DNA of 64,000 bases, from NCBI RefSeq assembly GCF_038051985.1, contig NZ_CP150291.1, forward strand, positions 1,302,001 through 1,366,000. The letters run 5' to 3'. Made by a program: the position numbers and the translations under genes. The stretch comes from Solibacillus sp. FSL H8-0523. GTDB taxonomy: Bacteria; Bacillota; Bacilli; Bacillales_A; Planococcaceae. Below the pieces are notes generated by a model. The model searched no databases and was not told where the DNA came from. It saw nothing but the letters and a program-made list of their open reading frames with translations. Positions 1 through 64,000 of this stretch are shown here, piece by piece. The stretch's first letter is position 1, and every line of letters begins with the position of its first letter.

Positions 1-2
1 AT

Positions 3-905
3 TCTTCAAATTTAAAGCAAGTGTCACGAAATGTCGCACAGATTGCTAATGAAAATAAAGAATCCTTACAAGAAGTTTCAAAGGCCATTGAAGAGATTGC
101 AACAAATGCAAACTATCAATCAGAAAAAATGAACGATGGGGCACAGGTGTTGGCTGAACTGGCACAAGAAATGGAGCACGTACAGCAGCAAACAGCTGAA
201 ATGGACGAAGAATCTCATGAAGCAAATGAACAAATCCAAGCAGGCTTTGCCAAAGTAGCAGAACTACAAAACTCTTATAAAAACTTAGAACATTCATTTT
301 CACGCGTAACGGACATGACGGTTGCGTTAAATGAAAAATCTAAAACCATTTCAGAAGTAACAAACGTCATTGCACAAATTACAGACCAAACGAACTTACT
401 AGCGCTAAATGCATCGATTGAGGCAGCGCGAGCAGGTGAGCATGGGAAAGGCTTTGCAGTAGTTGCAGATGAGGTACGTAACCTAGCGGAAAGTTCGAAA
501 AAGGCAACGACAAATATTCAAACGATTTTAGCGAGTGTCCTCCATGATACAAGCTCACTCGTACAGGTTATTGATGAAACCAATGCGATGAGCGATACGC
601 AAAAGCAAGCAGTCGTAAAAGTATATGAAGTCATTGACGAACTGTCACAATCCATCGGCGAAATGTCTACGGTCATTCAACAAACATCTGGTAAAATGCA
701 GGAAATGAATGCAACGAAAACACATGTTGTTGAAATTATGAATGAAGTGGCCAACCTTTCAAGTGATGTGACTGCTTCGACGGAAGAAATGGCGAGTGCC
801 ATTTCCGAGCAAGCTGCCTCTACAGTAGAACTTGCAAATTATACCAATAAACTAAATGAGCAATCCGAACATCTACAACATTCGGTTGATCGATTTAACC
901 TATAA
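3..905 (+). CDS. Methyl-accepting chemotaxis protein, C-terminal part (5' truncated by window)
   Basis: This is the cytoplasmic signalling domain of a chemoreceptor, which forms a long antiparallel coiled coil and controls CheA/CheW. The frame is open to the first bases of the window, so the gene starts upstream and its sensor and membrane parts are not seen. The highly conserved hairpin tip ([20 protein letters not shown], followed by [16 protein letters not shown]) lies around base 380-490. Heptad-rich helices with Glu/Gln-rich methylation-type segments flank it on both sides. The protein ends in an amphipathic tail without a CheR-binding pentapeptide. It is followed directly by a strong terminator. 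The family call is certain; the ligand cannot be inferred. Confidence 0.95.
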
Positions 906-911
906 AAGATG

Positions 912-947
912 CGCCATTTGTCTGTAACGAGGCAAATGGCGTTTTTT
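912..947 (+). terminator. Rho-independent terminator after chemoreceptor gene
   Basis: A perfect 9-bp stem (CGCCATTTG / CAAATGGCG) with a 12-nt loop is followed by six T residues. It ends the chemoreceptor transcript. Confidence 0.9.
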
Positions 948-1096
948 GTATTTATTTCAATTACTGTGAGTAGGATTTTTTTTCGTTTCATAGTATAATA
1001 ATCAGTACGAGTTTTTTAAAAAATAGTTGAAATTGATTTTATGCGGAAGGGATGAGTGAGCGTTCCTTCCGCTTCATATTGAGGGGGAACGTTGAT

Positions 1097-2998
1097 TTGA
1101 GAAAATCATTACCGTTTGAATTGTCACGAGATAAAACATTCTTTGAATCATTAGGAGATTGGCTTGGAGACGTATTATACGATGAGCTACCGGAGCGCGG
1201 ATTCGAATGTCGTGACGAGCAAATTTTCATGGCTTACCAGATCGAGCAAGCTTTAAAGGAAAAAAACGTATTATTCGCTGAAGCAGGTGTAGGGACAGGG
1301 AAAACGATTGCTTACCTATTACCAGCCATCTCGTATGCACGCTATACAGGAAAACCGGCATTAATCGCTTGTGCAGACGAAACATTAATCGACCAGCTTG
1401 TAAAGGATGGCGGCGATATTCATAAATTACGTGATGTGCTTGGCTTAGATATCGACGTACGTTTAGCAAAATCACGCGACCAATACTTATGTTTAAAACG
1501 CTTTGAAGAAGCGGAAAAAACAGAAACGGAAGACTGGATTGACGATATCGCCTTTTCGATTCCGGATGGCGTATACGCACAGGGCAGTATGATTGCTGTA
1601 CAACCTTACGGAGATCGTTCGAATTATCCGTTAGTGAGCGACGAAGATTGGCAAAAAGTGAACTACAATTCGATTATGCAATGTGCCGTGTGTGATTTAC
1701 GTAACCGTTGTGGCCAAACATTGCACCGTGGACATTACCGTAAATCGACAGACCTTATTATTTGTTCACAGGATTTCTTAATGGAGCATTTAGCGACAAA
1801 GGAATCACGTGAACGTGAAGGGCAATTGCCGTTACTTCCTGAAGTATCGATGGTTGTTTTAGATGAAGGGCACTTATTAGAATATGCCGCACAAAAAGCC
1901 TTAACATATAAAGTCCAAGCATATACAATTGTTGAGCTACTAGAGCGTTTAATGGTAGATGGTGTGCGTGCGCGTACATTATACGGCATGGAGTACTTAC
2001 AGGACCATCACGAGCTGTTTTTCGATCAACTACGTGAAGATGTTGTGCAATCTGAAGAGGACCGTAAACGCATCGTAAAGTCACCAAAATTGATTGATCT
2101 TGGCAAACGTGTCATTTCTTATGTGGACCAGCTGTTAGAAGAGTTTGTCTTTGAGTCAGAGTTATACATGATTCCAGAATACGAACTGAATATGGCCGAG
2201 GAATTTTTAGAGCATTACGCAGCAGCCCTACGTATTTTCGTAGAGCAAGGGGATGCAGTAGATTGGTTAGAGGATACTGATGGTGAAGAAACGCTCGTGA
2301 TTATGCCGCGTCTAATTACCGATGTGTTAGCTGAAACGTTATTCTCGAAAAAAATGCCAATCGTGTTCTCATCTGCTACATTATCAGTGAAAAAGGACTT
2401 CAGCTATATCGCTTCAAGCTTAGGCATTGAGAAGTATCAAAGCTTTGGCGTACCGTCACCGTTTGATTATGAGGAAGTAATGAAAATTTACTTACATGAA
2501 TTAGAACAGGACGAAAAAGTAGCAAAAGTAGAAGAGTTATTAAAAGAACATAAAAAAACGCTAATTTTATTCAAGTCAAAACAAGCGATGAATAATTTCC
2601 AATCAAAGCTTAGCTTAATGACTCGTTTAAATGTTGCGTTTGAAGGGGATCGCGAGCTTTCTGCGATTGTCCGTGATTTCCAAAATGGTGAAATCGAAAC
2701 GCTGTGTTCGTATCACTTATGGGAAGGCTTAGACTTACCAGAAGAAGCATTAACACGCGTGATCATTTATGATCTACCATTCCCACCACATGATCCGCTA
2801 TTTGATGCGAAGCGTTCATTTGCGACGAATCCATTTGAAGAAGTAGAATTACCATTCATGCTACTGCGCTTGCAGCAAGGGATGGGTCGTTTAATTCGTA
2901 CATCGAAGGACCACGGCGATATTCATATTTTATTAAATGAGCAAGAAGCGCAGTCTAAAGATAAATTTATCGATATTTTAGCGGTAGACCCGCAATAA
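1097..2998 (+). CDS. ypvA: DinG/XPD-type ATP-dependent helicase (YpvA-like)
   Basis: This is a superfamily 2 helicase of the DinG/XPD group, about 633 residues, without the exonuclease domain of long DinG proteins. That architecture matches Bacillus YpvA. Visible motifs are Walker A (AGVGTGKT, about residue 64), a DEGH box (about 255) and helicase motif VI (QGMGRLIR) near the C-terminus. Four cysteines lie between motifs I and II (one in YLCLKR, three in the CAVCDLRNRC segment), as expected for the 4Fe-4S cluster of this family. I chose the TTG at 1097 because GAGGGGG lies 9 bases upstream and translation then begins RKSLPFELSRDK. The ATG at 1052 sits inside a hairpin (1043-1072, GCGGAAGG/CCTTCCGC) with its Shine-Dalgarno almost adjacent, so it is unlikely. 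The role is presumably unwinding of damaged or R-loop DNA. Confidence 0.88.
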   Translation: MRKSLPFELSRDKTFFESLGDWLGDVLYDELPERGFECRDEQIFMAYQIEQALKEKNVLFAEAGVGTGKTIAYLLPAISYARYTGKPALIACADETLIDQLVKDGGDIHKLRDVLGLDIDVRLAKSRDQYLCLKRFEEAEKTETEDWIDDIAFSIPDGVYAQGSMIAVQPYGDRSNYPLVSDEDWQKVNYNSIMQCAVCDLRNRCGQTLHRGHYRKSTDLIICSQDFLMEHLATKESREREGQLPLLPEVSMVVLDEGHLLEYAAQKALTYKVQAYTIVELLERLMVDGVRARTLYGMEYLQDHHELFFDQLREDVVQSEEDRKRIVKSPKLIDLGKRVISYVDQLLEEFVFESELYMIPEYELNMAEEFLEHYAAALRIFVEQGDAVDWLEDTDGEETLVIMPRLITDVLAETLFSKKMPIVFSSATLSVKKDFSYIASSLGIEKYQSFGVPSPFDYEEVMKIYLHELEQDEKVAKVEELLKEHKKTLILFKSKQAMNNFQSKLSLMTRLNVAFEGDRELSAIVRDFQNGEIETLCSYHLWEGLDLPEEALTRVIIYDLPFPPHDPLFDAKRSFATNPFEEVELPFMLLRLQQGMGRLIRTSKDHGDIHILLNEQEAQSKDKFIDILAVDPQ

Positions 2999-3003
2999 CA
3001 ACA

Positions 3004-3032
3004 AGCCCGTTCGATTAGTCGAGCGGGTTTTT
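3004..3032 (+). terminator. Terminator after helicase gene
   Basis: CCCGTTCGA pairs with TCGAGCGGG (one G-U) around a 4-nt loop and is followed by five T residues, directly after the helicase stop codon. Confidence 0.85.
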
Positions 3033-3065
3033 CTCATGGAGAAAATAGGTTAATCATAGTAACAA

Positions 3066-3646
3066 GTGGTTGCTTTTTCTAATAAAGTTTCACTTAATTG
3101 ATTGGTGGGCTACGGCATGACAGCATTATGGCCACGTGGTACGTGTCCATACTACTGTCTTTAATGCCGTTTGCGATGCCCACCAATCCATCATTTCACA
3201 CTCGTCATAAAGTTAAGAGCGCAAAATTAAGCCGCTTGCGCTTACGCGAGGCGGCAGATAGCGAAAAAGTTATTGTTTCTTTATTGATTATGCTTACAGT
3301 AATGCTCTGCTGATTGAAAGCTCATTTATTTAAAGTTCTCGATTATAAGTAGAAAGGTTTCAATTTAAGTGCTTTATGAAGTTTACTTTATACCAAAGGG
3401 CGAGAAGAAGCGAAGGGACGTTATCAATATATTTGCTTCAACGAAAAGAGTTGTACGGAGTGGAGGGGCGGACTTCTAGGGGATTAAGCGTGCGCGGAAA
3501 ATCCACTTTTGATGCCGCCGTAAGAGGCATCAAAAGTTAGTTGGAGCCACGCCCCCAGAAAAGCCTGCCCCGGAACGCAGTACAACGGACGCAAGCTTAA
3601 AATTAGCACAATTCAACGCATTATCCCCGTAGAATAGCGGAACGGA
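3066..3646 (+). repeat. Structured intergenic repeat cluster, copy R1 (units A-B-linker-D, + orientation)
   Basis: Non-coding cluster that fills the gap between the helicase and sigma-factor genes. Unit A (3100-3188, 89 bp) is a long imperfect hairpin closed by GATTGGTGGGC/GCCCACCAATC. Unit B (3231-3255) is a GC-rich hairpin, GCCGC...GCGGC. An AT-rich linker follows. Unit D (about 3450-3586) is closed by GTTGTAC/GTACAAC and contains the conserved block GCGTGCGCGGAAAATCC, a hairpin with a copy-specific stem (3505-3537), then TAGTTGGAGCCACGC. The right edge reads CCCCGTAG...AGCGGAACGGA. The same modules in the same order occur at 12.7-13.2, 31.8-32.4 and 46.8-47.5 kb, with reduced copies at 24.7 and 56.8 kb. 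No transposase or convincing ORF is present. A small open frame through unit A has no ribosome binding site. Confidence 0.85.
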
Positions 3647-3735
3647 TTTGAACTTATGCGGATTATCCGAAATTAATATAATGTTAGTAAAAGGAAGAAT
3701 TGGTTCGTCTATATACATAAGGGGGTGAGAAAGCG

Positions 3736-4233
3736 ATGCCGATTGCGCGGATGTATGAGGAATATAGTGAGGCGATGTATCAATTTATTTACTTTTTAGT
3801 CGGGGATGAAGAACTGGCAAAGGGTTTAACGCAGGAAACGTTTGTGGAGGCATGGAAGAACCACGCGAGTTTTCGCCGGGATGCCAGTGAAAAGACGTGG
3901 CTCACCAAAATTGCACGTAACCTCGTGTATGACCATTTCAAACGGAAAAAGGTGTTAAAGTTCATTCCGTTTTTACAGGAGCATGAGCAAATTGAAGTGA
4001 CTTATGTGCCAGAAAAGTGGTTACAGGCAAAAGATGAACACTACAGGTTATATGAAGCGCTTGGTAAGCTGCCTCATCATTACCGAGAAGCGATTGTCCT
4101 GAGAAAAATCGAGGGCTTTTCTATTAAAGAAAGTGCCGAGATTTTAGGTTGGAATGAAGCAAAAGTACGCAATTCATTAGAGCGCGGAGTAAAAAAACTG
4201 AGTGAGCTGTTAGGAGGGGACGCAGATGCTTGA
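3736..4233 (+). CDS. ECF-type RNA polymerase sigma factor
   Basis: 165-residue sigma-70 family factor with region 2 (residues about 8-75, including QETFVEAWKN and WLTKIARNLVYDHFK) and region 4 (about 105-160, LPHHYREAIVLRKIEGFSIKESAEILG, a helix-turn-helix). It lacks regions 1 and 3, which is typical of extracytoplasmic-function factors. A GGGGGTG ribosome site lies upstream of ATG 3736. The reading frame overlaps the next gene by 8 bases, so it is translationally coupled to a membrane protein that is very probably its anti-sigma factor. The trigger is unknown. The gene starts only 90 bases after repeat cluster R1, so its promoter must lie in or next to the repeat edge. Confidence 0.92.
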   Translation: MPIARMYEEYSEAMYQFIYFLVGDEELAKGLTQETFVEAWKNHASFRRDASEKTWLTKIARNLVYDHFKRKKVLKFIPFLQEHEQIEVTYVPEKWLQAKDEHYRLYEALGKLPHHYREAIVLRKIEGFSIKESAEILGWNEAKVRNSLERGVKKLSELLGGDADA

Positions 4234-5137
4234 TTCAAAGTTAAAGGAACTCGTACGACCGACGCTTGATGAGGAAACAAAAACACGCCATCTTGCCACG
4301 CTGCAATCCCAGCAAACGTATACGCATAAAAAACAAACATGGGGCTATGTGACAACACTTGTTACATTTGCCATACTCACGCTATTTTTTATTCAAACGT
4401 TGCAAGTCCCTCCGTCTAGTGAACAGCAGCAAACAGATGTCCTCACGGTAGCGCCATTAAAAAAGGCGACGTATTTATATTCAACGAATGCCGAACGAAA
4501 TTACCAATTCCCTTCGCTCTTTATTTCAGGCGAAATGACAACAACGGATCCAGAAAAGCTATTAGAACTGCAACAACTACTAAATGGCTTAAAAAAAATT
4601 CCGAGTACCGCACAGCTTTCAAGTGATGAGGGCGCCGCACATTATCTGCTTGAGCAAGCAAATGGGGAGAAGCTTTATTTAAAAAAAGTGTACCGCGCGG
4701 AAGGTTCGGTGCTCATTGATGTGACAACAAAAGAGCAAATTGAGTTTACAAAAGAGAACGCCGATGCACTTGAACAAATTTGGATGTACGTTCAAATAGA
4801 TAATCTCGGCGTACCCAAGTGGAAATACGTCGCACTCATTGTTCTTTTTATAATGCTCTTTATCTTCAAACCAAAGCGTCGTTTAGAAAAAGAAAAGTAC
4901 CATACTGTATTAATTGTAGTGAGTATCTTCACGTTTTTAGTCTTCTTCTATTTCTTTACAAAATTTTGGCATTGGTATGGTGTCGTAAATTTGCCAATTC
5001 TGCTATTGTTGTGGTTTTTCTTTTCAACAATTGATTTTGCAATAAGAAACGGATTGAGGAAAACAGAACAGACGTGGAAAGAACATTTTATCGGATTGCT
5101 ACTGGGGATGTTGTTCTTGATCCTACTATTTATCTAA
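4226..5137 (+). CDS. Predicted membrane anti-sigma factor
   Basis: 303-residue protein coupled to the ECF sigma gene (ATG inside the sigma reading frame, AGGAGGGG upstream). The N-terminal 38 residues are cytoplasmic and charged. A first membrane segment lies at about 40-58 (TTLVTFAILTLFFIQ). A roughly 135-residue extracytoplasmic domain follows, then four hydrophobic segments in the last 110 residues (WKYVALIVLFIMLFIF, VLIVVSIFTFLVFFYFF, PILLLLWFFFS, LLLGMLFLILLFI). I do not see a zinc-binding HxxxCxxC anti-sigma motif. The anti-sigma role is inferred from operon position and topology, not from a recognised domain. Confidence 0.65.
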   Translation: MLDSKLKELVRPTLDEETKTRHLATLQSQQTYTHKKQTWGYVTTLVTFAILTLFFIQTLQVPPSSEQQQTDVLTVAPLKKATYLYSTNAERNYQFPSLFISGEMTTTDPEKLLELQQLLNGLKKIPSTAQLSSDEGAAHYLLEQANGEKLYLKKVYRAEGSVLIDVTTKEQIEFTKENADALEQIWMYVQIDNLGVPKWKYVALIVLFIMLFIFKPKRRLEKEKYHTVLIVVSIFTFLVFFYFFTKFWHWYGVVNLPILLLLWFFFSTIDFAIRNGLRKTEQTWKEHFIGLLLGMLFLILLFI

Positions 5138-5212
5138 TTAGAAAAACACACTTCGCGCCAAATAGCGAGAAGTGATGTCGCATCTTGGAGTTCCTTTTAA
5201 TTCCTATATACT

Positions 5213-5248
5213 AAAAAATCGCCCGCATATGTATGCGAGCGATTTTTT
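5213..5248. terminator. Bidirectional terminator between convergent genes
   Basis: AAAAAATCGC-CGCATA pairs with TATGCG-GCGATTTTTT around a 2-nt loop with A/T tracts on both sides, so it works for both the anti-sigma gene (+) and the CheX-like gene (-). Confidence 0.9.
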
Positions 5249-5708
5249 AAGCTTCATCATCATCAATTGTGAAAAGAATTGTAATGTCACCAACACCATC
5301 GATTGTAGCGGGGAACTTAAATGCTTGTTGGAAGCCGTATAGCTTGGTATTGCCAACCATAACTGTTGGCGGTGTAATATCTAGTTCTAAATTTTCCTGA
5401 CCTGCAAACGTACATAAATTTCCTGCAATCATATTCCCAAATTCGCCTGTAAACGATTCAAGCATAGGTCCTTCTAATGGCATACCGAACATGCCAGAGC
5501 CAATCGCGCCAAAAATTTCAGGTGAACCATCAATAATGATGCGCCCCTTTAAATCGCCAACTAAACCGATTAATACGCCCATTTCTTTTTGTTCATATGG
5601 TTCTGTCGCAATATTAGGCGACTTTACGTCAATATTCATAGGTAAAATAGTTTTAAGTGAATGGATTGTCCCATTTAAAATGGTTTGAATATGCTTTGAA
5701 GTGCTCAA
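5247..5708 (-). CDS. CheX-like chemotaxis phosphatase-family protein
   Basis: 153-residue protein of the CheX/CheC-like fold, which in other bacteria dephosphorylates CheY-P. The family signature is the segment ESFTGEFGNMIAGNLCTF, corresponding to the conserved E-x3-N helix. A second segment, GVLIGLVGDLKGRIIIDGS, is typical of the alpha/beta core. The start was set at TTG 5708, because GGGAGAGGG lies 10 bases upstream and the residues before it (KCCKSPGEG) are translated Shine-Dalgarno sequence. It stands alone, far from other chemotaxis genes apart from the chemoreceptor at the window start. The fold call is good; phosphatase activity is inferred. Confidence 0.8.
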   Translation of the reverse strand: MSTSKHIQTILNGTIHSLKTILPMNIDVKSPNIATEPYEQKEMGVLIGLVGDLKGRIIIDGSPEIFGAIGSGMFGMPLEGPMLESFTGEFGNMIAGNLCTFAGQENLELDITPPTVMVGNTKLYGFQQAFKFPATIDGVGDITILFTIDDDEA

Positions 5709-5795
5709 AAATAATACACCCTCTCCCGGACTTTTACAACATTTTACCATGATACTTTAGTAGATGTATAGAAAAAAAAGCATAGCTAAATGGGA

Positions 5796-5844
5796 TTGAC
5801 GAGATTGTTGTAACTGTTTATAATGAAATTGATAATTATTATCA
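5796..5844 (+). promoter_or_regulatory. SigA promoter with perfect 7-1-7 Fur box
   Basis: The -35 TTGACG (5796-5801) and -10 TATAAT (5819-5824) are 17 bp apart. Six bases after the -10 box, TGATAATTATTATCA (5830-5844) is an exact inverted repeat matching the Bacillus Fur 7-1-7 consensus. It would cover the transcription start, so iron-replete Fur should block initiation. The only gene downstream before a terminator is the 26-codon ORF at 5867. Confidence 0.85.
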
Positions 5845-5866
5845 GTAGATAAGGAAGGTGTGACGA

Positions 5867-5947
5867 ATGCTTTATACATTTATTGGAGCTACGATTGTAG
5901 CGTATTTAGCGATTGGCAACTATGTGTTAAAAAACGTAGCAAAATAA
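5867..5947 (+). CDS. Fur-controlled 26-residue membrane peptide
   Basis: Short ORF encoding MLYTFIGATIVAYLAIGNYV followed by LKNVAK: one hydrophobic helix of about 20 residues and a short basic tail, consistent with a single-pass membrane microprotein. AAGGAAGGTG lies just upstream of the ATG. A consensus promoter with a perfect Fur box precedes it, and a strong terminator (5993-6028) ends the transcript, so this is a complete one-gene iron-responsive unit. I do not recognise a family. Plausible roles are a subunit or regulator of an iron transporter, or a small iron-sparing regulator. Coding status rests on RBS, promoter and topology rather than known homology. Confidence 0.7.
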   Translation: MLYTFIGATIVAYLAIGNYVLKNVAK

Positions 5948-5992
5948 AGCCGTAACATCCTTTATTTTAAATAGAGAAGAAACGTATATGTG

Positions 5993-6028
5993 AAGTGTGT
6001 TGTCAAAATTAGACAATACACTTTTTTT
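5993..6028 (+). terminator. Terminator of the Fur-controlled small gene
   Basis: AAGTGTGTTGTC pairs with GACAATACACTT (one G-U) across a 7-nt loop and runs into T residues. Confidence 0.88.
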
Positions 6029-6096
6029 AGTGTAGCTATTTTTGTTGAAATCCTTCAAAATGAAGAGGACAATATAAATAAGTGAGGTCGTAGAAG

Positions 6097-6897
6097 ATGA
6101 CGACGATAAGAAAAAGAAATAATATTACGGTTTTAGGGCAAGGGCAGCAAGTATTAGTTTTTGGACATGGCTTTGGCTGTGATCAAACATTATGGTTGCC
6201 ACTGATTCAACATTTTGAACAAGAGTACAAAATTATTCTTTTTGATTACGTCGGTGCAGGGAAGTCGGATTTATCATGCTATGACGAACTAAAGTACAAT
6301 ACACTTGAAGGCTATGCAAAAGATATACTCGATGTCATTGAGGAAATGCAAGTAGAAAATGTGATCTTTATTGGGCATTCCATCAGTTCAATGATTAGTC
6401 TCCATGCGGCAATTAAAAAACCGCATTATTTTTCAAAACTCATTATGATTGGGCCATCTCCGTGCTATGTGAATGACGGTGCCTATAAAGGTGGCTTTGA
6501 AAAAGAGGAAATTGATGAGTTATTAACGACGATGGAAATGAACTTTGCGGGTTGGGCGAGCTATATGGCGCCAATGGCAATGGATGAACCAAGTAATTCG
6601 CAAAATACAAGGAATTTAGAGCATAACTTTGTCTCGACGAATCCACGCATCGCGCGTCAATTTGCGGAAGTTACATTTTTCAGCGATACACGAGCGTATT
6701 TAAACCAGCTACATATCCCGACACTGATCTTACAATGTGCAAATGACAGCATTGTCCCAGTTGAAGTCGGAACTTATTTACATGAGCAGATTAAACCAAG
6801 TGAATTGGTCGTTTTAAAAACACGTGGCCATTATCCACATGTTAGTGATACCAAATTAGCCGCTGATATTATTCAGCAATATTTAAAGCAAGTGTAG
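6097..6897 (+). CDS. rsbQ: RsbQ-like alpha/beta hydrolase
   Basis: 266-residue alpha/beta hydrolase closely resembling Bacillus RsbQ, the partner of RsbP in the energy-stress branch of sigma-B activation and a relative of plant KAI2/D14. The catalytic triad is visible: nucleophile S95 in GHSISS, D217 in CANDSIVP, H245 in RGHYPH. The oxyanion region is GHGFGCDQTLW. Length and triad spacing match RsbQ. The next gene, 10 bases downstream, encodes a PAS-GGDEF protein instead of the usual PAS-PP2C phosphatase RsbP, so the predicted output here is c-di-GMP rather than anti-anti-sigma dephosphorylation. The substrate is unknown. Confidence 0.88.
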   Translation: MTTIRKRNNITVLGQGQQVLVFGHGFGCDQTLWLPLIQHFEQEYKIILFDYVGAGKSDLSCYDELKYNTLEGYAKDILDVIEEMQVENVIFIGHSISSMISLHAAIKKPHYFSKLIMIGPSPCYVNDGAYKGGFEKEEIDELLTTMEMNFAGWASYMAPMAMDEPSNSQNTRNLEHNFVSTNPRIARQFAEVTFFSDTRAYLNQLHIPTLILQCANDSIVPVEVGTYLHEQIKPSELVVLKTRGHYPHVSDTKLAADIIQQYLKQV

Positions 6898-6907
6898 AGG
6901 TGATTTT

Positions 6908-7897
6908 ATGGAACATCGTCTAGCTAACATCCCATGTGGTTATATCGCTCTAAATGACCAGTTTCGGATTGTCGAAGTAAATGAGACGTTTTTGCAATGG
7001 ACGAGTTATGCGAAACAGGTGTTAATGAATCAGCATATTGAGAAGCTGTTTACCTCGAGTAATAAACTCATTTTTCATTCCTATTTTTATCCGAATATGT
7101 TGCTTTATAAGCATGTGGATGAGCTTTTTATTCATGTGCGAGGCGAAGACGGAAAAACGATTCCGTGCCTAGTTAATGCAATCGAACAGGAAATTGAAGG
7201 CGAAACGTATATTGATATGGTCTTAATGCCGATGAAAAAACGTATTGATTATGAAAAAGAAGTACGTAAAACAAAGCAATTACTAGAGCAAGCCTATTCG
7301 CAAAAAACAGTCGCCTACGAGCATTTACAGTATATTTATGAAAAGATTGAATTAAAGCAAGCGCAGTTAGTCGAAATAAACAAGCAATTAGTGGAAATTT
7401 CCAATACCGATAATTTAACGGGGATTGCCAATCGCCGCTACTTCCAAGAGCAATTAACGCAACTCGTATCGAATTTCCATGAGCAGGGGCAAGCTTTTTC
7501 GTTGCTTGTGATAGATATTGATTATTTTAAGCAGGTGAATGATACGCACGGACATCCAGTTGGAGACTTAGTGCTTGCGCAATTAGGGCTTATTTTAAAA
7601 ATGACGGCACGCGAACAAGATACAGTAGCGCGCTTTGGTGGCGAGGAGTTTGTTTTACTTTTAGGGGAAACTGCGGAAGTAGATGCACTAGAAATCGCAC
7701 AGCAATTAAATAAAGTGGTCGAAGAAACGATTTGGCCAACAATTGGTCGTTTAACAGTAAGTATCGGCTGTACGACGTTTAAGGCGGAAGATACGGAAGG
7801 CTCGGTATTTGAGCATGCAGATGAGGCATTGTATGCATCGAAGCGCAATGGCCGTAATTGCACAACGCAGTATGAAGCAATGAGAAAAGTACAATAA
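6908..7897 (+). CDS. PAS-GGDEF diguanylate cyclase partnered with RsbQ
   Basis: 329-residue protein. An N-terminal PAS domain (about residues 5-110) is followed by a helical linker (about 115-165) rich in Lys/Gln/Glu, then a GGDEF domain. The active-site loop is GGEEF (244-248), which is competent. Five residues upstream is an intact inhibitory I-site REQD (235-238), so product inhibition is expected. Other GGDEF landmarks are DNLTGIANRRYF, DIDYFKQVNDTHGHPVGD and YASKRNGRN. There are no membrane segments. It forms an operon with the RsbQ-like hydrolase (10-base gap, AGAGGTG site). I infer that the hydrolase product or complex controls the PAS domain, as RsbQ does for RsbP. Confidence 0.92.
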   Translation: MEHRLANIPCGYIALNDQFRIVEVNETFLQWTSYAKQVLMNQHIEKLFTSSNKLIFHSYFYPNMLLYKHVDELFIHVRGEDGKTIPCLVNAIEQEIEGETYIDMVLMPMKKRIDYEKEVRKTKQLLEQAYSQKTVAYEHLQYIYEKIELKQAQLVEINKQLVEISNTDNLTGIANRRYFQEQLTQLVSNFHEQGQAFSLLVIDIDYFKQVNDTHGHPVGDLVLAQLGLILKMTAREQDTVARFGGEEFVLLLGETAEVDALEIAQQLNKVVEETIWPTIGRLTVSIGCTTFKAEDTEGSVFEHADEALYASKRNGRNCTTQYEAMRKVQ

Positions 7898-7906
7898 CCG
7901 TTCACC

Positions 7907-7938
7907 AACGCCATTTCAATGACAGGAATGGTGTTTTT
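7907..7938 (+). terminator. Terminator of the rsbQ-GGDEF operon
   Basis: AACGCCATT pairs with AATGGTGTT (one G-U) and is followed by T residues. Confidence 0.75.
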
Positions 7939-8122
7939 CTATGGCTATCAATTATCCAAAAATAGTATTAAATGAAGGGAAATTGAATGAAATCCAAGGA
8001 ATAATTAGAAAAAACATGTAAAACAATAATTTTTACAAAACTGTGCCGATTTTCTTATTAAATCATGGTACTATAGGTTTGTGACAAAATGAAGGCAAAA
8101 CGAGATTAAAGGGGAAACACTC

Positions 8123-11100
8123 ATGACAACGTTCGATGATAAAATTAAAAGCTTGCTGCAACAGTCAGCGTTACAATACATAATTTATAAAGAAAATGAA
8201 GATTCAGAGCGTATTGAAAAGCTCAATCTATTTGCGCGCAAATTATTACAAAAAGAGTTCGTAATTGGCTTTGCTGGGCACTTCTCTGCTGGTAAATCAA
8301 GTATGATCAACGCCTTATCTGGCGAAAGTATTTTAGCGACAAGTCCGATTCCGACAAGTGCCAACATCGTAAAGGTGCATAAGTCAGACGAAGACTTCGC
8401 GATTCTGTATTTACACAACGAAAAGCCGGTTAAATTCGAGGCGGGCTATGATATTAAGCAAGTAAAAGAGCTAAGTAAAAATGGTGAACTTGTTTCACAA
8501 ATCGAAATCGGCCATAGCACCTCAACACTACCAGAAGGTGTAACGGTAATGGATACACCAGGTGTTGACTCAACCGATGATGCACACGCGATGAGTACAG
8601 AATCTGCACTGCATATTGCCGACATGGTGTTCTACACAATGGACTACAACCACGTACAATCAGAGCTGAACTTCCAATTTACAAAGCAGCTAATGAAATA
8701 CAATCCAAACGTGTATTTAATCGTCAACCAAATTGATAAGCACCGTGATACAGAGCTGTCATTTGAAGACTTTAAAGCATCGGTGCACAATTCATTTGCG
8801 GCATGGGGCGTTTACCCGAAGGATATTTTCTTCACGTCTTTACGCGAAAAAGAGTTGCCAAACAATGATTTTGAGAAAGTAAAAAAAATCGTCATGGACT
8901 CAATGAATGACTCACAGGAGCAATTAATTTTAACAGCGGAAAACACGCTAACAAAATTACAGCACGAGCATGAAACATATTTAGAAGAAGAAAAGCAAGA
9001 TCGCTTCACGACCTATGCAGACATTGTATCAGAAGACGACTGGCTGCACCGTGACGATATTTTAGAGCAATTCGATAAATTAACGCGTCAAACGGAGCTC
9101 TTCTCGTTTGATGTCTTTGACAAGCAATTTGATGAAAATCGCAAAGAACTCCTTGCAAACGCAGCGATTATGCCAGCGGACGTACGTGAAAAGCTACGTG
9201 AATACTTAGAAAGTCAGCAAGAGGATTTTAAAGTAGGTGGCTTATTTACAGCGAAAAAGAAAACGGCTGAAGCAAAAGTACAGCGCAAGGAAGATGCATA
9301 TGCGGCATTTAACCATGTTGTGCAATCGCAAATTACAGGGCACATGAAGGCGTTAATGAAAAATGCACTTAAAGACGTAGGCGCATTAAATGATACACGT
9401 GCAGCAGCAATTGACGCGAAGGAGTTTAATTTCCCGTTCTCAGTTATTGAAGATCAAGTACAAAAAAGCACGGTTATTACAGGCGATGCCGTTCTAAACT
9501 TTGCAAACCGTGTATCAGAAGCGGTAAAACGTTACTTTATTCAAATGACGGATGCTTGGAAAGTAGAGCAAAAATCGACACTAGAGCAAGTGGCGGCAGA
9601 AGCAGCAGCGCCGGTGAAATTAAAAATCAATGCGATGTCTGAAAAAGTACAAGCATTAAAGCATATTATCCAAATCGAAAACTTCCAAGCGTTTAGTGCA
9701 ACACTAATGAAACAAGTATCAAACGAAATTCGCGCGGAATCAAAAATTCATTTAGAGAAATGGACACGTGCACATGAGCAAGCGTTAAAGGATATCCGTC
9801 CATTTGACGAATCGATGTTACAGCAAAAAGATGTTGCGCAGGTGGAAGAGCAAGCGCAGCAACTTGAAAAAGTCGGCTCAGGCTTAAACATTGATACGGT
9901 AACAGCGCGTGCATTAAAGACGGCGCATATTTTATCTGATGTACAAGGCTTTAAAGAGGTCGCAAGCTTCTTAACAAAAAAAGTAGAGCGCTTGCAAAAA
10001 CGTGACTTCACCATCGCTTTATTCGGTGCGTTCTCTGCCGGTAAATCGAGTTTCTCAAATGCACTGATGGGTGACAAAGTATTACCTGTATCACCAAACC
10101 CAACAACGGCTGCAATTAACAAAATTCGTCCGGTTACACCAGAGCATCCACATGAAACAGCGGATGTACATTTAAAAACAGAAGCACAATTATTAGAAGA
10201 TATTCAAGGTTCGTATGCGGCAATCGGTTTAACAGTAAGCACATTACAAGAAGCATTTGACCGTGCAGCGGAAGGCTTAGCCGTTCAATTGTCAGATGAG
10301 CGCTTAAACGTGCATAAATCATTTATTCGCGCGTATTCAGAAGGCTTTGAAACATTTATTCCAAAGCTTGGTACGACTTTACGTGTAGGTCGTCATGATT
10401 TCGAGAAGTATGTAGCACAGGAAAACCGTTCATGTTTCGTGGATAATATTGATTTTTACTATGATTCACCGCTAACTCGTATGGGTGTAACGCTAGTAGA
10501 CACACCAGGGGCGGACTCAATCAATGCGCGTCACACAGGAGTTGCGTTTGATTATATCCGTAATGCTGATGCGATTTTGTTCATTACGTATTACAACCAC
10601 GCATTCGCGAAAGCCGACCGTGAATTCTTAATTCAATTAGGTCGTGTTAAGGATGCATTCGAGTTAGATAAAATGTTCTTCATCGTGAATGCGATTGATT
10701 TAGCTTCTACAATGGATGAAGAGGAAGAAGTAAAGGGCTATGTACGTACGGAGTTACAACGCTTCGGTATTCGTTTCCCACGACTTTACGGCGTCTCAAG
10801 TTTACTGGCATTAAAAGAAAAGCAAGAGCAAAAAGAGCATGAATCAGGCATGCCACCGTTTGAAGATGCATTCCATCATTTCTTAAACGATGAATTAATG
10901 GGCATCGCGGTACAAGCGCTACAAGAGGAAATCGAGAAAACTGAGGACCGTCTGCATGATTTAATTACACAAACAGAAGACAACTTAAAGCGTAAAGACG
11001 AGCGTTTAGGCGAGCTAGCACAACTAGAGCAACACGTGCGCGGTAAATACCAAACAACACAAACATCAATGGTAGAAAGTGAATCGAAGCAAGAGCTAGA

Positions 11101-11734
11101 TGAGCTACTGTACTATGTATTACAACGTGTGTATTACCGTTACCCAGATTTCTTCCGTGAAAGCTACAACCCGTCGACATTTGCCCAAATGCCGGTACAA
11201 CAAGCGTTAGAAACAGCGTTAAAAGAAGTATTACAAGCGTTAAGCTTTGACTTTACACAGGAGCTACGTGTAACGAACTTCCGTTTAGCGCAGTTCGTGG
11301 ATAAAAAAATGAAAGAGCGCTACAAAGACGAGGCACGTGATTTAAAAGAATTAAATCCAAGCTTTGCTTTCATGGCGTATGAAACTAGCGAACCAGAAAT
11401 TTTAGATTTCACGGGTCCATTCAATGATCCAGCACCATATGTTGGTGTGAAATCAAACTTCAAAAACGTGAAAGCGTTCTTTGAGAAAAATGAAAAAGAG
11501 CTTCTGCGTGATGCGTTAGAGCAATTAACGAAACCAAATGCACAAACCTATTTAGATACAGAGAAAGCAAAATTAATCGAATGGGCGAATCGTTTCATTT
11601 CAATAGAAGCAGAGGGTCTTCGTCAGCATATGCTCGAGCAAGCAGTCGAACAAATTGAAACAGAGCGCTTATTATTACAAGAAGAAAGCCGTTTAGCCGT
11701 TTGGAAGGATATTTACGCACAATTAAAAGCGTAG
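8123..11734 (+). CDS. dynA: Tandem bacterial dynamin-like GTPase (DynA/YpbR)
   Basis: 1203-residue protein made of two complete dynamin-type GTPase units, the architecture and length of Bacillus DynA (YpbR), a membrane-tethering and fusion protein. The first P-loop is GHFSAGKSSMIN (about residue 51), with switch DTPGVDS and NQID. The second is GAFSAGKSSFSN (about 634), with DTPGADS and NAID. Long helical stalk regions follow each G domain, and the C-terminus is strongly charged. GGGGAA precedes ATG 8123. Eleven bases separate it from the sulfurtransferase gene, so they are probably co-transcribed. Known DynA functions are membrane repair and phage tolerance; that role here is by homology only. 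Confidence 0.95.
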   Translation: MTTFDDKIKSLLQQSALQYIIYKENEDSERIEKLNLFARKLLQKEFVIGFAGHFSAGKSSMINALSGESILATSPIPTSANIVKVHKSDEDFAILYLHNEKPVKFEAGYDIKQVKELSKNGELVSQIEIGHSTSTLPEGVTVMDTPGVDSTDDAHAMSTESALHIADMVFYTMDYNHVQSELNFQFTKQLMKYNPNVYLIVNQIDKHRDTELSFEDFKASVHNSFAAWGVYPKDIFFTSLREKELPNNDFEKVKKIVMDSMNDSQEQLILTAENTLTKLQHEHETYLEEEKQDRFTTYADIVSEDDWLHRDDILEQFDKLTRQTELFSFDVFDKQFDENRKELLANAAIMPADVREKLREYLESQQEDFKVGGLFTAKKKTAEAKVQRKEDAYAAFNHVVQSQITGHMKALMKNALKDVGALNDTRAAAIDAKEFNFPFSVIEDQVQKSTVITGDAVLNFANRVSEAVKRYFIQMTDAWKVEQKSTLEQVAAEAAAPVKLKINAMSEKVQALKHIIQIENFQAFSATLMKQVSNEIRAESKIHLEKWTRAHEQALKDIRPFDESMLQQKDVAQVEEQAQQLEKVGSGLNIDTVTARALKTAHILSDVQGFKEVASFLTKKVERLQKRDFTIALFGAFSAGKSSFSNALMGDKVLPVSPNPTTAAINKIRPVTPEHPHETADVHLKTEAQLLEDIQGSYAAIGLTVSTLQEAFDRAAEGLAVQLSDERLNVHKSFIRAYSEGFETFIPKLGTTLRVGRHDFEKYVAQENRSCFVDNIDFYYDSPLTRMGVTLVDTPGADSINARHTGVAFDYIRNADAILFITYYNHAFAKADREFLIQLGRVKDAFELDKMFFIVNAIDLASTMDEEEEVKGYVRTELQRFGIRFPRLYGVSSLLALKEKQEQKEHESGMPPFEDAFHHFLNDELMGIAVQALQEEIEKTEDRLHDLITQTEDNLKRKDERLGELAQLEQHVRGKYQTTQTSMVESESKQELDELLYYVLQRVYYRYPDFFRESYNPSTFAQMPVQQALETALKEVLQALSFDFTQELRVTNFRLAQFVDKKMKERYKDEARDLKELNPSFAFMAYETSEPEILDFTGPFNDPAPYVGVKSNFKNVKAFFEKNEKELLRDALEQLTKPNAQTYLDTEKAKLIEWANRFISIEAEGLRQHMLEQAVEQIETERLLLQEESRLAVWKDIYAQLKA

Positions 11735-11745
11735 GAGGAGAAATC

Positions 11746-12558
11746 ATGGCAACAACAATTTTTGTAACAGCCGATAAAATAGAACGTAACGGGCGTATGA
11801 TTGACGCCCGCTACGATATGACCAATCCGGAATTAGGGAAGCAACTATATAAGGAAGGTCATATTGAAGGATCAATTTTTTGGGATTTAAATCAGGATAT
11901 GTCAGACATGACGCGTGATGAAGGCCGTCATCCGCTGCCAAGTAAAGAACAGCTTCAACAGCTTTTTGAAACACATGGCTTACATATCAACGATGCAATT
12001 TATGTCTATGACCAAGGTGCATCGCCATTTGCGACACGTGCATGGTGGCTCTTACATTATGCCGGCTTCAAGCATGCTTATGTAGTGAACGGTGGTTTTG
12101 AAGCAATGAAAGAAGCGGGCTTTACGGTAACAGAAAAAGTACCAACATACGCGCCAACACAGCTTACGCTTCAATGGAGTGATGATATTTTAGTGAAACG
12201 CTCAGACATTGTACGTTTAGTAGAAGGAAAATCAACGGCAACATTACTAGATGCGCGTGCGAACAACCGTTACCGCGGTGAAGTGGAGCCGCTTGATACT
12301 GTAGCAGGTCATATTCCAACTGCGAAAAACTATGATTGGGAGCTGCTTCGTGAAGGGACAAATCTAGTCATTACGTCTTCATTACTAGAAAAAGTGAACA
12401 AGGATGAAGAAATCGTTGTGTACTGTGGTTCAGGCGTGACAGCTACACCGATTTACTCAATTTTAAAACAAGCAGGCTACCAAAACGTCAAAGTTTACAT
12501 GGCTGGCTATAGTGACTGGGTGAAGCATTACCCGGTTGAGCAAGGTGAAAACGTATAA
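11746..12558 (+). CDS. Two-domain sulfurtransferase (thiosulfate/3-mercaptopyruvate type)
   Basis: 270-residue protein with two rhodanese domains. The N-terminal domain is inactive (GHIEGSIFWDLNQDMSD, then YDQGASPFATRAWWLL, without a loop Cys). The C-terminal domain has catalytic C227 in YCGSGVTA, a loop shared by thiosulfate and 3-mercaptopyruvate sulfurtransferases. It transfers sulfane sulfur to thiol or cyanide acceptors. ATG 11746 has GGAGGAG six bases upstream; the open frame extends further into dynA but those residues are not family-like. It probably shares a transcript with dynA and ends at a strong terminator. Confidence 0.92.
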   Translation: MATTIFVTADKIERNGRMIDARYDMTNPELGKQLYKEGHIEGSIFWDLNQDMSDMTRDEGRHPLPSKEQLQQLFETHGLHINDAIYVYDQGASPFATRAWWLLHYAGFKHAYVVNGGFEAMKEAGFTVTEKVPTYAPTQLTLQWSDDILVKRSDIVRLVEGKSTATLLDARANNRYRGEVEPLDTVAGHIPTAKNYDWELLREGTNLVITSSLLEKVNKDEEIVVYCGSGVTATPIYSILKQAGYQNVKVYMAGYSDWVKHYPVEQGENV

Positions 12559-12565
12559 GTCCACG

Positions 12566-12605
12566 AAAGCACAATCTTCTTAACCGGGGATTGTGCTTTT
12601 TTTTT
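12566..12605 (+). terminator. Terminator after sulfurtransferase
   Basis: AAAGCACAATC pairs perfectly with GATTGTGCTTT, followed by a long T run. Confidence 0.92.
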
Positions 12606-12654
12606 GAAGAATCTAGTTCAACACTATAAATTGAGAATCACAAAGATTAACCAA

Positions 12655-13199
12655 TAGAATGAGTCCTTTTTAATCGAATCCGTTCTGCTACGCTACGGGG
12701 GACGCTTTCCTGGGGGCGTGGCTCCAACTAAATGTACTGTGCCTCTTACAGCGGCACAGTACATTGGATTTTCCGCGCACGCTATATCCCCTAGGAGTCG
12801 CCCCCTTCGCTTCGCGGCACTCTACTTTGGTATAAAGTAAACTTCTTTAATAAAGTGATGAAGCGAATAAATTGAAAAGTTATCTTTTAAAATTCATCTT
12901 ATTTTTAATGAAAAGGAATCTATAAAAAAATCCTTCAATAAGGGAATTTCCTATCGATAGCAGAGGGTTGATTTAAACAGATTTAATTAGTAAGGAAAAC
13001 TTTTGCTACCAACCGCCGCCTCCGATAGCGCAAGCGGCTTGATTTTGCACTCTTTTCCTTTATAACGAGGAGAAAAAATGATTGTTGGGCCTCGCAAACG
13101 GCAATAAAGGCAGTGATAAAGACATGTATCACATGGCTTTAGCGCTGTCTTGCCGTAGCCCAACAATCAATCAAGTGAAATTTTATTAGAAAAGCAACC
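12655..13199 (-). repeat. Structured intergenic repeat cluster, copy R2 (full, inverted)
   Basis: Complete copy in the opposite orientation. Reading the minus strand: unit A (13168-13080, again exactly 89 bp) closed by GATTGTTGGGC/GCCCAACAATC, unit B (13038-13015), AT-rich linker, then unit D (about 12830-12678) with copy-specific hairpin at 12731-12765 (arms AATGTACTGTGCC / GGCACAGTACATT). Compared with R1, unit A carries paired substitutions that keep the stem (TT:AA in place of GT:AC in the basal arm, TAAAG:CTTTA in place of TATGG:CCATA in the middle). Unit D uses the shorter outer stem GCCGCGAAGCGAAGGGGG / CCCCCGTAGCGTAGCAG, shared with R3. The rest of the 758-base gap holds only the upstream terminator and the promoter region of the metallo-hydrolase. 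Confidence 0.85.
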
Positions 13200-13316
13200 G
13201 AATGTCACCGAGCAGAACTTTTTATTTGTAAAAATTACAAAAAATAATGAACATCCATTCATAAATTGTGATAAAGTATGTTGAAATAGAATTGATGCAT
13301 GAGGGAGTGAAATGGT

Positions 13317-14126
13317 ATGTTTTTTAAGAAAAAATCAGAAAAAACAACGCGGTCGGGGGTCGAGATGGTCAACGGCTTCGTATCTTTTCAAGGAGTGCGG
13401 CTAAATGTCCATTGCTTTGAAGTAGACGGGGTATTAATTGATACCGGCTCTGCTTCACTCCTGGAGCAGTTTAAACCATTTTTCAACCAGCTCGACATTG
13501 ATCAAATCGTGCTGACTCATTCTCATGAAGATCATTCAGGAGGAGCGCACTATTTACAATCAACTTATAACGTACCGATTTATATGAGTGATGTACGACG
13601 TTTAGAATGTATGGAAAAAGCGGATTATCCATTGTACCGCAAGCTATTCTGGGGCAGCCGTGCGCCATTTGAAGCGCTAAAAATAGGCGAGCGTTTCACA
13701 TCACGCCATGCAAACTGGGCGGTGATTGAAACACCTGGGCATACAAATGATCACCTAGCATTTTTAAATGAACAAACGGGGCAGCTATTTAGCGGAGACT
13801 TATTTGTCACACCGAAAACCAAGGTGGTACTTCGTGAAGAAAGTATTCCACAAATTATTTCGTCAATTGAACACGTACTCACAATGGATTTTGGCGAAAT
13901 GTTTTGTAATCATGCGGGTTATGTAGAAGACGGTAAAAAGGCGCTACGTATGAAGCTTGATTATTTACAACAGTTGCGCGGGGAAATTGATAGGATGCAC
14001 GATGAGGGGCTGTCAGTAAATGAAATCACCAAGCAACTTTTCAATAAAAAGTATCCGATTACAAAGCTATCATTTGGCGAATGGGATTCGGCGCATATTG
14101 TGTCGTCCGTACTTCGTAAAAGTTAA
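13317..14126 (+). CDS. Metallo-beta-lactamase-fold hydrolase
   Basis: 269-residue MBL-fold enzyme. The zinc motif HSHEDH is at residues 68-73; a second His is H142 in PGHTNDH; the bridging Asp is in SGDLF; a further His is in CNHAG. A helical C-terminal extension of about 60 residues (LDYLQQLRGEIDRMHDEGLSVNEITKQLF) resembles that of broad-family MBL hydrolases with a winged-helix-like tail. GAGGGAGTG precedes the ATG. The substrate cannot be predicted; glyoxalase II, lactonase and nuclease branches all use this core. It is a single-gene unit with its own terminator. Confidence 0.88.
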   Translation: MFFKKKSEKTTRSGVEMVNGFVSFQGVRLNVHCFEVDGVLIDTGSASLLEQFKPFFNQLDIDQIVLTHSHEDHSGGAHYLQSTYNVPIYMSDVRRLECMEKADYPLYRKLFWGSRAPFEALKIGERFTSRHANWAVIETPGHTNDHLAFLNEQTGQLFSGDLFVTPKTKVVLREESIPQIISSIEHVLTMDFGEMFCNHAGYVEDGKKALRMKLDYLQQLRGEIDRMHDEGLSVNEITKQLFNKKYPITKLSFGEWDSAHIVSSVLRKS

Positions 14127-14134
14127 TTACTGGG

Positions 14135-14171
14135 GAGAATTTCTTTTTATATAAAAGAAGTTCTCTTTTTT
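14135..14171 (+). terminator. Terminator after MBL hydrolase
   Basis: GAGAA-TTTCTTTT pairs with AAAAGAA-TTCTC, followed by T residues. Confidence 0.8.
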
Positions 14172-14174
14172 ATA

Positions 14175-14213
14175 TTACACACTTTGTAATATTACCTTTA
14201 CAATTCCTTAACA
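14175..14213 (+). promoter_or_regulatory. Possible PhoP boxes and upstream promoter of the DUF47-pit operon
   Basis: TTACAC (14175), TTTACA (14197) and TTAACA (14208) resemble the Bacillus PhoP box TT(A/T/C)ACA and fall on an 11-bp register; one position in the series (14186) is degenerate. A TATTAT -10 box lies at 14236-14241. If used, it gives a leader of about 250 bases before the operon. This fits a phosphate transporter but is motif-level evidence only. Confidence 0.35.
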
Positions 14214-14418
14214 ATTAAAAGTTAGATAGAAAGGGTATTATAGTATTTTTAAATAGTATAAAACACGTTCTTGTCGAAAAGGTCGAAATTCGTCATATAG
14301 TTATTGTTTTTTGTTTATGTTTTGAATTTTCTAATACTTGTATAAGCTGTCAAGAGAGGATATATGGAATTTTATAGATGATGCTTTGTAAATGTTTTGT
14401 TAAGAACAATAAGAAGTA

Positions 14419-14448
14419 TTGAAGATATTGAAAAATAGGTGTTATGAT
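14419..14448 (+). promoter_or_regulatory. Probable proximal promoter of the DUF47-pit operon
   Basis: TTGAAG and TATGAT are separated by 18 bp, 47 bases before the ATG. The rest of the 370-base gap is AT-rich, with no ORF or clear riboswitch. Confidence 0.45.
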
Positions 14449-14495
14449 AACGGAGGTTTTGATTTACAAACTTAATTTTAGGAGGATTCACATCC

Positions 14496-15116
14496 ATGTT
14501 TAATTCCAAAAAACCCGATCCATTTTTCGAAGGATTATTAAATATTGCTAAAAACGTACAACAAGGTGCAAACTTCGCCAAAGAGTGCACAATTACTAAT
14601 GTTGCTGATTTAAAACAAATTCAAATTAAAATGAAATCATATGAAACGGCTGGCGATAAATTAATTCACGAATTAATCGTAAAATTAAACGATTCATTCA
14701 TGACGCCAATCGAGCGTGAAGATATTTTAGCGCTAGCAATTAAATTAGATGATATTTTAGATGGGATCGAAAACACGATTGCCCACTTTGAAATGTATGC
14801 ATTTACAGAAGTGAATCAACATATGCGTGACTTCGTGGACTACATTGCAAAATCTTCAGATGAAGCTGTAAAGGCAATGGAGTTATTAAATAAAAAAGAT
14901 TTACTAGGTATGCGTCAACATGCCATCTTAATCAAGGATTATGAGCGTGAGTGTGACGAAATCTTCCGTACATCGATTACAGAACTATTCCAAACGGAAA
15001 AAGATCCAATTCGTTTAATCATCTTTAAAGATTTATATGAGCAGTTAGAAGATATAGCAGACTACTGTCAAAATGTAGCAAATACAATCGAATCTATCAT
15101 TATGCGTAACGCGTAA
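14496..15116 (+). CDS. DUF47 (PhoU-like) Pit accessory protein
   Basis: 206-residue, almost entirely helical cytosolic protein of the DUF47/TIGR00153 family, structurally related to PhoU. Landmarks are MKSYETAGDKLIHELIVKLN and the metal-binding-type segment REDILALAIKLDDILDGIENT, repeated in the second half as KDLYEQLEDIADYCQNVANTIE. AGGAGG precedes the ATG. The gene is 16 bases upstream of pit, the usual pairing, and the protein probably regulates the transporter. Confidence 0.93.
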   Translation: MFNSKKPDPFFEGLLNIAKNVQQGANFAKECTITNVADLKQIQIKMKSYETAGDKLIHELIVKLNDSFMTPIEREDILALAIKLDDILDGIENTIAHFEMYAFTEVNQHMRDFVDYIAKSSDEAVKAMELLNKKDLLGMRQHAILIKDYERECDEIFRTSITELFQTEKDPIRLIIFKDLYEQLEDIADYCQNVANTIESIIMRNA

Positions 15117-15132
15117 AATAAAGGAGTAAACT

Positions 15133-16149
15133 ATGGATACGTTATTAATTATTACCGTTCTTGTTGTCATCTTTGCGTTAGCATTCGATTTTATTAACGG
15201 CTTCCATGATACAGCGAATGCGATTGCGACATCCGTGTCGACACGTGCGTTAAAGCCGCGTGTTGCCGTTTTGATGGCAGCGGTTATGAACTTCGTCGGT
15301 GCGATTACATTCGTCGGAGTTGCAAAGGCGGTAGCATCAGGCATCGTAGACCCGTTCTCATTAAACGCGTTCGAAGGTGATGTTACAGGTTCGGTTGTTA
15401 TTTTAGCAGCCCTTAGCTCGGCAATTACGTGGAACTTATTAACATGGTACTTCGGTATTCCGTCAAGTTCGTCTCATACGTTAATCGGCTCGATTGCTGG
15501 TGCAGCAGTAGCATCGGCTGGATTCGGCATTTTAAATTACGAAGGATTCACAAAGATTTTACAAGCATTAATTCTTTCACCAATTCTTGCATTAGTTGCT
15601 GGTTATATTGTGATGAAAATTTTCAAATTTATTTTCAAACGTTCACCACTGTATTCAACAACAAAAGCGTTCCGTTTAACACAAATCGGTACGGCTGCAT
15701 TGCAATCGTTCACACATGGTACGAACGATGCGCAAAAGGCGATGGGTATTATTACGATGGCATTAATCGCAGCGAACTGGCAATCAACTGATGAAGTACA
15801 AGGCTGGGTACGTTTCGCCTGTGCATTAGCAATGGGTCTTGGTACATCGATCGGTGGTTACAAAATCATTAAAACAGTTGGCGGTAAGATTATGAAAATC
15901 CGTCCAATTAACGGGGTAGCTGCAGACATGACATCTGCATCGATTATTTTTGGTGCAACAGTTATCGCGTTACCAGTATCAACAACACACGTAATTTCTT
16001 CGGCGATTATGGGTGTAGGTGCTGCACAGCGCGTGAAGGGTGTAAACTGGAGTATGGCCCGTAAGATTGTCATTACGTGGTTCATCACATTACCGATTTC
16101 AGCAGTAATGGCTGGCTTATTCTACTTCTTATTTAGTTTAATCTTCTAA
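15133..16149 (+). CDS. pit: Pit-family inorganic phosphate transporter
   Basis: 338-residue polytopic membrane protein (about ten hydrophobic segments). The two inverted family signatures are GFHDTANAIATSVSTRALKP near the N-terminus and FTHGTNDAQKAMGIITMAL in the centre. Also present are PSSSSHTLIGSIAGA and, in the second half, PVSTTHVISSAIMGVG. It imports phosphate with metal or proton coupling. It is co-transcribed with the DUF47 gene (16-base gap, AAGGAG) and followed by a strong terminator. Confidence 0.95.
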   Translation: MDTLLIITVLVVIFALAFDFINGFHDTANAIATSVSTRALKPRVAVLMAAVMNFVGAITFVGVAKAVASGIVDPFSLNAFEGDVTGSVVILAALSSAITWNLLTWYFGIPSSSSHTLIGSIAGAAVASAGFGILNYEGFTKILQALILSPILALVAGYIVMKIFKFIFKRSPLYSTTKAFRLTQIGTAALQSFTHGTNDAQKAMGIITMALIAANWQSTDEVQGWVRFACALAMGLGTSIGGYKIIKTVGGKIMKIRPINGVAADMTSASIIFGATVIALPVSTTHVISSAIMGVGAAQRVKGVNWSMARKIVITWFITLPISAVMAGLFYFLFSLIF

Positions 16150-16152
16150 AAC

Positions 16153-16192
16153 AAACTAGCACTCATTTCAACGAATGAGGTGCTAGTTTTTT
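16153..16192 (+). terminator. Terminator of DUF47-pit operon
   Basis: AAACTAGCACTCATT pairs with AATGAGGTGCTAGTTT (one bulge) and runs into T residues. Confidence 0.92.
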
Positions 16193-16690
16193 GTTTTGGA
16201 CTTCTAATAAGAAATATCCTAAAATGCGCGAAAGTGGTAAAATAATGGAGAATATGTTTTCTGGTGATTACTGTAGTATTGAAATAATATTTCTATATTA
16301 AGGTACTAATCAAAGTATGAAATGGATTAAATAAGTAATTGTTCATGATACATGGGCAAACACTCATTAAAATAGTTATCTATGCTTAGATAACTTTAGT
16401 TCATGGAATGAGATTGCAAAAGTTGTTCCTAAATAACATCGAGTGGATTTGATGCAATTTATACAGAAGCGTGGCGCGCATTAAAAGCAGATGCACAACA
16501 GCAAGTAAAACCTACTTCAAATTCGATTTGATACATTTATTTAAGTTAAACAATCCCATTCAAAAAAACGTTCCTAAATACGATTTTGGGGACGGTAATA
16601 CACTATAATTAAAGTTACCAAACGACGGATTGAGAAGGTTATACTCTAACTAACGGTGTATTAGTGAACGAAGGAATTTTTCTAATTATA
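16193..16690. other. Intergenic stretch with possible decayed gene end
   Basis: About 500 AT-rich bases. The only coding-like piece is 16442-16531, translating as SGFDAIYTEAWRALKADAQ followed by QQVKPTSNSI and a stop, with no start codon or RBS; it looks like the remnant 3' end of a gene. A small hairpin (GTTATCTA...TAGATAAC, about 16375-16394) is present. TATAAT near 16604 may belong to the lipoprotein promoter. I see nothing else. Confidence 0.4.
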
Positions 16691-16703
16691 CGAGGGGGAG
16701 AAA

Positions 16704-17129
16704 ATGAGGGAGAATTTATTTGTCTTAACAGTAATTTTGTTACTTTTATTAGTTGGTTGTTCACAACAAGAAATATTAACAAAGGCAGAAGATAACAATA
16801 GCAATCATATAGGGGAAAATGCTTTAGATTTAGTTATACCTTCTAAGGAAAGTATTTTAAAAGAAGGTTATCCAACAAATAAAAATGGGCAAACCTATGG
16901 TCCTGATATGGGAGATTTAAATCTTGGTAAACTTGGAGAACCTGATTTAATGTTGGCAAAAGGTGAGAACGGAACAATTGGGTATGCGAAAAAAGAGGAT
17001 TTAAATGGTCCACAGCCTAAAACTCCTGAAGAAGCAGTAAAACTTACAAAAGAAGCTAAACCAAGAGGAGTTCCTTTGTATGATGTTGATGGAGAGACTA
17101 TTATTGGTAAGTTTATTGTAGGTAGATAG
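16704..17129 (+). CDS. Predicted lipoprotein of unknown function
   Basis: 141 residues with a type II signal peptide: short basic start, a run of leucines, and lipobox LVGC with Cys19 as the lipidation site. The mature part has no cysteine and no recognised enzyme motif. It contains YGPDMGDLNLGKLGEPDLML, a segment of the kind seen in several secreted Bacillales proteins of unknown role, and ends IPSK...IIGKFIVGR in a beta-strand-rich region. GAGGGGGAG precedes the ATG. It is flanked by a decayed region and an IS element, so it may be part of a variable locus. Confidence 0.75.
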   Translation: MRENLFVLTVILLLLLVGCSQQEILTKAEDNNSNHIGENALDLVIPSKESILKEGYPTNKNGQTYGPDMGDLNLGKLGEPDLMLAKGENGTIGYAKKEDLNGPQPKTPEEAVKLTKEAKPRGVPLYDVDGETIIGKFIVGR

Positions 17130-17220
17130 AAGCTGTTCTGTTATTGATCAACTTATGTAAAGAAAAGTTACGGGTGCTTAGTGTAAACAAACATTTTAAA
17201 AATAGTTCCCAACACCGCTT

Positions 17221-17245
17221 TGAACTGCACCCCATTTGTTAGACA
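17221..17245 (+). repeat. IS left inverted repeat
   Basis: Starts TGAACTGCACCCC and ends GTTAGACA, the typical end of IS3/IS150 elements of Bacillales. It pairs with 18968-18992. Confidence 0.8.
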
Positions 17246-17272
17246 CAATACTAACGAATGAGGTGTTTTTTC

Positions 17273-17785
17273 ATGGCTAAAATGAGTGCCGGACAAAAAT
17301 TAGCGGCGGTTGAACGCTATCTAAATAGTAAGGAAAGCTCCAGAACAGTCGCTGCGGATTTTGGTATTTCACATCGTTATTTACTCACGTTGGCGAACCA
17401 ATATCAAAAAAATGGCGTAGAAGTGTTCGTCAGACGATATACAAATTACACAAAAGCATTTAAACTAGACGTACTTAACTATATGACTGAACACGGTACG
17501 TCCTTAAACGAAACGGCAGCGATTTTCAATATTGCGGCTAGTACGTCGATACGGAATTGGCAAAAACAATTCGAAACACTAGGAGAAGATGCCCTTCAGC
17601 CAAAGAAAAAGGGGCGTCAATCTATGAAAAAAGAATCGACTAAACAACCTAAAAACGCACTAGTAGAAGGTTCACCTGAAGCACTACAGGCTGAAATTAA
17701 TCGTTTACGTATGGAAAATGAGTATTTAAAAAAGTTGAATGCCTTAGTTCAAGCCAAGGAAGCATCACCAAAGAAGACAAAGTAA
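17273..17785 (+). CDS. IS3-family transposase OrfA (helix-turn-helix)
   Basis: 170 residues. Two helix-turn-helix segments (SRTVAADFGISHRYLLTLAN and GTSLNETAAIFNIAASTSIR) bind the IS ends. A leucine-rich coiled coil (EALQAEINRLRMENEYLKKLN) mediates multimerisation. ATG 17273 has GAGGTG upstream. The slippery heptamer at 17728-17734 lies at the end of the coiled coil, so a -1 shift fuses OrfA to OrfB. Confidence 0.9.
   Translation: MAKMSAGQKLAAVERYLNSKESSRTVAADFGISHRYLLTLANQYQKNGVEVFVRRYTNYTKAFKLDVLNYMTEHGTSLNETAAIFNIAASTSIRNWQKQFETLGEDALQPKKKGRQSMKKESTKQPKNALVEGSPEALQAEINRLRMENEYLKKLNALVQAKEASPKKTK
17728..17734 (+). promoter_or_regulatory. -1 ribosomal frameshift heptamer
   Basis: A-AAA-AAG in the orfA frame. 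After a -1 slip, the downstream frame is open without interruption through orfB, giving ...EYLKKVECLSS...SITKEDKVKV... This is the canonical way IS3 elements make the OrfAB transposase. Confidence 0.8.
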
Positions 17786-18630
17786 AAGTCATCTATGAAT
17801 TAAGGCATAAATACTCGGTGAAGGCGCTTGTCGCATTCGCCAAAATCAAACGCAGCACGTACTACGATATCGTGAAGAAGATGGATCGACCAGACCGAGA
17901 CGCTGATTTAAAAGCGGACATTCAAGCAATTTACGATGAACACGAGGGTCGTTATGGCTACCGTCGTATTCGTGATGAGCTGGCGAATCGTGGGCAAAAA
18001 GTGAACCATAAAAAGGTGCAGCGCCTCATGAAAGCGCTTGGTTTAAAGTGTTTAGTGCGCATGAAAAAATATAAATCATATAAAGGCGGAGTTGGTGAAA
18101 TTGCGGATAATATTTTGAATCGTAATTTCAAGGCGGAAGCACCAAATGAGAAATGGACAACGGATATTTCAGAGTTTAAATTATTTGGCGAAAAGCTGTA
18201 TTTATCGCCTGTTTTAGACATGTTTAACGGGGAAATCATCACCTACACAATCGGCTCTAGACCGACTTTCTCTCTTGTTTCAGACATGTTAGAAAAGGCC
18301 TTAGAACGCTTACCAGAAGACCATAAACTCCTCATGCATTCCGATCAAGGCTGGCATTATCAAATGAAGCAATATCGCCATGCGCTCCAATCGAGAGGCA
18401 TTGTGCAAAGTATGTCACGAAAGGGTAACTGTTACGATAACTCGGTGATGGAGAATTTCTTTGGCATCATGAAATCTGAATTCCTTTACTTAAAAGAATT
18501 TGAAAGTATTGAGCACTTTAAAGAAGAGCTCGAAAAATATATTCATTATTACAACACGAAACGGATTAAGGCTAAGTTAAAAGGCATGAGCCCGATACAA
18601 TATCGATTACATGCCCAACTAGCTGCCTAA
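17734..18630 (+). CDS. IS3-family transposase OrfB (DDE integrase core, frameshift product)
   Basis: About 298 residues after the slip point; an independent GTG start at 17818 is also possible. It has the HTH_21-like segment (YDEHEGRYGYRRIRDEL) followed by the rve integrase core: first Asp in WTTDISEF, second in LMHSDQGWHYQ, Glu in SVMENFFGIMKSE, spaced as in IS150. The end YHYYNTKRIKAKLKGMSPIQYR is typical of the family. All catalytic residues are present, so the element may be active. Confidence 0.92.
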   Translation, partial: VECLSSSQGSITKEDKVKVIYELRHKYSVKALVAFAKIKRSTYYDIVKKMDRPDRDADLKADIQAIYDEHEGRYGYRRIRDELANRGQKVNHKKVQRLMKALGLKCLVRMKKYKSYKGGVGEIADNILNRNFKAEAPNEKWTTDISEFKLFGEKLYLSPVLDMFNGEIITYTIGSRPTFSLVSDMLEKALERLPEDHKLLMHSDQGWHYQMKQYRHALQSRGIVQSMSRKGNCYDNSVMENFFGIMKSEFLYLKEFESIEHFKEELEKYIHYYNTKRIKAKLKGMSPIQYRLHAQLAA

Positions 18631-18778
18631 ACGAAACGTAACTATCTTTTCGAAATTACTTCTACTTTCATCAATGACCAGTATTAGGGTCTATATTATG
18701 GAATGCATAGTTTTCATTGTATGCAAAAACAAAAAAACAAATATGTTAAAATAAGGATAAAAAGTAGGAGTGATAGAA

Positions 18779-18940
18779 TTGCGCTCAATTAAAATAATGT
18801 TATTAGGTATCGCATTGATGCTTATAGCGATATACATACCACACGAAATTGCTTTTAGAACAGGTGGTTCTGAAATTTTCCTTTTAGCTTTAGGATTTAT
18901 TCTTGTAGTGATTGGATTATTAGTAAAGGATAAGCGATAA
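18779..18940 (+). CDS. 53-residue two-helix membrane protein inside the IS boundaries
   Basis: TTG start with GTAGGAG eight bases upstream. The product starts MRSIKIMLLGIALMLIAIYI and ends GFILVVIGLLVKDKR: two hydrophobic helices separated by a short loop with HEIAFRTGGSE. It sits between the transposase stop and the right inverted repeat, so it would move with the IS. An extended -10-like TGTTAAAAT lies upstream (about 18744). I recognise no function. It is either a passenger gene or host sequence trapped when the IS acquired a new right end. Confidence 0.6.
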   Translation: MRSIKIMLLGIALMLIAIYIPHEIAFRTGGSEIFLLALGFILVVIGLLVKDKR

Positions 18941-18967
18941 TCTTCCTATAACTGTCTAAAATAACCG

Positions 18968-18992
18968 TGTCTAACTTTTAGGGGTCACTTCA
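18968..18992 (+). repeat. IS right inverted repeat
   Basis: TGTCTAACTTTTAGGGG...CTTCA; its complement matches the left repeat at 18 of 25 positions. Confidence 0.75.
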
Positions 18993-19010
18993 AGTTTTGG
19001 GAATAAATGA

Positions 19011-19050
19011 AAAATGCATAAACGCTGTTAAATCAACGTTTATGCATTTT
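19011..19050. terminator. Hairpin/terminator just outside the IS right end
   Basis: AAAATGCATAAACG and CGTTTATGCATTTT form a 14-bp stem with T-rich ends on both strands. Between here and 19257 there is only AT-rich sequence with a small GCAGCAA/TTTGCTGC hairpin (19103-19125). Confidence 0.6.
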
Positions 19051-19256
19051 CTACTGGTACATTGTTTATGCGGTGTTTTATGCAAAAGGTTTAAACGGTT
19101 GGTGCAGCAACATTTTTGTTTGCTGCTTATGTTCTTTATTTTGCATAAAATTCTGTATAGTTCTTATTGTTAAAAATAATTTTGGCTTATGGGGTTTTAG
19201 GTGTAATGATAAAGAACATGGAATATTTTTGAGTTACGCAGGATGTTTTTAAAATG

Positions 19257-19299
19257 CAAAAAGCGCTTCAAGTATTTAGATTTGAATGCGCTTTTTTTT
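19257..19299. terminator. Terminator-like hairpin downstream of the protease gene
   Basis: AAAAAGCGC-TTCAA pairs with TTGAA-GCGCTTTTT, A/T tracts on both sides. It can serve the minus-strand protease gene or readthrough from the left. Confidence 0.75.
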
Positions 19300-19366
19300 G
19301 TGCTTTTCAATTTGTTACGGTAGGAAACTTTGCCAAGTTCGTGGATTTTTACAAAGCCTTTCCGTT

Positions 19367-20191
19367 TTATTCAGCTGCTTTATTAATTACGGTTTCAAAC
19401 TGCTCATAAATATTTTCAACAGGAATAAACAAACCAACCTTGCCCTGCGGCTCGCGCGTACCTGTCGCGAACACAACACCAATGACTTCGCCTGCTTCAT
19501 TAATAACCGGGCTACCACTATTACCACGGTAAACAGGGGCATTCATCATAATAATATCAGGAGTAATACCTGTTGCCTGTGTATAGCCTAAAATTTTGCC
19601 CTCATTGGCAATGCCGCTAAATGCTAAAGGATTCCCGATAAAATAAACATGTTCATTTTGCTTAAAGGTGCTAGAATCTGCTAAATCTAGGTGTGGTACA
19701 TTGTCTGCTTCGATTTTCAATAATGCTAAATCGTAGTTTTCATAGCTTTCGACAACCTGTGCTTTGTATAATTCGTCGTCCGGGAATACGACAGTAATTG
19801 TCAGTGCATCGTCAATGACGTGTTCATTTGTTATAATATAGCCATCGTCAGACACCGCAAAGCCTGTGCCTTTACCAGAATCGGTATTAATCGTGACAAC
19901 GGACTTTTTATACAGCTTTACGTCCTCCTGGCTAGAAAGTTTGGCTGATACCTTTAAAAATTCAATCGCAGGAATGGAATAGACATTAAAAATAACGGCA
20001 AATGTATTAAAAACTAATGTTAATGCCATTAACCATACGATTAACCGTACGATGGGCTTTTGACGTTTCTTTTTTGGTGTTGAATGTAATCGGCGTTCGC
20101 GTTCTTGTGCGAGCGCTTTTTGTTGTTCTTCTAGCACAAGCTCCAAAAACTCTTCTTCAGTTAGTTCTTCGGTTTTTTTGAATTCTGTCAT
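19367..20191 (-). CDS. Membrane-anchored trypsin-like serine protease (HtrA-like, no PDZ)
   Basis: 274 residues. A charged cytosolic N-terminus (about 46 residues, Glu-rich then Lys/Arg-rich) is followed by one membrane helix (about 47-70) and an extracytoplasmic chymotrypsin-fold domain. The catalytic triad is visible: H124 in TNEHVID, D154 in NYDLALLKI, S225 in YRGNSGSPV. There is no C-terminal PDZ domain, unlike HtrA/HtrB. The start was set at ATG 20191 (GGAGGG six bases upstream); the longer open frame adds residues without family character. It is probably a surface quality-control protease. Confidence 0.9.
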   Translation of the reverse strand: MTEFKKTEELTEEEFLELVLEEQQKALAQERERRLHSTPKKKRQKPIVRLIVWLMALTLVFNTFAVIFNVYSIPAIEFLKVSAKLSSQEDVKLYKKSVVTINTDSGKGTGFAVSDDGYIITNEHVIDDALTITVVFPDDELYKAQVVESYENYDLALLKIEADNVPHLDLADSSTFKQNEHVYFIGNPLAFSGIANEGKILGYTQATGITPDIIMMNAPVYRGNSGSPVINEAGEVIGVVFATGTREPQGKVGLFIPVENIYEQFETVINKAAE

Positions 20192-20511
20192 AGGCGACCC
20201 TCCGATATGTACTAGTGTAACAAAAATGTGAGAAAGTTGTGACGGCATCTTTATGAATCTTTTTTTTAGAATTTTGAAGTATGTGAATTTCTTCATATTA
20301 CACGAACGAAAATACTTCGTGCAAACAATCACACACTTTAGCCCTTTAAAGCGCTAGTTTGAAAATGACAGCCCTTACATTTATTTTGTTAATATAATTG
20401 ATTGTGTAAAGATGAGCAAACTTAAAAAAGTTTAAAAAGTGGGTTGAAGCCTTGGTAGTATTGGTTTTTAATCTTATTTTTTTGTTTTGTTTAAATTGAG
20501 TTATATTATTG
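20192..20511. other. Divergent intergenic region between protease and malic enzyme
   Basis: AT-rich spacer with no ORF or clear secondary structure. It must hold the protease promoter on the minus strand, which I could not place with confidence. Confidence 0.4.
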
Positions 20512-20540
20512 TTGACAAATGATTTTAAAAGTCATAATAT
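20512..20540 (+). promoter_or_regulatory. SigA promoter of malic enzyme gene
   Basis: Consensus TTGACA (20512-20517), 17-bp spacer, TAATAT (20535-20540), 48 bases before the start codon. Confidence 0.7.
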
Positions 20541-20587
20541 ACATAAATATAAAGAAAATTCAAATAATTCAAAAAAGGATGATGAAA

Positions 20588-21802
20588 ATGGATTTAATGA
20601 AAAAGTCGTTAGAGATGCACGAAAACTTCGGGGGCAAGATGGAAATTCGTGCGAAGGTGCCTGTACAAGATAAATATGATCTAAGCTTAGCTTACTCACC
20701 AGGAGTTGCGGCACCATGCTTAGAAATCGAAAAAAATCCATCAAAAGTGTATGACTACACAATGAAGGGCAATTTAGTGGCGATTGTAACAGATGGGACA
20801 GCCGTACTTGGCTTAGGAGACATTGGTCCAGAAGCTGCGCTGCCAGTAATGGAAGGAAAGGCCTTATTATTAAAACGTTTTGCGAATGTGGATGCGGTGC
20901 CAGTATGCTTAGGGACTAAGGATGTTGATGAAATTGTACGCGTTGTAAAAGCCATTTCACCGACATATGGTGGCATTAATTTAGAGGACATTTCAGCGCC
21001 GCGCTGCTTTGAAATTGAAGACCGCTTGCGCGCAGAGTGTAATATCCCGGTTTTCCATGACGATCAACACGGCACGGCGATTGTTGTCGGTGCGGCATTA
21101 ATTAATGCACTAAAAATTGTGCCAAAGCAGCCAAAAGAAATGAAGGTTGTCATTAATGGTGCCGGTGCAGCAGGCATTGCAATTTTACGTATTTTAGTGC
21201 AGATGGGTTATTTGAACGTGTTAATGTGTGACACGAAGGGCATTATTTACGAAGGGCGTCCTGAAGGGATGAACCCAATTAAAGAACAAGTTGCGAATTT
21301 AACGAATCCGTATCAGTTACGTGGTTCTTTAGATGAAGCATTAGTCGGCGCAGATGTATTTATCGGCGTATCGGCAGCGGATATTTTAAAGGAGCACCAT
21401 ATTAAGTCAATGGCGGCTGACCCAATTATTTTTGCCTTAGCGAATCCAAACCCTGAAGTTACACCAGAAAACGCGAAGAAATGGGGGGCACGCATAATCG
21501 GCACAGGGCGTTCAGATCATGCCAATCAAATTAACAACATGCTGGCATTCCCAGGAATTTTCCGTGGCGCACTGGATGTTCGTGCAACGGATATTAACGA
21601 GGCGATGAAGCTAGCGGCAGTTGAAGCAATTGCCTCACTTGTAACCGATGAGGAATTACATGAAGATTTCATCGTACCAAGCTCAATGGATGAGCGTGTG
21701 GCGGGCATTGTAGCAAAAGCAGTTGGTTCAGCGGCAATTGAAACAGGCGTATCGGTATTATTCCAGCAACCAGCAGTCGTGAAAGAAACGATCGCTATTT
21801 AA
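20588..21802 (+). CDS. NAD(P)-dependent malic enzyme (oxaloacetate-decarboxylating malate dehydrogenase)
   Basis: 404 residues. It decarboxylates malate to pyruvate with reduction of NAD(P). Landmarks are SLAYSPGVAAPC (substrate site), KGNLVAIVTDGTAVLGLGDI, the catalytic-Lys region MEGKALLLKRF, metal-ligand segment EDISAPRCFEIE followed by PVFHDDQHGTA, and the Rossmann motif GAGAAGIA. ATG 20588 has AAAGGATGA upstream and matches the usual family N-terminus; an earlier in-frame ATG adds Ile/Lys-rich residues that are not conserved. Short-form bacterial type, similar to Bacillus YtsJ. Monocistronic between a clear promoter and terminator. Confidence 0.95.
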   Translation: MDLMKKSLEMHENFGGKMEIRAKVPVQDKYDLSLAYSPGVAAPCLEIEKNPSKVYDYTMKGNLVAIVTDGTAVLGLGDIGPEAALPVMEGKALLLKRFANVDAVPVCLGTKDVDEIVRVVKAISPTYGGINLEDISAPRCFEIEDRLRAECNIPVFHDDQHGTAIVVGAALINALKIVPKQPKEMKVVINGAGAAGIAILRILVQMGYLNVLMCDTKGIIYEGRPEGMNPIKEQVANLTNPYQLRGSLDEALVGADVFIGVSAADILKEHHIKSMAADPIIFALANPNPEVTPENAKKWGARIIGTGRSDHANQINNMLAFPGIFRGALDVRATDINEAMKLAAVEAIASLVTDEELHEDFIVPSSMDERVAGIVAKAVGSAAIETGVSVLFQQPAVVKETIAI

Positions 21803-21846
21803 AAAACGACGTGGCTCCCATGTATTTAGGGAAACCACGTCGTTTT
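21803..21846. terminator. Bidirectional terminator between malic enzyme and pepF
   Basis: AAAACGACGTGG pairs perfectly with CCACGTCGTTTT; A and T tracts flank the stem, serving both convergent genes. Confidence 0.92.
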
Positions 21847-21848
21847 GA

Positions 21849-23660
21849 TTATGCTTTTTGTCCTTCGATTTCAGCTGTTAATTCTTCAAGTTGCGTAATT
21901 AACTCACCAATAAAGGCGATTGTGTCACGTAAAGGCTCTTCAGTTGTAATATCAACGCCTGCCATTTTTGCTAATTCTACAGGTGTTTTCGTACCACCTG
22001 CTTTTAAGACGTCAACCCAATCGGCAACGGCTGAGTCATCCCCAGCTGAAATGCGGCGGTATACTTGTGTAGAGATTGTTAAGCCTGCTGAGTACGTATA
22101 TGGATATAAGCCCATGTAGTAATGCGGTTGGCGCATCCATGTTAGTTCTGCGCCTTCGTTTATTTCTACTGTGTCGCCCCAGAATTCTTCTAATACGTCA
22201 CGTTTTAGTTCGTTTAGCTTCGGTGCGTTTACAGTACCACCCGCGTCAATGATTTCGTACACTTTACGCTGGTAGGCCGCTTCAAGTAAATGTGTAACGA
22301 AGTTGTGGTAGTACGTACGGCTAATGATTGTTGAAATGACCCAACGTTTAAAGCGCGCATCATTTGAGTTTTTCAGTAAATGATTCGCCATTAGCATTTC
22401 ATTCATTGTAGATGGTGCTTCAATGAAGTATAAAGAAGGGCGTGCATTGAAAATGTTTTGATGGTCATTTGCTAAATAGAAGTGACCCGCGTGTCCTAGC
22501 TCATGTGCAAGCACGAATACTTCATTCATGCGGCTTGTCCATGAGATTAAGATGTATGGATGCACACCGTACGGGCTTGAGCAGAACGCGCCTGTTGATT
22601 TTCCGGCATTTTGTGCGAAGTCAATCCAACGCTCGTCGAATGAGCGGTCTAGCATATTGGCGTAATCCTCACCCATAATTGCTAAGCCGTCTTTCATATA
22701 CTTGCGTGATTCTTCGATAGTAATTGTTGGCTCATATGTTGGGTCTAACGAAACTTTTAGGTCCGCAAAGGTCATATTATCTAACCCCTGTGCCTTTTGA
22801 ACAAGTTTTGCATAGCGGCGCATATGTGGAGCAAGCTCTGAAGTAATTAGATCAATTTGACGGTCATACATCGAGCGGTCTACGCGCTGTGATTGTAATA
22901 ATGAATCAAAAATTGACTCGTAGCCACGTAGGTCCGCATCTGTTTTTTCAATTTGAATATGTGTATTATACGTTTTCGCTGTTGTATGTTGGTAGTCGCG
23001 TAATTTGCTTGAGAACGCATCAAAAGCAGCGCGACGTTTTTTCGTATCGGTTTCGAGCTCCCAGTCACCTTCGAATAGGTTATAGCTCATTGGATATGAC
23101 TGTCCATCAACTTCAAAATTAGGGAACTGCATATCGACAAGTTTTGTTGTGTTGTATAAGCCATAAGGTGCGTTAAATGTCGCGCCGAATGCTGCTAATG
23201 CTTTTTCTGCTTGTGGGTGTAATTGATGCGGTTTTTGCACAAGTAGCTGATCAATATAGTTCGCGTATTCTGGTTTTAAGCTTTGTGCTTCTTTTAATAC
23301 CGCTTCATCTAATGCTAGTAAATCACTTGTGACAAATGATAGCTTCGTAGCAATCGATGCTGCAAGTGCCCCGAAATTTGCTGAGCGCATTTGGTTTTCT
23401 GTGCTTGTTTGCTCTACGCTCACAGCAAGGTTTGCATATGTTCCGATGGGTACCATTTTTTGTTGAATTTGCTCTGTTGTTTCAATTGCTTTTACAGCGC
23501 CTGCTGCATCCGTGATTGTACCTTGCAAGTTTGCTACTACTCCATCTACGAATACTTTTAATGCATCGATGGCTGCTGAATAAGCCTCTTCTGTTTGAAA
23601 TAAATCTTGTAGGTTCCATGTTTCTTGAACGGGTACTTCGTTACGTTTTAATGTTGACAT
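21849..23660 (-). CDS. pepF: Oligoendopeptidase F (M3 family)
   Basis: 603-residue cytosolic zinc oligopeptidase. The HEXXH motif is seen in VLAHELGHAGHF (about residues 385-390), with the third ligand region EAPSTMNEMLMANHLL some 30 residues later. The N-terminal helical domain with EVPVQETWNLQDLFQTEE is typical of the PepF/M3B group. Full length for the family. AGGAGG lies eight bases before the ATG. It degrades oligopeptides, and in Bacillus overproduction affects sporulation through signalling peptides. Confidence 0.95.
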   Translation of the reverse strand: MSTLKRNEVPVQETWNLQDLFQTEEAYSAAIDALKVFVDGVVANLQGTITDAAGAVKAIETTEQIQQKMVPIGTYANLAVSVEQTSTENQMRSANFGALAASIATKLSFVTSDLLALDEAVLKEAQSLKPEYANYIDQLLVQKPHQLHPQAEKALAAFGATFNAPYGLYNTTKLVDMQFPNFEVDGQSYPMSYNLFEGDWELETDTKKRRAAFDAFSSKLRDYQHTTAKTYNTHIQIEKTDADLRGYESIFDSLLQSQRVDRSMYDRQIDLITSELAPHMRRYAKLVQKAQGLDNMTFADLKVSLDPTYEPTITIEESRKYMKDGLAIMGEDYANMLDRSFDERWIDFAQNAGKSTGAFCSSPYGVHPYILISWTSRMNEVFVLAHELGHAGHFYLANDHQNIFNARPSLYFIEAPSTMNEMLMANHLLKNSNDARFKRWVISTIISRTYYHNFVTHLLEAAYQRKVYEIIDAGGTVNAPKLNELKRDVLEEFWGDTVEINEGAELTWMRQPHYYMGLYPYTYSAGLTISTQVYRRISAGDDSAVADWVDVLKAGGTKTPVELAKMAGVDITTEEPLRDTIAFIGELITQLEELTAEIEGQKA

Positions 23661-23747
23661 TGTATGTGCCTCCTATTGTTACGAGTTTCGAAATAAATAA
23701 TAACATATTTCAGAATATTTAGGAAGTGAATCTAAATAATAAATCCT

Positions 23748-23776
23748 TTGTCCAAAATTTGAGAAAACCTTATAAT
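23748..23776 (+). promoter_or_regulatory. Promoter of patatin-like gene
   Basis: TTGTCC (23748-23753), 17-bp spacer, consensus TATAAT (23771-23776), 35 bases before the coding start. Confidence 0.6.
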
Positions 23777-23810
23777 ATAGTTAAGTATTTCATATGAATG
23801 AAAGAGTGTG

Positions 23811-24671
23811 ATGTCGGTGAATGAAGTAAAAGACTGTAGTTTAATTTTAGAAGGGGGTACATTCCGTACCGTATATACAGCGGGGGTACTCGATGCGTTA
23901 ATGGGAGAGGAAATTGTGATGCCTTATATCGCGGCTATTTCAGCGGGTGCGATTAATGCGGTGTCGTATATGTCAAACCAGCCTGAGCGTACGTTGCGTG
24001 TACTAACGACGTATCGTAATGACCCACGCTATATGGGGGCGCGCAATATTTTAAAAGAAAAAAGTATTTTTGGCCTCGATTTCGCTTACAATATCATTCC
24101 GAATGAACGCGATCTATTTGATTGGGACACGTACTACAACTATCCGGGAGAGGTCGAATTTGGTGTAACGAATGCCTATACTGGGAAAGTGGAGTACAAG
24201 CAGGCGCATACAATGACGAGAACGTGTGATATCTTGCAAGCAACGTGCGCGATTCCCGTGCTGTTCCCAGAAATTAAAATTGGCAATGCGCCGTATTATG
24301 ATGGGGGCTTAGCGGATTCAATTCCTGTAAAGCGTGCCATTGAAAAAGGCTTTGACAAGCACTTGCTTATTTTGACACGTGAGCCGGGCTATTTAAAGGC
24401 TGGTTCGAAATCATCTTCTTGGGTGACGATGCTGTTTAAAAAGCGTTATCCACGTTTAGCAGCCGCTATGAATGGACGTCCAGAAATGTATAATGAGACG
24501 ATGCAATTTATCGGTGAACTTGAGCAAGAGGGGAAGGCGTTTATTTTCAAACCACAGCATGCCTTAAAAAGTTTTGAAAATAAAGTCGATCAAATGAAAG
24601 CCAACTACAATATGGGCTATGAGCAAGCCACGAAGCAAATGTCGGAGTTAAAACAGTTTTTAGGCATATAA
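23811..24671 (+). CDS. Patatin-like phospholipase-family protein with altered nucleophile elbow
   Basis: 286 residues, patatin/YjjU-type hydrolase. The oxyanion loop is EGGTFRTVYTAGVLDAL. The catalytic Ser is S44 in AAISAGAIN and the dyad Asp is D164 in YYDGGLADSIPV. The usual elbow GxSxG reads AISAG here, so the first glycine is replaced; I cannot tell whether activity is affected. ATG 23811 was chosen, three bases after an in-frame GTG; GAAAGAG is the weak ribosome site. There is no signal peptide, so it acts in the cytosol or at the inner membrane face. Monocistronic. Confidence 0.85.
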   Translation: MSVNEVKDCSLILEGGTFRTVYTAGVLDALMGEEIVMPYIAAISAGAINAVSYMSNQPERTLRVLTTYRNDPRYMGARNILKEKSIFGLDFAYNIIPNERDLFDWDTYYNYPGEVEFGVTNAYTGKVEYKQAHTMTRTCDILQATCAIPVLFPEIKIGNAPYYDGGLADSIPVKRAIEKGFDKHLLILTREPGYLKAGSKSSSWVTMLFKKRYPRLAAAMNGRPEMYNETMQFIGELEQEGKAFIFKPQHALKSFENKVDQMKANYNMGYEQATKQMSELKQFLGI

Positions 24672-24675
24672 ATTG

Positions 24676-24717
24676 AAAAAGCATGTGAAATCGCAAATGA
24701 TTTTACATGCTTTTTTT
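24676..24717 (+). terminator. Terminator after patatin gene
   Basis: AAAAAGCATGTGAAATC pairs with GATTTTACATGCTTTTT (one G-U) and runs into T residues. Confidence 0.92.
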
Positions 24718-24730
24718 ATCAGTGTTACAA

Positions 24731-24984
24731 GAGATTGCTGTTTTGATTGGCGTGTGCTACGGCAAGACCGCGCTAAAGCCACGTGATACGTGTTTTTATC
24801 ACTGAAATAAGGGGTACTTTTCAATCATTTGTACCCAATTCGAGTGCCGCGAAGCGAAGGGGGCGACTTCTAGAGGATTAGCGTGCGCGGAAAATCCATT
24901 CGGATGTGCCGCCGTAAGAGGCACATCCGAATTAGTTGAAGCCACGCCCTCAGAAAAGCGTCCCCCGTAGCGTAGCAGAACGGA
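24731..24984 (+). repeat. Structured intergenic repeat cluster, copy R3 (reduced: half A plus D)
   Basis: Starts with the left half of unit A (24745-24810) but the pairing right half, unit B and the linker are missing; it jumps to GGGGTAC...GTACCC and then unit D. Unit D has the same short outer stem as R2 and its own copy-specific hairpin (24898-24932, arms ATTCGGATGTGCC / GGCACATCCGAAT) between the conserved GCGTGCGCGGAAAATCC and TAGTTGAAGCCACGCC blocks. Right edge CCCCCGTAGCGTAGCAGAACGG. It looks like a deletion derivative. It lies between convergent genes. Confidence 0.8.
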
Positions 24985-25086
24985 CCCTCTTACAAGGTCT
25001 CCATTTCTTAGTTAGTAGCTTTTCAACCCTGACTTTTAGTTATTAGTTTGATTTTTACCATATTTCGCATAGAGATAAGTCTACAT

Positions 25087-25122
25087 AAAAAAGTAAGCAA
25101 CGATTTGATGTCCGTTGCTTAC
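25087..25122 (-). terminator. Terminator of nhaC (minus strand)
   Basis: GTAAGCAACG / CGTTGCTTAC perfect stem; on the minus strand it is followed by six T residues. Confidence 0.88.
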
Positions 25123-25134
25123 CTTTTCAAAATT

Positions 25135-26514
25135 TTACTGGGCTTGTTTTGTAATCGTAATATTCAACCAGCCAAACAAAATCGTCATGACCGGGCTTAG
25201 TAAACAAAAGAAGGCGAACGGTAAATATTCAAGTACTGATACATTCAACGTACTGGCGATAAATAAACCACATACGCTCCACGGAACAAGCGGATTAATA
25301 ACAGTTCCTGCATCTTCAATCGTACGCGCTAAATTTTTCGGGTGCAATTTGTGCTGTTTAAATTTTCCCTTAAACGCTTCACCAGTTAACAGAATCGATA
25401 AATACTGCTCACCAATTGTGAGGTTAATACCAATGGCGGTAAATGCAGCACCAGTAATGACGGAGCCAACTGATTTCAATTGTCTTTGCAATGCTTCAAG
25501 TAAAGTTTGGATAATCCCGAGTGCAAATAACAAACCGCCCATTGATAAAGACAGCACGATTAAAATAATCGTAAACAGCATACTATTCATGCCGCCACGT
25601 GATAAAAGTGAATCTATCGCGGCAACACCCGTTTCCATCGAATAGCCGTTATATAAAATCGCAAAGAGCTCGTTTAGTGGAATCGTACTATGAAAATAAG
25701 AAAGCACAATGCCGCTGATCGCACTAATCGCGAGTGTCGCAAGACTTGGTACTTTTAAGGCTGTACAAAAAATGAGCACCACTAGTGGGAGAACCGAGTA
25801 CCAATGAATTAAGTTCGTTGCTCGTAATGTTTCTTGGTAGGTTGCAATAAGCGCGGTATCAATCGTGTCTACGCTAGGCGAAAGAAGGGCATAACCAATG
25901 AGCGCAATCATAAATGCAGGAATCGTTGTATACATCATATTTCTGATATGTGTAAAGAGGTCAATCCCTACAACGCTAGCTGCAAGATTCGTTGTATCGG
26001 ATAATGGTGACATTTTATCCCCGAAAAATGCACCCGACACAATCGCGCCAGCCGTAATAACGAGTGACGCATCAATCGAGCTTGCCACGCCAAGCATCGC
26101 TACACCCACTGTTGCAACCGTTGTTAGCGAACTGCCGATTGCGGTACCAATAATGCTTGTAATGATAAACGCAATCGCATAAAAGAAGCTGGCTGATACA
26201 AACGATAACCCAATGTATAACAACGTCGGAATCGTCCCGCCGATTAACCAGCTACTAATTAACACGCCAATTAATAGAAAGATATAAATCGCGCCAATAC
26301 TCGAAGTAACTGCACGAGTCATACTTTGTTCCATTTTTTTGTACGGTATTTTTTTAATGACACCATAAAAAATTAATAACGTAATGGCTAGTAAAATCGG
26401 AATATGAGGCACACTTTCAAGCTGAATGATTGAATAAGAAATAATGGCAATAATGCTGAGCATGAGTAGTAGTGCTTCAAATAGATGAGGTTTTACATAC
26501 TGTTGTTGATTCAT
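25135..26514 (-). CDS. nhaC: NhaC-family Na+/H+ antiporter
   Basis: 459-residue polytopic membrane protein with about 11-12 hydrophobic segments. Family-type conserved stretches are SGAFFGDKMSPLSDTTNLAAS (the ion-binding region of NhaC proteins) and LTIGEQYLSILLTGEAF with EDAGTVINPLVPWS. Start set at ATG 26514 (AAAGG upstream, MNQQQYVKPHLFEALLL); the longer open frame adds a basic non-family extension. The substrate could be Na+/H+ or malate-lactate/Na+ (MleN-type). A terminator on the same strand (26630-26669) separates it from the PurC-like gene upstream. Confidence 0.9.
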   Translation of the reverse strand: MNQQQYVKPHLFEALLLMLSIIAIISYSIIQLESVPHIPILLAITLLIFYGVIKKIPYKKMEQSMTRAVTSSIGAIYIFLLIGVLISSWLIGGTIPTLLYIGLSFVSASFFYAIAFIITSIIGTAIGSSLTTVATVGVAMLGVASSIDASLVITAGAIVSGAFFGDKMSPLSDTTNLAASVVGIDLFTHIRNMMYTTIPAFMIALIGYALLSPSVDTIDTALIATYQETLRATNLIHWYSVLPLVVLIFCTALKVPSLATLAISAISGIVLSYFHSTIPLNELFAILYNGYSMETGVAAIDSLLSRGGMNSMLFTIILIVLSLSMGGLLFALGIIQTLLEALQRQLKSVGSVITGAAFTAIGINLTIGEQYLSILLTGEAFKGKFKQHKLHPKNLARTIEDAGTVINPLVPWSVCGLFIASTLNVSVLEYLPFAFFCLLSPVMTILFGWLNITITKQAQ

Positions 26515-26629
26515 GAAGACAAAACCTTTCAAGAAATATTTTCGCGCTTCAACGCGTCGAAGTACGAAAGTAAGTGTAGCATTTTCTGCGGAAAAAGGGA
26601 AGGGGCTAAAAGGGCGCTTTAGTTTTCTC

Positions 26630-26669
26630 AAAAAAACAAGCACAAACCGAAAATTCGATTTGTGCTTGT
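26630..26669 (-). terminator. Terminator of the PurC-like gene (minus strand)
   Basis: CAAGCACAAA pairs with TTTGTGCTTG; six T residues follow on the minus strand. Confidence 0.88.
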
Positions 26670-26683
26670 GTCAGGTGAAAGGA

Positions 26684-27370
26684 TTATTTCGCTAACATAA
26701 TTTTTTCTAATTCTAATGGTTCAATGTAAGTGCCGTCTTTGTATGCACGCATGTTACCGCCAGAAATTTCATCGATTAAAATAATTTCGTTTGTTTTCGC
26801 ATCGCGGCCAAATTCTAATTTAATATCGTATAGTGTTAAGCCTTTTTTCGCTAGCTCTGCACCTACGAATTTAGAAATTTCAATTGTACGTTCTTTTAAA
26901 ATCGCATATTCTTCGTGTGTTAACAGGTTTAACATCGCTAATGCGTCTTCAGAAATTGGAGGATCTAAACGGTCGTCGTCTTTAATTGTCACTTCTACGA
27001 AAGCGTCTAAATCTTGTCCTTCTTGTACGTAAGCACCGTAACGACGTAAGAATGAACCAACAGCTTTGAAACGGCAAATCACTTCTAACCCTTTACCGAA
27101 TACCGTTGCAGGCTTTACTGTCATTGTTTGCTCATCGAAGTTCGCATCTACGTAGTGTGTAGGTACATCAAGACCGTTTAATTTCGAGTAGAAGAATGAT
27201 GTTAATTTTAAGCCAGCTAAACCAGCACCATCGATTGTTAAGCCAACTGTGTTAGCACCTGGATCGAACACGCCGTTTTCACCAGTTACATCATCCTTGA
27301 ATTTTAATAAGAACAGCTCGTTTTCTAATTTGAATACATCTTTTGTTTTACCAGTATAAATTAATTCCAC
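26684..27370 (-). CDS. purC: Orphan PurC (SAICAR synthetase)-like protein
   Basis: 228 residues with the SAICAR synthetase fold: ELIYTGKTKDVFKLENEL corresponds to the YxGKxKxxY start of PurC, then LLKFKDDVTGENG, PTHYVDANFDE, EVICRFKAVGSFLRRYG (PurC: E-V-I-R-N-x-A-G-S) and ILIDEISGGNMRAY (PurC: DExxxPDxxR). Several positions differ from housekeeping PurC: the region after GENG lacks the usual KG-LN segment, and SGGNMR replaces SPDxxR. It lies alone, not in a pur operon. GTG start with GGAGG nine bases upstream. It may be a divergent paralog or act on another substrate. Confidence 0.75.
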   Translation of the reverse strand: MELIYTGKTKDVFKLENELFLLKFKDDVTGENGVFDPGANTVGLTIDGAGLAGLKLTSFFYSKLNGLDVPTHYVDANFDEQTMTVKPATVFGKGLEVICRFKAVGSFLRRYGAYVQEGQDLDAFVEVTIKDDDRLDPPISEDALAMLNLLTHEEYAILKERTIEISKFVGAELAKKGLTLYDIKLEFGRDAKTNEIILIDEISGGNMRAYKDGTYIEPLELEKIMLAK

Positions 27371-27549
27371 GCGAAAAAACCTCCAAATTTAAATTCAAAC
27401 TCATTATAACACGAATAATATTATATTGAACACATAAAAACGTTCGCCTTTAAAAGAAAGACGTCTAACAACTACTGCCATAAAAGGAAATCAACGTGCA
27501 AAAACCTACTCATGTTTGCTATACTAAACTAAGAAAAGGAGTGGTCATC

Positions 27550-27972
27550 ATGGTAGAAACGTATCACAATGTCGTCGTAGCAATCGACTTTTCAGAAAAA
27601 GCAAAAATTGCATTTGAACGCGGTGTGCGCATTGCAAAATTAACAGGTGCAACACTTCACTTAGTATGTGTCATTGACACGCACTCGTTCGGCTCTGTTG
27701 AAGCATATGATTTAAAATATGCCAAACAGTTAAAAGAAAAAGCAGCCGTACATTTAGAAGAGTACAAGGCGAAAGCAGTGGAAGCAGGTGTCGACAACAT
27801 CCATCTGATCGTTGAAGAAGGTTCACCAAAGGTCATCTTAACGAGTTTAACTGAATCAGATTTAATCATTGTTGGAGCAACAGGTCTAAACCGTGCTGAA
27901 CGATTCTTACTTGGCTCGGTATCAGAAAATGTTGTACGTAACGCGAAATGTGATGTATTAGTCGTACGCTAA
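27550..27972 (+). CDS. Universal stress protein (UspA family, ATP-binding type)
   Basis: 140 residues, single Usp domain. The ATP-binding signature G-2x-G-9x-G(S) is present (GATGLNRAERFLLGSVSENV), along with N-terminal VVVAIDFSEKAKIAFERG and C-terminal CDVLVVR. ATG 27550 has AAAAGGAGTGG upstream; an earlier in-frame ATG lacks a ribosome site. A TATACT -10 box with a preceding TG lies at about 27519. Monocistronic. A stress or persistence role is known for the family; the specific signal is unknown. Confidence 0.93.
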   Translation: MVETYHNVVVAIDFSEKAKIAFERGVRIAKLTGATLHLVCVIDTHSFGSVEAYDLKYAKQLKEKAAVHLEEYKAKAVEAGVDNIHLIVEEGSPKVILTSLTESDLIIVGATGLNRAERFLLGSVSENVVRNAKCDVLVVR

Positions 27973-27975
27973 TTG

Positions 27976-28016
27976 AAAACCGCAACTCCGTAATGGAGAT
28001 TGCGGTTTTATTTTTT
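27976..28016. terminator. Bidirectional terminator between usp and gdhA
   Basis: AAAACCGCAACTCC pairs with GGAGATTGCGGTTTT (one mismatch), T run downstream; convergent genes on both sides. Confidence 0.9.
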
Positions 28017-28025
28017 ACTTCAGAT

Positions 28026-29393
28026 TTAGTAAATGCCCTCTACAAGCATACCGTTCGCTACTCTAACGAAACCAGCGATGTTAGAGCCTACTACTAAGTT
28101 ACCCTCGTAGCCATATTTTTTTGCAGCTTCGGTACTTTGTGAGAAAATTGATTTCATAATTTCATGTAATTTTGTATCTACTTCTTGGAATGTCCAGTAG
28201 TTACGGCCAGAGTTTTGTGCCATTTCTAATGCAGAAACCGCTACACCACCAGCGTTTGCAGCTTTTGCAGGACCGAATAAGACACCTGCATCTAAGAATG
28301 TGTTAATTGCTTCTAAGTCAGATGGCATATTGGCACCTTCTGCTACAACTTTTACGCCGTTTGCGATTAATGTACGTGCAAGCTCACCGTTAATTTCGTT
28401 TTGTGTAGCACATGGTAGGGCAATGTCACATGGAATTGTCCAAATACCACTACAACCTTCCGTAAATACTGCGTTTGGACGGTATGTTACGTATTCGCTA
28501 ATACGTTTGCCTTCTACTTCTTTTAGCTGTTTTACTACTTTTAAGTCGATACCCTCTGCGTCGTAAATGTAGCCTGAAGAATCTGAACAAGCGACTACTT
28601 TTGCGCCGAAGTGTTGTGCTTTTTCAATCGCGTAAACTGCTACGTTACCAGAACCAGAGACAACAACTGTTTTGTCTAGGAATGTGTCATTTGCCTCGCG
28701 TAGCATTTCGCTTACGAAGTATACTAAACCATAGCCAGTTGCTTCTGTACGCGCTAATGAACCACCATAACCAGGTTTTTTACCTGTTAATACGCCCGCT
28801 TCATAAGCACCGCGGATGCGCTTGTATTGTCCCCAAAGGTATCCTACTTCACGAGCACCTACACCAATATCGCCTGCAGGAACGTCGACATCTGGACCAA
28901 CATAACGGTATAATTCTGTCATGAATGCTTGGCAGAAGCGCATAATTTCAGCATCTGATTTGCCTTTTGGATTGAAATCAGAACCGCCTTTACCGCCACC
29001 GATTGGTTGACCTGTTAATGCGTTTTTGAAAATTTGTTCAAATGCTAAAAATTTCATAATTGATTCGTTTACTGTTGGGTGGAAGCGTAAGCCACCTTTG
29101 TATGGCCCGATTACGTTATTGTACTGTACGCGGTAGCCACGGTTTACTTGCACGTTGTTGTGATCATCTTGCCAAGCAACGCGGAATGAAATGATACGAT
29201 CTGGTTCTATGATACGTTCTAAAATATTATGTTTAATGTATTCTGGATGTTGCTCGAATACGGGAACTAATGATAGGAAGATTTCTTCCGCTGCTTGTAA
29301 GAACTCTGGCTGATGCGCGTTCTTTGCTTGTAATTTTGCGAAGACACCATCAACATATTGTTTAGCTTTGCTAGATACTACTGCTGTTGTCAT
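28026..29393 (-). CDS. gdhA: NADP-specific glutamate dehydrogenase
   Basis: 455 residues, the length of the hexameric class of assimilatory GdhA rather than the ~425-residue catabolic RocG/GudB type. The catalytic Lys region is QPIGGGKGGSDFNPKGKSD, and PAGDIGVGAREVGYL and the nucleotide-binding VSGSGNVAVYAIEKA are present, with ACSDSSGYIYD at the beta2 end where NADP enzymes carry Ser. ATG 29393 has GGGGG eight bases upstream. It makes glutamate from 2-oxoglutarate and ammonia. Confidence 0.93.
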   Translation of the reverse strand: MTTAVVSSKAKQYVDGVFAKLQAKNAHQPEFLQAAEEIFLSLVPVFEQHPEYIKHNILERIIEPDRIISFRVAWQDDHNNVQVNRGYRVQYNNVIGPYKGGLRFHPTVNESIMKFLAFEQIFKNALTGQPIGGGKGGSDFNPKGKSDAEIMRFCQAFMTELYRYVGPDVDVPAGDIGVGAREVGYLWGQYKRIRGAYEAGVLTGKKPGYGGSLARTEATGYGLVYFVSEMLREANDTFLDKTVVVSGSGNVAVYAIEKAQHFGAKVVACSDSSGYIYDAEGIDLKVVKQLKEVEGKRISEYVTYRPNAVFTEGCSGIWTIPCDIALPCATQNEINGELARTLIANGVKVVAEGANMPSDLEAINTFLDAGVLFGPAKAANAGGVAVSALEMAQNSGRNYWTFQEVDTKLHEIMKSIFSQSTEAAKKYGYEGNLVVGSNIAGFVRVANGMLVEGIY

Positions 29394-29565
29394 TTGTGAA
29401 ACCCCCAAATTTGTTAATAGCTATACATTAGTACGAATTATCGAACAATTCAATCGATTTTTATGTGACATGAGCTTGTTAAATTGGTGTAAGGAATGGA
29501 AAATGTTTTTAATTCGTTATATTAGAATAATTATTTTAGGTTGATTTTGGAAAGGGTGTATTGTT

Positions 29566-30033
29566 ATTTTAAAACTATTAATTGATGCAGATGCTTGCCC
29601 AGTTGTTGATTTAGCGCTATTTGTTTCATCTCAATTCGAGATAGAACCATTCTTGTTCTGCGATACATCACATCGTATTGAGAGAGAAAATGCTAAAACA
29701 ATTATTGTCGACAAGGGACCAGATTCGGTCGACTTTAAGCTAGTAAGTGAACTTAAACGAGGAGATATTGTCATTACGGGTGATTATGGTCTAGCTGCCA
29801 TGTGTTTGGCAAAAGGTGGAATTGTCATCACACACAATGGTAAAGAACTGACGTCTGACAACATTGATCAGCTGTTGGCATTTCGTTATGAAAGTGCGAA
29901 AATAAGACGTGCAGGGGGTCGTACAAAGGGACCTAAAAAACGCACGGAAGAAAACAATTTAGCGTTTGAAATGGAATTTCGACAAATTTGTGAACGTGCG
30001 ATTTTGCAAAAGGAGGAGAGACAACATGGCTGA
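29566..30033 (+). CDS. yqxD: YqxD/YaiI-family protein (DUF188), apparent ATT start
   Basis: 155 residues with the DUF188 signature LLIDADACPVVDLALF at the N-terminus, a PIN/NYN-like nuclease fold family of unknown function, then VDKGPDSVDFKLVSELKRGDIVITGDYGLA. The conserved N-terminus begins five codons into this ORF, but the frame from the upstream stop (29542-29544) to base 29653 has no ATG, GTG or TTG. An ATT at 29566 stands nine bases after AAAGGG, so I propose AUU initiation; a TTG at 29653 would delete the family motif. It overlaps dsdA by 8 bases (translational coupling). Confidence 0.8.
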   Translation: MLKLLIDADACPVVDLALFVSSQFEIEPFLFCDTSHRIERENAKTIIVDKGPDSVDFKLVSELKRGDIVITGDYGLAAMCLAKGGIVITHNGKELTSDNIDQLLAFRYESAKIRRAGGRTKGPKKRTEENNLAFEMEFRQICERAILQKEERQHG

Positions 30034-31354
30034 ACAGAAAATGGATGTAAATGCATTAGTAGCGCGATTTCCACTAATTAAAAAGTTACAATCAGGGGAA
30101 TATGTATTTTGGGTAAATGACCAGTTATCAACGAAAAAGCAAACAATACCTGCTGTTTCTATGGAAATGATTCGGGAAGCGGAACAAAAATTACAACGCT
30201 TTTCTTCATATATAAAGGTCGCGTTTCCTATCACAAAGTTCTCAGATGGATTAATTGAATCCGACCTGAAAGAAATTCCGCATATGAAAAAGTTAATTGA
30301 AGGTCGTCGCGGCTTTGCGATTCCAGGCACATTGATGCTGAAATGTGACCATGCACTACCAATCGCAGGTTCAATTAAAGCACGCGGGGGAATTTACGAA
30401 GTATTAAGCTACGCAGAAAACTTAGCGCTTGCTGCAGGACGTATCTCAAAAACAGAAGATTATGCGAAATTTGCATCCGATGACATGCGTGCATTTTTTA
30501 GTGACTATAAAATCGCAGTCGGCTCTACGGGCAATTTAGGCTTAAGCATCGGTATGATTGGTGCAAAATTAGGCTTTCAAGTAACGGTGCATATGAGTGT
30601 GGAAGCAAAGAAATGGAAAAAGGATTTATTGCGAGCAAATGGCGTAACCGTCGTTGAACATAAAACAGATTACACGGAAGCCGTTCGCCAAGGCCGTCTT
30701 GCCGCGCAAAAGGACGACACATGTCATTTTATTGATGATGAAAATTCAATTGATTTATTTTTAGGCTATGGGGTTGCAGGCTTGCGTTTAGAGCAGCAAT
30801 TAAAGCAAGCGAAAGTAAAAGTCGATGCGGAGCACCCGTTATTTGTGTACTTACCATGCGGTGTTGGCGGCGGTCCTGGGGGTGTAGCGTATAGCCTAAA
30901 GCAAATTTACGGCGAACATGTACACATCTTCTTCGGGGAGCCAATGCAATCACCTTGCATGCTACTTGGTATGATGACAGGCTTACATGATGAAATTAGT
31001 GTTTCGGATATTGGGTTAACGAACAAAACAGAAGCAGACGGATTAGCGGTAGGGCGACCATCACGCTTTGTCGGAACATTAATGGAATCTGTACTGAGCG
31101 GATGTTATACTGTGGACGATAGCTTTTTATTTAGAAGCTTAAAGGGTATGTATGAGACGGAAAATATCTTTATGGAGCCGTCTGCGCATGCAGGGGTTTA
31201 CGGGCCAATTGAATTGATGATGCAGGGTGTGACTTACTTACAAGAGCACAACTTACAAGATAAGCTGGAAAACGCAACGCACATCATTTGGTCAACAGGT
31301 GGCGATTTGGTTCCACAAGAATTACGCCAGCAGTATTTACAGACAGAGATTTAG
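30026..31354 (+). CDS. dsdA: D-serine ammonia-lyase (dehydratase)
   Basis: 442-residue PLP enzyme of fold type II that converts D-serine to pyruvate and ammonia. The PLP lysine is K118 in GSIKARGGIYE; the phosphate-binding glycine loop is STGNLGLSIG, with PCGVGGGPGGVAY and FFGEPMQSPCMLLG later. Full family length. ATG 30026 lies inside the end of yqxD with AGGAGGAG upstream. It probably detoxifies or uses D-serine from the environment or cell wall. The next gene, 12 bases downstream, is likely in the same operon. Confidence 0.95.
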   Translation: MAEQKMDVNALVARFPLIKKLQSGEYVFWVNDQLSTKKQTIPAVSMEMIREAEQKLQRFSSYIKVAFPITKFSDGLIESDLKEIPHMKKLIEGRRGFAIPGTLMLKCDHALPIAGSIKARGGIYEVLSYAENLALAAGRISKTEDYAKFASDDMRAFFSDYKIAVGSTGNLGLSIGMIGAKLGFQVTVHMSVEAKKWKKDLLRANGVTVVEHKTDYTEAVRQGRLAAQKDDTCHFIDDENSIDLFLGYGVAGLRLEQQLKQAKVKVDAEHPLFVYLPCGVGGGPGGVAYSLKQIYGEHVHIFFGEPMQSPCMLLGMMTGLHDEISVSDIGLTNKTEADGLAVGRPSRFVGTLMESVLSGCYTVDDSFLFRSLKGMYETENIFMEPSAHAGVYGPIELMMQGVTYLQEHNLQDKLENATHIIWSTGGDLVPQELRQQYLQTEI

Positions 31355-31366
31355 AGGAGATAAGCT

Positions 31367-31717
31367 GTGTTAATTATTATTGTTATTATCGCTTTTATAG
31401 GAGCGGGTATGCTCGATTTAAAGCTACGCCAAAAATTCAATATCGAAAAAAATCAAAAATTCATGGATCAATACGTAGGTATTTGGCATTTGTTTTTAGA
31501 AGTATTTTTATGCTTCTCGTTCCTATCGTTTGTAACCGTCAATTTATTTGATCAGACTACGATTTATGCATTATTATTCGCGTTTATCATGTTATTATTT
31601 ATGATTCGTGGGTTGTTTGAGTTTTTATTCAGACGTGATAAACGTCGTCATATTATTTCGTTTACATATGTAGCGCTGTGTGCAGTGTGTAGCGTGGCAA
31701 TTGCGTTGTTTATGTAA
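31367..31717 (+). CDS. DUF4181-type small membrane protein
   Basis: 116 residues with four hydrophobic segments: N-terminal IIIVIIAFIGAGML, GIWHLFLEVFLCFSFLSFV, TIYALLFAFIMLLFMI and a C-terminal AALCAVCSVAIALFM-like helix. Between the first two is the basic stretch LKLRQKFNIEKNQKF, and RRDKRR lies before the last helix. The pattern fits the DUF4181 family of Bacillales. GTG start with GAGGAGAT upstream, 12 bases after dsdA. Function unknown. Confidence 0.7.
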   Translation: MLIIIVIIAFIGAGMLDLKLRQKFNIEKNQKFMDQYVGIWHLFLEVFLCFSFLSFVTVNLFDQTTIYALLFAFIMLLFMIRGLFEFLFRRDKRRHIISFTYVALCAVCSVAIALFM

Positions 31718-31720
31718 TGG

Positions 31721-31740
31721 AAAAGGGCGAATGCCTAGAC
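31721..31740 (+). repeat. 20-bp footprint of the R7-type element
   Basis: AAAAGGGC joined to GAATGCCTAGAC. The same two strings are the two ends (minus strand) of the 125-bp structured element at 44391-44516, here with the interior missing. It could be an excision scar, an internal deletion, or an empty site. Confidence 0.5.
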
Positions 31741-31748
31741 TGCTAATA

Positions 31749-31795
31749 AAAAAGGTGTGCTGTTTACGTGAAATTCGTAAGCAGTACACCTTTTT
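31749..31795 (+). terminator. Terminator after the dsdA operon
   Basis: AAAAAGGTGTGCTGTTTACG pairs with the complementary 20-21 bases at 31775-31795 with one mismatch and ends in T residues. Confidence 0.92.
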
Positions 31796-31814
31796 AGGTT
31801 CATTACTGTAATGT

Positions 31815-32435
31815 GGGGTTGCTATTTCTAATGAAGTTTTGCTGTATTGATTGGCGGGCTGCGGCATGAAAGCGTTAGAGCCACGTCGTACGTGTCTCTA
31901 CCACTTTCTCTAATGCCGCATGCGAGGCCCGCCAATCCCAAACTTATGCCCTAGTAATAAAGTAAAGTGAAAAACACAAAACCAAGCCGCTTGCGCTTAC
32001 GCGAGGCGGCAGTTAGTGAAAATAGTTACTCTTTCTTTATTAAAGAAACTTAAATCAATGCTGCGCTGATTGAAAACTCATTTATTGAAAAGGTTCTTTT
32101 TTATTACCGTTGATTAGAAGTAGCGCTATTTTAAGAGAAATGCTTTGTTTCATCATTTTTTACAGAAACTTACTTAATGCCAAAGTAGAGTGCTGCGGAG
32201 CGAAGGGTGAGCCACAAAAACATTAGCTTCAACGAATAGAGTTGTACGTAGTGTAGGGGCGGACTCCTTGGCGATTAAGCGTGCGCGGAAAATCTGCTTT
32301 TGATGCCACCGTCAGAGGCATCAAAAGTTAGTTGGAGCCACGCCGCCCGGAAAGCCTGCCCCGGAACGCAGTACAACGGACATGAGCTTAAAACGACCTC
32401 ACCTCAACACGTCTCACCTCGGAGCGCAGTAGCAA
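31815..32435 (+). repeat. Structured intergenic repeat cluster, copy R4 (full)
   Basis: Unit A at 31849-31937 (89 bp) closed by GATTGGCGGGC/GCCCGCCAATC; relative to R1, GT:AC became GC:GC, ACGGCAT:ATGCCGT became GCGGCAT:ATGCCGC, and the middle stem is TAGAG:CTCTA. Unit B at 31986-32010 is identical in sequence to R1 (GCCGCTTGCGCTTACGCGAG + GCGGC). A linker with the hairpin AATCA...TGATT follows, then unit D from about 32240, with GTTGTAC/GTACAAC closing stem and copy-specific hairpin 32297-32327 (arms CTTTTGATGCC / GGCATCAAAAG, the same as R1 but with a changed loop). The right edge abuts the stop codon of the YisP-like gene. Two short frames inside unit D look like noise. Confidence 0.85.
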
Positions 32436-32443
32436 ACTCTTCT

Positions 32444-33262
32444 TTAATCTTCTTGAATTTCCTCAACCGTTGCTTCTACTTCGGCGCGGGACATTTTCTC
32501 GCGGCCATCGCGCATCGCTTGGAGCGTTTTATGCGCTAAAGCAAGTGGTAACTTACAAAATAGCTTAATCGAACGCTTATCTAAGTCCTTCATATAAAGG
32601 TCCGCTTTTGCTAAGTTTTCCTCCGCATAAGCAAAGAGCTCAGCACGTGTCCAGTCGTCTGGTACAAAGCTTACACCACGCTCATCTAAATCCTCTTGTT
32701 CGTTACGTAAAATGTTCACGGCTTGCAGACCACGACCATAACCAATTGCCAGCTCACGGTCGGTTTTCGTACCCGCACTCCACTCCCAAAGCTCTGAAAG
32801 CATAACACCTACTAAACCGGCTACATAATATGTATAGTCGTCTAAATCTTCTTTTGTATGCACTTGCCAGTTTGCTAACGCCCATTTCGCCATACCTTCC
32901 GCCATTTCGCTCGTAGCTGAAGTAACAATAGAATATGCACCTTGTGGACAGACAGCTAGCCAATCCGCTAATCGTGTTGTTACCTCAGGCATTTTGTCAG
33001 CAACAGGTGCTAATGCCTCCATGTAGGCGATGTTATCGAAGGCAGGTGCTTTTAATAATTCGGCAACTTTTAATAAGGTAGCATGTTTCACTTCGTTTGA
33101 CACATCTTCATGGTCTTCGATTTCATCAATTGCACGCATCGCTAAGTACGCTACGGCTACTGTAAGTTTTAATTCTTTATCTAAAAAAGTAATTGGGATA
33201 AAAAATGTGCGGCTCGTCTCTTTTAATACGCGCATCGCATCTTTTTGTAATTGTTTCGTCAT
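32444..33262 (-). CDS. Squalene/phytoene synthase-family protein (YisP-like)
   Basis: 272 residues of the trans-isoprenyl diphosphate head-to-head synthase family. The first Asp-rich motif is DEIED (46-50); the YxYYVAGLVG helix is present; the second motif reads NEQED (187-191), where the first Asp of DxxxD is replaced by Asn, followed by LDERGVSFVPDD. B. subtilis YisP, an apparent relative, was shown to act as a farnesyl diphosphate phosphatase rather than a synthase, so a real carotenoid or squalene synthase role is doubtful. Start set at ATG 33262 (GGAGG 11 bases upstream). No other isoprenoid genes are nearby. Confidence 0.82.
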   Translation of the reverse strand: MTKQLQKDAMRVLKETSRTFFIPITFLDKELKLTVAVAYLAMRAIDEIEDHEDVSNEVKHATLLKVAELLKAPAFDNIAYMEALAPVADKMPEVTTRLADWLAVCPQGAYSIVTSATSEMAEGMAKWALANWQVHTKEDLDDYTYYVAGLVGVMLSELWEWSAGTKTDRELAIGYGRGLQAVNILRNEQEDLDERGVSFVPDDWTRAELFAYAEENLAKADLYMKDLDKRSIKLFCKLPLALAHKTLQAMRDGREKMSRAEVEATVEEIQED

Positions 33263-33469
33263 ACGGAAGACATCCTCCATTCATAATTGCATCCATCTAT
33301 TATCGTAACGCAAATTGACAAAAAGTGAAAATAAAAGTTCTGTTAACGTTTTGGATACAAGTGACATGAAAGAAATTCCGTATGATTTCGCACGTATTTT
33401 TGAATTTTATGGAATTTAATTAAAATTTTTTGAAAATTATTATAAGATAGAGAAGAAGAGGTGAAGAGA

Positions 33470-34090
33470 GTGAAATTTTTAGGTTACATTATTTTCGGTA
33501 TTGTTTTAGGGGTGCTAGTAGGAATACTGGAACTGCCATCTTATGTGATTGGTGTCGCAGTTGTGATAGCGCTTGTCATCAGTCTAGGAAATCTATTATA
33601 TACAACAATGTATACGCAAAATTTAAAAAAGCTTGAGAAATTCATCAAAAGTAACAATAAAAACCCCGTGTATTATAGTTTGCAAATGTTAGCAGAAGGC
33701 ACGGACGAACAATTCCGAGAAGGTTTAGAGGCCATCGTGAAAAAGTATAAAAATACGAAATACGAGGCGACATATGGGTCGCTTCTGGCCATGGTGAATG
33801 GTGATTATGAATTAGCGCATCGCTACAATGAACCACAGTTACATAAAGAAGTTGGACAATATACGAATTACATTATTGATATTATGGCAGGGAAGGAAAT
33901 TGGGGATGTGCCAGCATTTAAAAAGAGCTGGATGAACAGTAGTATTGAAGCACACCAGGCCGCTATGCATATGGACTTACAAACGTTTGAAATCATGTCA
34001 AGACAAGCGACAAATCAAGCAAAGGGCATTCAATATTACGGCAACTTTTATACGTTTAAGCGAATGAGGAAAAGACTGTCGGAATTATAA
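33470..34090 (+). CDS. Hypothetical membrane-anchored protein
   Basis: 206 residues. Two adjacent N-terminal hydrophobic segments (FLGYIIFGIVLGVLVGIL and YVIGVAVVIALVISLGNLLY) are followed by a roughly 150-residue soluble helical domain that resembles TPR-like repeats (LKKLEKFIKSNNKNPVYYSL, TYGSLLAMVNGDYELAHRY). GTG 33470 has AGAGG eight bases upstream; a GTG at 33461 is also possible. I do not recognise a named family. It stands alone, 83 bases before paiB. Confidence 0.65.
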   Translation: MKFLGYIIFGIVLGVLVGILELPSYVIGVAVVIALVISLGNLLYTTMYTQNLKKLEKFIKSNNKNPVYYSLQMLAEGTDEQFREGLEAIVKKYKNTKYEATYGSLLAMVNGDYELAHRYNEPQLHKEVGQYTNYIIDIMAGKEIGDVPAFKKSWMNSSIEAHQAAMHMDLQTFEIMSRQATNQAKGIQYYGNFYTFKRMRKRLSEL

Positions 34091-34173
34091 AAATTTAATA
34101 GAAAAAATCGCGCATTCGTTTTCAAAGGGAATTTATGTGAAATGTAGTTTGTGTGTATGTTGAGGAGGTTTAT

Positions 34174-34782
34174 ATGTACATTCCAAAGTATTTTCAAATG
34201 AAAGATGAGCAAGAAATGTATCTTTTTATGGAACAACATAGCTTTGCGACGATTGTTTCACATTCAAGTAACGGATTGGTTGCGAGTCATTTGCCTTTAA
34301 AGTTAAATCGTGAAAAGCGCGTGTTGTATGGACATTTTGCAAAGGCAAATTCACAATGGAAAGAGCTTAATGGGCAGCAGGTGCTTGTTGTTTTTCATGG
34401 CCCACATAGTTATATTTCATCGTCTTGGTATGAAACAAAGGATGCGGTGCCAACTTGGAACTACACAGCCGTGCACGTCAATGGAACGCTTCAATTACTG
34501 CAGGATGAAGCGCTAATTGATGAATGTTTACGTGATTTAATCAAAAAATATGAAGCACCAGATAGCACATATAGATATGAAGAAGTGGATGAAAAATATA
34601 TTGCAAGCTTAAAAAAGGGAATTGTCGCATTCAAAATTGATATAGAAAAAATGGAGGGCAAGGCAAAACTAAGTCAAAATCATTCCGGTGATCGCCAGCA
34701 ACTTGTTATTGAACAGCTGAAAAACAATGATGATGCTGAAAGTCTAGCAATCGCAAAATTAATGAAGCAAAACAAAGACTAA
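34174..34782 (+). CDS. paiB: PaiB-family FMN-binding protein
   Basis: 202 residues with the split-barrel flavin-binding fold of PaiB. Family hallmarks are MYIPKYFQMKDEQEMYLFME at the N-terminus, ASHLPLKL, GHFAKANSQWK, VVFHGPHSYISSSWYE and VPTWNYTAVHVNG. In Bacillus, PaiB is described as a negative regulator of sporulation and degradative enzyme genes together with PaiA; here no paiA acetyltransferase is adjacent. ATG 34174 has GAGGAGG upstream. A small membrane-protein gene follows 14 bases downstream. Confidence 0.92.
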   Translation: MYIPKYFQMKDEQEMYLFMEQHSFATIVSHSSNGLVASHLPLKLNREKRVLYGHFAKANSQWKELNGQQVLVVFHGPHSYISSSWYETKDAVPTWNYTAVHVNGTLQLLQDEALIDECLRDLIKKYEAPDSTYRYEEVDEKYIASLKKGIVAFKIDIEKMEGKAKLSQNHSGDRQQLVIEQLKNNDDAESLAIAKLMKQNKD

Positions 34783-34796
34783 TTGGAGGCATTGTT

Positions 34797-34994
34797 GTGA
34801 AGAAAATAGCGTATTTTTTCATGTTGGTAGTTATTTTAGCAACAACTGAGTTTGTATATAGTTTAATGAAATATGAGCAATTTAAATGGTCGTCGTTTTT
34901 GGTCATGCTCTGTCTGTTTTCTCTAGCATTTAGTTTGAGAAGAAGAGAACTTCAAGGAGAAAGTGAAACTTCAAAGCTCCCTACTGACCATTAA
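34797..34994 (+). CDS. Small two-helix membrane protein
   Basis: 65 residues: hydrophobic segment IAYFFMLVVILATTEFVYSL, short loop, second segment SSFLVMLCLFSLAFSL, then a basic RRRE and a polar tail. GTG start with TTGGAGG upstream, likely co-transcribed with paiB. No family recognised. Confidence 0.6.
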   Translation: MKKIAYFFMLVVILATTEFVYSLMKYEQFKWSSFLVMLCLFSLAFSLRRRELQGESETSKLPTDH

Positions 34995-35082
34995 TCAGGA
35001 TAAATAGATAATTCCTTGCAAGTGTATGAAAGCTCCTCATTTTAGAGAAGACTTCATATACTTTTTAATTTAGGGTATCGCT

Positions 35083-35424
35083 TCACATGCTTGCAATGAA
35101 CTTGGCCAACAGATAAAAACCACCATTAATCAAGCTGGTGAGTAATGCGGTACAGGCGAAAACTAAGCTATTTTTACATTCATAGATAAAGGTGAACCCA
35201 CCAACAATGAGGAGGCCAATCCAGCAACTATTCCATAGGATAAGCGAAAATTCATCTGAAAAAATGGTGAAAAAACCAGTTAAAAAACTAATCCAAACGA
35301 TAACAGTAAAAATTATGAACGAGAAATAGAGTTTTGATGGCTTTAGCGTATCGGGTTTTAACGCAAAAAGTGTCACAATCAAACAAACCGACATAAAGAT
35401 AGCGAGTAGAAAAATAAAGGTCAT
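35083..35424 (-). CDS. Hypothetical four-helix membrane protein
   Basis: 113 residues, nearly all hydrophobic, with about four membrane helices (FIFLLAIFMSVCLIVTLFAL, YFSFIIFTVIVWISFLTGFF, LILWNSCWIGLLIVGGFTFI, a final C-terminal one). AGGAGG seven bases upstream of the ATG supports translation. No family recognised. It is convergent with the preceding small gene and divergent from ltaS. Confidence 0.6.
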   Translation of the reverse strand: MTFIFLLAIFMSVCLIVTLFALKPDTLKPSKLYFSFIIFTVIVWISFLTGFFTIFSDEFSLILWNSCWIGLLIVGGFTFIYECKNSLVFACTALLTSLINGGFYLLAKFIASM

Positions 35425-35629
35425 ATAGGGGCCTCCTAGTGGATAGCGCTAACGTTTGCCAAAAAACAAATGTTATTTTGAAGTTTGACGTTCATTAATG
35501 AAATGGGTTGCTTTTCGGATATTAATTTTCTTAAAATTCGCAATAAAATTACTTTTAGCTTTTCGCGTAAATGTGCGGAAAACTACAGAAAATAAGAAAC
35601 CTTTTTACGTTACAATCGTTTCATAATAG

Positions 35630-35659
35630 TTGCATACAACTTAGATTTTTTGATATAGT
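35630..35659 (+). promoter_or_regulatory. Probable promoter of ltaS
   Basis: TTGCAT, 18-bp spacer, TATAGT, about 60 bases before the coding start. The rest of the 290-base divergent gap shows no other structure. Confidence 0.45.
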
Positions 35660-35717
35660 AATTAATGTTTTTCTAATAGATATAGAAAAGCTTTTGAAAG
35701 AAGAAAGAGTGAGTAAA

Positions 35718-37625
35718 GTGAAAGATTTAGTAGGGAAAAAAAGGGTTCAATTGAACGGTTTTTTAGGGATCTATCTTTTAGCTGTGTTCATGATCTGGAT
35801 GAAAACCTATCTAACACAATTGACACAATTTGAATTAGGCGTTGAAGGAACATTACAGCAAATATTGTTATTAATAAATCCATTAGGTTCGGCGCTGTTA
35901 CTTTTATCAGTGGCATTTTTATTTAGAGGCAAACGCAAAATGAGTATGCTACTTCTCGTGTATACACTCATGTCGTTTTTATTATTTGCAAACGTCGTGT
36001 ATTACCGATTCTTTAGCGACTTTATTACGTTGCCAACGATTTATCAAACGCAAAACTTTGGCGATTTAGGCGGCAGTGTATTAGCGTTATTCCGTGGAAC
36101 GGATATTTTCTATTTCGTTGATATCGCATTCCTGTTCTATGTACGTATTGCAAAAAAACAACAATTAAAATTAGTAAAAACAGGCTTTGTGATGCCGGTT
36201 GTCGCAGTAGCGTTTGCACTGATGATTTCTTCAACAAACTTATATTTAGCTGAAGAGGATCGTCCAGATTTACTTGTACGCGGTTTTGACCGTAGTTATA
36301 TTGTGAAGTACTTAGGGATGTATAACTACGCGATTTATGACTCTGTTAAAACGGCAGAGGCATCATCTGAACGTGCGTTAGCTGATAGCAGTGACGTTAC
36401 CGAAATTATCAACTACACGAAATCGAATCACGCAGATCCAAATCCAGCGTATTTTGGTTTAGCAAAAGATATGAACGTCATCTATTTACATTTAGAATCG
36501 ATGCAAACATTTTTAATTGACCATCAGTTAAATGGCCAAGAAGTTACACCATTCTTAAACTCGTTAGCGAAAAACGAAAACACGTTATATTTCGATAGCT
36601 TCTACCATCAAACGGCACAAGGAAAAACGTCGGATGCTGAATTTATGTTAGAAAATGCATTGTTCGGCTTACCACAAGGTTCGGCCTTTATTACAAAAGG
36701 GCAAAACACGTACCAAGCAGCGCCGACAATCTTAAAGGACTACGGCTATACATCAGCGGTATTCCACGGAAATAACGGCAGCTTCTGGAACCGTAATGTC
36801 ATTTATAATAACTTTGGCTATGATGAGTTCTTTGATGCGAATGCATATGATACAAGTGATCCAAAAAATATGGCAGAATACGGCTTATTAGATAAGCCAT
36901 TTTTCGAGCAATCACAAGCGTTACTTGAAACATTACCACAGCCATTTTATACAAAATTCATTACCGTTGCGCACCATTTCCCGTATAAAATGGATCAAGA
37001 GTTAACAACGATTGAGAAAGCAACAACGGGTGATTCAAGCGTAGATAATTACTTCCAAACAGCTCGTTATGCAGATGAGGCGATCGAAGAATTCTTTACG
37101 TATTTAAAAGAATCTGGCCTTTATGACAATACGATGATTGTTATGTACGGTGACCATTACGGGATTTCTGATAACCATAACCGTGCAATGGAACAGATTC
37201 TTGGTGAGGAAGTAACACCAATTGTTAATGCGGATTTACAACGTGTGCCATTACTGATTTATGTACCAGGTATGGAAGGTGGCATTAACCACACATACGG
37301 CGGACAAATGGACCTATTACCAACGGTGCTACATTTATTAGGTGTGGAAACACAAAACAATATTCACTTTGGTACAGATTTATTGTCAGAAGACCATAGC
37401 CAAGTTGTTCCGTTTAGAAACGGGAACTTTGTTAGCCCAACGATTTATTCGTTAGATGGCAAGTACTATGACCGTCAAACAGGGCTAATACTTGATTCAT
37501 CTCAATACGAGCATGCTGAAAAATTAAGTGCCATGGTCGAAGAAAAACTAAACTATTCAGATAAAGTTGTCAACGGAGACTTATTACGTTTTTATTCAAA
37601 AGACGGGAAAGTCATTGAGGAATAA
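35718..37625 (+). CDS. ltaS: Lipoteichoic acid synthase (LtaS family)
   Basis: About 635 residues: five N-terminal membrane helices, a linker, then an extracellular sulfatase-fold domain. The catalytic threonine is T304 in QGKTSDAEF; metal ligands lie in LHLESMQ and YGDHYGISDNHN, and the glycerol-phosphate pocket region is FHGNNGSFWNRN. It polymerises glycerol phosphate from phosphatidylglycerol to make lipoteichoic acid. The start is uncertain between two GTG codons (35709, 35718); the second gives the typical KDLVGKKR N-terminus. Monocistronic with a terminator. A second, more distant family member is at 47566. Confidence 0.93.
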   Translation: MKDLVGKKRVQLNGFLGIYLLAVFMIWMKTYLTQLTQFELGVEGTLQQILLLINPLGSALLLLSVAFLFRGKRKMSMLLLVYTLMSFLLFANVVYYRFFSDFITLPTIYQTQNFGDLGGSVLALFRGTDIFYFVDIAFLFYVRIAKKQQLKLVKTGFVMPVVAVAFALMISSTNLYLAEEDRPDLLVRGFDRSYIVKYLGMYNYAIYDSVKTAEASSERALADSSDVTEIINYTKSNHADPNPAYFGLAKDMNVIYLHLESMQTFLIDHQLNGQEVTPFLNSLAKNENTLYFDSFYHQTAQGKTSDAEFMLENALFGLPQGSAFITKGQNTYQAAPTILKDYGYTSAVFHGNNGSFWNRNVIYNNFGYDEFFDANAYDTSDPKNMAEYGLLDKPFFEQSQALLETLPQPFYTKFITVAHHFPYKMDQELTTIEKATTGDSSVDNYFQTARYADEAIEEFFTYLKESGLYDNTMIVMYGDHYGISDNHNRAMEQILGEEVTPIVNADLQRVPLLIYVPGMEGGINHTYGGQMDLLPTVLHLLGVETQNNIHFGTDLLSEDHSQVVPFRNGNFVSPTIYSLDGKYYDRQTGLILDSSQYEHAEKLSAMVEEKLNYSDKVVNGDLLRFYSKDGKVIEE

Positions 37626-37633
37626 CTAAATTT

Positions 37634-37671
37634 AAGACATCGCGTACATTAAATTGCGCGGTGTCTTTTTT
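37634..37671 (+). terminator. Terminator after ltaS
   Basis: AAGACATCGCG pairs with CGCGGTGTCTT (one G-U), followed by T residues. Confidence 0.85.
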
Positions 37672-37715
37672 AGTTTTGATGCTACAATAGGAAGATGGAA
37701 ATTGTAAAAGCGTAG

Positions 37716-38297
37716 GTGATTAAAATCGCGAAAAAAATAGATATCCGTGTGTTGAAGACAAGGCAAAAATTATTTGATACCTATTTATCCGTGCTTGCAC
37801 AGCAAACACCAGGACAAGTGACGATTCAACGTTTAACGACGAAAGCCAATCTAAACCGCGTGACATTTTATAAGCATTTTCACAATTTAGCAGAATTCCA
37901 CGCACAGTTTATCGAGCACTATATTTTAGAGCTCTATGAGTTAATGAAGTCGCTCAATTATAAAACGTATACGAAAGGATTTGAATTTGAAGCACTATTG
38001 CAGCTGCTAAAACATATTGAAGCAAATCGTAAAACGTACAAAATTTTACTGACCTCCCCAAATATTGCGGATTTTAATAAGGCACTGCTTGCCTATTTTC
38101 AACAGCGGATTTCGAAGCATACAACGGAACTTGCGAAGTTTGATTTTCCGGGAACCGGCGTTGATCAAACGATTGTCGCTTGGTACGGGGTGTCGGCTTT
38201 GTTCGGCACGATTATTATGTGGGCACAGTCAGATTTTAACTATAGTCCTGAACAATTAGCGAATGCGATTGTTCGATTGGCGCCACAAGAGGAATAG
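37716..38297 (+). CDS. TetR/AcrR-family transcriptional regulator
   Basis: 193 residues. The N-terminal helix-turn-helix is TPGQVTIQRLTTKANLNRVTFYKHFHN, with the typical YxxF/YKHF recognition-helix end. The C-terminal all-helical ligand domain contains WYGVSALFGTIIMW and resembles the TetR_C group found in many Bacillales regulators. The only start before the conserved region is GTG 37716, with a weak ribosome site. The alcohol dehydrogenase gene 86 bases downstream on the same strand is the obvious candidate target, but no operator could be assigned. Confidence 0.88.
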   Translation: MIKIAKKIDIRVLKTRQKLFDTYLSVLAQQTPGQVTIQRLTTKANLNRVTFYKHFHNLAEFHAQFIEHYILELYELMKSLNYKTYTKGFEFEALLQLLKHIEANRKTYKILLTSPNIADFNKALLAYFQQRISKHTTELAKFDFPGTGVDQTIVAWYGVSALFGTIIMWAQSDFNYSPEQLANAIVRLAPQEE

Positions 38298-38383
38298 TTT
38301 GGCTACATTTTATTAGAATATGTATATTTTTTCTCTGTTTTTTTCCATTATACTGAAAACAAATAAACGAGGAGGTACATCAA

Positions 38384-39406
38384 ATGACAAACTATCAAGC
38401 TGGGATTTATAAAGGTGCAAACTTAGTAGCAGTAGAGGAGCGTCCAGTGCCGGAAGTTGGACCGAATGATGTATTATTACGTAATTTACGTGGTGGTATT
38501 TGTGGGACAGACATTAATATTGTAAAATACGGTTCTGAAATGGGTATTCGTTTTGAGCAAGAATTTGGTCATGAATTAGCGGGTATTATTGAAGCAAAAG
38601 GTGACAATGTAACGGACCTAGAAGTGGGGATGTTTGTAGCGGTCAATCCGATTACGGCTAAGCGAGCAGGGCGTCGTTTCTGTTTAGAGGTAGGCGGATT
38701 TTCGCAGTATGTGTTAATTGAGGATGCGAAGAAAAATCACAATTTATATCCGTTAAATGATGATGTAACACCTGAAGAGGGTGCATTAGTAGAGCCAATG
38801 AGTGTTGGTTGCCACGGTGCGTTTTCTGTGAAGCCACAAGTTGGTGAAAACATTGTTATTTTAGGTGCAGGTCCAATCGGTTTATCAGCAGCGGCGATGT
38901 TAATTGGTGAAGGGATTACAAACGTTGCGGTCGTTGACATGGTGGACTGGCGTTTAGAAAAAGCGAAAGAAATCGGTGCGAAAACGGTAGATACATCTAA
39001 GGTGTCATTAACAGAAGGCTTAGCTGAAGCTTTTGGTACAGTAAATGTATACGGTAAGGATGTGCCAAATGTCGATGCGTACGTGGATGCAGCAGGTGCG
39101 GCACCGTTATTCCAACAAGTAATGCAAATCGTTAAACCAAATGCTCGTATCGCGATAATCGCAGTCTATAAAGACGAAGTACCAGTAAGCTTCATGGAAG
39201 TGATGAGTAAAGAGGTTCAAATCGTTGGGGCATCTGGTTATACGAGCGAGGACATTTTAAAAGTAATTAACCATTTAAATAACAAGAAAACAAAAATCGC
39301 AACAATGGTTACACAAGTCTATCCATTAAGCGAAATCCAAACAGCGTTCGACACGGCAATCGCTGCAAAGGATTCTATTAAAGTCATTGTCGATGTAACG
39401 AAATAA
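38384..39406 (+). CDS. Zinc-type alcohol/polyol dehydrogenase lacking the structural-zinc lobe
   Basis: 340-residue medium-chain dehydrogenase. Catalytic zinc ligands are in GGICGTDIN (Cys) and EFGHELAG (His-Glu). The NAD fold is VILGAGPIGLSAAAML. In most family members a four-cysteine structural-zinc loop follows the 'NP' segment; here the sequence runs VNPITAKRAGRRFCLEVGGF and the loop is absent except for one Cys. This shorter form may alter oligomerisation. AGGAGG precedes the ATG. The substrate is unknown. It is downstream of a TetR gene. Confidence 0.88.
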   Translation: MTNYQAGIYKGANLVAVEERPVPEVGPNDVLLRNLRGGICGTDINIVKYGSEMGIRFEQEFGHELAGIIEAKGDNVTDLEVGMFVAVNPITAKRAGRRFCLEVGGFSQYVLIEDAKKNHNLYPLNDDVTPEEGALVEPMSVGCHGAFSVKPQVGENIVILGAGPIGLSAAAMLIGEGITNVAVVDMVDWRLEKAKEIGAKTVDTSKVSLTEGLAEAFGTVNVYGKDVPNVDAYVDAAGAAPLFQQVMQIVKPNARIAIIAVYKDEVPVSFMEVMSKEVQIVGASGYTSEDILKVINHLNNKKTKIATMVTQVYPLSEIQTAFDTAIAAKDSIKVIVDVTK

Positions 39407-39429
39407 TAAATAAACACATTCCATATCAA

Positions 39430-39467
39430 AAGCCTGCCTCCAATTTACTTGAGGGGCAGGCTTGTTT
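39430..39467. terminator. Bidirectional terminator between adh and the S66 peptidase
   Basis: AAGCCTGCCTC pairs with GAGGGGCAGGCTT (bulged), with T/A-rich flanks; genes converge here. Confidence 0.82.
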
Positions 39468-40498
39468 TATTCCACGGCATTTTCCAAAATCGAGAACGTC
39501 ACATTGTCACAATCAATTTCAGCAAGTGCCCCGTATGGCAGTATAAACTTCGGCTCTGTATGGCCAAAGTTCATGTTATAAAGTACGGGTAGCTGTTCAA
39601 GATTGTACTCCTTTAATACTTTTAAAATTTCTGTTTTATATTCTTCATAATACTTCTCGTCTTGAGGCTTACCGAAAATTATGCCTTTTACTTGGTGGAG
39701 GATGCCTTGTAGCGCATAGTTTCTTAGCCAGTAGCGGACATTGTTTGGTGTTGGCTTTTCCTCGGACGTTTCGAAAAAGAGAATGCAATCTTGCCACATT
39801 TCTATATCTGGCCAAAGCTCGGTGCCATTGACGAAAGCGAGTACTTCAATACAACCGCCGATTAAACGGCCCTGAACTTTGCCTGTGCCTTGTAATAGCT
39901 CATAGCCTTTATTATTTTTCATCGTACGGCGCGTATACTTATTCGATTGACTCCAATCAAGAAATTCACTCGTCCATTTAGGCGCGGGTAAAATTTCACC
40001 AATTGTCTCGTTCGAGAAAAGTGTGCGTTCAATAGATTCAATGGTATACGGGGACATTTCAACGTTTTCTGCAAAATCGACTAATATTGCCGGCCCATAA
40101 AAGGATGAAACACCAGCCTTTAAGCAAAATAAATGGGCGATCGTCGTATCGGAATAGCCCATAAAAATTTTCGGATTGTAGCGAATGATATCAAAATCAA
40201 TATAAGGCAACAGCCGTACACTGTCCTCGCCACCAATATTGGTGATGATTGCTTTAATCGTAGGATCTTTAAAGGCATCCATTAAATCTTGAGCGCGTGC
40301 CTCAGGATGCTCGTACACATACTGTGCGCCCTTCAAGCTGTTTGGCATGGCAACAACATTCAAGCCAAATACTTCCTCAAGTCGTTTAACCCCTTGTTCA
40401 TAGCGCCAACGTAGTTCTTGTTCACCTGCACCACCCCATGATGGACTGACTGTAGCGACGGTATCACCGCGCTTTAATTTTGCTGGTTTCTTTAGCAT
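39467..40498 (-). CDS. S66-family peptidase (MccF/LD-carboxypeptidase-like)
   Basis: 343 residues of the LD-carboxypeptidase/MccF family. Nucleophile S93 in NIGGEDSVRLL, next to the MGYSDTT segment; RLIGGCIEVL carries the Glu region and MNFGHTEPKFILPYG the His. The longer insertion and FGHTEPK ending are more like MccF (microcin C self-immunity peptidase) than plain LdcA, so the substrate may be an acyl-adenylate or peptide rather than murein tetrapeptide. ATG 40498 was chosen (GAGGTG five bases upstream). Cytosolic. Confidence 0.85.
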   Translation of the reverse strand: MLKKPAKLKRGDTVATVSPSWGGAGEQELRWRYEQGVKRLEEVFGLNVVAMPNSLKGAQYVYEHPEARAQDLMDAFKDPTIKAIITNIGGEDSVRLLPYIDFDIIRYNPKIFMGYSDTTIAHLFCLKAGVSSFYGPAILVDFAENVEMSPYTIESIERTLFSNETIGEILPAPKWTSEFLDWSQSNKYTRRTMKNNKGYELLQGTGKVQGRLIGGCIEVLAFVNGTELWPDIEMWQDCILFFETSEEKPTPNNVRYWLRNYALQGILHQVKGIIFGKPQDEKYYEEYKTEILKVLKEYNLEQLPVLYNMNFGHTEPKFILPYGALAEIDCDNVTFSILENAVE

Positions 40499-40653
40499 CC
40501 TCATCACCTCGAAAGTAAATTTAGTAAAAAATAACGTACCACGAACTTTTGTGGAAGTAAATGGGTATGGGGATTTTACTTTGTAGGGAATATGAAATTT
40601 TAACAATGCTATGAATGGGTCATGCTATGCTAGCAAATATAAATACTCAATTT

Positions 40654-40679
40654 TGCAACTTTTTAAAGCGGTTATTCGA
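40654..40679 (+). promoter_or_regulatory. Possible autoregulated ECF promoter
   Basis: TGCAAC followed 17 bases later by CGA resembles Bacillus ECF promoters (TGAAAC-16/17-CGTC). It lies 25 bases before the sigma gene. Weak evidence. Confidence 0.3.
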
Positions 40680-40703
40680 GGATAGGGTGAAAGGTGGGAA
40701 GTA

Positions 40704-41183
40704 ATGGAGCTAGAACAACTTTATACACGTTATGTAAATGATATATATCGCTATTTATTTTCACTTTGTCGACATACTGAGACAGCAGAAGACTTGTTGC
40801 AGGATACGTTTTATAAAGCACATGTGACATTACTTGCCCAGCCGATTTATGAACTAAAACCATGGCTTTTTAAAGTAGCCTATTATACATACATTGACTA
40901 CTGTCGCAAAGAAAAGCGAAGTACAACGTATGCGCAAATAGAGCAGGTTGACTATACAACGCCGGAAATGATTATTTTACAGCAGGATAGTTTTACAAAA
41001 CTGTTAAATTTACTAGATCAACTAAATCCACTAGAAAAGCAGGCCATTTTATTATGTGATGTTCAGGATTGTACAAACGAACAGGCAGCGCAAATTTTGG
41101 ATTTGAAGTTAAACACATTAAAAAGCCATTTGCTAAGAGGTCGTAAAAAAATGAGAACTTTAATTGAAAAAGGAGGTTGGTAA
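40704..41183 (+). CDS. ECF-type sigma factor (second in window)
   Basis: 159 residues. Region 2: RYVNDIYRYLFSLCRHTETAEDLLQDTFYKA and LKPWLFKVAYYTYIDYCRKEKR. Region 4: LNPLEKQAILLCDVQDCTNEQAAQILDLKLNTLKSHLLRGRKKM. Similar in size and layout to Bacillus SigM/YlaC-like factors. It is the first gene of a three-gene operon; the anti-sigma gene starts two bases after its stop codon. Confidence 0.92.
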   Translation: MELEQLYTRYVNDIYRYLFSLCRHTETAEDLLQDTFYKAHVTLLAQPIYELKPWLFKVAYYTYIDYCRKEKRSTTYAQIEQVDYTTPEMIILQQDSFTKLLNLLDQLNPLEKQAILLCDVQDCTNEQAAQILDLKLNTLKSHLLRGRKKMRTLIEKGGW

Positions 41184-41184
41184 T

Positions 41185-42174
41185 ATGGATGAGTACGAAA
41201 AATTAATCACTGCGAGTAAGGAACAGCAGCTTGAACAAAAACAGCAGCAGAAGCTTACAAAACAAATGAAACGTACTGTGTCACTGTCAAGGGTCAAACT
41301 CGTATTAGGGACGCTAACGGTACTACTATTGATTTTACCAGTAAGCTTTATGTTCACGTTTATTTTCTATGCATTTGGGACAAAATCGACTACTTTAATG
41401 GACGTGACAAGTCAAACGTTATATGTGACAGAGCCGAATACGTCACTCGAAGAAATGGAGTTCGATATGGAATTCACCCCATTTTCCATGCAGCTGAAGT
41501 TTGATCAATACAAACGTATCGGCAAAGAGGATTTTAAAGCGAATACCTATGATATGCGCTATACACTCGGTCATTTAACGAAAAAAGAGGTAAGCTCGAT
41601 GTTAGAACGTTTTCCCCATAAATATCCAACACAAACAAGTCCTTGGCTAACACATCCTGAGAATCGTTATGACGTAAATTCGTATACAGAATGGACGATT
41701 TTAAGCGGTCTTCCGGAAGAGACGGTAGTCGAAGCGTATATTTCACTACATGAACTAGCTACAGTTGATGAAATTCGTAGCAGTTTTCAAAATGTTGATG
41801 TTTTATGGGCAGCAATTGATACGGGTGTGGAGCAAACGAATTTAAGTAAAGACGGCAATGTCGTTTCGCCAATCGGTTATCCCGTACAAGTAGATAATAC
41901 GTATTGGTCACCGTTTAGAGATGCGCACAGTAACGAGCAAGCATTTAAGGATATATTAAATTTTATCGTTCAACATGAAGAGCTGGCAACGCAAGTGTCG
42001 AGTGCGAAAAACTTGAAACTCAACGAACGCATTGCTTATATAAATGAGCACGGCATTAAAACCTATGCGGTCGTTGTGACAGGACCAAAAAATGAAATCG
42101 AAAAATTACGTGATTCAAATTTAATTCGCACAATGAAAATCGGTGAGGTGAAATTATGGAACTGGGCAACGTAA
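41185..42174 (+). CDS. Anti-sigma factor with sigma-regulator N/C-terminal domains
   Basis: 329 residues. A cytosolic N-terminal segment of about 35 residues with Gln/Lys-rich helix is followed by a membrane helix (about 38-60, VLGTLTVLLLILPVSFMFTF) and a large extracytoplasmic domain. The arrangement, including NVDVLWAAIDTG and a later SPIGYPVQ segment, fits the Bacillus sigma factor regulator (Sigma_reg_N/C) family. ATG 41185 has AGGAGG upstream. It overlaps the third gene by 19 bases. It should sequester the ECF sigma factor; the signal is probably envelope stress. Confidence 0.8.
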   Translation: MDEYEKLITASKEQQLEQKQQQKLTKQMKRTVSLSRVKLVLGTLTVLLLILPVSFMFTFIFYAFGTKSTTLMDVTSQTLYVTEPNTSLEEMEFDMEFTPFSMQLKFDQYKRIGKEDFKANTYDMRYTLGHLTKKEVSSMLERFPHKYPTQTSPWLTHPENRYDVNSYTEWTILSGLPEETVVEAYISLHELATVDEIRSSFQNVDVLWAAIDTGVEQTNLSKDGNVVSPIGYPVQVDNTYWSPFRDAHSNEQAFKDILNFIVQHEELATQVSSAKNLKLNERIAYINEHGIKTYAVVVTGPKNEIEKLRDSNLIRTMKIGEVKLWNWAT

Positions 42175-42452
42175 AGCAAGCAAAGTTTCCGGCAATCGCA
42201 GGATGGATTTCGATACTTAGTGGCTTATTCATCTTGCTGTTATTTAACATTAGTATACTGACGAATTATTCGATGGTATTACTCGATTATTTTATTGTCT
42301 TCATTGGCACGGGCTTTATTTTTGCATGGCCCGCTATTTTCTCTAAAAACGTACGCTTTTTAGGTCTGTGGGGGTTAGGGATTTCGGTATTTTTATTGTT
42401 ATTTATCTTTGTTATAACTTTTTTGGGTTGGATAATTAATCCGTTTCCGTGA
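42156..42452 (+). CDS. Small membrane protein of the ECF operon
   Basis: 98 residues with three hydrophobic segments (AGWISILSGLFILLLFNISI, LLDYFIVFIGTGFIFAWPAIF, LGISVFLLLFIFVITFLGWII). It overlaps the anti-sigma gene, with GGTGAGG just before the ATG, so translation is coupled. Function unknown; perhaps an accessory to sensing. The following 110 bases contain only an imperfect hairpin (GCTTCCCTGTG...CACGGAAGC). Confidence 0.65.
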   Translation: MELGNVKQAKFPAIAGWISILSGLFILLLFNISILTNYSMVLLDYFIVFIGTGFIFAWPAIFSKNVRFLGLWGLGISVFLLLFIFVITFLGWIINPFP

Positions 42453-42564
42453 GGTGATTTACATTAATAAAAATAAGCCTGCTTCCCTGTGATGCTTCAA
42501 GAGCGAACGAGTGTATGTATGAATTCAGTATTGCACGGAAGCTAGTATGTACACGATTATTGGT

Positions 42565-43602
42565 TTACAAAAGTTCCTTAACGATTTTAATAATTCTTTT
42601 TACATCTTCATTACGAAGTGAAGGATAGATTGGTAAAGAAACCGTATTGTGAATCCAATTAGACGCATTTGGATAGTTTTCTGTTGATCCAATTAATTCC
42701 GACTGTTGTATAGGAATGACCGCTGCAATATTATTTTTTGCCAGCTCGGAGATAATTTCAGTTTGTCTTGGTGTTTGTAAAATAGCTCGGAATCGAACGG
42801 GCTGTATATTGCTTTCTGCATTTAGTAAGGGGAAATTTGCGTCTGTATATTGAAGGTAAATTTCTTCTCTTCTCTTCATAAATTTCGTGAATTGTTGTAA
42901 TTGTGCACGTCCAATCGCTGCCTGTATATCCGTCATTTGAAAGTTAAAACGATTTTTTTGAGCGTCTTTTTGATTACATGTTCGATAGTCTTTTAGTTCT
43001 TTAATAAAAGCAGGATCTCTAGATACAATCATACCGCCTTGACCACCAGATGTGATTAATTTTGTCGCATAAAATGAAAATATACCAACATCCCCCTGCA
43101 ATCCAACTCGAACTCCATCTATATGGGCACCTAATGACTGTGCGCAATCTTCAATAAAATAGGTATTTGACGTACCTTTTGATATTTTTTGGGGTATTCC
43201 AAAAAGATGCGGAATGATCGCAATATCGATAGAAGGATCAATGGCATCAATATTTATATTTGGAGAATCTATTCTACTGTCTACTAATAATGGGATTCCT
43301 CCAGCTAATGTCGTAGCATTTCTTAATGACGAACAACAGTAATATGGAATGGCGATATTTTTTTCTTTTGCATCGTAAATGGCAAGTGTCATATAAAGTG
43401 CAGCAGTACCGCTTGAAACGGCAACTGCTGAACCTGAGGGTAAACCTAAATAATGACATATTTCATTTTCAAAATTTTCTACAGCAGTTCCCTGTGCAAT
43501 CCAGCCTGAACGAATCACTTCTATAGCCATCTTTTCTTCTTGCCTACCTAAAGTTGGGCGATTATGTGGAACAAAGGTTTTTTTAGGGGTTTTGTTAGGC
43601 AA
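42565..43602 (-). CDS. DegT/DnrJ/EryC1-family aminotransferase
   Basis: 345 residues, PLP-dependent sugar aminotransferase fold. The PLP lysine is K181 in FSFYATKLITSGGQGG; Asp in FIEDCAQSLGA binds the pyridine nitrogen; SSGTAALYMTLAI is the phosphate-binding region and NFQMTDIQAAIGRAQL the family helix. It probably aminates a nucleotide-linked keto-sugar. It is the last gene of a minus-strand operon with GT2, WbqC-like and PIG-L genes, so the amino sugar may feed that surface glycan. Base composition is more AT-rich than the flanking genes. Confidence 0.9.
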   Translation of the reverse strand: MPNKTPKKTFVPHNRPTLGRQEEKMAIEVIRSGWIAQGTAVENFENEICHYLGLPSGSAVAVSSGTAALYMTLAIYDAKEKNIAIPYYCCSSLRNATTLAGGIPLLVDSRIDSPNINIDAIDPSIDIAIIPHLFGIPQKISKGTSNTYFIEDCAQSLGAHIDGVRVGLQGDVGIFSFYATKLITSGGQGGMIVSRDPAFIKELKDYRTCNQKDAQKNRFNFQMTDIQAAIGRAQLQQFTKFMKRREEIYLQYTDANFPLLNAESNIQPVRFRAILQTPRQTEIISELAKNNIAAVIPIQQSELIGSTENYPNASNWIHNTVSLPIYPSLRNEDVKRIIKIVKELL

Positions 43603-43642
43603 AGTATAGCCACCTCCTGTTCAATATTTTATGAGCAGGTAG

Positions 43643-44326
43643 TTAAAGAATATGTGAACGTAATATATAATACTTTTCTGCATATGGAATTCCGACTTCA
43701 AATCCTCTCATTTCCGCCCATTTCAAGACACTTTCCGGAGATAGTAGGTTGCTTGGAGGACGTCGTTGTGACGCGTGCTTTAAAAAAGAATCGATTTTTT
43801 TTTGAACTGTTTGAGAGATGTCTAAATATAATTCTCCAGTATTCCAAAATTTTTGATATTGCCATGAAATAAGTGGATATTCATACATGGCAATTAATTT
43901 GATTTTTTGGTTTGTCTTTGGTCTTAGGGCAGCAAAACAAGTTTCAAATAAAACGATATGATCTTGATGATAGCTAGGGAGGGGAATAAATACCATAGTA
44001 GGGTCATAGCTATTGATAATTTTATCTAATTTAGTAATCAGTTCATTTTTAGGGATAGTGTCAAGTAAAGAGTCCTTATCGTTATATAAAACTTCGAAAT
44101 CGTAACAACCGAGAACTTCCAAAGCATCTTGTAGTTCTCTAATACGGGTTGAAGCCAATACAAGTTGATTGTTATGTGTATGAACAATATCTCCAACAGC
44201 TATAACAATTACTTTGACTTGATTATTAAGTCTACAGGCTTTTTCAATTAATCCTCCACAGCCAAGTACTTCATCATCTGCATGTGGAGCAATAATCAAT
44301 ATTCTTTCGGCTCCTAATGTAATCAT
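43643..44326 (-). CDS. PIG-L-family deacetylase
   Basis: 227 residues. Zinc motif APHADDEVLGCGG (His15, Asp18 region) at the N-terminus and HQDH later (PLPSYHQDHIVLFE), as in N-acetylglucosaminyl deacetylases LmbE/BshB. AGGAGGTG precedes the ATG. Here the glycan-operon context points to deacetylation of an N-acetylated sugar rather than bacillithiol synthesis. About 40 bases separate it from the aminotransferase. Confidence 0.9.
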   Translation of the reverse strand: MITLGAERILIIAPHADDEVLGCGGLIEKACRLNNQVKVIVIAVGDIVHTHNNQLVLASTRIRELQDALEVLGCYDFEVLYNDKDSLLDTIPKNELITKLDKIINSYDPTMVFIPLPSYHQDHIVLFETCFAALRPKTNQKIKLIAMYEYPLISWQYQKFWNTGELYLDISQTVQKKIDSFLKHASQRRPPSNLLSPESVLKWAEMRGFEVGIPYAEKYYILRSHIL

Positions 44327-44390
44327 AAATTCACCTCCTGTTAATATCTTTTTTAAAGGATAAGAAAGTATAAAATTTTAGCTTTATAAC

Positions 44391-44516
44391 AGTGTCTAGG
44401 CATTCGCACCAGCCCCTCGGACATTTCGGTCCCGCCGTCGAAAGTGATAAAGCGTTTACTTTCTAGTCGGGCCCTCCAATGTCTGTCGGGTCTTAAAGGG
44501 TGTGAATGCCCTTTTC
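44391..44516 (-). repeat. Structured repeat element R7 (different family)
   Basis: About 125 bp bounded by GGCATTCGCACC (44399-44410) and GGGTGTGAATGCC (44498-44510), which pair. Inside are GACATT/AATGTC (44420/44478), CCCG/CGGG and GAAAGT/ACTTTC, giving nested stems. It sits between two genes of the glycan operon. A footprint with both ends but no interior occurs at 31721-31740, which suggests a repeat or mobile element; one full copy only in this window. Confidence 0.55.
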
Positions 44517-45200
44517 TTATAGTCGATTTTTACGTATGATATGAATTGTTTCCGGTCCGCAATTAAAGAGCATATCGATAATGGAGAGATTGGGTTGGAA
44601 ATCACCCCAACGTTGAGGGTAGACAGGGTGTTTGAAATTTTGATAAACAAGTTGGATTTGTTGAGCTTCAAATTCACTTCGATTGTTATATACTTGTGCA
44701 CCAGTACCTGATAAATAAACATTACCGTCTAAATAGGATGTTATGTTTACATTTCTCGCATTTTTATTACCAAAATCTATTTGGAAATCGGACTCTAGGA
44801 ATAGTTCAGTTGTTATATTTAAGAGGAGTTTTATATGCTCGATTAGTGCAATATTTAACGTTGCGATTTTCTCCCATTTATTTCTGTAGATTTGTTCAAA
44901 TCCATCTCCATAATCGCTCCAGTAAGGACATTTTTTATAATTTGCTTCGATTGTTTTCCATTGACTTATTTGCCAATTACTATTGTTCGCAATTTGTATT
45001 TCGTTAATAGGTATATTCTTGTTTTTTAGTGGTACAGTTAACATGAATTCGCCTTGTGGAGTTTTGATTTTATTTCGATTGAGGAACCCACTTGTGGAAT
45101 GGTATGCAGTATCTAATAATACAAATTTATCCACTTGATCTAATTTGTCGAAAAAGCCAATCCACGGGATATAGTTTGGTTGGTGGATCGCAATTTTCAC
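44517..45200 (-). CDS. WbqC-like protein
   Basis: 227 residues of the WbqC family, found in many polysaccharide loci and of unproven biochemistry. Hallmarks are KIAIHQPNYIPWIGFFDKL at the very start, DTAYHSTSGFLNRNKI, and QRWGDFQPNLSIIDMLFNCG near the end. GTG 45200 was chosen (GAGGAAGTG upstream) because the conserved N-terminus begins there. It is between the glycosyltransferase and PIG-L genes in the minus-strand operon. Its stop codon adjoins repeat R7. Confidence 0.9.
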   Translation of the reverse strand: MKIAIHQPNYIPWIGFFDKLDQVDKFVLLDTAYHSTSGFLNRNKIKTPQGEFMLTVPLKNKNIPINEIQIANNSNWQISQWKTIEANYKKCPYWSDYGDGFEQIYRNKWEKIATLNIALIEHIKLLLNITTELFLESDFQIDFGNKNARNVNITSYLDGNVYLSGTGAQVYNNRSEFEAQQIQLVYQNFKHPVYPQRWGDFQPNLSIIDMLFNCGPETIHIIRKNRL

Positions 45201-45253
45201 ATTATCACTTCCTCGGAATAAGATATTAATCATATATAATTACATAAAGGTAT

Positions 45254-46645
45254 TTAATCTAAATCCAATTTTATGTTATTTCCGGTCCGTTTTAACTTAT
45301 CCCAGCCTACATAATTTCCACGTAAAGCCGCTATTAAAGCTTTCCATGTGACATAGCCTAACAAATAACGATAGCCAATTCTCTGAAAAAAAATCCATAG
45401 AAGGGGCTTCATTTTTTCATTTGCAATCTTAAATGCCAAAAATGAATTCAAGGTGTCAGTTAGATAAAAAAGTAACGCAAACAAATATATGCTTGTTGTC
45501 CCTGTTAAAAGGGCCACAATGAAAAGGAAATCTATAATTGGAGAGGTTAAAAAAAGTAAATAGGAAAATAACAAGCTTGGAGCTGCAAAAAATTTGAGTG
45601 CTTTGTTAGAAGAAGAAAAGATGGATTTTTTATGTTTCCATGTGGTTTGTAATACACCATAAGACCATCGAAATCGCTGCTTTACGAATTCCTTTATCGT
45701 TTCAGGACTTTCCTCGTAAGAAATGGCCCGTTCATCATAAACAATTTTGTGACCAGCATTTAGAATTCTTATCGTAAGTTCCGTGTCTTCTGCAAGGGTA
45801 TCATTATGATAAAACCCGAGTTGTTCGACTACACTTTTACGCCAAGCACTATTTGAACCGGATACAACTGTTATACAACCCAGTTCCTCAAAGGCTCTTT
45901 TGTCTAAATTTTGTGCAGTAACATACTCGATATGTTGCCACATGAGTAGTTGGTTATGAATATTCCCGATTTTACAATTCCCTGTAACAGCAGCGACACG
46001 AGAATCTGAAAAGTTTTTGACTAAATCCGAAATTGTAGTTGATTTAAAAATCGTATCTGCATCAATGGTAATAATAATGTCTCCTAACGCATTTTGAAAA
46101 CCAAGGTTGAGTGCGGAAGCCTTCCCACCATTTTCTTTTTGCAGTAATTTGACTTTGGGGTTACGAGAGAAATATTTCTTAATGATTGAAGCTGTTTCAT
46201 CCGTCGAACCATCATCAATGATAAGAATTTCTGATAATGGATAGTCACTTTTTAATAAAGCTTTAATGGTTCGTCTAATGATCACTTCTTCGTTGTATAC
46301 AGGAACAATCACACTGACTCGCGGTCTATACTGTTTTAGATAAGGCTTATTTACGGAGATGTACTCGTGTATAATTTTCTTTCTTCTCTGCTGCCTCAAA
46401 CAATAAAAGATGACGATTAGCATTCGTAGGAAACCTAATACGATTGTGATCAATAAATAGGATATAAAAATTTTTTTCATAACAGTAACAAAATTTGTAG
46501 TAATCACATTGAATAATGGTAAATGAAGAATTTTGTAATGATTTAATCCATATAGCGACAGTGCAATAAGGAAGGTTAATAGGAAAATTGCTAATGTAAT
46601 TTTTATTTTAAACCAACGCTGACCGGTACTATCTTCAAATATCAT
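45254..46645 (-). CDS. Membrane glycosyltransferase family 2 (PgaC/IcaA-like)
   Basis: 463 residues. Two N-terminal membrane helices (about 14-35 and 57-82), a GT2 catalytic domain (about 108-335), then C-terminal helices. Processive-enzyme motifs: DDGS (144-147), DAD (195-197), TLAED (283-287) and QRFRW (323-327). This matches poly-N-acetylglucosamine, hyaluronan or cellulose synthase-like enzymes. With PIG-L deacetylase and DegT aminotransferase in the operon, an amino-sugar homopolymer or secondary wall glycan is likely. First gene of the operon. AT-rich composition hints at transfer. Confidence 0.92.
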   Translation of the reverse strand: MIFEDSTGQRWFKIKITLAIFLLTFLIALSLYGLNHYKILHLPLFNVITTNFVTVMKKIFISYLLITIVLGFLRMLIVIFYCLRQQRRKKIIHEYISVNKPYLKQYRPRVSVIVPVYNEEVIIRRTIKALLKSDYPLSEILIIDDGSTDETASIIKKYFSRNPKVKLLQKENGGKASALNLGFQNALGDIIITIDADTIFKSTTISDLVKNFSDSRVAAVTGNCKIGNIHNQLLMWQHIEYVTAQNLDKRAFEELGCITVVSGSNSAWRKSVVEQLGFYHNDTLAEDTELTIRILNAGHKIVYDERAISYEESPETIKEFVKQRFRWSYGVLQTTWKHKKSIFSSSNKALKFFAAPSLLFSYLLFLTSPIIDFLFIVALLTGTTSIYLFALLFYLTDTLNSFLAFKIANEKMKPLLWIFFQRIGYRYLLGYVTWKALIAALRGNYVGWDKLKRTGNNIKLDLD

Positions 46646-46745
46646 GTGATTTTCACCAACCTTTTGTTGTATTTATATGTCATGTTTATAAATTGACTTG
46701 CACATATGTTTACCTTTCTGTAGAAAAATCTATGGCAAATAGTAC

Positions 46746-46798
46746 AAAAAAATCTGCTTGAAATCGGCACTATCATAACGATTTCAGGCAGATTTTTT
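46746..46798. terminator. Strong bidirectional hairpin upstream of the glycan operon
   Basis: About 20-bp stem (AAAAAATCTGC...TGAAATCG with partner at 46779-46798, one mismatch) with T tracts on both strands. It lies in a divergent gap with no gene converging on it, so it may insulate the glycan operon from transcription through repeat R5, or act as an attenuator. Confidence 0.75.
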
Positions 46799-46828
46799 AT
46801 TCTTGTGAAAATATAGGTTCATCACCAT

Positions 46829-47460
46829 GGGGTTAATTTTTCTAATAAAATCTTGCTTTTTTGATTGGTGGGCTACGGCATGACCGCAGTATGGCCACGT
46901 AGTACGTGTCCATACTACTGTCTTTAATGCCGTTTGCGATGCCCACCAATCATTTGTTTTGCCCTTGTTATAAAGTTTAAGAGAGCAAAATTAAGCCCCT
47001 TGCGCTATCGCGAGGCGGCGGATAGTGGCAAAGTGTTACTTTCTTAATTGAATAAATTTAAATCAATGCTGTGCTGATTTAAATTTATTTATTGAAAGGT
47101 TCTTTTTTTTCCTTTGATTATAAATAGCACTATTTCAAAAGGAACATGCTTTGCTTCAACATTTTTTATAGAAGCTCACTATATGCCAAAATAGAGTGGC
47201 GCGGAGCGAAGGGTGAGTTCTAGATATACTTGCTTCAACGAAAAGAGTTGTACGGAGTGGAGGGGCGGACTCCTTGGCGATTAAGCGTGCGCGGAAAATC
47301 CAATGTTCCATGCCGCCGCAAGAGGCATGGAACATTTAGTTGGAGCCACGCCGCCCGGAAAGCCTGCCCCGGAACGCAGTACAACGGACGCGAGCTTAAT
47401 ATTATCTCAATTCAATGCGTTTTCCCCGTAGCGCAGCAGAACGGATTCAATTAAAAAAGC
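46829..47460 (+). repeat. Structured intergenic repeat cluster, copy R5 (full)
   Basis: Unit A at 46863-46951 (89 bp), closed by GATTGGTGGGC/GCCCACCAATC and very close to R1. Unit B at 46995-47019. Linker. Unit D (about 47247-47392) with GTTGTAC/GTACAAC outer stem and copy-specific hairpin 47302-47336 (arms AATGTTCCATGCC / GGCATGGAACATT). Right edge CCCCGTAGCGCAGCAGAACGGA, then a GATT-AATTAAAAAAGC tail shared in form with R2 and R6. It lies in the divergent gap between the glycan operon and the second LtaS-like gene, the only copy in a divergent position. The short open frame at 47230-47454 crosses it without an RBS. Confidence 0.85.
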
Positions 47461-47565
47461 TTATTTTTTCTTGTTAACCCCAACTTATAGCAATAAACCA
47501 AAATATGGATAAACAAAGGTGCAATGCGAGGGGCTAAAAATTTTATTAGAAAAGAAGGTTGTTCT

Positions 47566-49389
47566 ATGCATAAAGTTAAATATAGCGGTCAAACAATTTT
47601 ATTTTTACTATTTGCGCATTTCATTTTGATTTATTTTCATTGCCAATTTAATTTTCAAGATGTATGGGAAAATACGATGAATTATTGGCATAATTACCTG
47701 TTTAATATTTTCGTATTATATGTGTTTTATGTCTGTTGTCTTGTTCTATTTAATCGCCAAAAGTATGCTTGGTTTTGGTTTTTTACTAGTATAGTTTTAT
47801 TCGCAATGGCAAACTATTTAAAGCTAAGCTATAGAAACGTACCTCTTTTACCAAGTGATTTTACGCAGATTTTTGAGCTAACTCATATTATACAAATGCT
47901 GAACGAAATCCATGTGATGATTCTACTAGTTTTCCTTGGATTGCTAGTAGTTGTTTTTCTACTCGTTACAAAAATTAAATCGAAGTTGATTTTTACGACG
48001 AAACAGAGAATAGGGAGTGCATTATTTTTATGGTTAATTATTTTGAGTATGTATTATAGTAATCATCACTATAGTCCGTATCGAGTAATGGCCACAGCTT
48101 TTGGTATTACAGATGTTTATTGGGATTTAACGGAAGACTACAGTTCAAATGGTCCGTTAGTTGGGTTTATAAAAAATTTAGATATTCAGGTGATGGAAGA
48201 GAAACCTGAAAACTATTCTTATGAAACGGTGAGGGAGATTGTTAATAAGTATAAAGAAAAGGCAACAGAAACTAATAACGGAAAGGATACTTTAGAAAAT
48301 CACACAGTCATTTTTATATTAAGTGAAAGTTTTGTTGACCCATTGAGAATTCCTACACTAAAACTTTCTGATGATCCGATTCCGTATATTAGGTCGCTAA
48401 AAAATGAAACAACTTCAGGGGTAATGTTAGGTGCCAGTTTTGGCGGGGGCACAGCCGATGTTGAGTACGAAATATTAACTGGGTTTAGCACGAATTATTT
48501 ACATCCATCACTAACGATTCCTTATACACTACTCGTACCTAACTTAAATGAAGCACCAAATATTACAAATGTATTTAATCATAAAACGGCCGTGCACACA
48601 TATAATGCCAGCCTTTATAGAAGGAAAGAAGTTTTTGAAAAGTTTGGATTTGAACGCTTTTTTTACGATGGTGGAAATCCTGAGCTATCCTATAAAGAAA
48701 CAATAGAAAATAGTAAGTATATAAGCGATAAATCAGCTTATCAAGAAGTGTTAGATATACTTAATAATCATGATGATGATAATTTATTTCTGTTGTTAAC
48801 AACGATGCAAAATCATATTCCTTATAAAAAGGGGCAGTATTCAAATCAATTTCAAGTTTTGAATGAGTTGGATGAACAGGAAAAATCTGGAATAGAGACG
48901 TATGTTCAAGGTATTCATTATACAGATGTGGCGACTAAAAATTTTATAGAAGAAATTAATCAAATTGATAAGCCTATTACAGTGTTCTTCTTCGGGGATC
49001 ATTTGCCATCAGATATATTTGATCGTTATGAGGAAAAAAATAACGAAGATTTAGCCTTTTACAAAACCGATTATTTTATTTATAGCAATTTTGAAACGCC
49101 AGCATTAGATTATTCAGTAGTTAGTCCGAATGTCATGAGTTCGATCGTTTTGGAACAGTTGAATGTAAAGTTAACACCATATTATGTCTTGCTGGATGAG
49201 GTCAAAAAAACACTTCCTGTTATTAGATGGGGAGAGTATTTAGTACAATCAGACGGATCATTTGTTACTGAAGATGATTTACCAGAAAATGCACAGGAGC
49301 TGGTAAATGTTTATCGAATGATTCAATATGATATTAATGAAGGAGCACAATATTCGATTGAGCTGGGGATGTTTGAATTTGTGCGTTGA
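47566..49389 (+). CDS. LtaS-type membrane sulfatase (second copy, divergent)
   Basis: 607 residues. Five N-terminal membrane helices, then an extracellular sulfatase domain. Conserved residues: Glu in FILSESFVDP, catalytic Thr T296 in GGGTADVEYEILTGF, Asp-His in FFGDHLP. Sequence differs strongly from the LtaS at 35718 (for example GGGTADVE rather than QGKTSDAE), closer to LTA-synthase-like proteins found in polysaccharide loci. It probably adds glycerol phosphate or phosphoethanolamine-type groups to a surface glycan. ATG 47566 has AAGAAGG upstream. AT-rich, next to the glycan operon and repeat R5. Confidence 0.88.
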   Translation: MHKVKYSGQTILFLLFAHFILIYFHCQFNFQDVWENTMNYWHNYLFNIFVLYVFYVCCLVLFNRQKYAWFWFFTSIVLFAMANYLKLSYRNVPLLPSDFTQIFELTHIIQMLNEIHVMILLVFLGLLVVVFLLVTKIKSKLIFTTKQRIGSALFLWLIILSMYYSNHHYSPYRVMATAFGITDVYWDLTEDYSSNGPLVGFIKNLDIQVMEEKPENYSYETVREIVNKYKEKATETNNGKDTLENHTVIFILSESFVDPLRIPTLKLSDDPIPYIRSLKNETTSGVMLGASFGGGTADVEYEILTGFSTNYLHPSLTIPYTLLVPNLNEAPNITNVFNHKTAVHTYNASLYRRKEVFEKFGFERFFYDGGNPELSYKETIENSKYISDKSAYQEVLDILNNHDDDNLFLLLTTMQNHIPYKKGQYSNQFQVLNELDEQEKSGIETYVQGIHYTDVATKNFIEEINQIDKPITVFFFGDHLPSDIFDRYEEKNNEDLAFYKTDYFIYSNFETPALDYSVVSPNVMSSIVLEQLNVKLTPYYVLLDEVKKTLPVIRWGEYLVQSDGSFVTEDDLPENAQELVNVYRMIQYDINEGAQYSIELGMFEFVR

Positions 49390-49468
49390 CCCGGGGAAGG
49401 GAAAGTTTTAGGTGATGAAGAATAATAAGAAAACTAGAAAATGAGTTCTATGGAAGAGGGGAGTTTGG

Positions 49469-50317
49469 TTGAAATTTACTGATCGAAGTAAACGAATTTT
49501 AAAAAATGCTGAAGATGTGGCGCGACAAACAACAGGACTTGTATATCCGGTGCATATTTTACTTGCAATGTTAGAGGAGAAGACTGGCGTATGCGCGGAG
49601 TTAAACATGAGTTATCCGCGGTTGAATGAAGTGTTACATGCACGTATCGAAGTGATATACCGAGTGGATTCAGTGGAAGGAACCATTATTCCCCTATTTA
49701 CAATGAATGCTTCAGAGGCAACAAAGCAAATGCTTGAAATCGCCGAACAGCGCATGCATCGTTATGGGCAGCTTGTCATCAATGAAGGTCATTTGGCGGA
49801 TGGGATTTTTAGAAGTACTGACCCGAAAACGCGAGAAATCTTAAAAGGTCTTGATGTTGAGGGGATGCACCATATTGTTTGTACGGCGCGTGATATGGTT
49901 GTACATTTACGAAATTATACGTTGCCAAGTGAACTCAATACGCAAACGACATTTCGCCGAGCACAGCTTTTAGACCATGCTGCTTTAATTGATTTTGTGA
50001 AAACACATTTTGGAGCAGGTTGGCTGGAATCAATTGATAATGGCTTTACGTATGAAGAAATCCCAATTTTTCTAGCATTTGAAGGAGAGAACATCATCGG
50101 CTTTGCAAGCTTTGATGTGACACGTAACAGAAAAGGCATATTTGGACCAATGGGAACGCAAAAGACAATCCGTTCGCACAAGGTAGGCTATACGCTTTTA
50201 CATTTGGCGTTAAATGAAATGAATGATATCGGTTATGAATATGCGGTGTTAGGTGAGGCAGGGCCACTTGAGTTTTATGAAAAGGCTTGTGGCGCGGTGG
50301 TAATTCCGAGGAAGTGA
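49469..50317 (+). CDS. Clp N-domain fused to GNAT acetyltransferase
   Basis: 282 residues. The first ~145 form a Clp_N-like double repeat (FTDRSKRILKNAEDVARQTT...VYPVHILLAMLEE and ASEATKQMLEIAEQRM...INEGHLADGIF), the substrate/adaptor-binding module of ClpC/ClpA. The rest is a GNAT domain (FRRAQLLDHAALIDFVKTHF, with MGTQKTIRSHKVGYTLLHLAL as the acetyl-CoA loop and EFYEKACGAVV at the end). There is no ATPase domain. TTG start with GAGGGGAG upstream. It may recruit or modify Clp substrates or bind the same adaptor or phosphoarginine ligands as ClpC; this is inference. Confidence 0.85.
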   Translation: MKFTDRSKRILKNAEDVARQTTGLVYPVHILLAMLEEKTGVCAELNMSYPRLNEVLHARIEVIYRVDSVEGTIIPLFTMNASEATKQMLEIAEQRMHRYGQLVINEGHLADGIFRSTDPKTREILKGLDVEGMHHIVCTARDMVVHLRNYTLPSELNTQTTFRRAQLLDHAALIDFVKTHFGAGWLESIDNGFTYEEIPIFLAFEGENIIGFASFDVTRNRKGIFGPMGTQKTIRSHKVGYTLLHLALNEMNDIGYEYAVLGEAGPLEFYEKACGAVVIPRK

Positions 50318-50330
50318 ACTATATAAAATG

Positions 50331-50374
50331 AACCGAGAACAAAAGTAGAGAAATATTTTTGTTCTCGGTTTTTT
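50331..50374 (+). terminator. Terminator after Clp_N-GNAT gene
   Basis: AACCGAGAACAAAA pairs with TTTTGTTCTCGGTT, then T residues. Confidence 0.92.
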
Positions 50375-50409
50375 GTTGTATGTTCCTTATCTATTTAAAT
50401 GAGTTTGCA

Positions 50410-50533
50410 TCAATAATCAAGTCGTTTAATTCTTATTAAGCTTACATGCCTATTTGTAAAATGCTTTTCAACGATATACATATCTTCTTCACCTGCGAAA
50501 CCTTGAGCTGTTAATTTTTCAAATAACTCCCAT
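50410..50533 (-). pseudogene. Possible frameshifted small gene downstream of adeC
   Basis: On the minus strand, AAGGAG is followed by an ATG (50533) whose frame stops after four codons, while the adjacent frame is open for about 43 codons (WELFEKLTAQGFAGEEDMYI followed by VEKHFTNRHVSLIRIKRLDY). The composition is protein-like. This fits a one-base indel near the start of a small gene, or AUU/CUG initiation. No family recognised. Confidence 0.3.
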
Positions 50534-50548
50534 AACAGCTCCTTAAAG

Positions 50549-52276
50549 CTATTTCACTTCGATCTCAATATGCTGGAACGCTTCTACATCAAAAAGCCCC
50601 GTATCTGTTAATTTAAGTGATGGAATAACCGGTAATGCTAAGAATGACAACGTTAAAAATAGATGGAACGATAATGTAGGGTGCAGCACGTGTAAGGCTT
50701 CATGTACCGTATGTAGCTGCTCTGTTGCAAGGCTTGCGTCAACATTGGTCATAATCCCACCAATCGGCAGTGCCATCTGAGCTAATACCTCACCATCTTT
50801 GACAACAACAAGCCCACCTTGCATGGCTTGTAGCGCATTAAGTGCAGTTGCCATATCAGCATCATTTGTCCCAACAACAATTGCGTTATGCGAGTCATGT
50901 GAAATCGTCGTCGCAACAGCGCCTGCTTGTAAGCCAAGACCGTGTACGATAGCGATCGCTTTTGTCCCGCGGTTTAAATGGCGTTCAAACACTGCAATTT
51001 TTAAGAAGTCCTTGTCAATATTAGGTACAAATTCGCCGTCAACGACATCCACATGCGCGGTTAACTTTTTCGTAAGGATTTGGTGTGGAATGACTTCAAT
51101 AATATTCACCAGTGATTGCGATAAGGGCAATGTAAAATCAGCCGCCGTAATTTCAGGTAAATGCACCGATTGTAAAATGCTTGCAGGCACTTCTGTCAGC
51201 ATCGCAGCGGGTGTTAGCATGTGCCCATTTTCTGCGACCTTTTCTCCTCGTTTCCACACAGCCGCAATTTGCATCATTTCTAAATCATCGAGTAACACAA
51301 AATCCGCTTGGAAGCCGGCTGCTAGTGCGCCTAAATTGTGCAAGCGGTAGCATTCTGCCGCGTTTAGTGAGGCAATTTGAATCGCTTGTAGTGGTTCCAG
51401 GCCTTCTTCGATCACCATTTTAATCGAGGCGTTAATTGTGCCTTCGTCGATAATTTCATCTAAATGCTTATCATCGGTACAAAACGCAAAGCGGCGGGCA
51501 TTTTGTGGGGTAACAGCTGGTAAAATCGCCCGTACATTTTTTGCGGCTGAGCCCTCACGCATTAACACATACATGCCTTGTGTGACACGCTCAATCGCTT
51601 CTTCAGCGCTCACACATTCATGGTCCGTATGGATATTTGCCGCACGGTAGCCGGTAATTTGCTTGGCGTTCAAGCCTGCAGCATGACCATCGATAATCAT
51701 ATGATGGTCTAAGCCGAGCTGGATTTTCGCAAGCATATCGTCATCCCCATTTAACACCGCCGCAAAATCCATGACCTCTGCTAAGCCAAGTACTTGCTTG
51801 TCCTTTGTGAACGGTGCTAAATCCGCTGCTCTTAATGTAGCCCCCGCATGTTCAAAGCTTGTCGCAGGCACACTTGACGGCAGCATATAATAAATATCCA
51901 TCAGTGCATGACGGGCTTCATCGATCATATAAGAAAGGCCAGTTGTACCAGAAACATTAGCAATTTCATGTGGGTCGCTAATGACTGTTGTAACCCCATG
52001 TGGTAGTAGGATTCGGCTAAATTGTTCTGGTGTCAACATCGACGATTCGATATGAATATGGGCATCGATTAATCCCGGAATACAGTAGCGCCCGTTCGCA
52101 TCTTCTTCATGTCTTGCTTTGTACTTTCCTTCGGTATCCACCGCAATAATGCGTCCGTTTGCGACAACTAAGTCTGCTTTTTTCCATTGTAATAAAAATA
52201 CATCCGCAATCAGTGCATTGCGTAAAATAAAGTCCGCTTCGATTTCGTGTTGAGAAATGGCAATTAATTTTTTCAT
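50549..52276 (-). CDS. adeC: Adenine deaminase
   Basis: 575-residue amidohydrolase converting adenine to hypoxanthine and ammonia. Metal motifs: PGLIDAHIHIESSML (HxH), HEIANVSG, GHAAGLNAKQ, and FCTDDKH (Asp). The C-terminal Ade-specific domain includes GLGLQAGAVATTISHDSHNAIVVGTND. ATG 52276 has GGAGG seven bases upstream; an upstream ATG adds non-family residues. It serves purine salvage. A palindromic operator overlaps its promoter (52302-52335). Confidence 0.95.
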   Translation of the reverse strand: MKKLIAISQHEIEADFILRNALIADVFLLQWKKADLVVANGRIIAVDTEGKYKARHEEDANGRYCIPGLIDAHIHIESSMLTPEQFSRILLPHGVTTVISDPHEIANVSGTTGLSYMIDEARHALMDIYYMLPSSVPATSFEHAGATLRAADLAPFTKDKQVLGLAEVMDFAAVLNGDDDMLAKIQLGLDHHMIIDGHAAGLNAKQITGYRAANIHTDHECVSAEEAIERVTQGMYVLMREGSAAKNVRAILPAVTPQNARRFAFCTDDKHLDEIIDEGTINASIKMVIEEGLEPLQAIQIASLNAAECYRLHNLGALAAGFQADFVLLDDLEMMQIAAVWKRGEKVAENGHMLTPAAMLTEVPASILQSVHLPEITAADFTLPLSQSLVNIIEVIPHQILTKKLTAHVDVVDGEFVPNIDKDFLKIAVFERHLNRGTKAIAIVHGLGLQAGAVATTISHDSHNAIVVGTNDADMATALNALQAMQGGLVVVKDGEVLAQMALPIGGIMTNVDASLATEQLHTVHEALHVLHPTLSFHLFLTLSFLALPVIPSLKLTDTGLFDVEAFQHIEIEVK

Positions 52277-52317
52277 GTCGTATCCTCCAGTAGTTTTTGA
52301 AATTCTAACGTATTCTG

Positions 52318-52335
52318 ATTGTTTGCGCAAACAAT
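52318..52335 (-). promoter_or_regulatory. 18-bp perfect palindrome over the adeC promoter
   Basis: ATTGTTTGC-GCAAACAAT is exactly self-complementary. On the minus strand it contains a TTGCGC -35-like hexamer, 17 bp from TAGAAT (52302-52307). A repressor bound here would block adeC. It does not match the Bacillus PurR box that I know; it resembles LacI/GalR-class operators in form. Confidence 0.6.
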
Positions 52336-52462
52336 GTTGCATAGATAATAGAGAAAGTTTGAAATTTAATATGAATATAGTCGTTTCTGAATAATGCGTT
52401 AATTTTACTGTGGATTGAAACTTTCTGGAAATTCGGACGTATAGAAAGAAGGAGGGGTGCGT

Positions 52463-52702
52463 ATGGTGCTCATGATACTTTTGTTTTTACCGATGTATGG
52501 AGTCCTGATTTGGACGTATAAAAATCCGAGAGAAAGCTTACTTTGGGGCAAACGAGGTATGTTCAAAGAGGAGCCTGAGCCAACAGAGGCGGCAATTCTT
52601 GGTATGAAATCAAGAGCGATAATTGGGCTCGTTTTTCTAACGTATATGTTGCTTCTTGGGATTTTGCTAATCTACTTAGAGGATAAGGTTGTATTTTTAT
52701 AG
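52463..52702 (+). CDS. Small membrane protein
   Basis: 79 residues with two hydrophobic segments (MVLMILLFLPMYGVLIWTY and IIGLVFLTYMLLLGILLIYL) around a cytosolic loop rich in Glu/Pro (KEEPEPTEAAI). AAGGAGG lies seven bases before ATG 52463. A NUDIX gene follows 31 bases downstream. No family recognised. Confidence 0.65.
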   Translation: MVLMILLFLPMYGVLIWTYKNPRESLLWGKRGMFKEEPEPTEAAILGMKSRAIIGLVFLTYMLLLGILLIYLEDKVVFL

Positions 52703-52733
52703 AGAAATAAGCAGATTTTTAGGAGGGATTTTA

Positions 52734-53162
52734 GTGGAGCAAAGTAAAATCGTCTACACGCCACCGAAACATATTGTTTCAGCGGCAACGATTGTATTAA
52801 ATGAGCAAAACGAAATACTATTAATTAAAGGGCCGATGCGTGGTTGGGAGATGCCAGGCGGTCAAGTAGAAGAAGGGGAATCTTTAAAAGAAGCGGCGAT
52901 TCGAGAAACAAAAGAAGAAACGGGTATCGATGTGGAAATCATCAAATTTTGTGGGATTTTTCAAAATGTAAATCGTTCCATCTGTAATACGCTCTTTTTA
53001 GCACGACCGATTGGCGGACAATGTACGACTTCACCTGAGAGCTTAGAAGTAGGCTTTTTTCCAATTGATGAAGCGTTGAAAATGGTGACAATCAAAAACT
53101 TCCGACAAAGAATTGAGTACTGTTTAGATGAAAGTATGCAGCCGTTTTATATCGATTTTTAA
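52734..53162 (+). CDS. NUDIX hydrolase
   Basis: 142 residues with an intact Nudix box: GGQVEEGESLKEAAIRETKE followed by ETGI (GX5EX7REUXEEXGU). It hydrolyses nucleoside diphosphate derivatives; substrate unknown. GTG start 52734 has AGGAGGG upstream. Overlaps with an earlier open frame were rejected because they precede the ribosome site. Confidence 0.92.
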   Translation: MEQSKIVYTPPKHIVSAATIVLNEQNEILLIKGPMRGWEMPGGQVEEGESLKEAAIRETKEETGIDVEIIKFCGIFQNVNRSICNTLFLARPIGGQCTTSPESLEVGFFPIDEALKMVTIKNFRQRIEYCLDESMQPFYIDF

Positions 53163-53192
53163 AGGTTTTTCTAGAAATGGAGGATTAAATTC

Positions 53193-53330
53193 ATGACTAA
53201 TCTGGTAGTAGTTGTACTATTAATTTTACTCGTATTTCTGGTTACGAAAAAATTAAAATTCAGTAAGCCAATTCCTTTTGCATTATTAATGGGCTTAGTT
53301 TTTATCTTCATTTTGTGGGGAATCAATTAA
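53193..53330 (+). CDS. 45-residue small membrane protein
   Basis: ATG with ATGGAGG upstream. Two hydrophobic stretches (VVVVLLILLVFLV and PFALLMGLVFIFILWGIN) separated by KKLKFSKPIP. It starts 31 bases after the NUDIX gene and is likely co-transcribed. No family recognised; coding status rests on RBS and composition. Confidence 0.55.
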   Translation: MTNLVVVVLLILLVFLVTKKLKFSKPIPFALLMGLVFIFILWGIN

Positions 53331-53433
53331 AGAGAACGAAATGCTTTTATCGATTTTTATAATTTCAAATACGTATACATAATATTGCTTCCAAAATAAA
53401 CGTTTTGGGGCTATATTCACAAGGAGTTTTTAA

Positions 53434-54498
53434 ATGAATTTAGGTGCAAAGGTTACACAAAAACAATTAATGAACGTTTTACTAAATGTCGCAGTTATAC
53501 GTCCTGTTTTTATTTGGGGCGCTCCAGGAATCGGGAAATCAGCCTTAGTGGAAGAGTTTTCACGTCAAGTGGGGCTTCCATGTGTGTCGTTACTAGGGAG
53601 TCAGCTTGCGCCTGAGGATATTATTGGTGTTCCTCAAATTATAAACGGCAAAACCGAATTTTGTCCGCCAACGATGATTGCTAAGGATGAACCGTATTGT
53701 TTATTTTTAGACGAATTAAATGCTTGCTCACAGGAAGTTCAAAAATCCTTTTACAGTTTAATTCACGACCGTCGTATTGGAAATTATACATTGCCTGAGG
53801 GTTCGATCGTCATCGGTGCGGGTAACCGTGCCCAAGATAGTGCTATTGTGAAAACAATGAGCTCTGCGCTTATAAACCGTATGTTCCATGCGCAGCTACA
53901 TGTCTCGCAAAAGGAATGGCTAGAGTGGGCAATGACTTCTGGTATTCATCCGTTCGTCATTGAATATTTACAAGTGCGTCCAGATCATTTATGGAAGCAG
54001 CCGCCAAAGCATGAGGAGCCTTTCTCGACACCGAGAAGCTGGCATATGTTGAGTGATGCATTGTACGAATATGGTGACGAAAATTTAACGCCAGAAATTA
54101 TTGGTATTTTAGCGGAAGGCTGTATTTCTCCTCAGCACGCTGTACAATTTAAAGCGTTTTATAAGCAAAGTGATACAAAATATTATTTAAATAAAATTCT
54201 AGCAGGTGAAATGAAGTTTCCAAATGCACCAGAGGACCGTGATATTCTATACTTCCTTGTGCAAAGCTTCCGTGCTCAAATTATTAAGGGGCTACCACAA
54301 ACAAGCGAAAAAATTACCGGTACACAGCGTAATTTCGCCCATCAAGCAAAGTCGCTTATTAAAGATTTAGCTGCGATTAGCCACGAAATGGCCCAGCTAG
54401 TCGTCATTAATCAAGAGGATGAGGAAAACTTACCGAAGTGGTTGATGACGGAAATTATTCGAGATCTTCCTCGTCTTGTCGATCGAAAGGATAAATAA
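53434..54498 (+). CDS. MoxR-type AAA+ ATPase
   Basis: 354 residues. Walker A GAPGIGKS (29-36), Walker B LFLDEL (D93/E94), sensor 1 GAGNRAQDS, arginine-finger region SSALINRM. The layout fits MoxR/RavA-type chaperones that act with a VWA-domain partner, and the next gene, one base downstream of the stop, encodes exactly such a partner. C-terminal ~90 residues are helical. ATG 53434 follows AAGGAG. Expected role: ATP-driven maturation or regulation of the VWA metallopeptidase-like protein or a shared target. Confidence 0.9.
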   Translation: MNLGAKVTQKQLMNVLLNVAVIRPVFIWGAPGIGKSALVEEFSRQVGLPCVSLLGSQLAPEDIIGVPQIINGKTEFCPPTMIAKDEPYCLFLDELNACSQEVQKSFYSLIHDRRIGNYTLPEGSIVIGAGNRAQDSAIVKTMSSALINRMFHAQLHVSQKEWLEWAMTSGIHPFVIEYLQVRPDHLWKQPPKHEEPFSTPRSWHMLSDALYEYGDENLTPEIIGILAEGCISPQHAVQFKAFYKQSDTKYYLNKILAGEMKFPNAPEDRDILYFLVQSFRAQIIKGLPQTSEKITGTQRNFAHQAKSLIKDLAAISHEMAQLVVINQEDEENLPKWLMTEIIRDLPRLVDRKDK

Positions 54499-54499
54499 T

Positions 54500-56293
54500 A
54501 TGGCGAATAAAAAACAGCAGCAAACTACCGGGGACAAAAACTTTTCAGCGGCATGTCTATTTTTAGATGAGCACCCGATGTTTTCTAAGCTTTTCTATAG
54601 TGCGCATATTAGTAGAAATAAAAGCTATGCAGGCTCTCCCCAAGGCTACGCCTATGTCGAAGCGGATGGCTATATTCATTGCAATCCGAATAAAACCCTT
54701 TCGACAGAGGAATGGGTGTATGTCATTTGCCATTGCCTGCTCCATTTAGGCTTTGAACACTTTAAAGACAAGGAACATCCTGTCTTTTGGAATATCGCCT
54801 GTGATGTCAGTATCGCGCGCTTTTTATATGAGATGAAAATTGGCCGTCATCCAGAAGGTCTTACGCCACCTACTGAAAATCGGGCAAAGGATGAACATAC
54901 GCTCTATCAGCATTTTGTTGAGCGTGGGGCGGCCCAGCAGCAGTTTATTAGCTGGGGTACTATGGGGCATAATGAACCGGATCTGTTTATTAAGGAGTAT
55001 AACGCATACTTCCGAAAGGACTGGGGCTATTTGTTAGCAGAGGGCATTGCGGATGCTGTAGGTCGTGCTGTTGAAGTGGCGAGTGGAGTTGCACCTTCCT
55101 TTAGCGGAAAGCGAATAGCAATATCAGTAGCGGAACAAGCAAAAAACTGGTTTGTGAGTAGTTACCCTCTCCTTGGTTCATTAGCATCAAGCTTTGACAT
55201 CATCACAGATTTGCGCCTTTGCCAAGACCTCGATATATCGATTGCGGCGATTGATGTGATGAGTCAGGAAATTTATATTAATCCTTCTGCACAGCTTTCA
55301 TTGAACGAGTTGAAATTTGTTATTGCGCATGAGCTTTTACATGCGGGACTTTGCCATCATGAACGTAGGCAAGGAAGAGATGCCTATTACTGGAATGTCG
55401 CGTGTGACTATGTCATTAATGATTGGCTAGTAGAAATGGGTATTGGCGAGATGCCCGAAGTTGGGATTTTGTATGATTCAGATTTAAAAGGATTAAGTGC
55501 GGAAGATATTTACGATCGGATTGTGACAGATTTACGCACATACCGTAAGCTGTATACATTACGAGGAAGAGAAGGGCGAGATATGATTGATGATGGTACA
55601 CCCTCAAGTTGCGCAATGCGTGAAGGGATGTCACTCGAAGATTTTTATAAATCCTGTCTTTCTCAGGGGCTTGAATATCATCAAGGACGCGGGCGAGGCT
55701 TATTACCTGCGGGGTTAATCGAAGAAATCCAAGCACTTAATATGCCCGTTATTCGGTGGGATGTAGAGCTTTCCAAATGGTTTGACCACCACTTCCAACC
55801 AATTGAAAAAAAACGTACCTTTTCAAGATTGTCTCGCAGACAGTCCAGTACGCCAAATATTCCGCGACCAAGCCATGCCGTAAACGATGAGGAAATCCGA
55901 GGCCGCACGTTTGGTGTTGTGCTGGATACATCAGGCTCTATGGATAGTAAACTTCTCGCAAAGGCTTTAGGCACAATCGCAAGCTATAGTATTGCGCGTG
56001 ATGTGGAAGCAGTTCGTGTGATTTTTTGTGATGCAGCCGCTTATGATGCGGGCTATATGCGCGCAGAGGATATCGCAAACTCCGTTAAAGTTAAGGGGCG
56101 CGGTGGTACGGTTTTACAGCCAGCCATAGAGCTATTACAAAAAGCCGAGGACTTCCCGAAAAACGGACCTATTCTAATCATCACAGATGGTTTTACAGAC
56201 CGTTTACGAATTGCCAATCCACATGCCTTCGTTTTACCAAAAGGCAATCGGTTGCCTTTTATCGCTAAAGGTGACGTGTTTTATATTGAATAA
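54500..56293 (+). CDS. VWA metallopeptidase-like protein (DUF2201 type) with internal duplication
   Basis: 597 residues. Two homologous metallopeptidase-like modules: the first around HCLLHLGFEH (78-87) with WNIACDVSI (97-105), the second around HELLHAGLCHH (277-287) with WNVACDYVI (298-306). Only the second keeps the HExxH glutamate; the first has Cys there, so it is probably inactive. The C-terminal third is a VWA-like domain with MIDAS motif DTSGS (about 475-479). Coupled to the MoxR ATPase gene. Paired MoxR-VWA systems often act as metal-dependent chaperones; the function of this branch is not known to me. Confidence 0.88.
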   Translation: MANKKQQQTTGDKNFSAACLFLDEHPMFSKLFYSAHISRNKSYAGSPQGYAYVEADGYIHCNPNKTLSTEEWVYVICHCLLHLGFEHFKDKEHPVFWNIACDVSIARFLYEMKIGRHPEGLTPPTENRAKDEHTLYQHFVERGAAQQQFISWGTMGHNEPDLFIKEYNAYFRKDWGYLLAEGIADAVGRAVEVASGVAPSFSGKRIAISVAEQAKNWFVSSYPLLGSLASSFDIITDLRLCQDLDISIAAIDVMSQEIYINPSAQLSLNELKFVIAHELLHAGLCHHERRQGRDAYYWNVACDYVINDWLVEMGIGEMPEVGILYDSDLKGLSAEDIYDRIVTDLRTYRKLYTLRGREGRDMIDDGTPSSCAMREGMSLEDFYKSCLSQGLEYHQGRGRGLLPAGLIEEIQALNMPVIRWDVELSKWFDHHFQPIEKKRTFSRLSRRQSSTPNIPRPSHAVNDEEIRGRTFGVVLDTSGSMDSKLLAKALGTIASYSIARDVEAVRVIFCDAAAYDAGYMRAEDIANSVKVKGRGGTVLQPAIELLQKAEDFPKNGPILIITDGFTDRLRIANPHAFVLPKGNRLPFIAKGDVFYIE

Positions 56294-56324
56294 TGGAGCT
56301 CATAATTCTAAAGGGGGGAGAAAA

Positions 56325-56804
56325 ATGTTTTTTTTAAATCCTAAATTAATCAAAAATAATAAGAAATTTTACGCGGAGTTATTATTTAAAGATGTGTCAT
56401 CAGAAACATGGGATAAAGCGAATTTGACGAAAGAGAATCTAGATTTTTCAATCGATAGTGTTCGGTTAGTTAATGAGTATGCGGATAGGTTACTCCATAC
56501 AGAATTTGGCCAGCAGTTATTAAAAGAGCATCCTGATAATTTCACAACACGCATCGGTGCCTATTTAGGTGAGGTCATTAAAAATCACAAGGACGGGCAA
56601 TATCGTTGGTTTGATTTTAATTCTATAAAAGAAAATACGGTGCATTTAACTAACGATGTCATCAGTGTAAAAGACGAGGCTGTTCTTTATTCTAAAAAAA
56701 TGGATCAAGTATTGTGCCCAATCTATGAAGTGAAGCAATATCTTGATGGGCAATCTCACTATAAAAATTTTTTAACATACGTAGAAGAAGCGATTAAGAA
56801 TTAG
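56325..56804 (+). CDS. Hypothetical third gene of the MoxR-VWA operon
   Basis: 159-residue soluble, charged alpha/beta-looking protein. Central segment RIGAYLGEVIKNHKDGQYRW resembles small proteins of unknown function that occur as solitary or immunity-like genes. AAGGGGGGAG precedes ATG 56325; it starts 31 bases after the VWA gene. It is followed immediately by repeat R6. No catalytic motif seen. Confidence 0.6.
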   Translation: MFFLNPKLIKNNKKFYAELLFKDVSSETWDKANLTKENLDFSIDSVRLVNEYADRLLHTEFGQQLLKEHPDNFTTRIGAYLGEVIKNHKDGQYRWFDFNSIKENTVHLTNDVISVKDEAVLYSKKMDQVLCPIYEVKQYLDGQSHYKNFLTYVEEAIKN

Positions 56805-56816
56805 GGCATTCGATTA

Positions 56817-57006
56817 GAATGGGGACTTTTTAATCTTCTCCGTTCTGCTACGCTCGGGGGAAACGCGTTGATGAAAGATGATTTTATGCTCGCGACCGTT
56901 GTACTGCGTTCCGGGGCAGGCTTTCAGGGCGGCGTGGCTACAACTAACTTTTTTTGCCTCTTACGGCGGCATAAAAAGTGGATTTTCCGCGCACGCTTAA
57001 TCGCCT
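56817..57006 (-). repeat. Structured intergenic repeat cluster, copy R6 (unit D only, inverted)
   Basis: Only unit D remains. On the minus strand it has the GCGTGCGCGGAAAATCC block (56981-56997), copy-specific hairpin (56947-56979, ACTTTTTATGCC / GGCAAAAAAAGT with one mismatch), a GTTGTAGCCACGCC block, GTACAAC and the right edge AGCAGAACGGAGAAGATTAAA. The left outer arm (GTTGTACGGAG...) and units A and B are absent. Confidence 0.8.
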
Positions 57007-57098
57007 TTTAGTTGCCATCCCTTTAATTTTGATAGCCAAACTATTTGAATGGCTTTTTTAAACGCCACAAAACAACGATAAAAGCCGGGGGGAATCAA

Positions 57099-57401
57099 AT
57101 GAGAGTAATCTTAGAATTACTGCGCATTGTCTTCATTTTTTTAGTTCTCATGGGGATTTTGGGGGCTGTTTTTGAAAATATCTACATAAGCATCGGGAAT
57201 GGTGCTGAAAATTATAGTTGGATAAGTTTGATTGCTATTTTTATTATTATTTTTGTATTGTACCGAAATAAATATCAATTTAGTGGATGGTATAAGGGGG
57301 AGGGGCAAGAAAAATTATCAAAAAGAGTTTCTCTAGCACTCATCACAATTTCGGTTATCTTGCTACTATTCCCACCAATTATTGCCTTCTTCTTCAATTA
57401 A
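57099..57401 (+). CDS. Small membrane protein
   Basis: 100 residues, three hydrophobic segments (ELLRIVFIFLVLMGILGAVF, ISLIAIFIIIFVLYR, LALITISVILLLFPPIIAFF) with a YQFSGWYKGEGQEK loop. CGGGGGGA precedes ATG 57099. It is followed by a terminator. No family recognised. Confidence 0.6.
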   Translation: MRVILELLRIVFIFLVLMGILGAVFENIYISIGNGAENYSWISLIAIFIIIFVLYRNKYQFSGWYKGEGQEKLSKRVSLALITISVILLLFPPIIAFFFN

Positions 57402-57427
57402 CTTAAAAAGTTTGGAAACATACATAA

Positions 57428-57470
57428 AAGCCAAAACGTTGCTAAATTAGCGTTTTGGCTTATTTCTTTG
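57428..57470. terminator. Bidirectional terminator
   Basis: AAGCCAAAACG pairs perfectly with CGTTTTGGCTT, T-rich after the stem; it separates convergent genes. Confidence 0.8.
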
Positions 57471-57480
57471 TGTATTTTGG

Positions 57481-57918
57481 CTACTTGAGCTGCTTCGTAA
57501 AACAAATGATGCGGTTTGCCTCTGTGAACCCAAGTTTGAGATGCATCGCGTAGCTATCCATATTGTCTAGCTCACAATCACTCGCAAATTCTGTACAGCC
57601 CTTACTTACAGCCCAGCGCTCACATGCGTCAACAAGCGCTTTGGCAAACCCCCTATGACGGTGGTTTTCTAACACATAGAGCCCCTCCAAATAGCCAACG
57701 GGACTAGAATCCGTCCCTTCCACATAATCTGTTCGCAGCTGGCATTGGGCAAAACCAACTGCCTCCAAATCTTCCACTGCTAAAAAAATTACGCTGCTGT
57801 TGTGTGCGATAAATCCTTTCATTTCTTCAACGAAATCTTCTAATGAATTATCTGGCCATAAGCGTAATGCCAGCTCTGCCGCTGCTTTTGCGTCTGAAAT
57901 CTGTGCTAATTTAATCAT
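57481..57918 (-). CDS. AAC(6')-like aminoglycoside N-acetyltransferase (GNAT)
   Basis: 145 residues. The C-terminal half carries features of chromosomal AAC(6')-I enzymes: VGYLEGLYVLENHRHRGFAK (acetyl-CoA loop), CERWAVSKGCTEFASDCEL and the ending LGFTEANRIICFTK. The N-terminus MIKLAQISDAKAAAELALRL also fits. Such enzymes acetylate the 6'-amino group of aminoglycosides; whether this one confers resistance depends on expression and active-site detail. Second gene of a two-GNAT operon (11-base gap). Confidence 0.8.
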   Translation of the reverse strand: MIKLAQISDAKAAAELALRLWPDNSLEDFVEEMKGFIAHNSSVIFLAVEDLEAVGFAQCQLRTDYVEGTDSSPVGYLEGLYVLENHRHRGFAKALVDACERWAVSKGCTEFASDCELDNMDSYAMHLKLGFTEANRIICFTKQLK

Positions 57919-57929
57919 GTGAACCTCCG

Positions 57930-58367
57930 TTAAATATCTTTACTTAAAAACACGATACGCTCTATTTCTTCAAAGTTATTTTTCTTATAAAACGCTTCGG
58001 CGGGAATGCCGCGGTCTGTGAGTAATGTGATGTTTTGAATCGCAAAAGGTTGTAATGCCTGAATGAGTTCGTTCAATAATGCGGAGCCGATGCCGCTATG
58101 CTGATGATTCGGTGTTACGCACATTTCGTGAATAAAAAATTCATCCCCACTCCACCACGCGCGGCGAACGCCAAAAATAAAGCCGATGAGATCTTCTTGT
58201 TCACAAGCTACTAGTCCAAAAAATCCGGGTGTATTCGTAAAATCCATTAAATAGCGCGTTGCATTTTCAACTGTCCATTCATCATTCCACGGTTCGGCGT
58301 TGAACACGTCGATAAAGGTTGTCGTACATTTTTCTAAATCTTGTGCTATGTATTGTTTGAATTCCAT
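57930..58367 (-). CDS. GNAT-family N-acetyltransferase
   Basis: 145 residues with a GNAT fold: FFIHEMCVTPNHQHSGIGSA is the acetyl-CoA binding motif A and FYKKNNFEEIERIVFLSKDI the end. ATG 58367 was chosen (AGGAG eight bases upstream). It is first in the operon with the AAC(6')-like gene and shares its general layout; substrate unknown. Confidence 0.82.
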   Translation of the reverse strand: MEFKQYIAQDLEKCTTTFIDVFNAEPWNDEWTVENATRYLMDFTNTPGFFGLVACEQEDLIGFIFGVRRAWWSGDEFFIHEMCVTPNHQHSGIGSALLNELIQALQPFAIQNITLLTDRGIPAEAFYKKNNFEEIERIVFLSKDI

Positions 58368-58475
58368 TTTAAAAACTCCTTTATATGTGCATTGACTCAA
58401 GTATAAGTTAAAGCTTAATAGATGTATAAAGAATTTTCTGACGATAATACATTTACATTAATATCCTTTTGTTTT

Positions 58476-58513
58476 ACTATTATGTCATACGATATATCGC
58501 GAGGCATAATAGT
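58476..58513 (+). promoter_or_regulatory. 38-bp dyad operator in front of padR
   Basis: Outer arms ACTATTATG (58476-58484) and CATAATAGT (58505-58513) and an inner perfect palindrome CGATATATCG (58490-58499) share one centre of symmetry. The left arm includes a TATTAT -10-like box. It ends 12 bases before the padR start, as expected for an autoregulatory PadR site. Confidence 0.65.
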
Positions 58514-58525
58514 GAGGTGAGGGCA

Positions 58526-58846
58526 ATGTCTTATAATGGTGGGCCGATGACAGAGGCGATGTATTATGTGCTGCTGGCACTGATGAGACCGAATCACGGC
58601 TATCAATTGATACAGGCGATTGAAGCAGTATCGCGCGGACGAGTTCATATGGGACCTGGGACATTGTACGGCGTGCTAGCGCGCATGCAAAAAGAGGGTC
58701 TGATTGCGTTAACAAATAATGATGGACGTAGAAAAACCTATGAGATAACCGGGGCTGGCAAAGAGGCGCTATTAACTGAATATCGCCGTTTACAGGCAGT
58801 TTTATACGATAGTCAGCTACTAGAGGAGGCGACGAAGGATGAGTAA
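58526..58846 (+). CDS. PadR-family transcriptional regulator
   Basis: 106 residues, subfamily 1-like winged helix without the long C-terminal domain. The HTH runs MTEAMYYVLLALMRPNHGYQ and VHMGPGTLYGVLARMQKEGL followed by the wing (GRRKTYEITGAGKEALLTEY). GAGGTGAGGG precedes the ATG. It overlaps the DUF2812 gene by 8 bases, a common pairing in Firmicutes. Probably represses its own operon through the dyad upstream and releases DNA on a ligand or membrane signal. Confidence 0.92.
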   Translation: MSYNGGPMTEAMYYVLLALMRPNHGYQLIQAIEAVSRGRVHMGPGTLYGVLARMQKEGLIALTNNDGRRKTYEITGAGKEALLTEYRRLQAVLYDSQLLEEATKDE

Positions 58847-60014
58847 CGTGGTACGACGGTTTAGACTGAACGATTATTGGGACATGGCCGAGCATGAAAG
58901 CTGGTATACACATATGGCACAGCAAGGGCTTTTCCTGAAGAAGAAGGGTACGTTCTTTACCTATTTTGAGCAACGCCCAAGCCAAAAGATGAAATACCGC
59001 ATTGAAGTTTCGAAAAAGGCATTAGAGGATGCTCAAATTGATTTTTACGAGTCTGCAGGATGGGTATATGTCACCCATTATAACTATTTTCATGTGTTTC
59101 GCTCGCCTGCTGAAATAAATGCACCTGAAATTCATACCGATCCAGTCGAGCAGGCAAATACGTTAAAAGATCTGAATCGAATGCTCATGGCTAACTGGAT
59201 TGTTACGATAATTGCAGGAATGATTTATTTCGGTATGGCATGGGCGATTTTCTTTTTGGATGGGACACCTATACGTCAACTCGTTCAAGGAGCAACGACT
59301 AGTCAATTGTTTTTACCAATATTTATGTTATTGATTATGTTACAGACTGCACAAGCGGCCTTGTCCATTCGTCGGCTGAAAAAGAATTTACAAAGTGGTA
59401 TACCGCTTCAGCATGATATTCCGTGGCAGAAAAAATCAGGGCGTAATGCGTGGCATATCTTTTATTTAAGTATAGCGATCATGGGCTGTGTCTTATCGTT
59501 TAGTCAGCTCTATGTGATGGACTATGGGTCGTTAGATGAAGATGATGTACGTTTTCCAAGTGTCAATTTAGTTGCTGTTGAACAAGATGACCAGCTTACT
59601 GTCGGGGAAGATTGGTTCAGGGGGAAAAATTATCATAATATGTATAGCACCGGCTGGAATCCATTCACGAAAACGCAGTATACGGTCGATCAGACAGGCG
59701 TCGTGCCAAATAGGCAATGGGCAGATGAAAGTGGTGTCTATGAGCCATCCATCCAAACCGAATTTTATGAGCTACGTTTTCGATTTTTAGCCGAGCCGTT
59801 AGCAAGTGATTTAATGAAATGGTATGGACGTTTTGACTTGCGCATTCCTTCCAATGTAGCCGATGGACGTTTTGACAAACTATACACACGTGAAGATTAC
59901 CCAAAAATCGAAGTAGCTGCAGTAAAAGGTAAAAAGGTTGTCTATGTTCGTTATTTTGGTGATGCAAAGATGAGTGATGTTGTGGAACAAGTTTTAGAGT
60001 TTTTAAATAAATAA
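58839..60014 (+). CDS. DUF2812 membrane protein
   Basis: 391 residues. N-terminal ~100 are the DUF2812 domain (FRLNDYWDMAEHESWYTHMAQ, then FEQRPSQKMKYRIEV). Membrane helices lie at about 117-140, 150-172 and 205-225 (for instance WIVTIIAGMIYFGMAWAIFFL). The last ~150 residues are a soluble, extracytoplasmic-type domain. It is coupled to the padR gene. DUF2812 proteins are usual partners of PadR-like regulators; function unknown. Confidence 0.85.
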   Translation: MSNVVRRFRLNDYWDMAEHESWYTHMAQQGLFLKKKGTFFTYFEQRPSQKMKYRIEVSKKALEDAQIDFYESAGWVYVTHYNYFHVFRSPAEINAPEIHTDPVEQANTLKDLNRMLMANWIVTIIAGMIYFGMAWAIFFLDGTPIRQLVQGATTSQLFLPIFMLLIMLQTAQAALSIRRLKKNLQSGIPLQHDIPWQKKSGRNAWHIFYLSIAIMGCVLSFSQLYVMDYGSLDEDDVRFPSVNLVAVEQDDQLTVGEDWFRGKNYHNMYSTGWNPFTKTQYTVDQTGVVPNRQWADESGVYEPSIQTEFYELRFRFLAEPLASDLMKWYGRFDLRIPSNVADGRFDKLYTREDYPKIEVAAVKGKKVVYVRYFGDAKMSDVVEQVLEFLNK

Positions 60015-60025
60015 TTTAATAAATA

Positions 60026-60055
60026 TTGACAATTTAAATGTATTAAGGGCATAAT
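60026..60055 (+). promoter_or_regulatory. Promoter of the GntR-ABC operon
   Basis: TTGACA (60026-60031), 18-bp spacer, CATAAT (60050-60055). The first operator dyad overlaps the spacer and -10. Confidence 0.7.
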
Positions 60056-60175
60056 ACACAGTAACAAGTGTATGAAGGTCTTAATACATTTTTTTGTGCA
60101 TAGTGTACTAATGGGTTGATACACTTTAAGGAAAAGTATTTTTTTAATCAAGGTGTATGAAGTGCTTAATACACT
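60037..60175 (+). promoter_or_regulatory. Array of four operator dyads (GTGTA-12-TACAC)
   Basis: Four imperfect inverted repeats with the same geometry: about 60037-60060, 60067-60090, 60102-60125 and 60152-60175. Each has GTGTA (or ATGTA), 12 bases, TACAC (or TACAT), and most have AAG...CTTAA inside. This resembles the AGTGTA-N-TACACT site known for Bacillus YtrA. The encoded GntR protein follows immediately, so autoregulation is very likely. Confidence 0.8.
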
Positions 60176-60194
60176 TAAAAAGGCGGTGAAATCA

Positions 60195-60572
60195 TTGGAA
60201 GTGAAATTTAATAATCGGGATCCGTTGTATGTGCAGGTCATTCGCCATTTTAAAGAGCAAATTGCGAAGGGATTCTATGCACCAGGACAGGAAATCCCAT
60301 CACGTCGCGAGCTGGCCAATCAGCTCAAAATTAATCCCAATACGGTGCAGCGTGCCTATAAAGAAATGGAGGAGCAAAAATTGATTTATACAGAAGGAAA
60401 TTTGCCAAGTTGTATTACGAAAGATGAAGAGGTACTGAAAGGTGTACGTCAAGAGTTAATTAGTGAAGCGGTGCATATTTTTATCAATTCGATTAAATCA
60501 ATTAATGCGCCATTACCGGAAGTGTTAGCGCTCGTACAGCAAACGTATAAGGAGGGGGATTCGCGTGATTGA
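60195..60572 (+). CDS. GntR-family regulator, YtrA subfamily
   Basis: 125 residues. The N-terminal winged helix (NRDPLYVQVIRHFKEQIAKG, then SRRELANQLKINPNTVQRAYKEMEE) is followed by the short ~50-residue helical tail typical of YtrA, too small for a metabolite domain. TTG 60195 has AAGGCGGTG upstream; earlier GTG starts would translate the last operator. It overlaps the ABC ATPase gene by 8 bases. It should repress the operon through the four dyads; in Bacillus, YtrA-type operons respond to cell-wall antibiotics. Confidence 0.9.
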   Translation: MEVKFNNRDPLYVQVIRHFKEQIAKGFYAPGQEIPSRRELANQLKINPNTVQRAYKEMEEQKLIYTEGNLPSCITKDEEVLKGVRQELISEAVHIFINSIKSINAPLPEVLALVQQTYKEGDSRD

Positions 60573-61254
60573 AGTAAAACAGGTCAATAAAAAATATAAG
60601 CGTAAGCAGGTATTGAAAAATATGAGCTTCACCGCTGAAAAAGGGCAAATTACGTGCTTGATTGGCATTAACGGTGCGGGGAAAACAACGATCATGAAAT
60701 CGATTATGGCATTAACGCCGATTGATAGCGGTGAAATTTTAATTGACGGTAAAAAAATCACCAAAGATGCATACGAAAAAATTACGTATATTCCAGACCG
60801 CCTTGTGATGCTGCCAAGCTATACGATTGCCGAAGCGTTTGAGTTTATGGACAGCTTTTATAAATCGTGGAATGAACAGCGCGCACAAGAGCTACTGCAG
60901 TTTTTTAGGCTGGCGCCAACGGAAAAAATTTCAAGTCTCTCAAAAGGGAATGCAGCCAAGGTGAATCTACTGCTAGGTTTAGCGCTCGACGTTGATTACA
61001 TCTTGATGGATGAGCCGTTTTCAGGCATTGATATTTTCTCGCGTGAACAAATTGCGGAAGTATTTACAAGTCACTTAATTGAAAATCGTGGCGTTATTAT
61101 TACGACACATGAAATAAATGACATCGAGCATTTGATTGATAAGGCGATTTTAATTGGGGACGGAACCGTGTTAAAAGAAATCAATGTCGAACAGACCCGT
61201 GAAATGGAAGGCAAGTCTGTTGTCGATGTCATGCGGGAGGTGTATGTCGGATGA
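60565..61254 (+). CDS. ABC transporter ATP-binding protein (YtrB-like)
   Basis: 229 residues. Walker A GINGAGKTT, signature LSKGNAAK (variant of LSGGQ, common in this family), Walker B YILMDEPFSGID, switch His in TTHEINDI. GTG start inside the end of the regulator gene. It energises the membrane protein encoded next (4-base overlap). Confidence 0.93.
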   Translation: MIEVKQVNKKYKRKQVLKNMSFTAEKGQITCLIGINGAGKTTIMKSIMALTPIDSGEILIDGKKITKDAYEKITYIPDRLVMLPSYTIAEAFEFMDSFYKSWNEQRAQELLQFFRLAPTEKISSLSKGNAAKVNLLLGLALDVDYILMDEPFSGIDIFSREQIAEVFTSHLIENRGVIITTHEINDIEHLIDKAILIGDGTVLKEINVEQTREMEGKSVVDVMREVYVG

Positions 61255-62072
61255 ATTATATTAAACTAGTGAACTTTGAGGTGCAGCGTTTTTTAAAGCT
61301 GTTTGTCGCGCTTGTCGTCTTTGTCAGCGTGGCACAAATCATCGCAGCGGTCAGCTCGTCGTGGAGCTATAACAACCGTGCTGAAACCATTATGTTTCAA
61401 GAAAAGCTACTCATGAACGATTATGTTTCAAAGCATGGAAATTACTCCATGGTAAACTTTTTAAATGAAGGTTTATTTCAGCTGTCGATTGCATTTGCAG
61501 CGGCCGTATTAATTATTTATGTATTTTTCATTTGGTATCGTGATTGGTTTGGCAAGTCTTCATTTATTTACCGTTTGCTCATGCTACCAACAGAGCGACG
61601 TCATATTTATTTTGCCAAGCTAACAACGATTTTATTGTTTGTCTTTGTGCTATTAGGGGTGCAGGTGCTATTAATCGAAGTCGCAGAACTCATCGTAAAA
61701 TCGATTCTTCCAGCGGAGCTTTATGCCGAACAGGGTGTAATCTTTACGTATTCGTATGATGTCTTAGCGATTTTATTTCCACAATCTATGTTGGGCTTTT
61801 TATTAAGCTATGGCATTGGAACAGCGCTTGTTGCGACATTATTTACGGCTATTTTACTTGAACGAAGCTTCCACTTGAAAGGTATAATTCTTGCAGGGAT
61901 TTATATAACACTTTCACAAGCGTTTCTTTTTACGCCGATTCTACTTCAAATGAATACCAATTATTTTTATATGAGTGAAATATTAAGCATGTTTGTTGTA
62001 ACAGCTCTTATTATTTTTGTTGTCGCGGTTTTCTTAGCGAATTATTTATTGAAACGAAAAATCAATGTGTAG
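61251..62072 (+). CDS. ABC transporter membrane subunit (YtrC/D-like)
   Basis: 273 residues, six predicted membrane helices (first FLKLFVALVVFVSVAQIIAA, last TALIIFVVAVFLANYLL). The layout, with a longer extracytoplasmic loop between helices 1 and 2, fits ABC-2-type permeases of ytr/bcr operons. ATGA overlap with the ATPase gene. It exports or senses an unidentified amphiphile or peptide. Confidence 0.85.
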   Translation: MNYIKLVNFEVQRFLKLFVALVVFVSVAQIIAAVSSSWSYNNRAETIMFQEKLLMNDYVSKHGNYSMVNFLNEGLFQLSIAFAAAVLIIYVFFIWYRDWFGKSSFIYRLLMLPTERRHIYFAKLTTILLFVFVLLGVQVLLIEVAELIVKSILPAELYAEQGVIFTYSYDVLAILFPQSMLGFLLSYGIGTALVATLFTAILLERSFHLKGIILAGIYITLSQAFLFTPILLQMNTNYFYMSEILSMFVVTALIIFVVAVFLANYLLKRKINV

Positions 62073-62084
62073 GGAGGGAAAACG

Positions 62085-63251
62085 ATGAAAAAATATGGGG
62101 CATTACTGATCGTGCTTGTTGTCATTGCAGCAACGCTTGGCACGCATTATATTCAACTGGCAAGTGCTTCGAGTAAAAATGCGGTGACATTTGAAACGTT
62201 ATCAGGGGATGAACGCTATATTAATGAGCTAATAATAGAAGGATCTGTTGATAGTGAAGCCTATTACAGCTCGGTGCGCATTCAAAATGGGGAAACGAAG
62301 CACCTAAAGAGCTCGATTTTTGACCGAAGATTGAATCTTACGAACGAACGATTAATCGATGCGCATAAAGGCTTTATACGTGGCAAGCTCTTAGATGCCA
62401 GTCATTATTACGAGGACGAAGAGCGGTTAATTTACGTGAAGGAGCCTGACGATATTTGGCAATTAGCCCCTGGGGATGATTTACCGTATGCTATTGAAAT
62501 TCTTAATAAATCGGATAATAGTGTCACAGCGTTTACGGTAAATAACAAGCTTATCCAACCAGTTAAATGGATTACACTTGAGCACGTGCAACTGGTTGGC
62601 AATGAACTAAAGCTCGTATCGAATTATGTAAAGGCAATAGGCAATGAGGAAGCGCATCTCCTAATTATTGATTTAAAAAGCAAACAATTAAAGAATGATA
62701 TCGTCATTGAAACGATTCAAAGCAACGATAAGATTAATAAGTACTTAGGTTTTTACTTTGAATATTATCATTTAGGACCTGAAAAATACTTCGTTTATCA
62801 TGTGAGTGAGTACGAAGCGAGATCGGAGCAAGTAACACCACTTTCTCAGCAGTTTAAAGCGTTAGATATTGCAACAAATGAAGTGACGGAAATTGAGATC
62901 CCTGAGCAAATTTTTGGTGATGAATATCGAATCGTTGTATTGGGACATCAATTAATTGCGGCGACAATTATCGACGGGGAAGTAGTAGTGAACCGTTATA
63001 ACATCGGGCAGCAGCAATGGCTAGCACCGATTACACTAGAATCACCATCAAAAGTGCTGGAGCGTGCGACCTTTAAGTTACAAACACTAAACGATAAGCT
63101 GTACGTACTCGCGCAGCTTGCAGAAGGACAGCTGTTAACGATTGTTGATGCCGAGTCGGGTGAATCGTTGTATACGGGATTAATTAAGCCTACGACTGAC
63201 CAACCGGACTTTACGTTGTCTGTGTCGCGCTTTTATGAAAATGAAGAATAG
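62085..63251 (+). CDS. Exported or membrane-anchored protein of the ABC operon
   Basis: 388 residues. N-terminal signal anchor (KKYGALLIVLVVIAATLGTHY), then a large extracytoplasmic domain rich in beta-type repeats (YNIGQQQWLAPITLE, KLYVLAQLAEGQLLTIVDAE), suggestive of a beta-propeller. AGGGAGGG precedes the ATG, 12 bases after the permease gene. No named family recognised. Its position suggests a ligand-binding or substrate-capture partner of the transporter. Confidence 0.65.
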   Translation: MKKYGALLIVLVVIAATLGTHYIQLASASSKNAVTFETLSGDERYINELIIEGSVDSEAYYSSVRIQNGETKHLKSSIFDRRLNLTNERLIDAHKGFIRGKLLDASHYYEDEERLIYVKEPDDIWQLAPGDDLPYAIEILNKSDNSVTAFTVNNKLIQPVKWITLEHVQLVGNELKLVSNYVKAIGNEEAHLLIIDLKSKQLKNDIVIETIQSNDKINKYLGFYFEYYHLGPEKYFVYHVSEYEARSEQVTPLSQQFKALDIATNEVTEIEIPEQIFGDEYRIVVLGHQLIAATIIDGEVVVNRYNIGQQQWLAPITLESPSKVLERATFKLQTLNDKLYVLAQLAEGQLLTIVDAESGESLYTGLIKPTTDQPDFTLSVSRFYENEE

Positions 63252-63255
63252 AGTA

Positions 63256-63292
63256 AAGGGCATCGAGAGAATTTTTCTCGGTGCTTTTTTCT
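63256..63292 (+). terminator. Terminator of the GntR-ABC operon
   Basis: GCATCGAGA pairs with TCTCGGTGC (one G-U), followed by T residues. Confidence 0.88.
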
Positions 63293-63457
63293 TTTAGGGA
63301 CATCTACAATAAATTAATGTGAAAATCTTTTCTGGAATAATGTAACATTTAATGAAAAGAAACGTGTATCGAGTAGAAGTAGAAAATGATTGCAATCCCA
63401 CCTTAAATGCGCGAAAATTTTATTAGAATAGTGAAAAAACTTTGGGGCGGTGTTTGT

Positions 63458-64000
63458 ATGTGGGAGCAGCAACTAATTGAAACAGAAAATGGTGTGTTTG
63501 AAGTATTTACAGCGGGTGAAGGAGAACCGCTATGTGTGACGCATTTATATAGCGAGTTTAATGCAAATGGCAATCGTTTTGCGGCAATGTTCGTGCCACA
63601 TTACAAAGTGTATTTAGTCAACTTACGTGGCTGCGGGAATTCAACTGCTGATACGAGCATATTGAATTACAGTATGCATGATAGTGTGGAAGATTTAGAG
63701 GCAATTCGCCGGGCGTTGGAAATTGACTCATGGGGCTTTGCCGGACATTCTACAGGTGGGATGCTTGCGCTGAAATATGTAATCCTACATCCGAAAAGTT
63801 TACAATTTATCGTTGCAGGTGGCCTGTGTGCATCTTCGGATTATATGCGTCATGTTGGTAGTATGTACTGTAAGGAAAACCCGAATAACAAGCGCATTTT
63901 AGAAATTTTAGCGATGCTGAAAGACCCTGCTTCAACACTAGAGGAGCGTCGAGCGGGCTCAAAGGAATGGGCATTGATGTCGCTTTACAAAGCGGAAAGC
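63458..64000 (+). CDS. Alpha/beta hydrolase, 3' truncated by window
   Basis: First 181 codons of an alpha/beta hydrolase of the proline iminopeptidase/MhpC type. It starts MWEQQLIETENGVFEVFTAG; oxyanion region THLYSEFNANG; LVNLRGCGNS (the DxRGxGxS-like strand with Asn for Asp); nucleophile S98 in AGHSTGGMLAL. GGGGCGGTG precedes ATG 63458. The cap domain begins near the window edge; Asp and His of the triad are beyond it. Substrate unknown. Confidence 0.88.
   Translation, partial: MWEQQLIETENGVFEVFTAGEGEPLCVTHLYSEFNANGNRFAAMFVPHYKVYLVNLRGCGNSTADTSILNYSMHDSVEDLEAIRRALEIDSWGFAGHSTGGMLALKYVILHPKSLQFIVAGGLCASSDYMRHVGSMYCKENPNNKRILEILAMLKDPASTLEERRAGSKEWALMSLYKAES

Follow-up and report, generated by a model that had tools for sequence, protein, structure and literature searches.

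A mobile two-hairpin repeat with one-strand structural selection in Solibacillus and related Planococcaceae

Mobile repeats whose folds are strikingly conserved are numerous in bacterial genomes, and whether these act as RNA or as single-stranded DNA is an open question. By description, the closest literature category to the repeat described here is that of the "mobile/repeat sequence candidates" (MRSC; PMC11109978). Such candidates, for example MRSC-65-2, resemble our unit in having many copies per genome, a long and strongly covarying stem and no consistent orientation to genes, and their authors leave it open whether the RNA or the DNA form is the relevant one. However, MRSC-65-2 is described there from diverse phyla and with a UYCCGG repeat, whereas our unit, again compared by description, was found in one family only and has two hairpins, bulges and divergent arrays. 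The STAXI motif is likewise structured and tandemly repeated, and an RNA or a single-stranded DNA role is discussed for it; unlike our unit it is mainly a pseudoknot and often lies near genes for DNA-handling proteins (PMC2864571). Bcr1 of the Bacillus cereus group, from among the stem-loop repeat families of Firmicutes, is, by description, another interspersed folded repeat of the Bacillales, given as 167 bp in 31 copies (147 bp and 12 copies in the earlier literature; PMC2267715). We recognised no paper as describing the present repeat; our coverage of subscription papers, among them a survey of 224 RNAs, was slight, so it may already be in print. This one family brings together a one-strand signature, tandem arrays with units of two types, a transposon carrier whose kind is identified, and a locus common to five species and conserved among them. 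Its hosts can be cultured and are not known to cause disease, so that for this family the choice between RNA and single-stranded DNA is directly testable.

The unit was found in a stretch of 64,000 nucleotides from Solibacillus sp. FSL H8-0523 (hereafter the window), for which an earlier note had reported four copies of an 89-bp hairpin at 3100-3188, 13080-13168 (inverted), 31849-31937 and 46863-46951. These coordinates are right, and each copy is 89 nt long. Each also folds into one long stem, with z scores of -6.5, -5.6, -7.6 and -7.2 respectively against 200 dinucleotide shuffles per copy, none of which was equally good (0/200 each), and the paired arm differences among the four copies read in the sequence as had been listed. 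The hairpin is therefore real, yet it proved to be only part of a unit of ~160 nt whose second hairpin (B) had been missed; likewise overlooked were the selection on the opposite strand, the ISL3-type non-autonomous carrier and the divergent tandem arrays of the relatives. The features of the window are as follows.

3048-3668, no strand assigned: element with the unit, best read as ISL3-type and non-autonomous (MITE-like); degraded inverted ends (TIRs) at 3048-3069 and 3651-3668, by comparison with the TIR consensus
3100-3188, minus strand: hairpin A, 89 nt; it is the minus strand that forms the structured molecule
3231-3255, minus strand: hairpin B, a short GC hairpin, the 5' part of the unit in the RNA sense
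3100-3262, minus strand: whole unit (hairpin B - spacer - hairpin A), 131.9 bits with model R2
3466-3558, no strand assigned: module C, a second structured block (GCGGAAAATCC-hairpin-TTAGTTGGAGCC), present in Lysinibacillus too
13008-13168, plus strand: unit copy 2, with hairpin A at 13080-13168; inverted element, matched part 12669-13222
31849-32017, minus strand: unit copy 3, with hairpin A at 31849-31937; left TIR 31797-31818, no right TIR at up to 5 mismatches
46863-47026, minus strand: unit copy 4, with hairpin A at 46863-46951; element 46816-47499
24718-24990, no strand assigned: decayed fragment with partial hairpin A and module C, from sequence comparison
56837-57012, no strand assigned: fragment with only the module C end of the element, from sequence comparison

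At its gathering thresholds Rfam gave no match in the whole window or in six loci of relatives, in agreement with the earlier statement that no named RNA or repeat family fits. Permissive searches returned candidates that we rejected: an RT-7 RNA of only 14.6 bits, lying beside the unit at the edge of the element, and, among the relatives' loci, T-box leaders (in two of them) and two further weak matches, all elsewhere than the unit.

Read on the strand opposite to that of the original finding, the unit consists of hairpin B, a spacer of ~35 nt and hairpin A, ~160 nt in all. Hairpin B has a GC stem and, when canonical, the loop CUACCACUGUAA (also given as CTACCACTGTAA). Hairpin A is built on a base of 10-11 bp, followed by a 5' bulge of ~7 nt, 5 bp and a 4-nt A-rich bulge; above these stands a long stem with a one-base mismatch, capped in most types by a 3-base loop that is closed by U-A. 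The hairpins of relatives comprise at least seven unrelated stem sequences with this one common architecture, and throughout an alignment of 36 sequences the bulges and loops are conserved while the stem sequences differ. An open reading frame within the unit was considered and discarded, since the frame that looked open in one unit turned out to be interrupted in a second.

Covariation among copies of a mobile repeat has to be read with some care. An alignment of 31 complete hairpins, 29 of them from this genome, has double changes at 16 of its 33 pairs, and none of 500 column shuffles did as well. Because such shuffles ignore descent, we wrote a phylogeny-aware test after the idea of R-scape, in which the events on each branch are thrown onto random columns (100 null sets for the 31- and 36-row alignments, 60 for the 94 units below); by this measure not one of the 33 pairs is significant. 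The 36 sequences, which represent two genera and were hand-picked for diversity from 133 extracted units, have double changes at 27 of 37 pairs and a covariation score of 0.488, against 0.176 when shuffled (0/500 shuffles as high) and 0.03-0.11 in controls with a slid structure; their count of further pair types was reached by 50 of 500 shuffles. With the phylogeny-aware null, four of these 37 pairs are significant, along with one outside the structure. Of 165 model matches the 15 weakest, including the one from genus g6, were dropped, and the other 150 were dereplicated to 94 units. Aligned by fitting to the covariance model, these gave 11 significant structure pairs out of 37 and one outside among 11628 column pairs; an unfitted alignment gave seven out of 37 and no outside pair. 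The lone outside pair falls in hairpin B, where it could be a genuine inner pair. Compensatory change thus preserves the fold, both inside each of two genera of one family and from one genus to the other. Taken alone, the own-genome copies are insufficient to prove structural selection; sequences from other species are required, and these give significance. Accordingly, the earlier contention that structure and not sequence is maintained holds through the other species, with their seven or more quite different stems, but is not shown by the own-genome copies from which it had been drawn. The significant pairs in the wider set come from our home-made test and not from R-scape itself.

The lack of any significant pair in the 31-row alignment is what would be expected if the hairpins had no function and were simply long DNA palindromes in a MITE, with arms that stay matched through template switching at quasi-palindromes or through gene conversion among the copies. 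Mosaic copies, too, can produce apparent double changes; the double changes on terminal branches (38 changes) possibly have that origin, and we do not rest the case on them. Of 109 distinct hairpins, 92 fold more stably when read on the opposite strand, with a mean advantage of 4.3 kcal/mol. G.U pairs are there in excess over A.C mismatches, by 64 to 5 cells in the 36 sequences and by 183 to 29 in the 94 units; the structures behind these counts were picked on the opposite strand with an RNA energy model that favours G.U, and three pairs were added by hand. When the structure was instead chosen on the plus strand (31-row set), the asymmetry kept the same direction, with 30 A.C against 7 G.T plus-strand cells (a hand count from the table), and the terminal branches of the own copies have a weaker split of 15 to 9. 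Duplex processes should yield about as many G.T as A.C, contrary to both the 94-unit counts and those with the other-strand structure; the bulges and loop retained across unrelated stems likewise speak against such processes. The absence of function is therefore already disfavoured, and we regard it as very improbable. Since G.U and A.C should be indistinguishable to a cruciform or to duplex repair, their asymmetry means that one strand is selected: the selected molecule is either RNA or single-stranded DNA from the reverse complement of the original finding.

Folded single-stranded DNA in recombination or replication would produce an excess of G.T over A.C as well, so that the strand bias does not separate these two. 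In such a scheme one strand would be exposed during replication or transfer and would serve as the substrate of a structure-reading recombinase, the arrays would be products of recombination, and the analogues would be attC sites and REP/IS200-type hairpins. The multiple copies, the tandem arrays and the small loops all suit this, as does the outcome of a sigma-70 scan, in which a single element, a single array and the centre of one array yielded no promoters beyond chance. Orientation to the neighbouring genes, moreover, is not consistent: excluding 12 sites with no gene on one side, the own copies comprise 12 in sense and 9 in antisense orientation, 4 that lie between convergent genes and 1 between divergent ones, and the corresponding figures in other genomes are 10, 17, 8 and 5. 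The 31 listed sites split 16 to 15 between the replication strands (by hand count, with the origin assumed at base 1), with no evident bias. Against a single-stranded DNA substrate stand the arm order, which is unlike the R-box layout of attC (judged by eye), and pair 135/171, which is U.G in 23 of 36 sequences and as such suits RNA better. The Y1 transposase (PF01797) that might act on hairpins of this kind is present in 9 of 16 genomes, our own included, yet absent from the copy-rich G001, G002 and G009, and an identification as REP/REPIN with its RAYT is disfavoured on that account. Similarly, a retron or other retroelement is disfavoured: reverse transcriptase matches occur in 12 of the 16 genomes (five in our own) and there are none in the copy-rich G001, G002 and G004. 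These absences weaken the REP-like and retron-like readings, while a role as single-stranded DNA remains; on balance we judge such a role unlikely, though a serious contender.

MITEs of the ISL3 family have ends that start with GG, TTGGGG further inside, 8-bp target duplications and no transposase. The carrier of our unit shares these traits and differs in its structured cargo, which occurs outside such ends too. A blastn search with window positions 3060-3660 returned at least 69 matches in 40 clusters in the 4.14-Mb genome itself (40 of 83 candidates were scored, and all 40 clusters were fetched), and the hairpin-only covariance model R1 gave 50 matches there, second-strand ones included, at no fewer than 31 distinct full-length sites. 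The long alignment comprises 31 of the 40 clusters, and 27 of those 31 entered the tree of own copies. The 31 aligned long copies have inverted ends of 22 bp and ISL3 type, with the consensus GGYTCATCACCRTAANNTGGGG; allowing up to three mismatches, this pattern matches 31 times in the genome, against zero for a reversed-pattern control. At least one match (L067) apparently lies in coding sequence and has no partner end. The usual element is ~0.6 kb long and lacks a transposase; it has matching TIRs at both ends, though in some copies one end was not found. Nine own elements in which both ends could be read measure 137-610 bp, the short ones being internally deleted.

Identical, AT-rich 8-bp duplications flank nine end pairs, one in this genome (L072) and the others in G004 (L176), G011 (L153) and G009 (L273, L274, L275, L277, L284 and L285). 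A further five agree at 7 of 8 positions (L051, L069, L155, L174, L175), and the match is poorer or absent for L049, L050, L054, L061, L063, L073, L276, L279, L286 and the window copy at 3048-3668, whose 8-base flanks do not match each other. In a single case, in G014, a fragment of an ISL3 transposase (3431574-3431735) is followed by the same right end (3431769-3431790). From the shared TIRs, the 8-bp duplications and this fragment with its end, the carrier in this genome and in several sister species is best read as an ISL3-type MITE, presumably moved in trans by an ISL3-type transposase. The intact ISL3 element of G005, which has close relatives in G003 and G004, starts GGGTTCT....TTGGGG, similar to the element ends and not identical to them; G013 and G014 have intact ISL3 copies too. 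Our own genome has only a broken ISL3 remnant, at 530831, with no element ends within 1.5 kb; a Y1 transposase match adjoins this broken transposase (G000:C1:530237-531166). What appeared to be an autonomous 2.08-kb element in G009 (L273) proved to be a MITE with an insertion sequence of two frames, which we take to be of the IS3 family or IS3-like, inserted in hairpin A at ~346-1810; in measured length, L274 and L284 of the same genome are similar overall.

In a second genus, four copies (L177, L179, L181, L183) lie within another inverted-repeat element, GAGGCTGGGACA...TGTCCCAGCCTC, and the unit is consequently not tied to one carrier.

If the unit travels with mobile DNA, it becomes relevant whether the resident copies are under constraint. 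On the terminal branches of the tree of 27 own copies, changes per site amount to 0.069 for hairpin A, 0.042 for hairpin B and 0.061 for module C, compared with 0.114 for the spacer between A and B and 0.15-0.19 for the linker and ends. At a locus that five species have in common, the left unit has a mean identity of 0.94 in hairpin A and 0.75 in its own spacer (its hairpin B, with 6 columns only, was set aside), with 0.83 in the centre of the locus and 0.84 in the right flank. The left flank, at 0.93, is however as high as hairpin A, and so are the other spacer, at 0.92, and the nearby coding ends, at 0.91 and 0.97. Two of the five species have a different palindrome in place of the facing unit's hairpin A, which is thus dispensable at this locus.

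Constraint of this kind, together with bulges and loops retained while the stems change, could also be explained by a host regulatory RNA family, or a sponge whose many RNA copies titrate an RNA-binding protein in the manner of CsrB. The number of matches in sister species nevertheless ranges from 0 (G013) to 93 (G009, the most), which would be odd for a dosage-sensitive regulator, and ten flanking proteins, examined across seven loci, proved unrelated to each other and offered no partner gene. We consider a regulator or sponge of this sort rather improbable. The explanation that we hold to be probable is that the hairpin belongs to a structured-RNA unit that has spread as mobile DNA and been partly domesticated. 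The folded molecule would then be RNA, arising by outward or read-through transcription and subsequently cut into units, for which RNase III would be the obvious candidate, and the fold would be recognised by a factor acting in trans. The conservation at the five-species locus suggests that resident copies keep working; on this view the element would be a family of mobile RNAs, domesticated at least in part, and not plain junk.

Covariance-model searches were made with R1 and with R2, which spans hairpin B to hairpin A, and both models found matches in genomes of the family. With R2 these number 28 of 261 family genomes and 4 of 19 genera: 15 of 16 genomes in the own genus, 11 in the second genus (g18) and one each in two more; with R1 they number 17 of 261. 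A class-wide sample of 398 genomes returned our own genome as its sole match. These large searches used stricter filters, so that weak matches may be lost; among the genomes searched, the distribution is narrow. There was no match of the element or of one second-genus unit in plasmid and phage collections, of one array stretch in plasmids, or of one pattern in viral contigs.

The relatives with many matches also contain the arrays. In G009 the units, ~249 bp each, stand in tandem in two arrays about a common centre, for example with six plus five units on the two sides at L139, five plus eight at L141 and one plus nine at L145; in G010 there are three tandem units of ~205 bp. In the RNA sense both arrays point away from the common centre, with up to nine units a side, and the arrays hold two unit types. 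It is conceivable, if doubtful, that these are divergent arrays of different RNA units fired from a shared centre, processed to single hairpins that would be bound by a dedicated protein, and moved on hijacked transposon ends, which together would amount to a new RNA system.

Several hairpins are themselves interrupted. In several genomes other palindromes lie within stems of hairpin A (L142 and L151, right unit; L030), with a shared tail TTTGCGACGAAAGCG..GACAGGAGCA, and hairpin B of L151 is interrupted by a different palindrome; hairpins would thus seem to be the target of some kind of insert. Module C, for its part, occurs in Lysinibacillus and Metasolibacillus records (L081-L100) that have no hairpin A match, and may be a separate structured repeat. 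At L182, a GC-rich repeat GGACGCTTTCCGCGGGCGTGGCTTGAGCC.. that is module C-like adjoins the unit on its upstream side.
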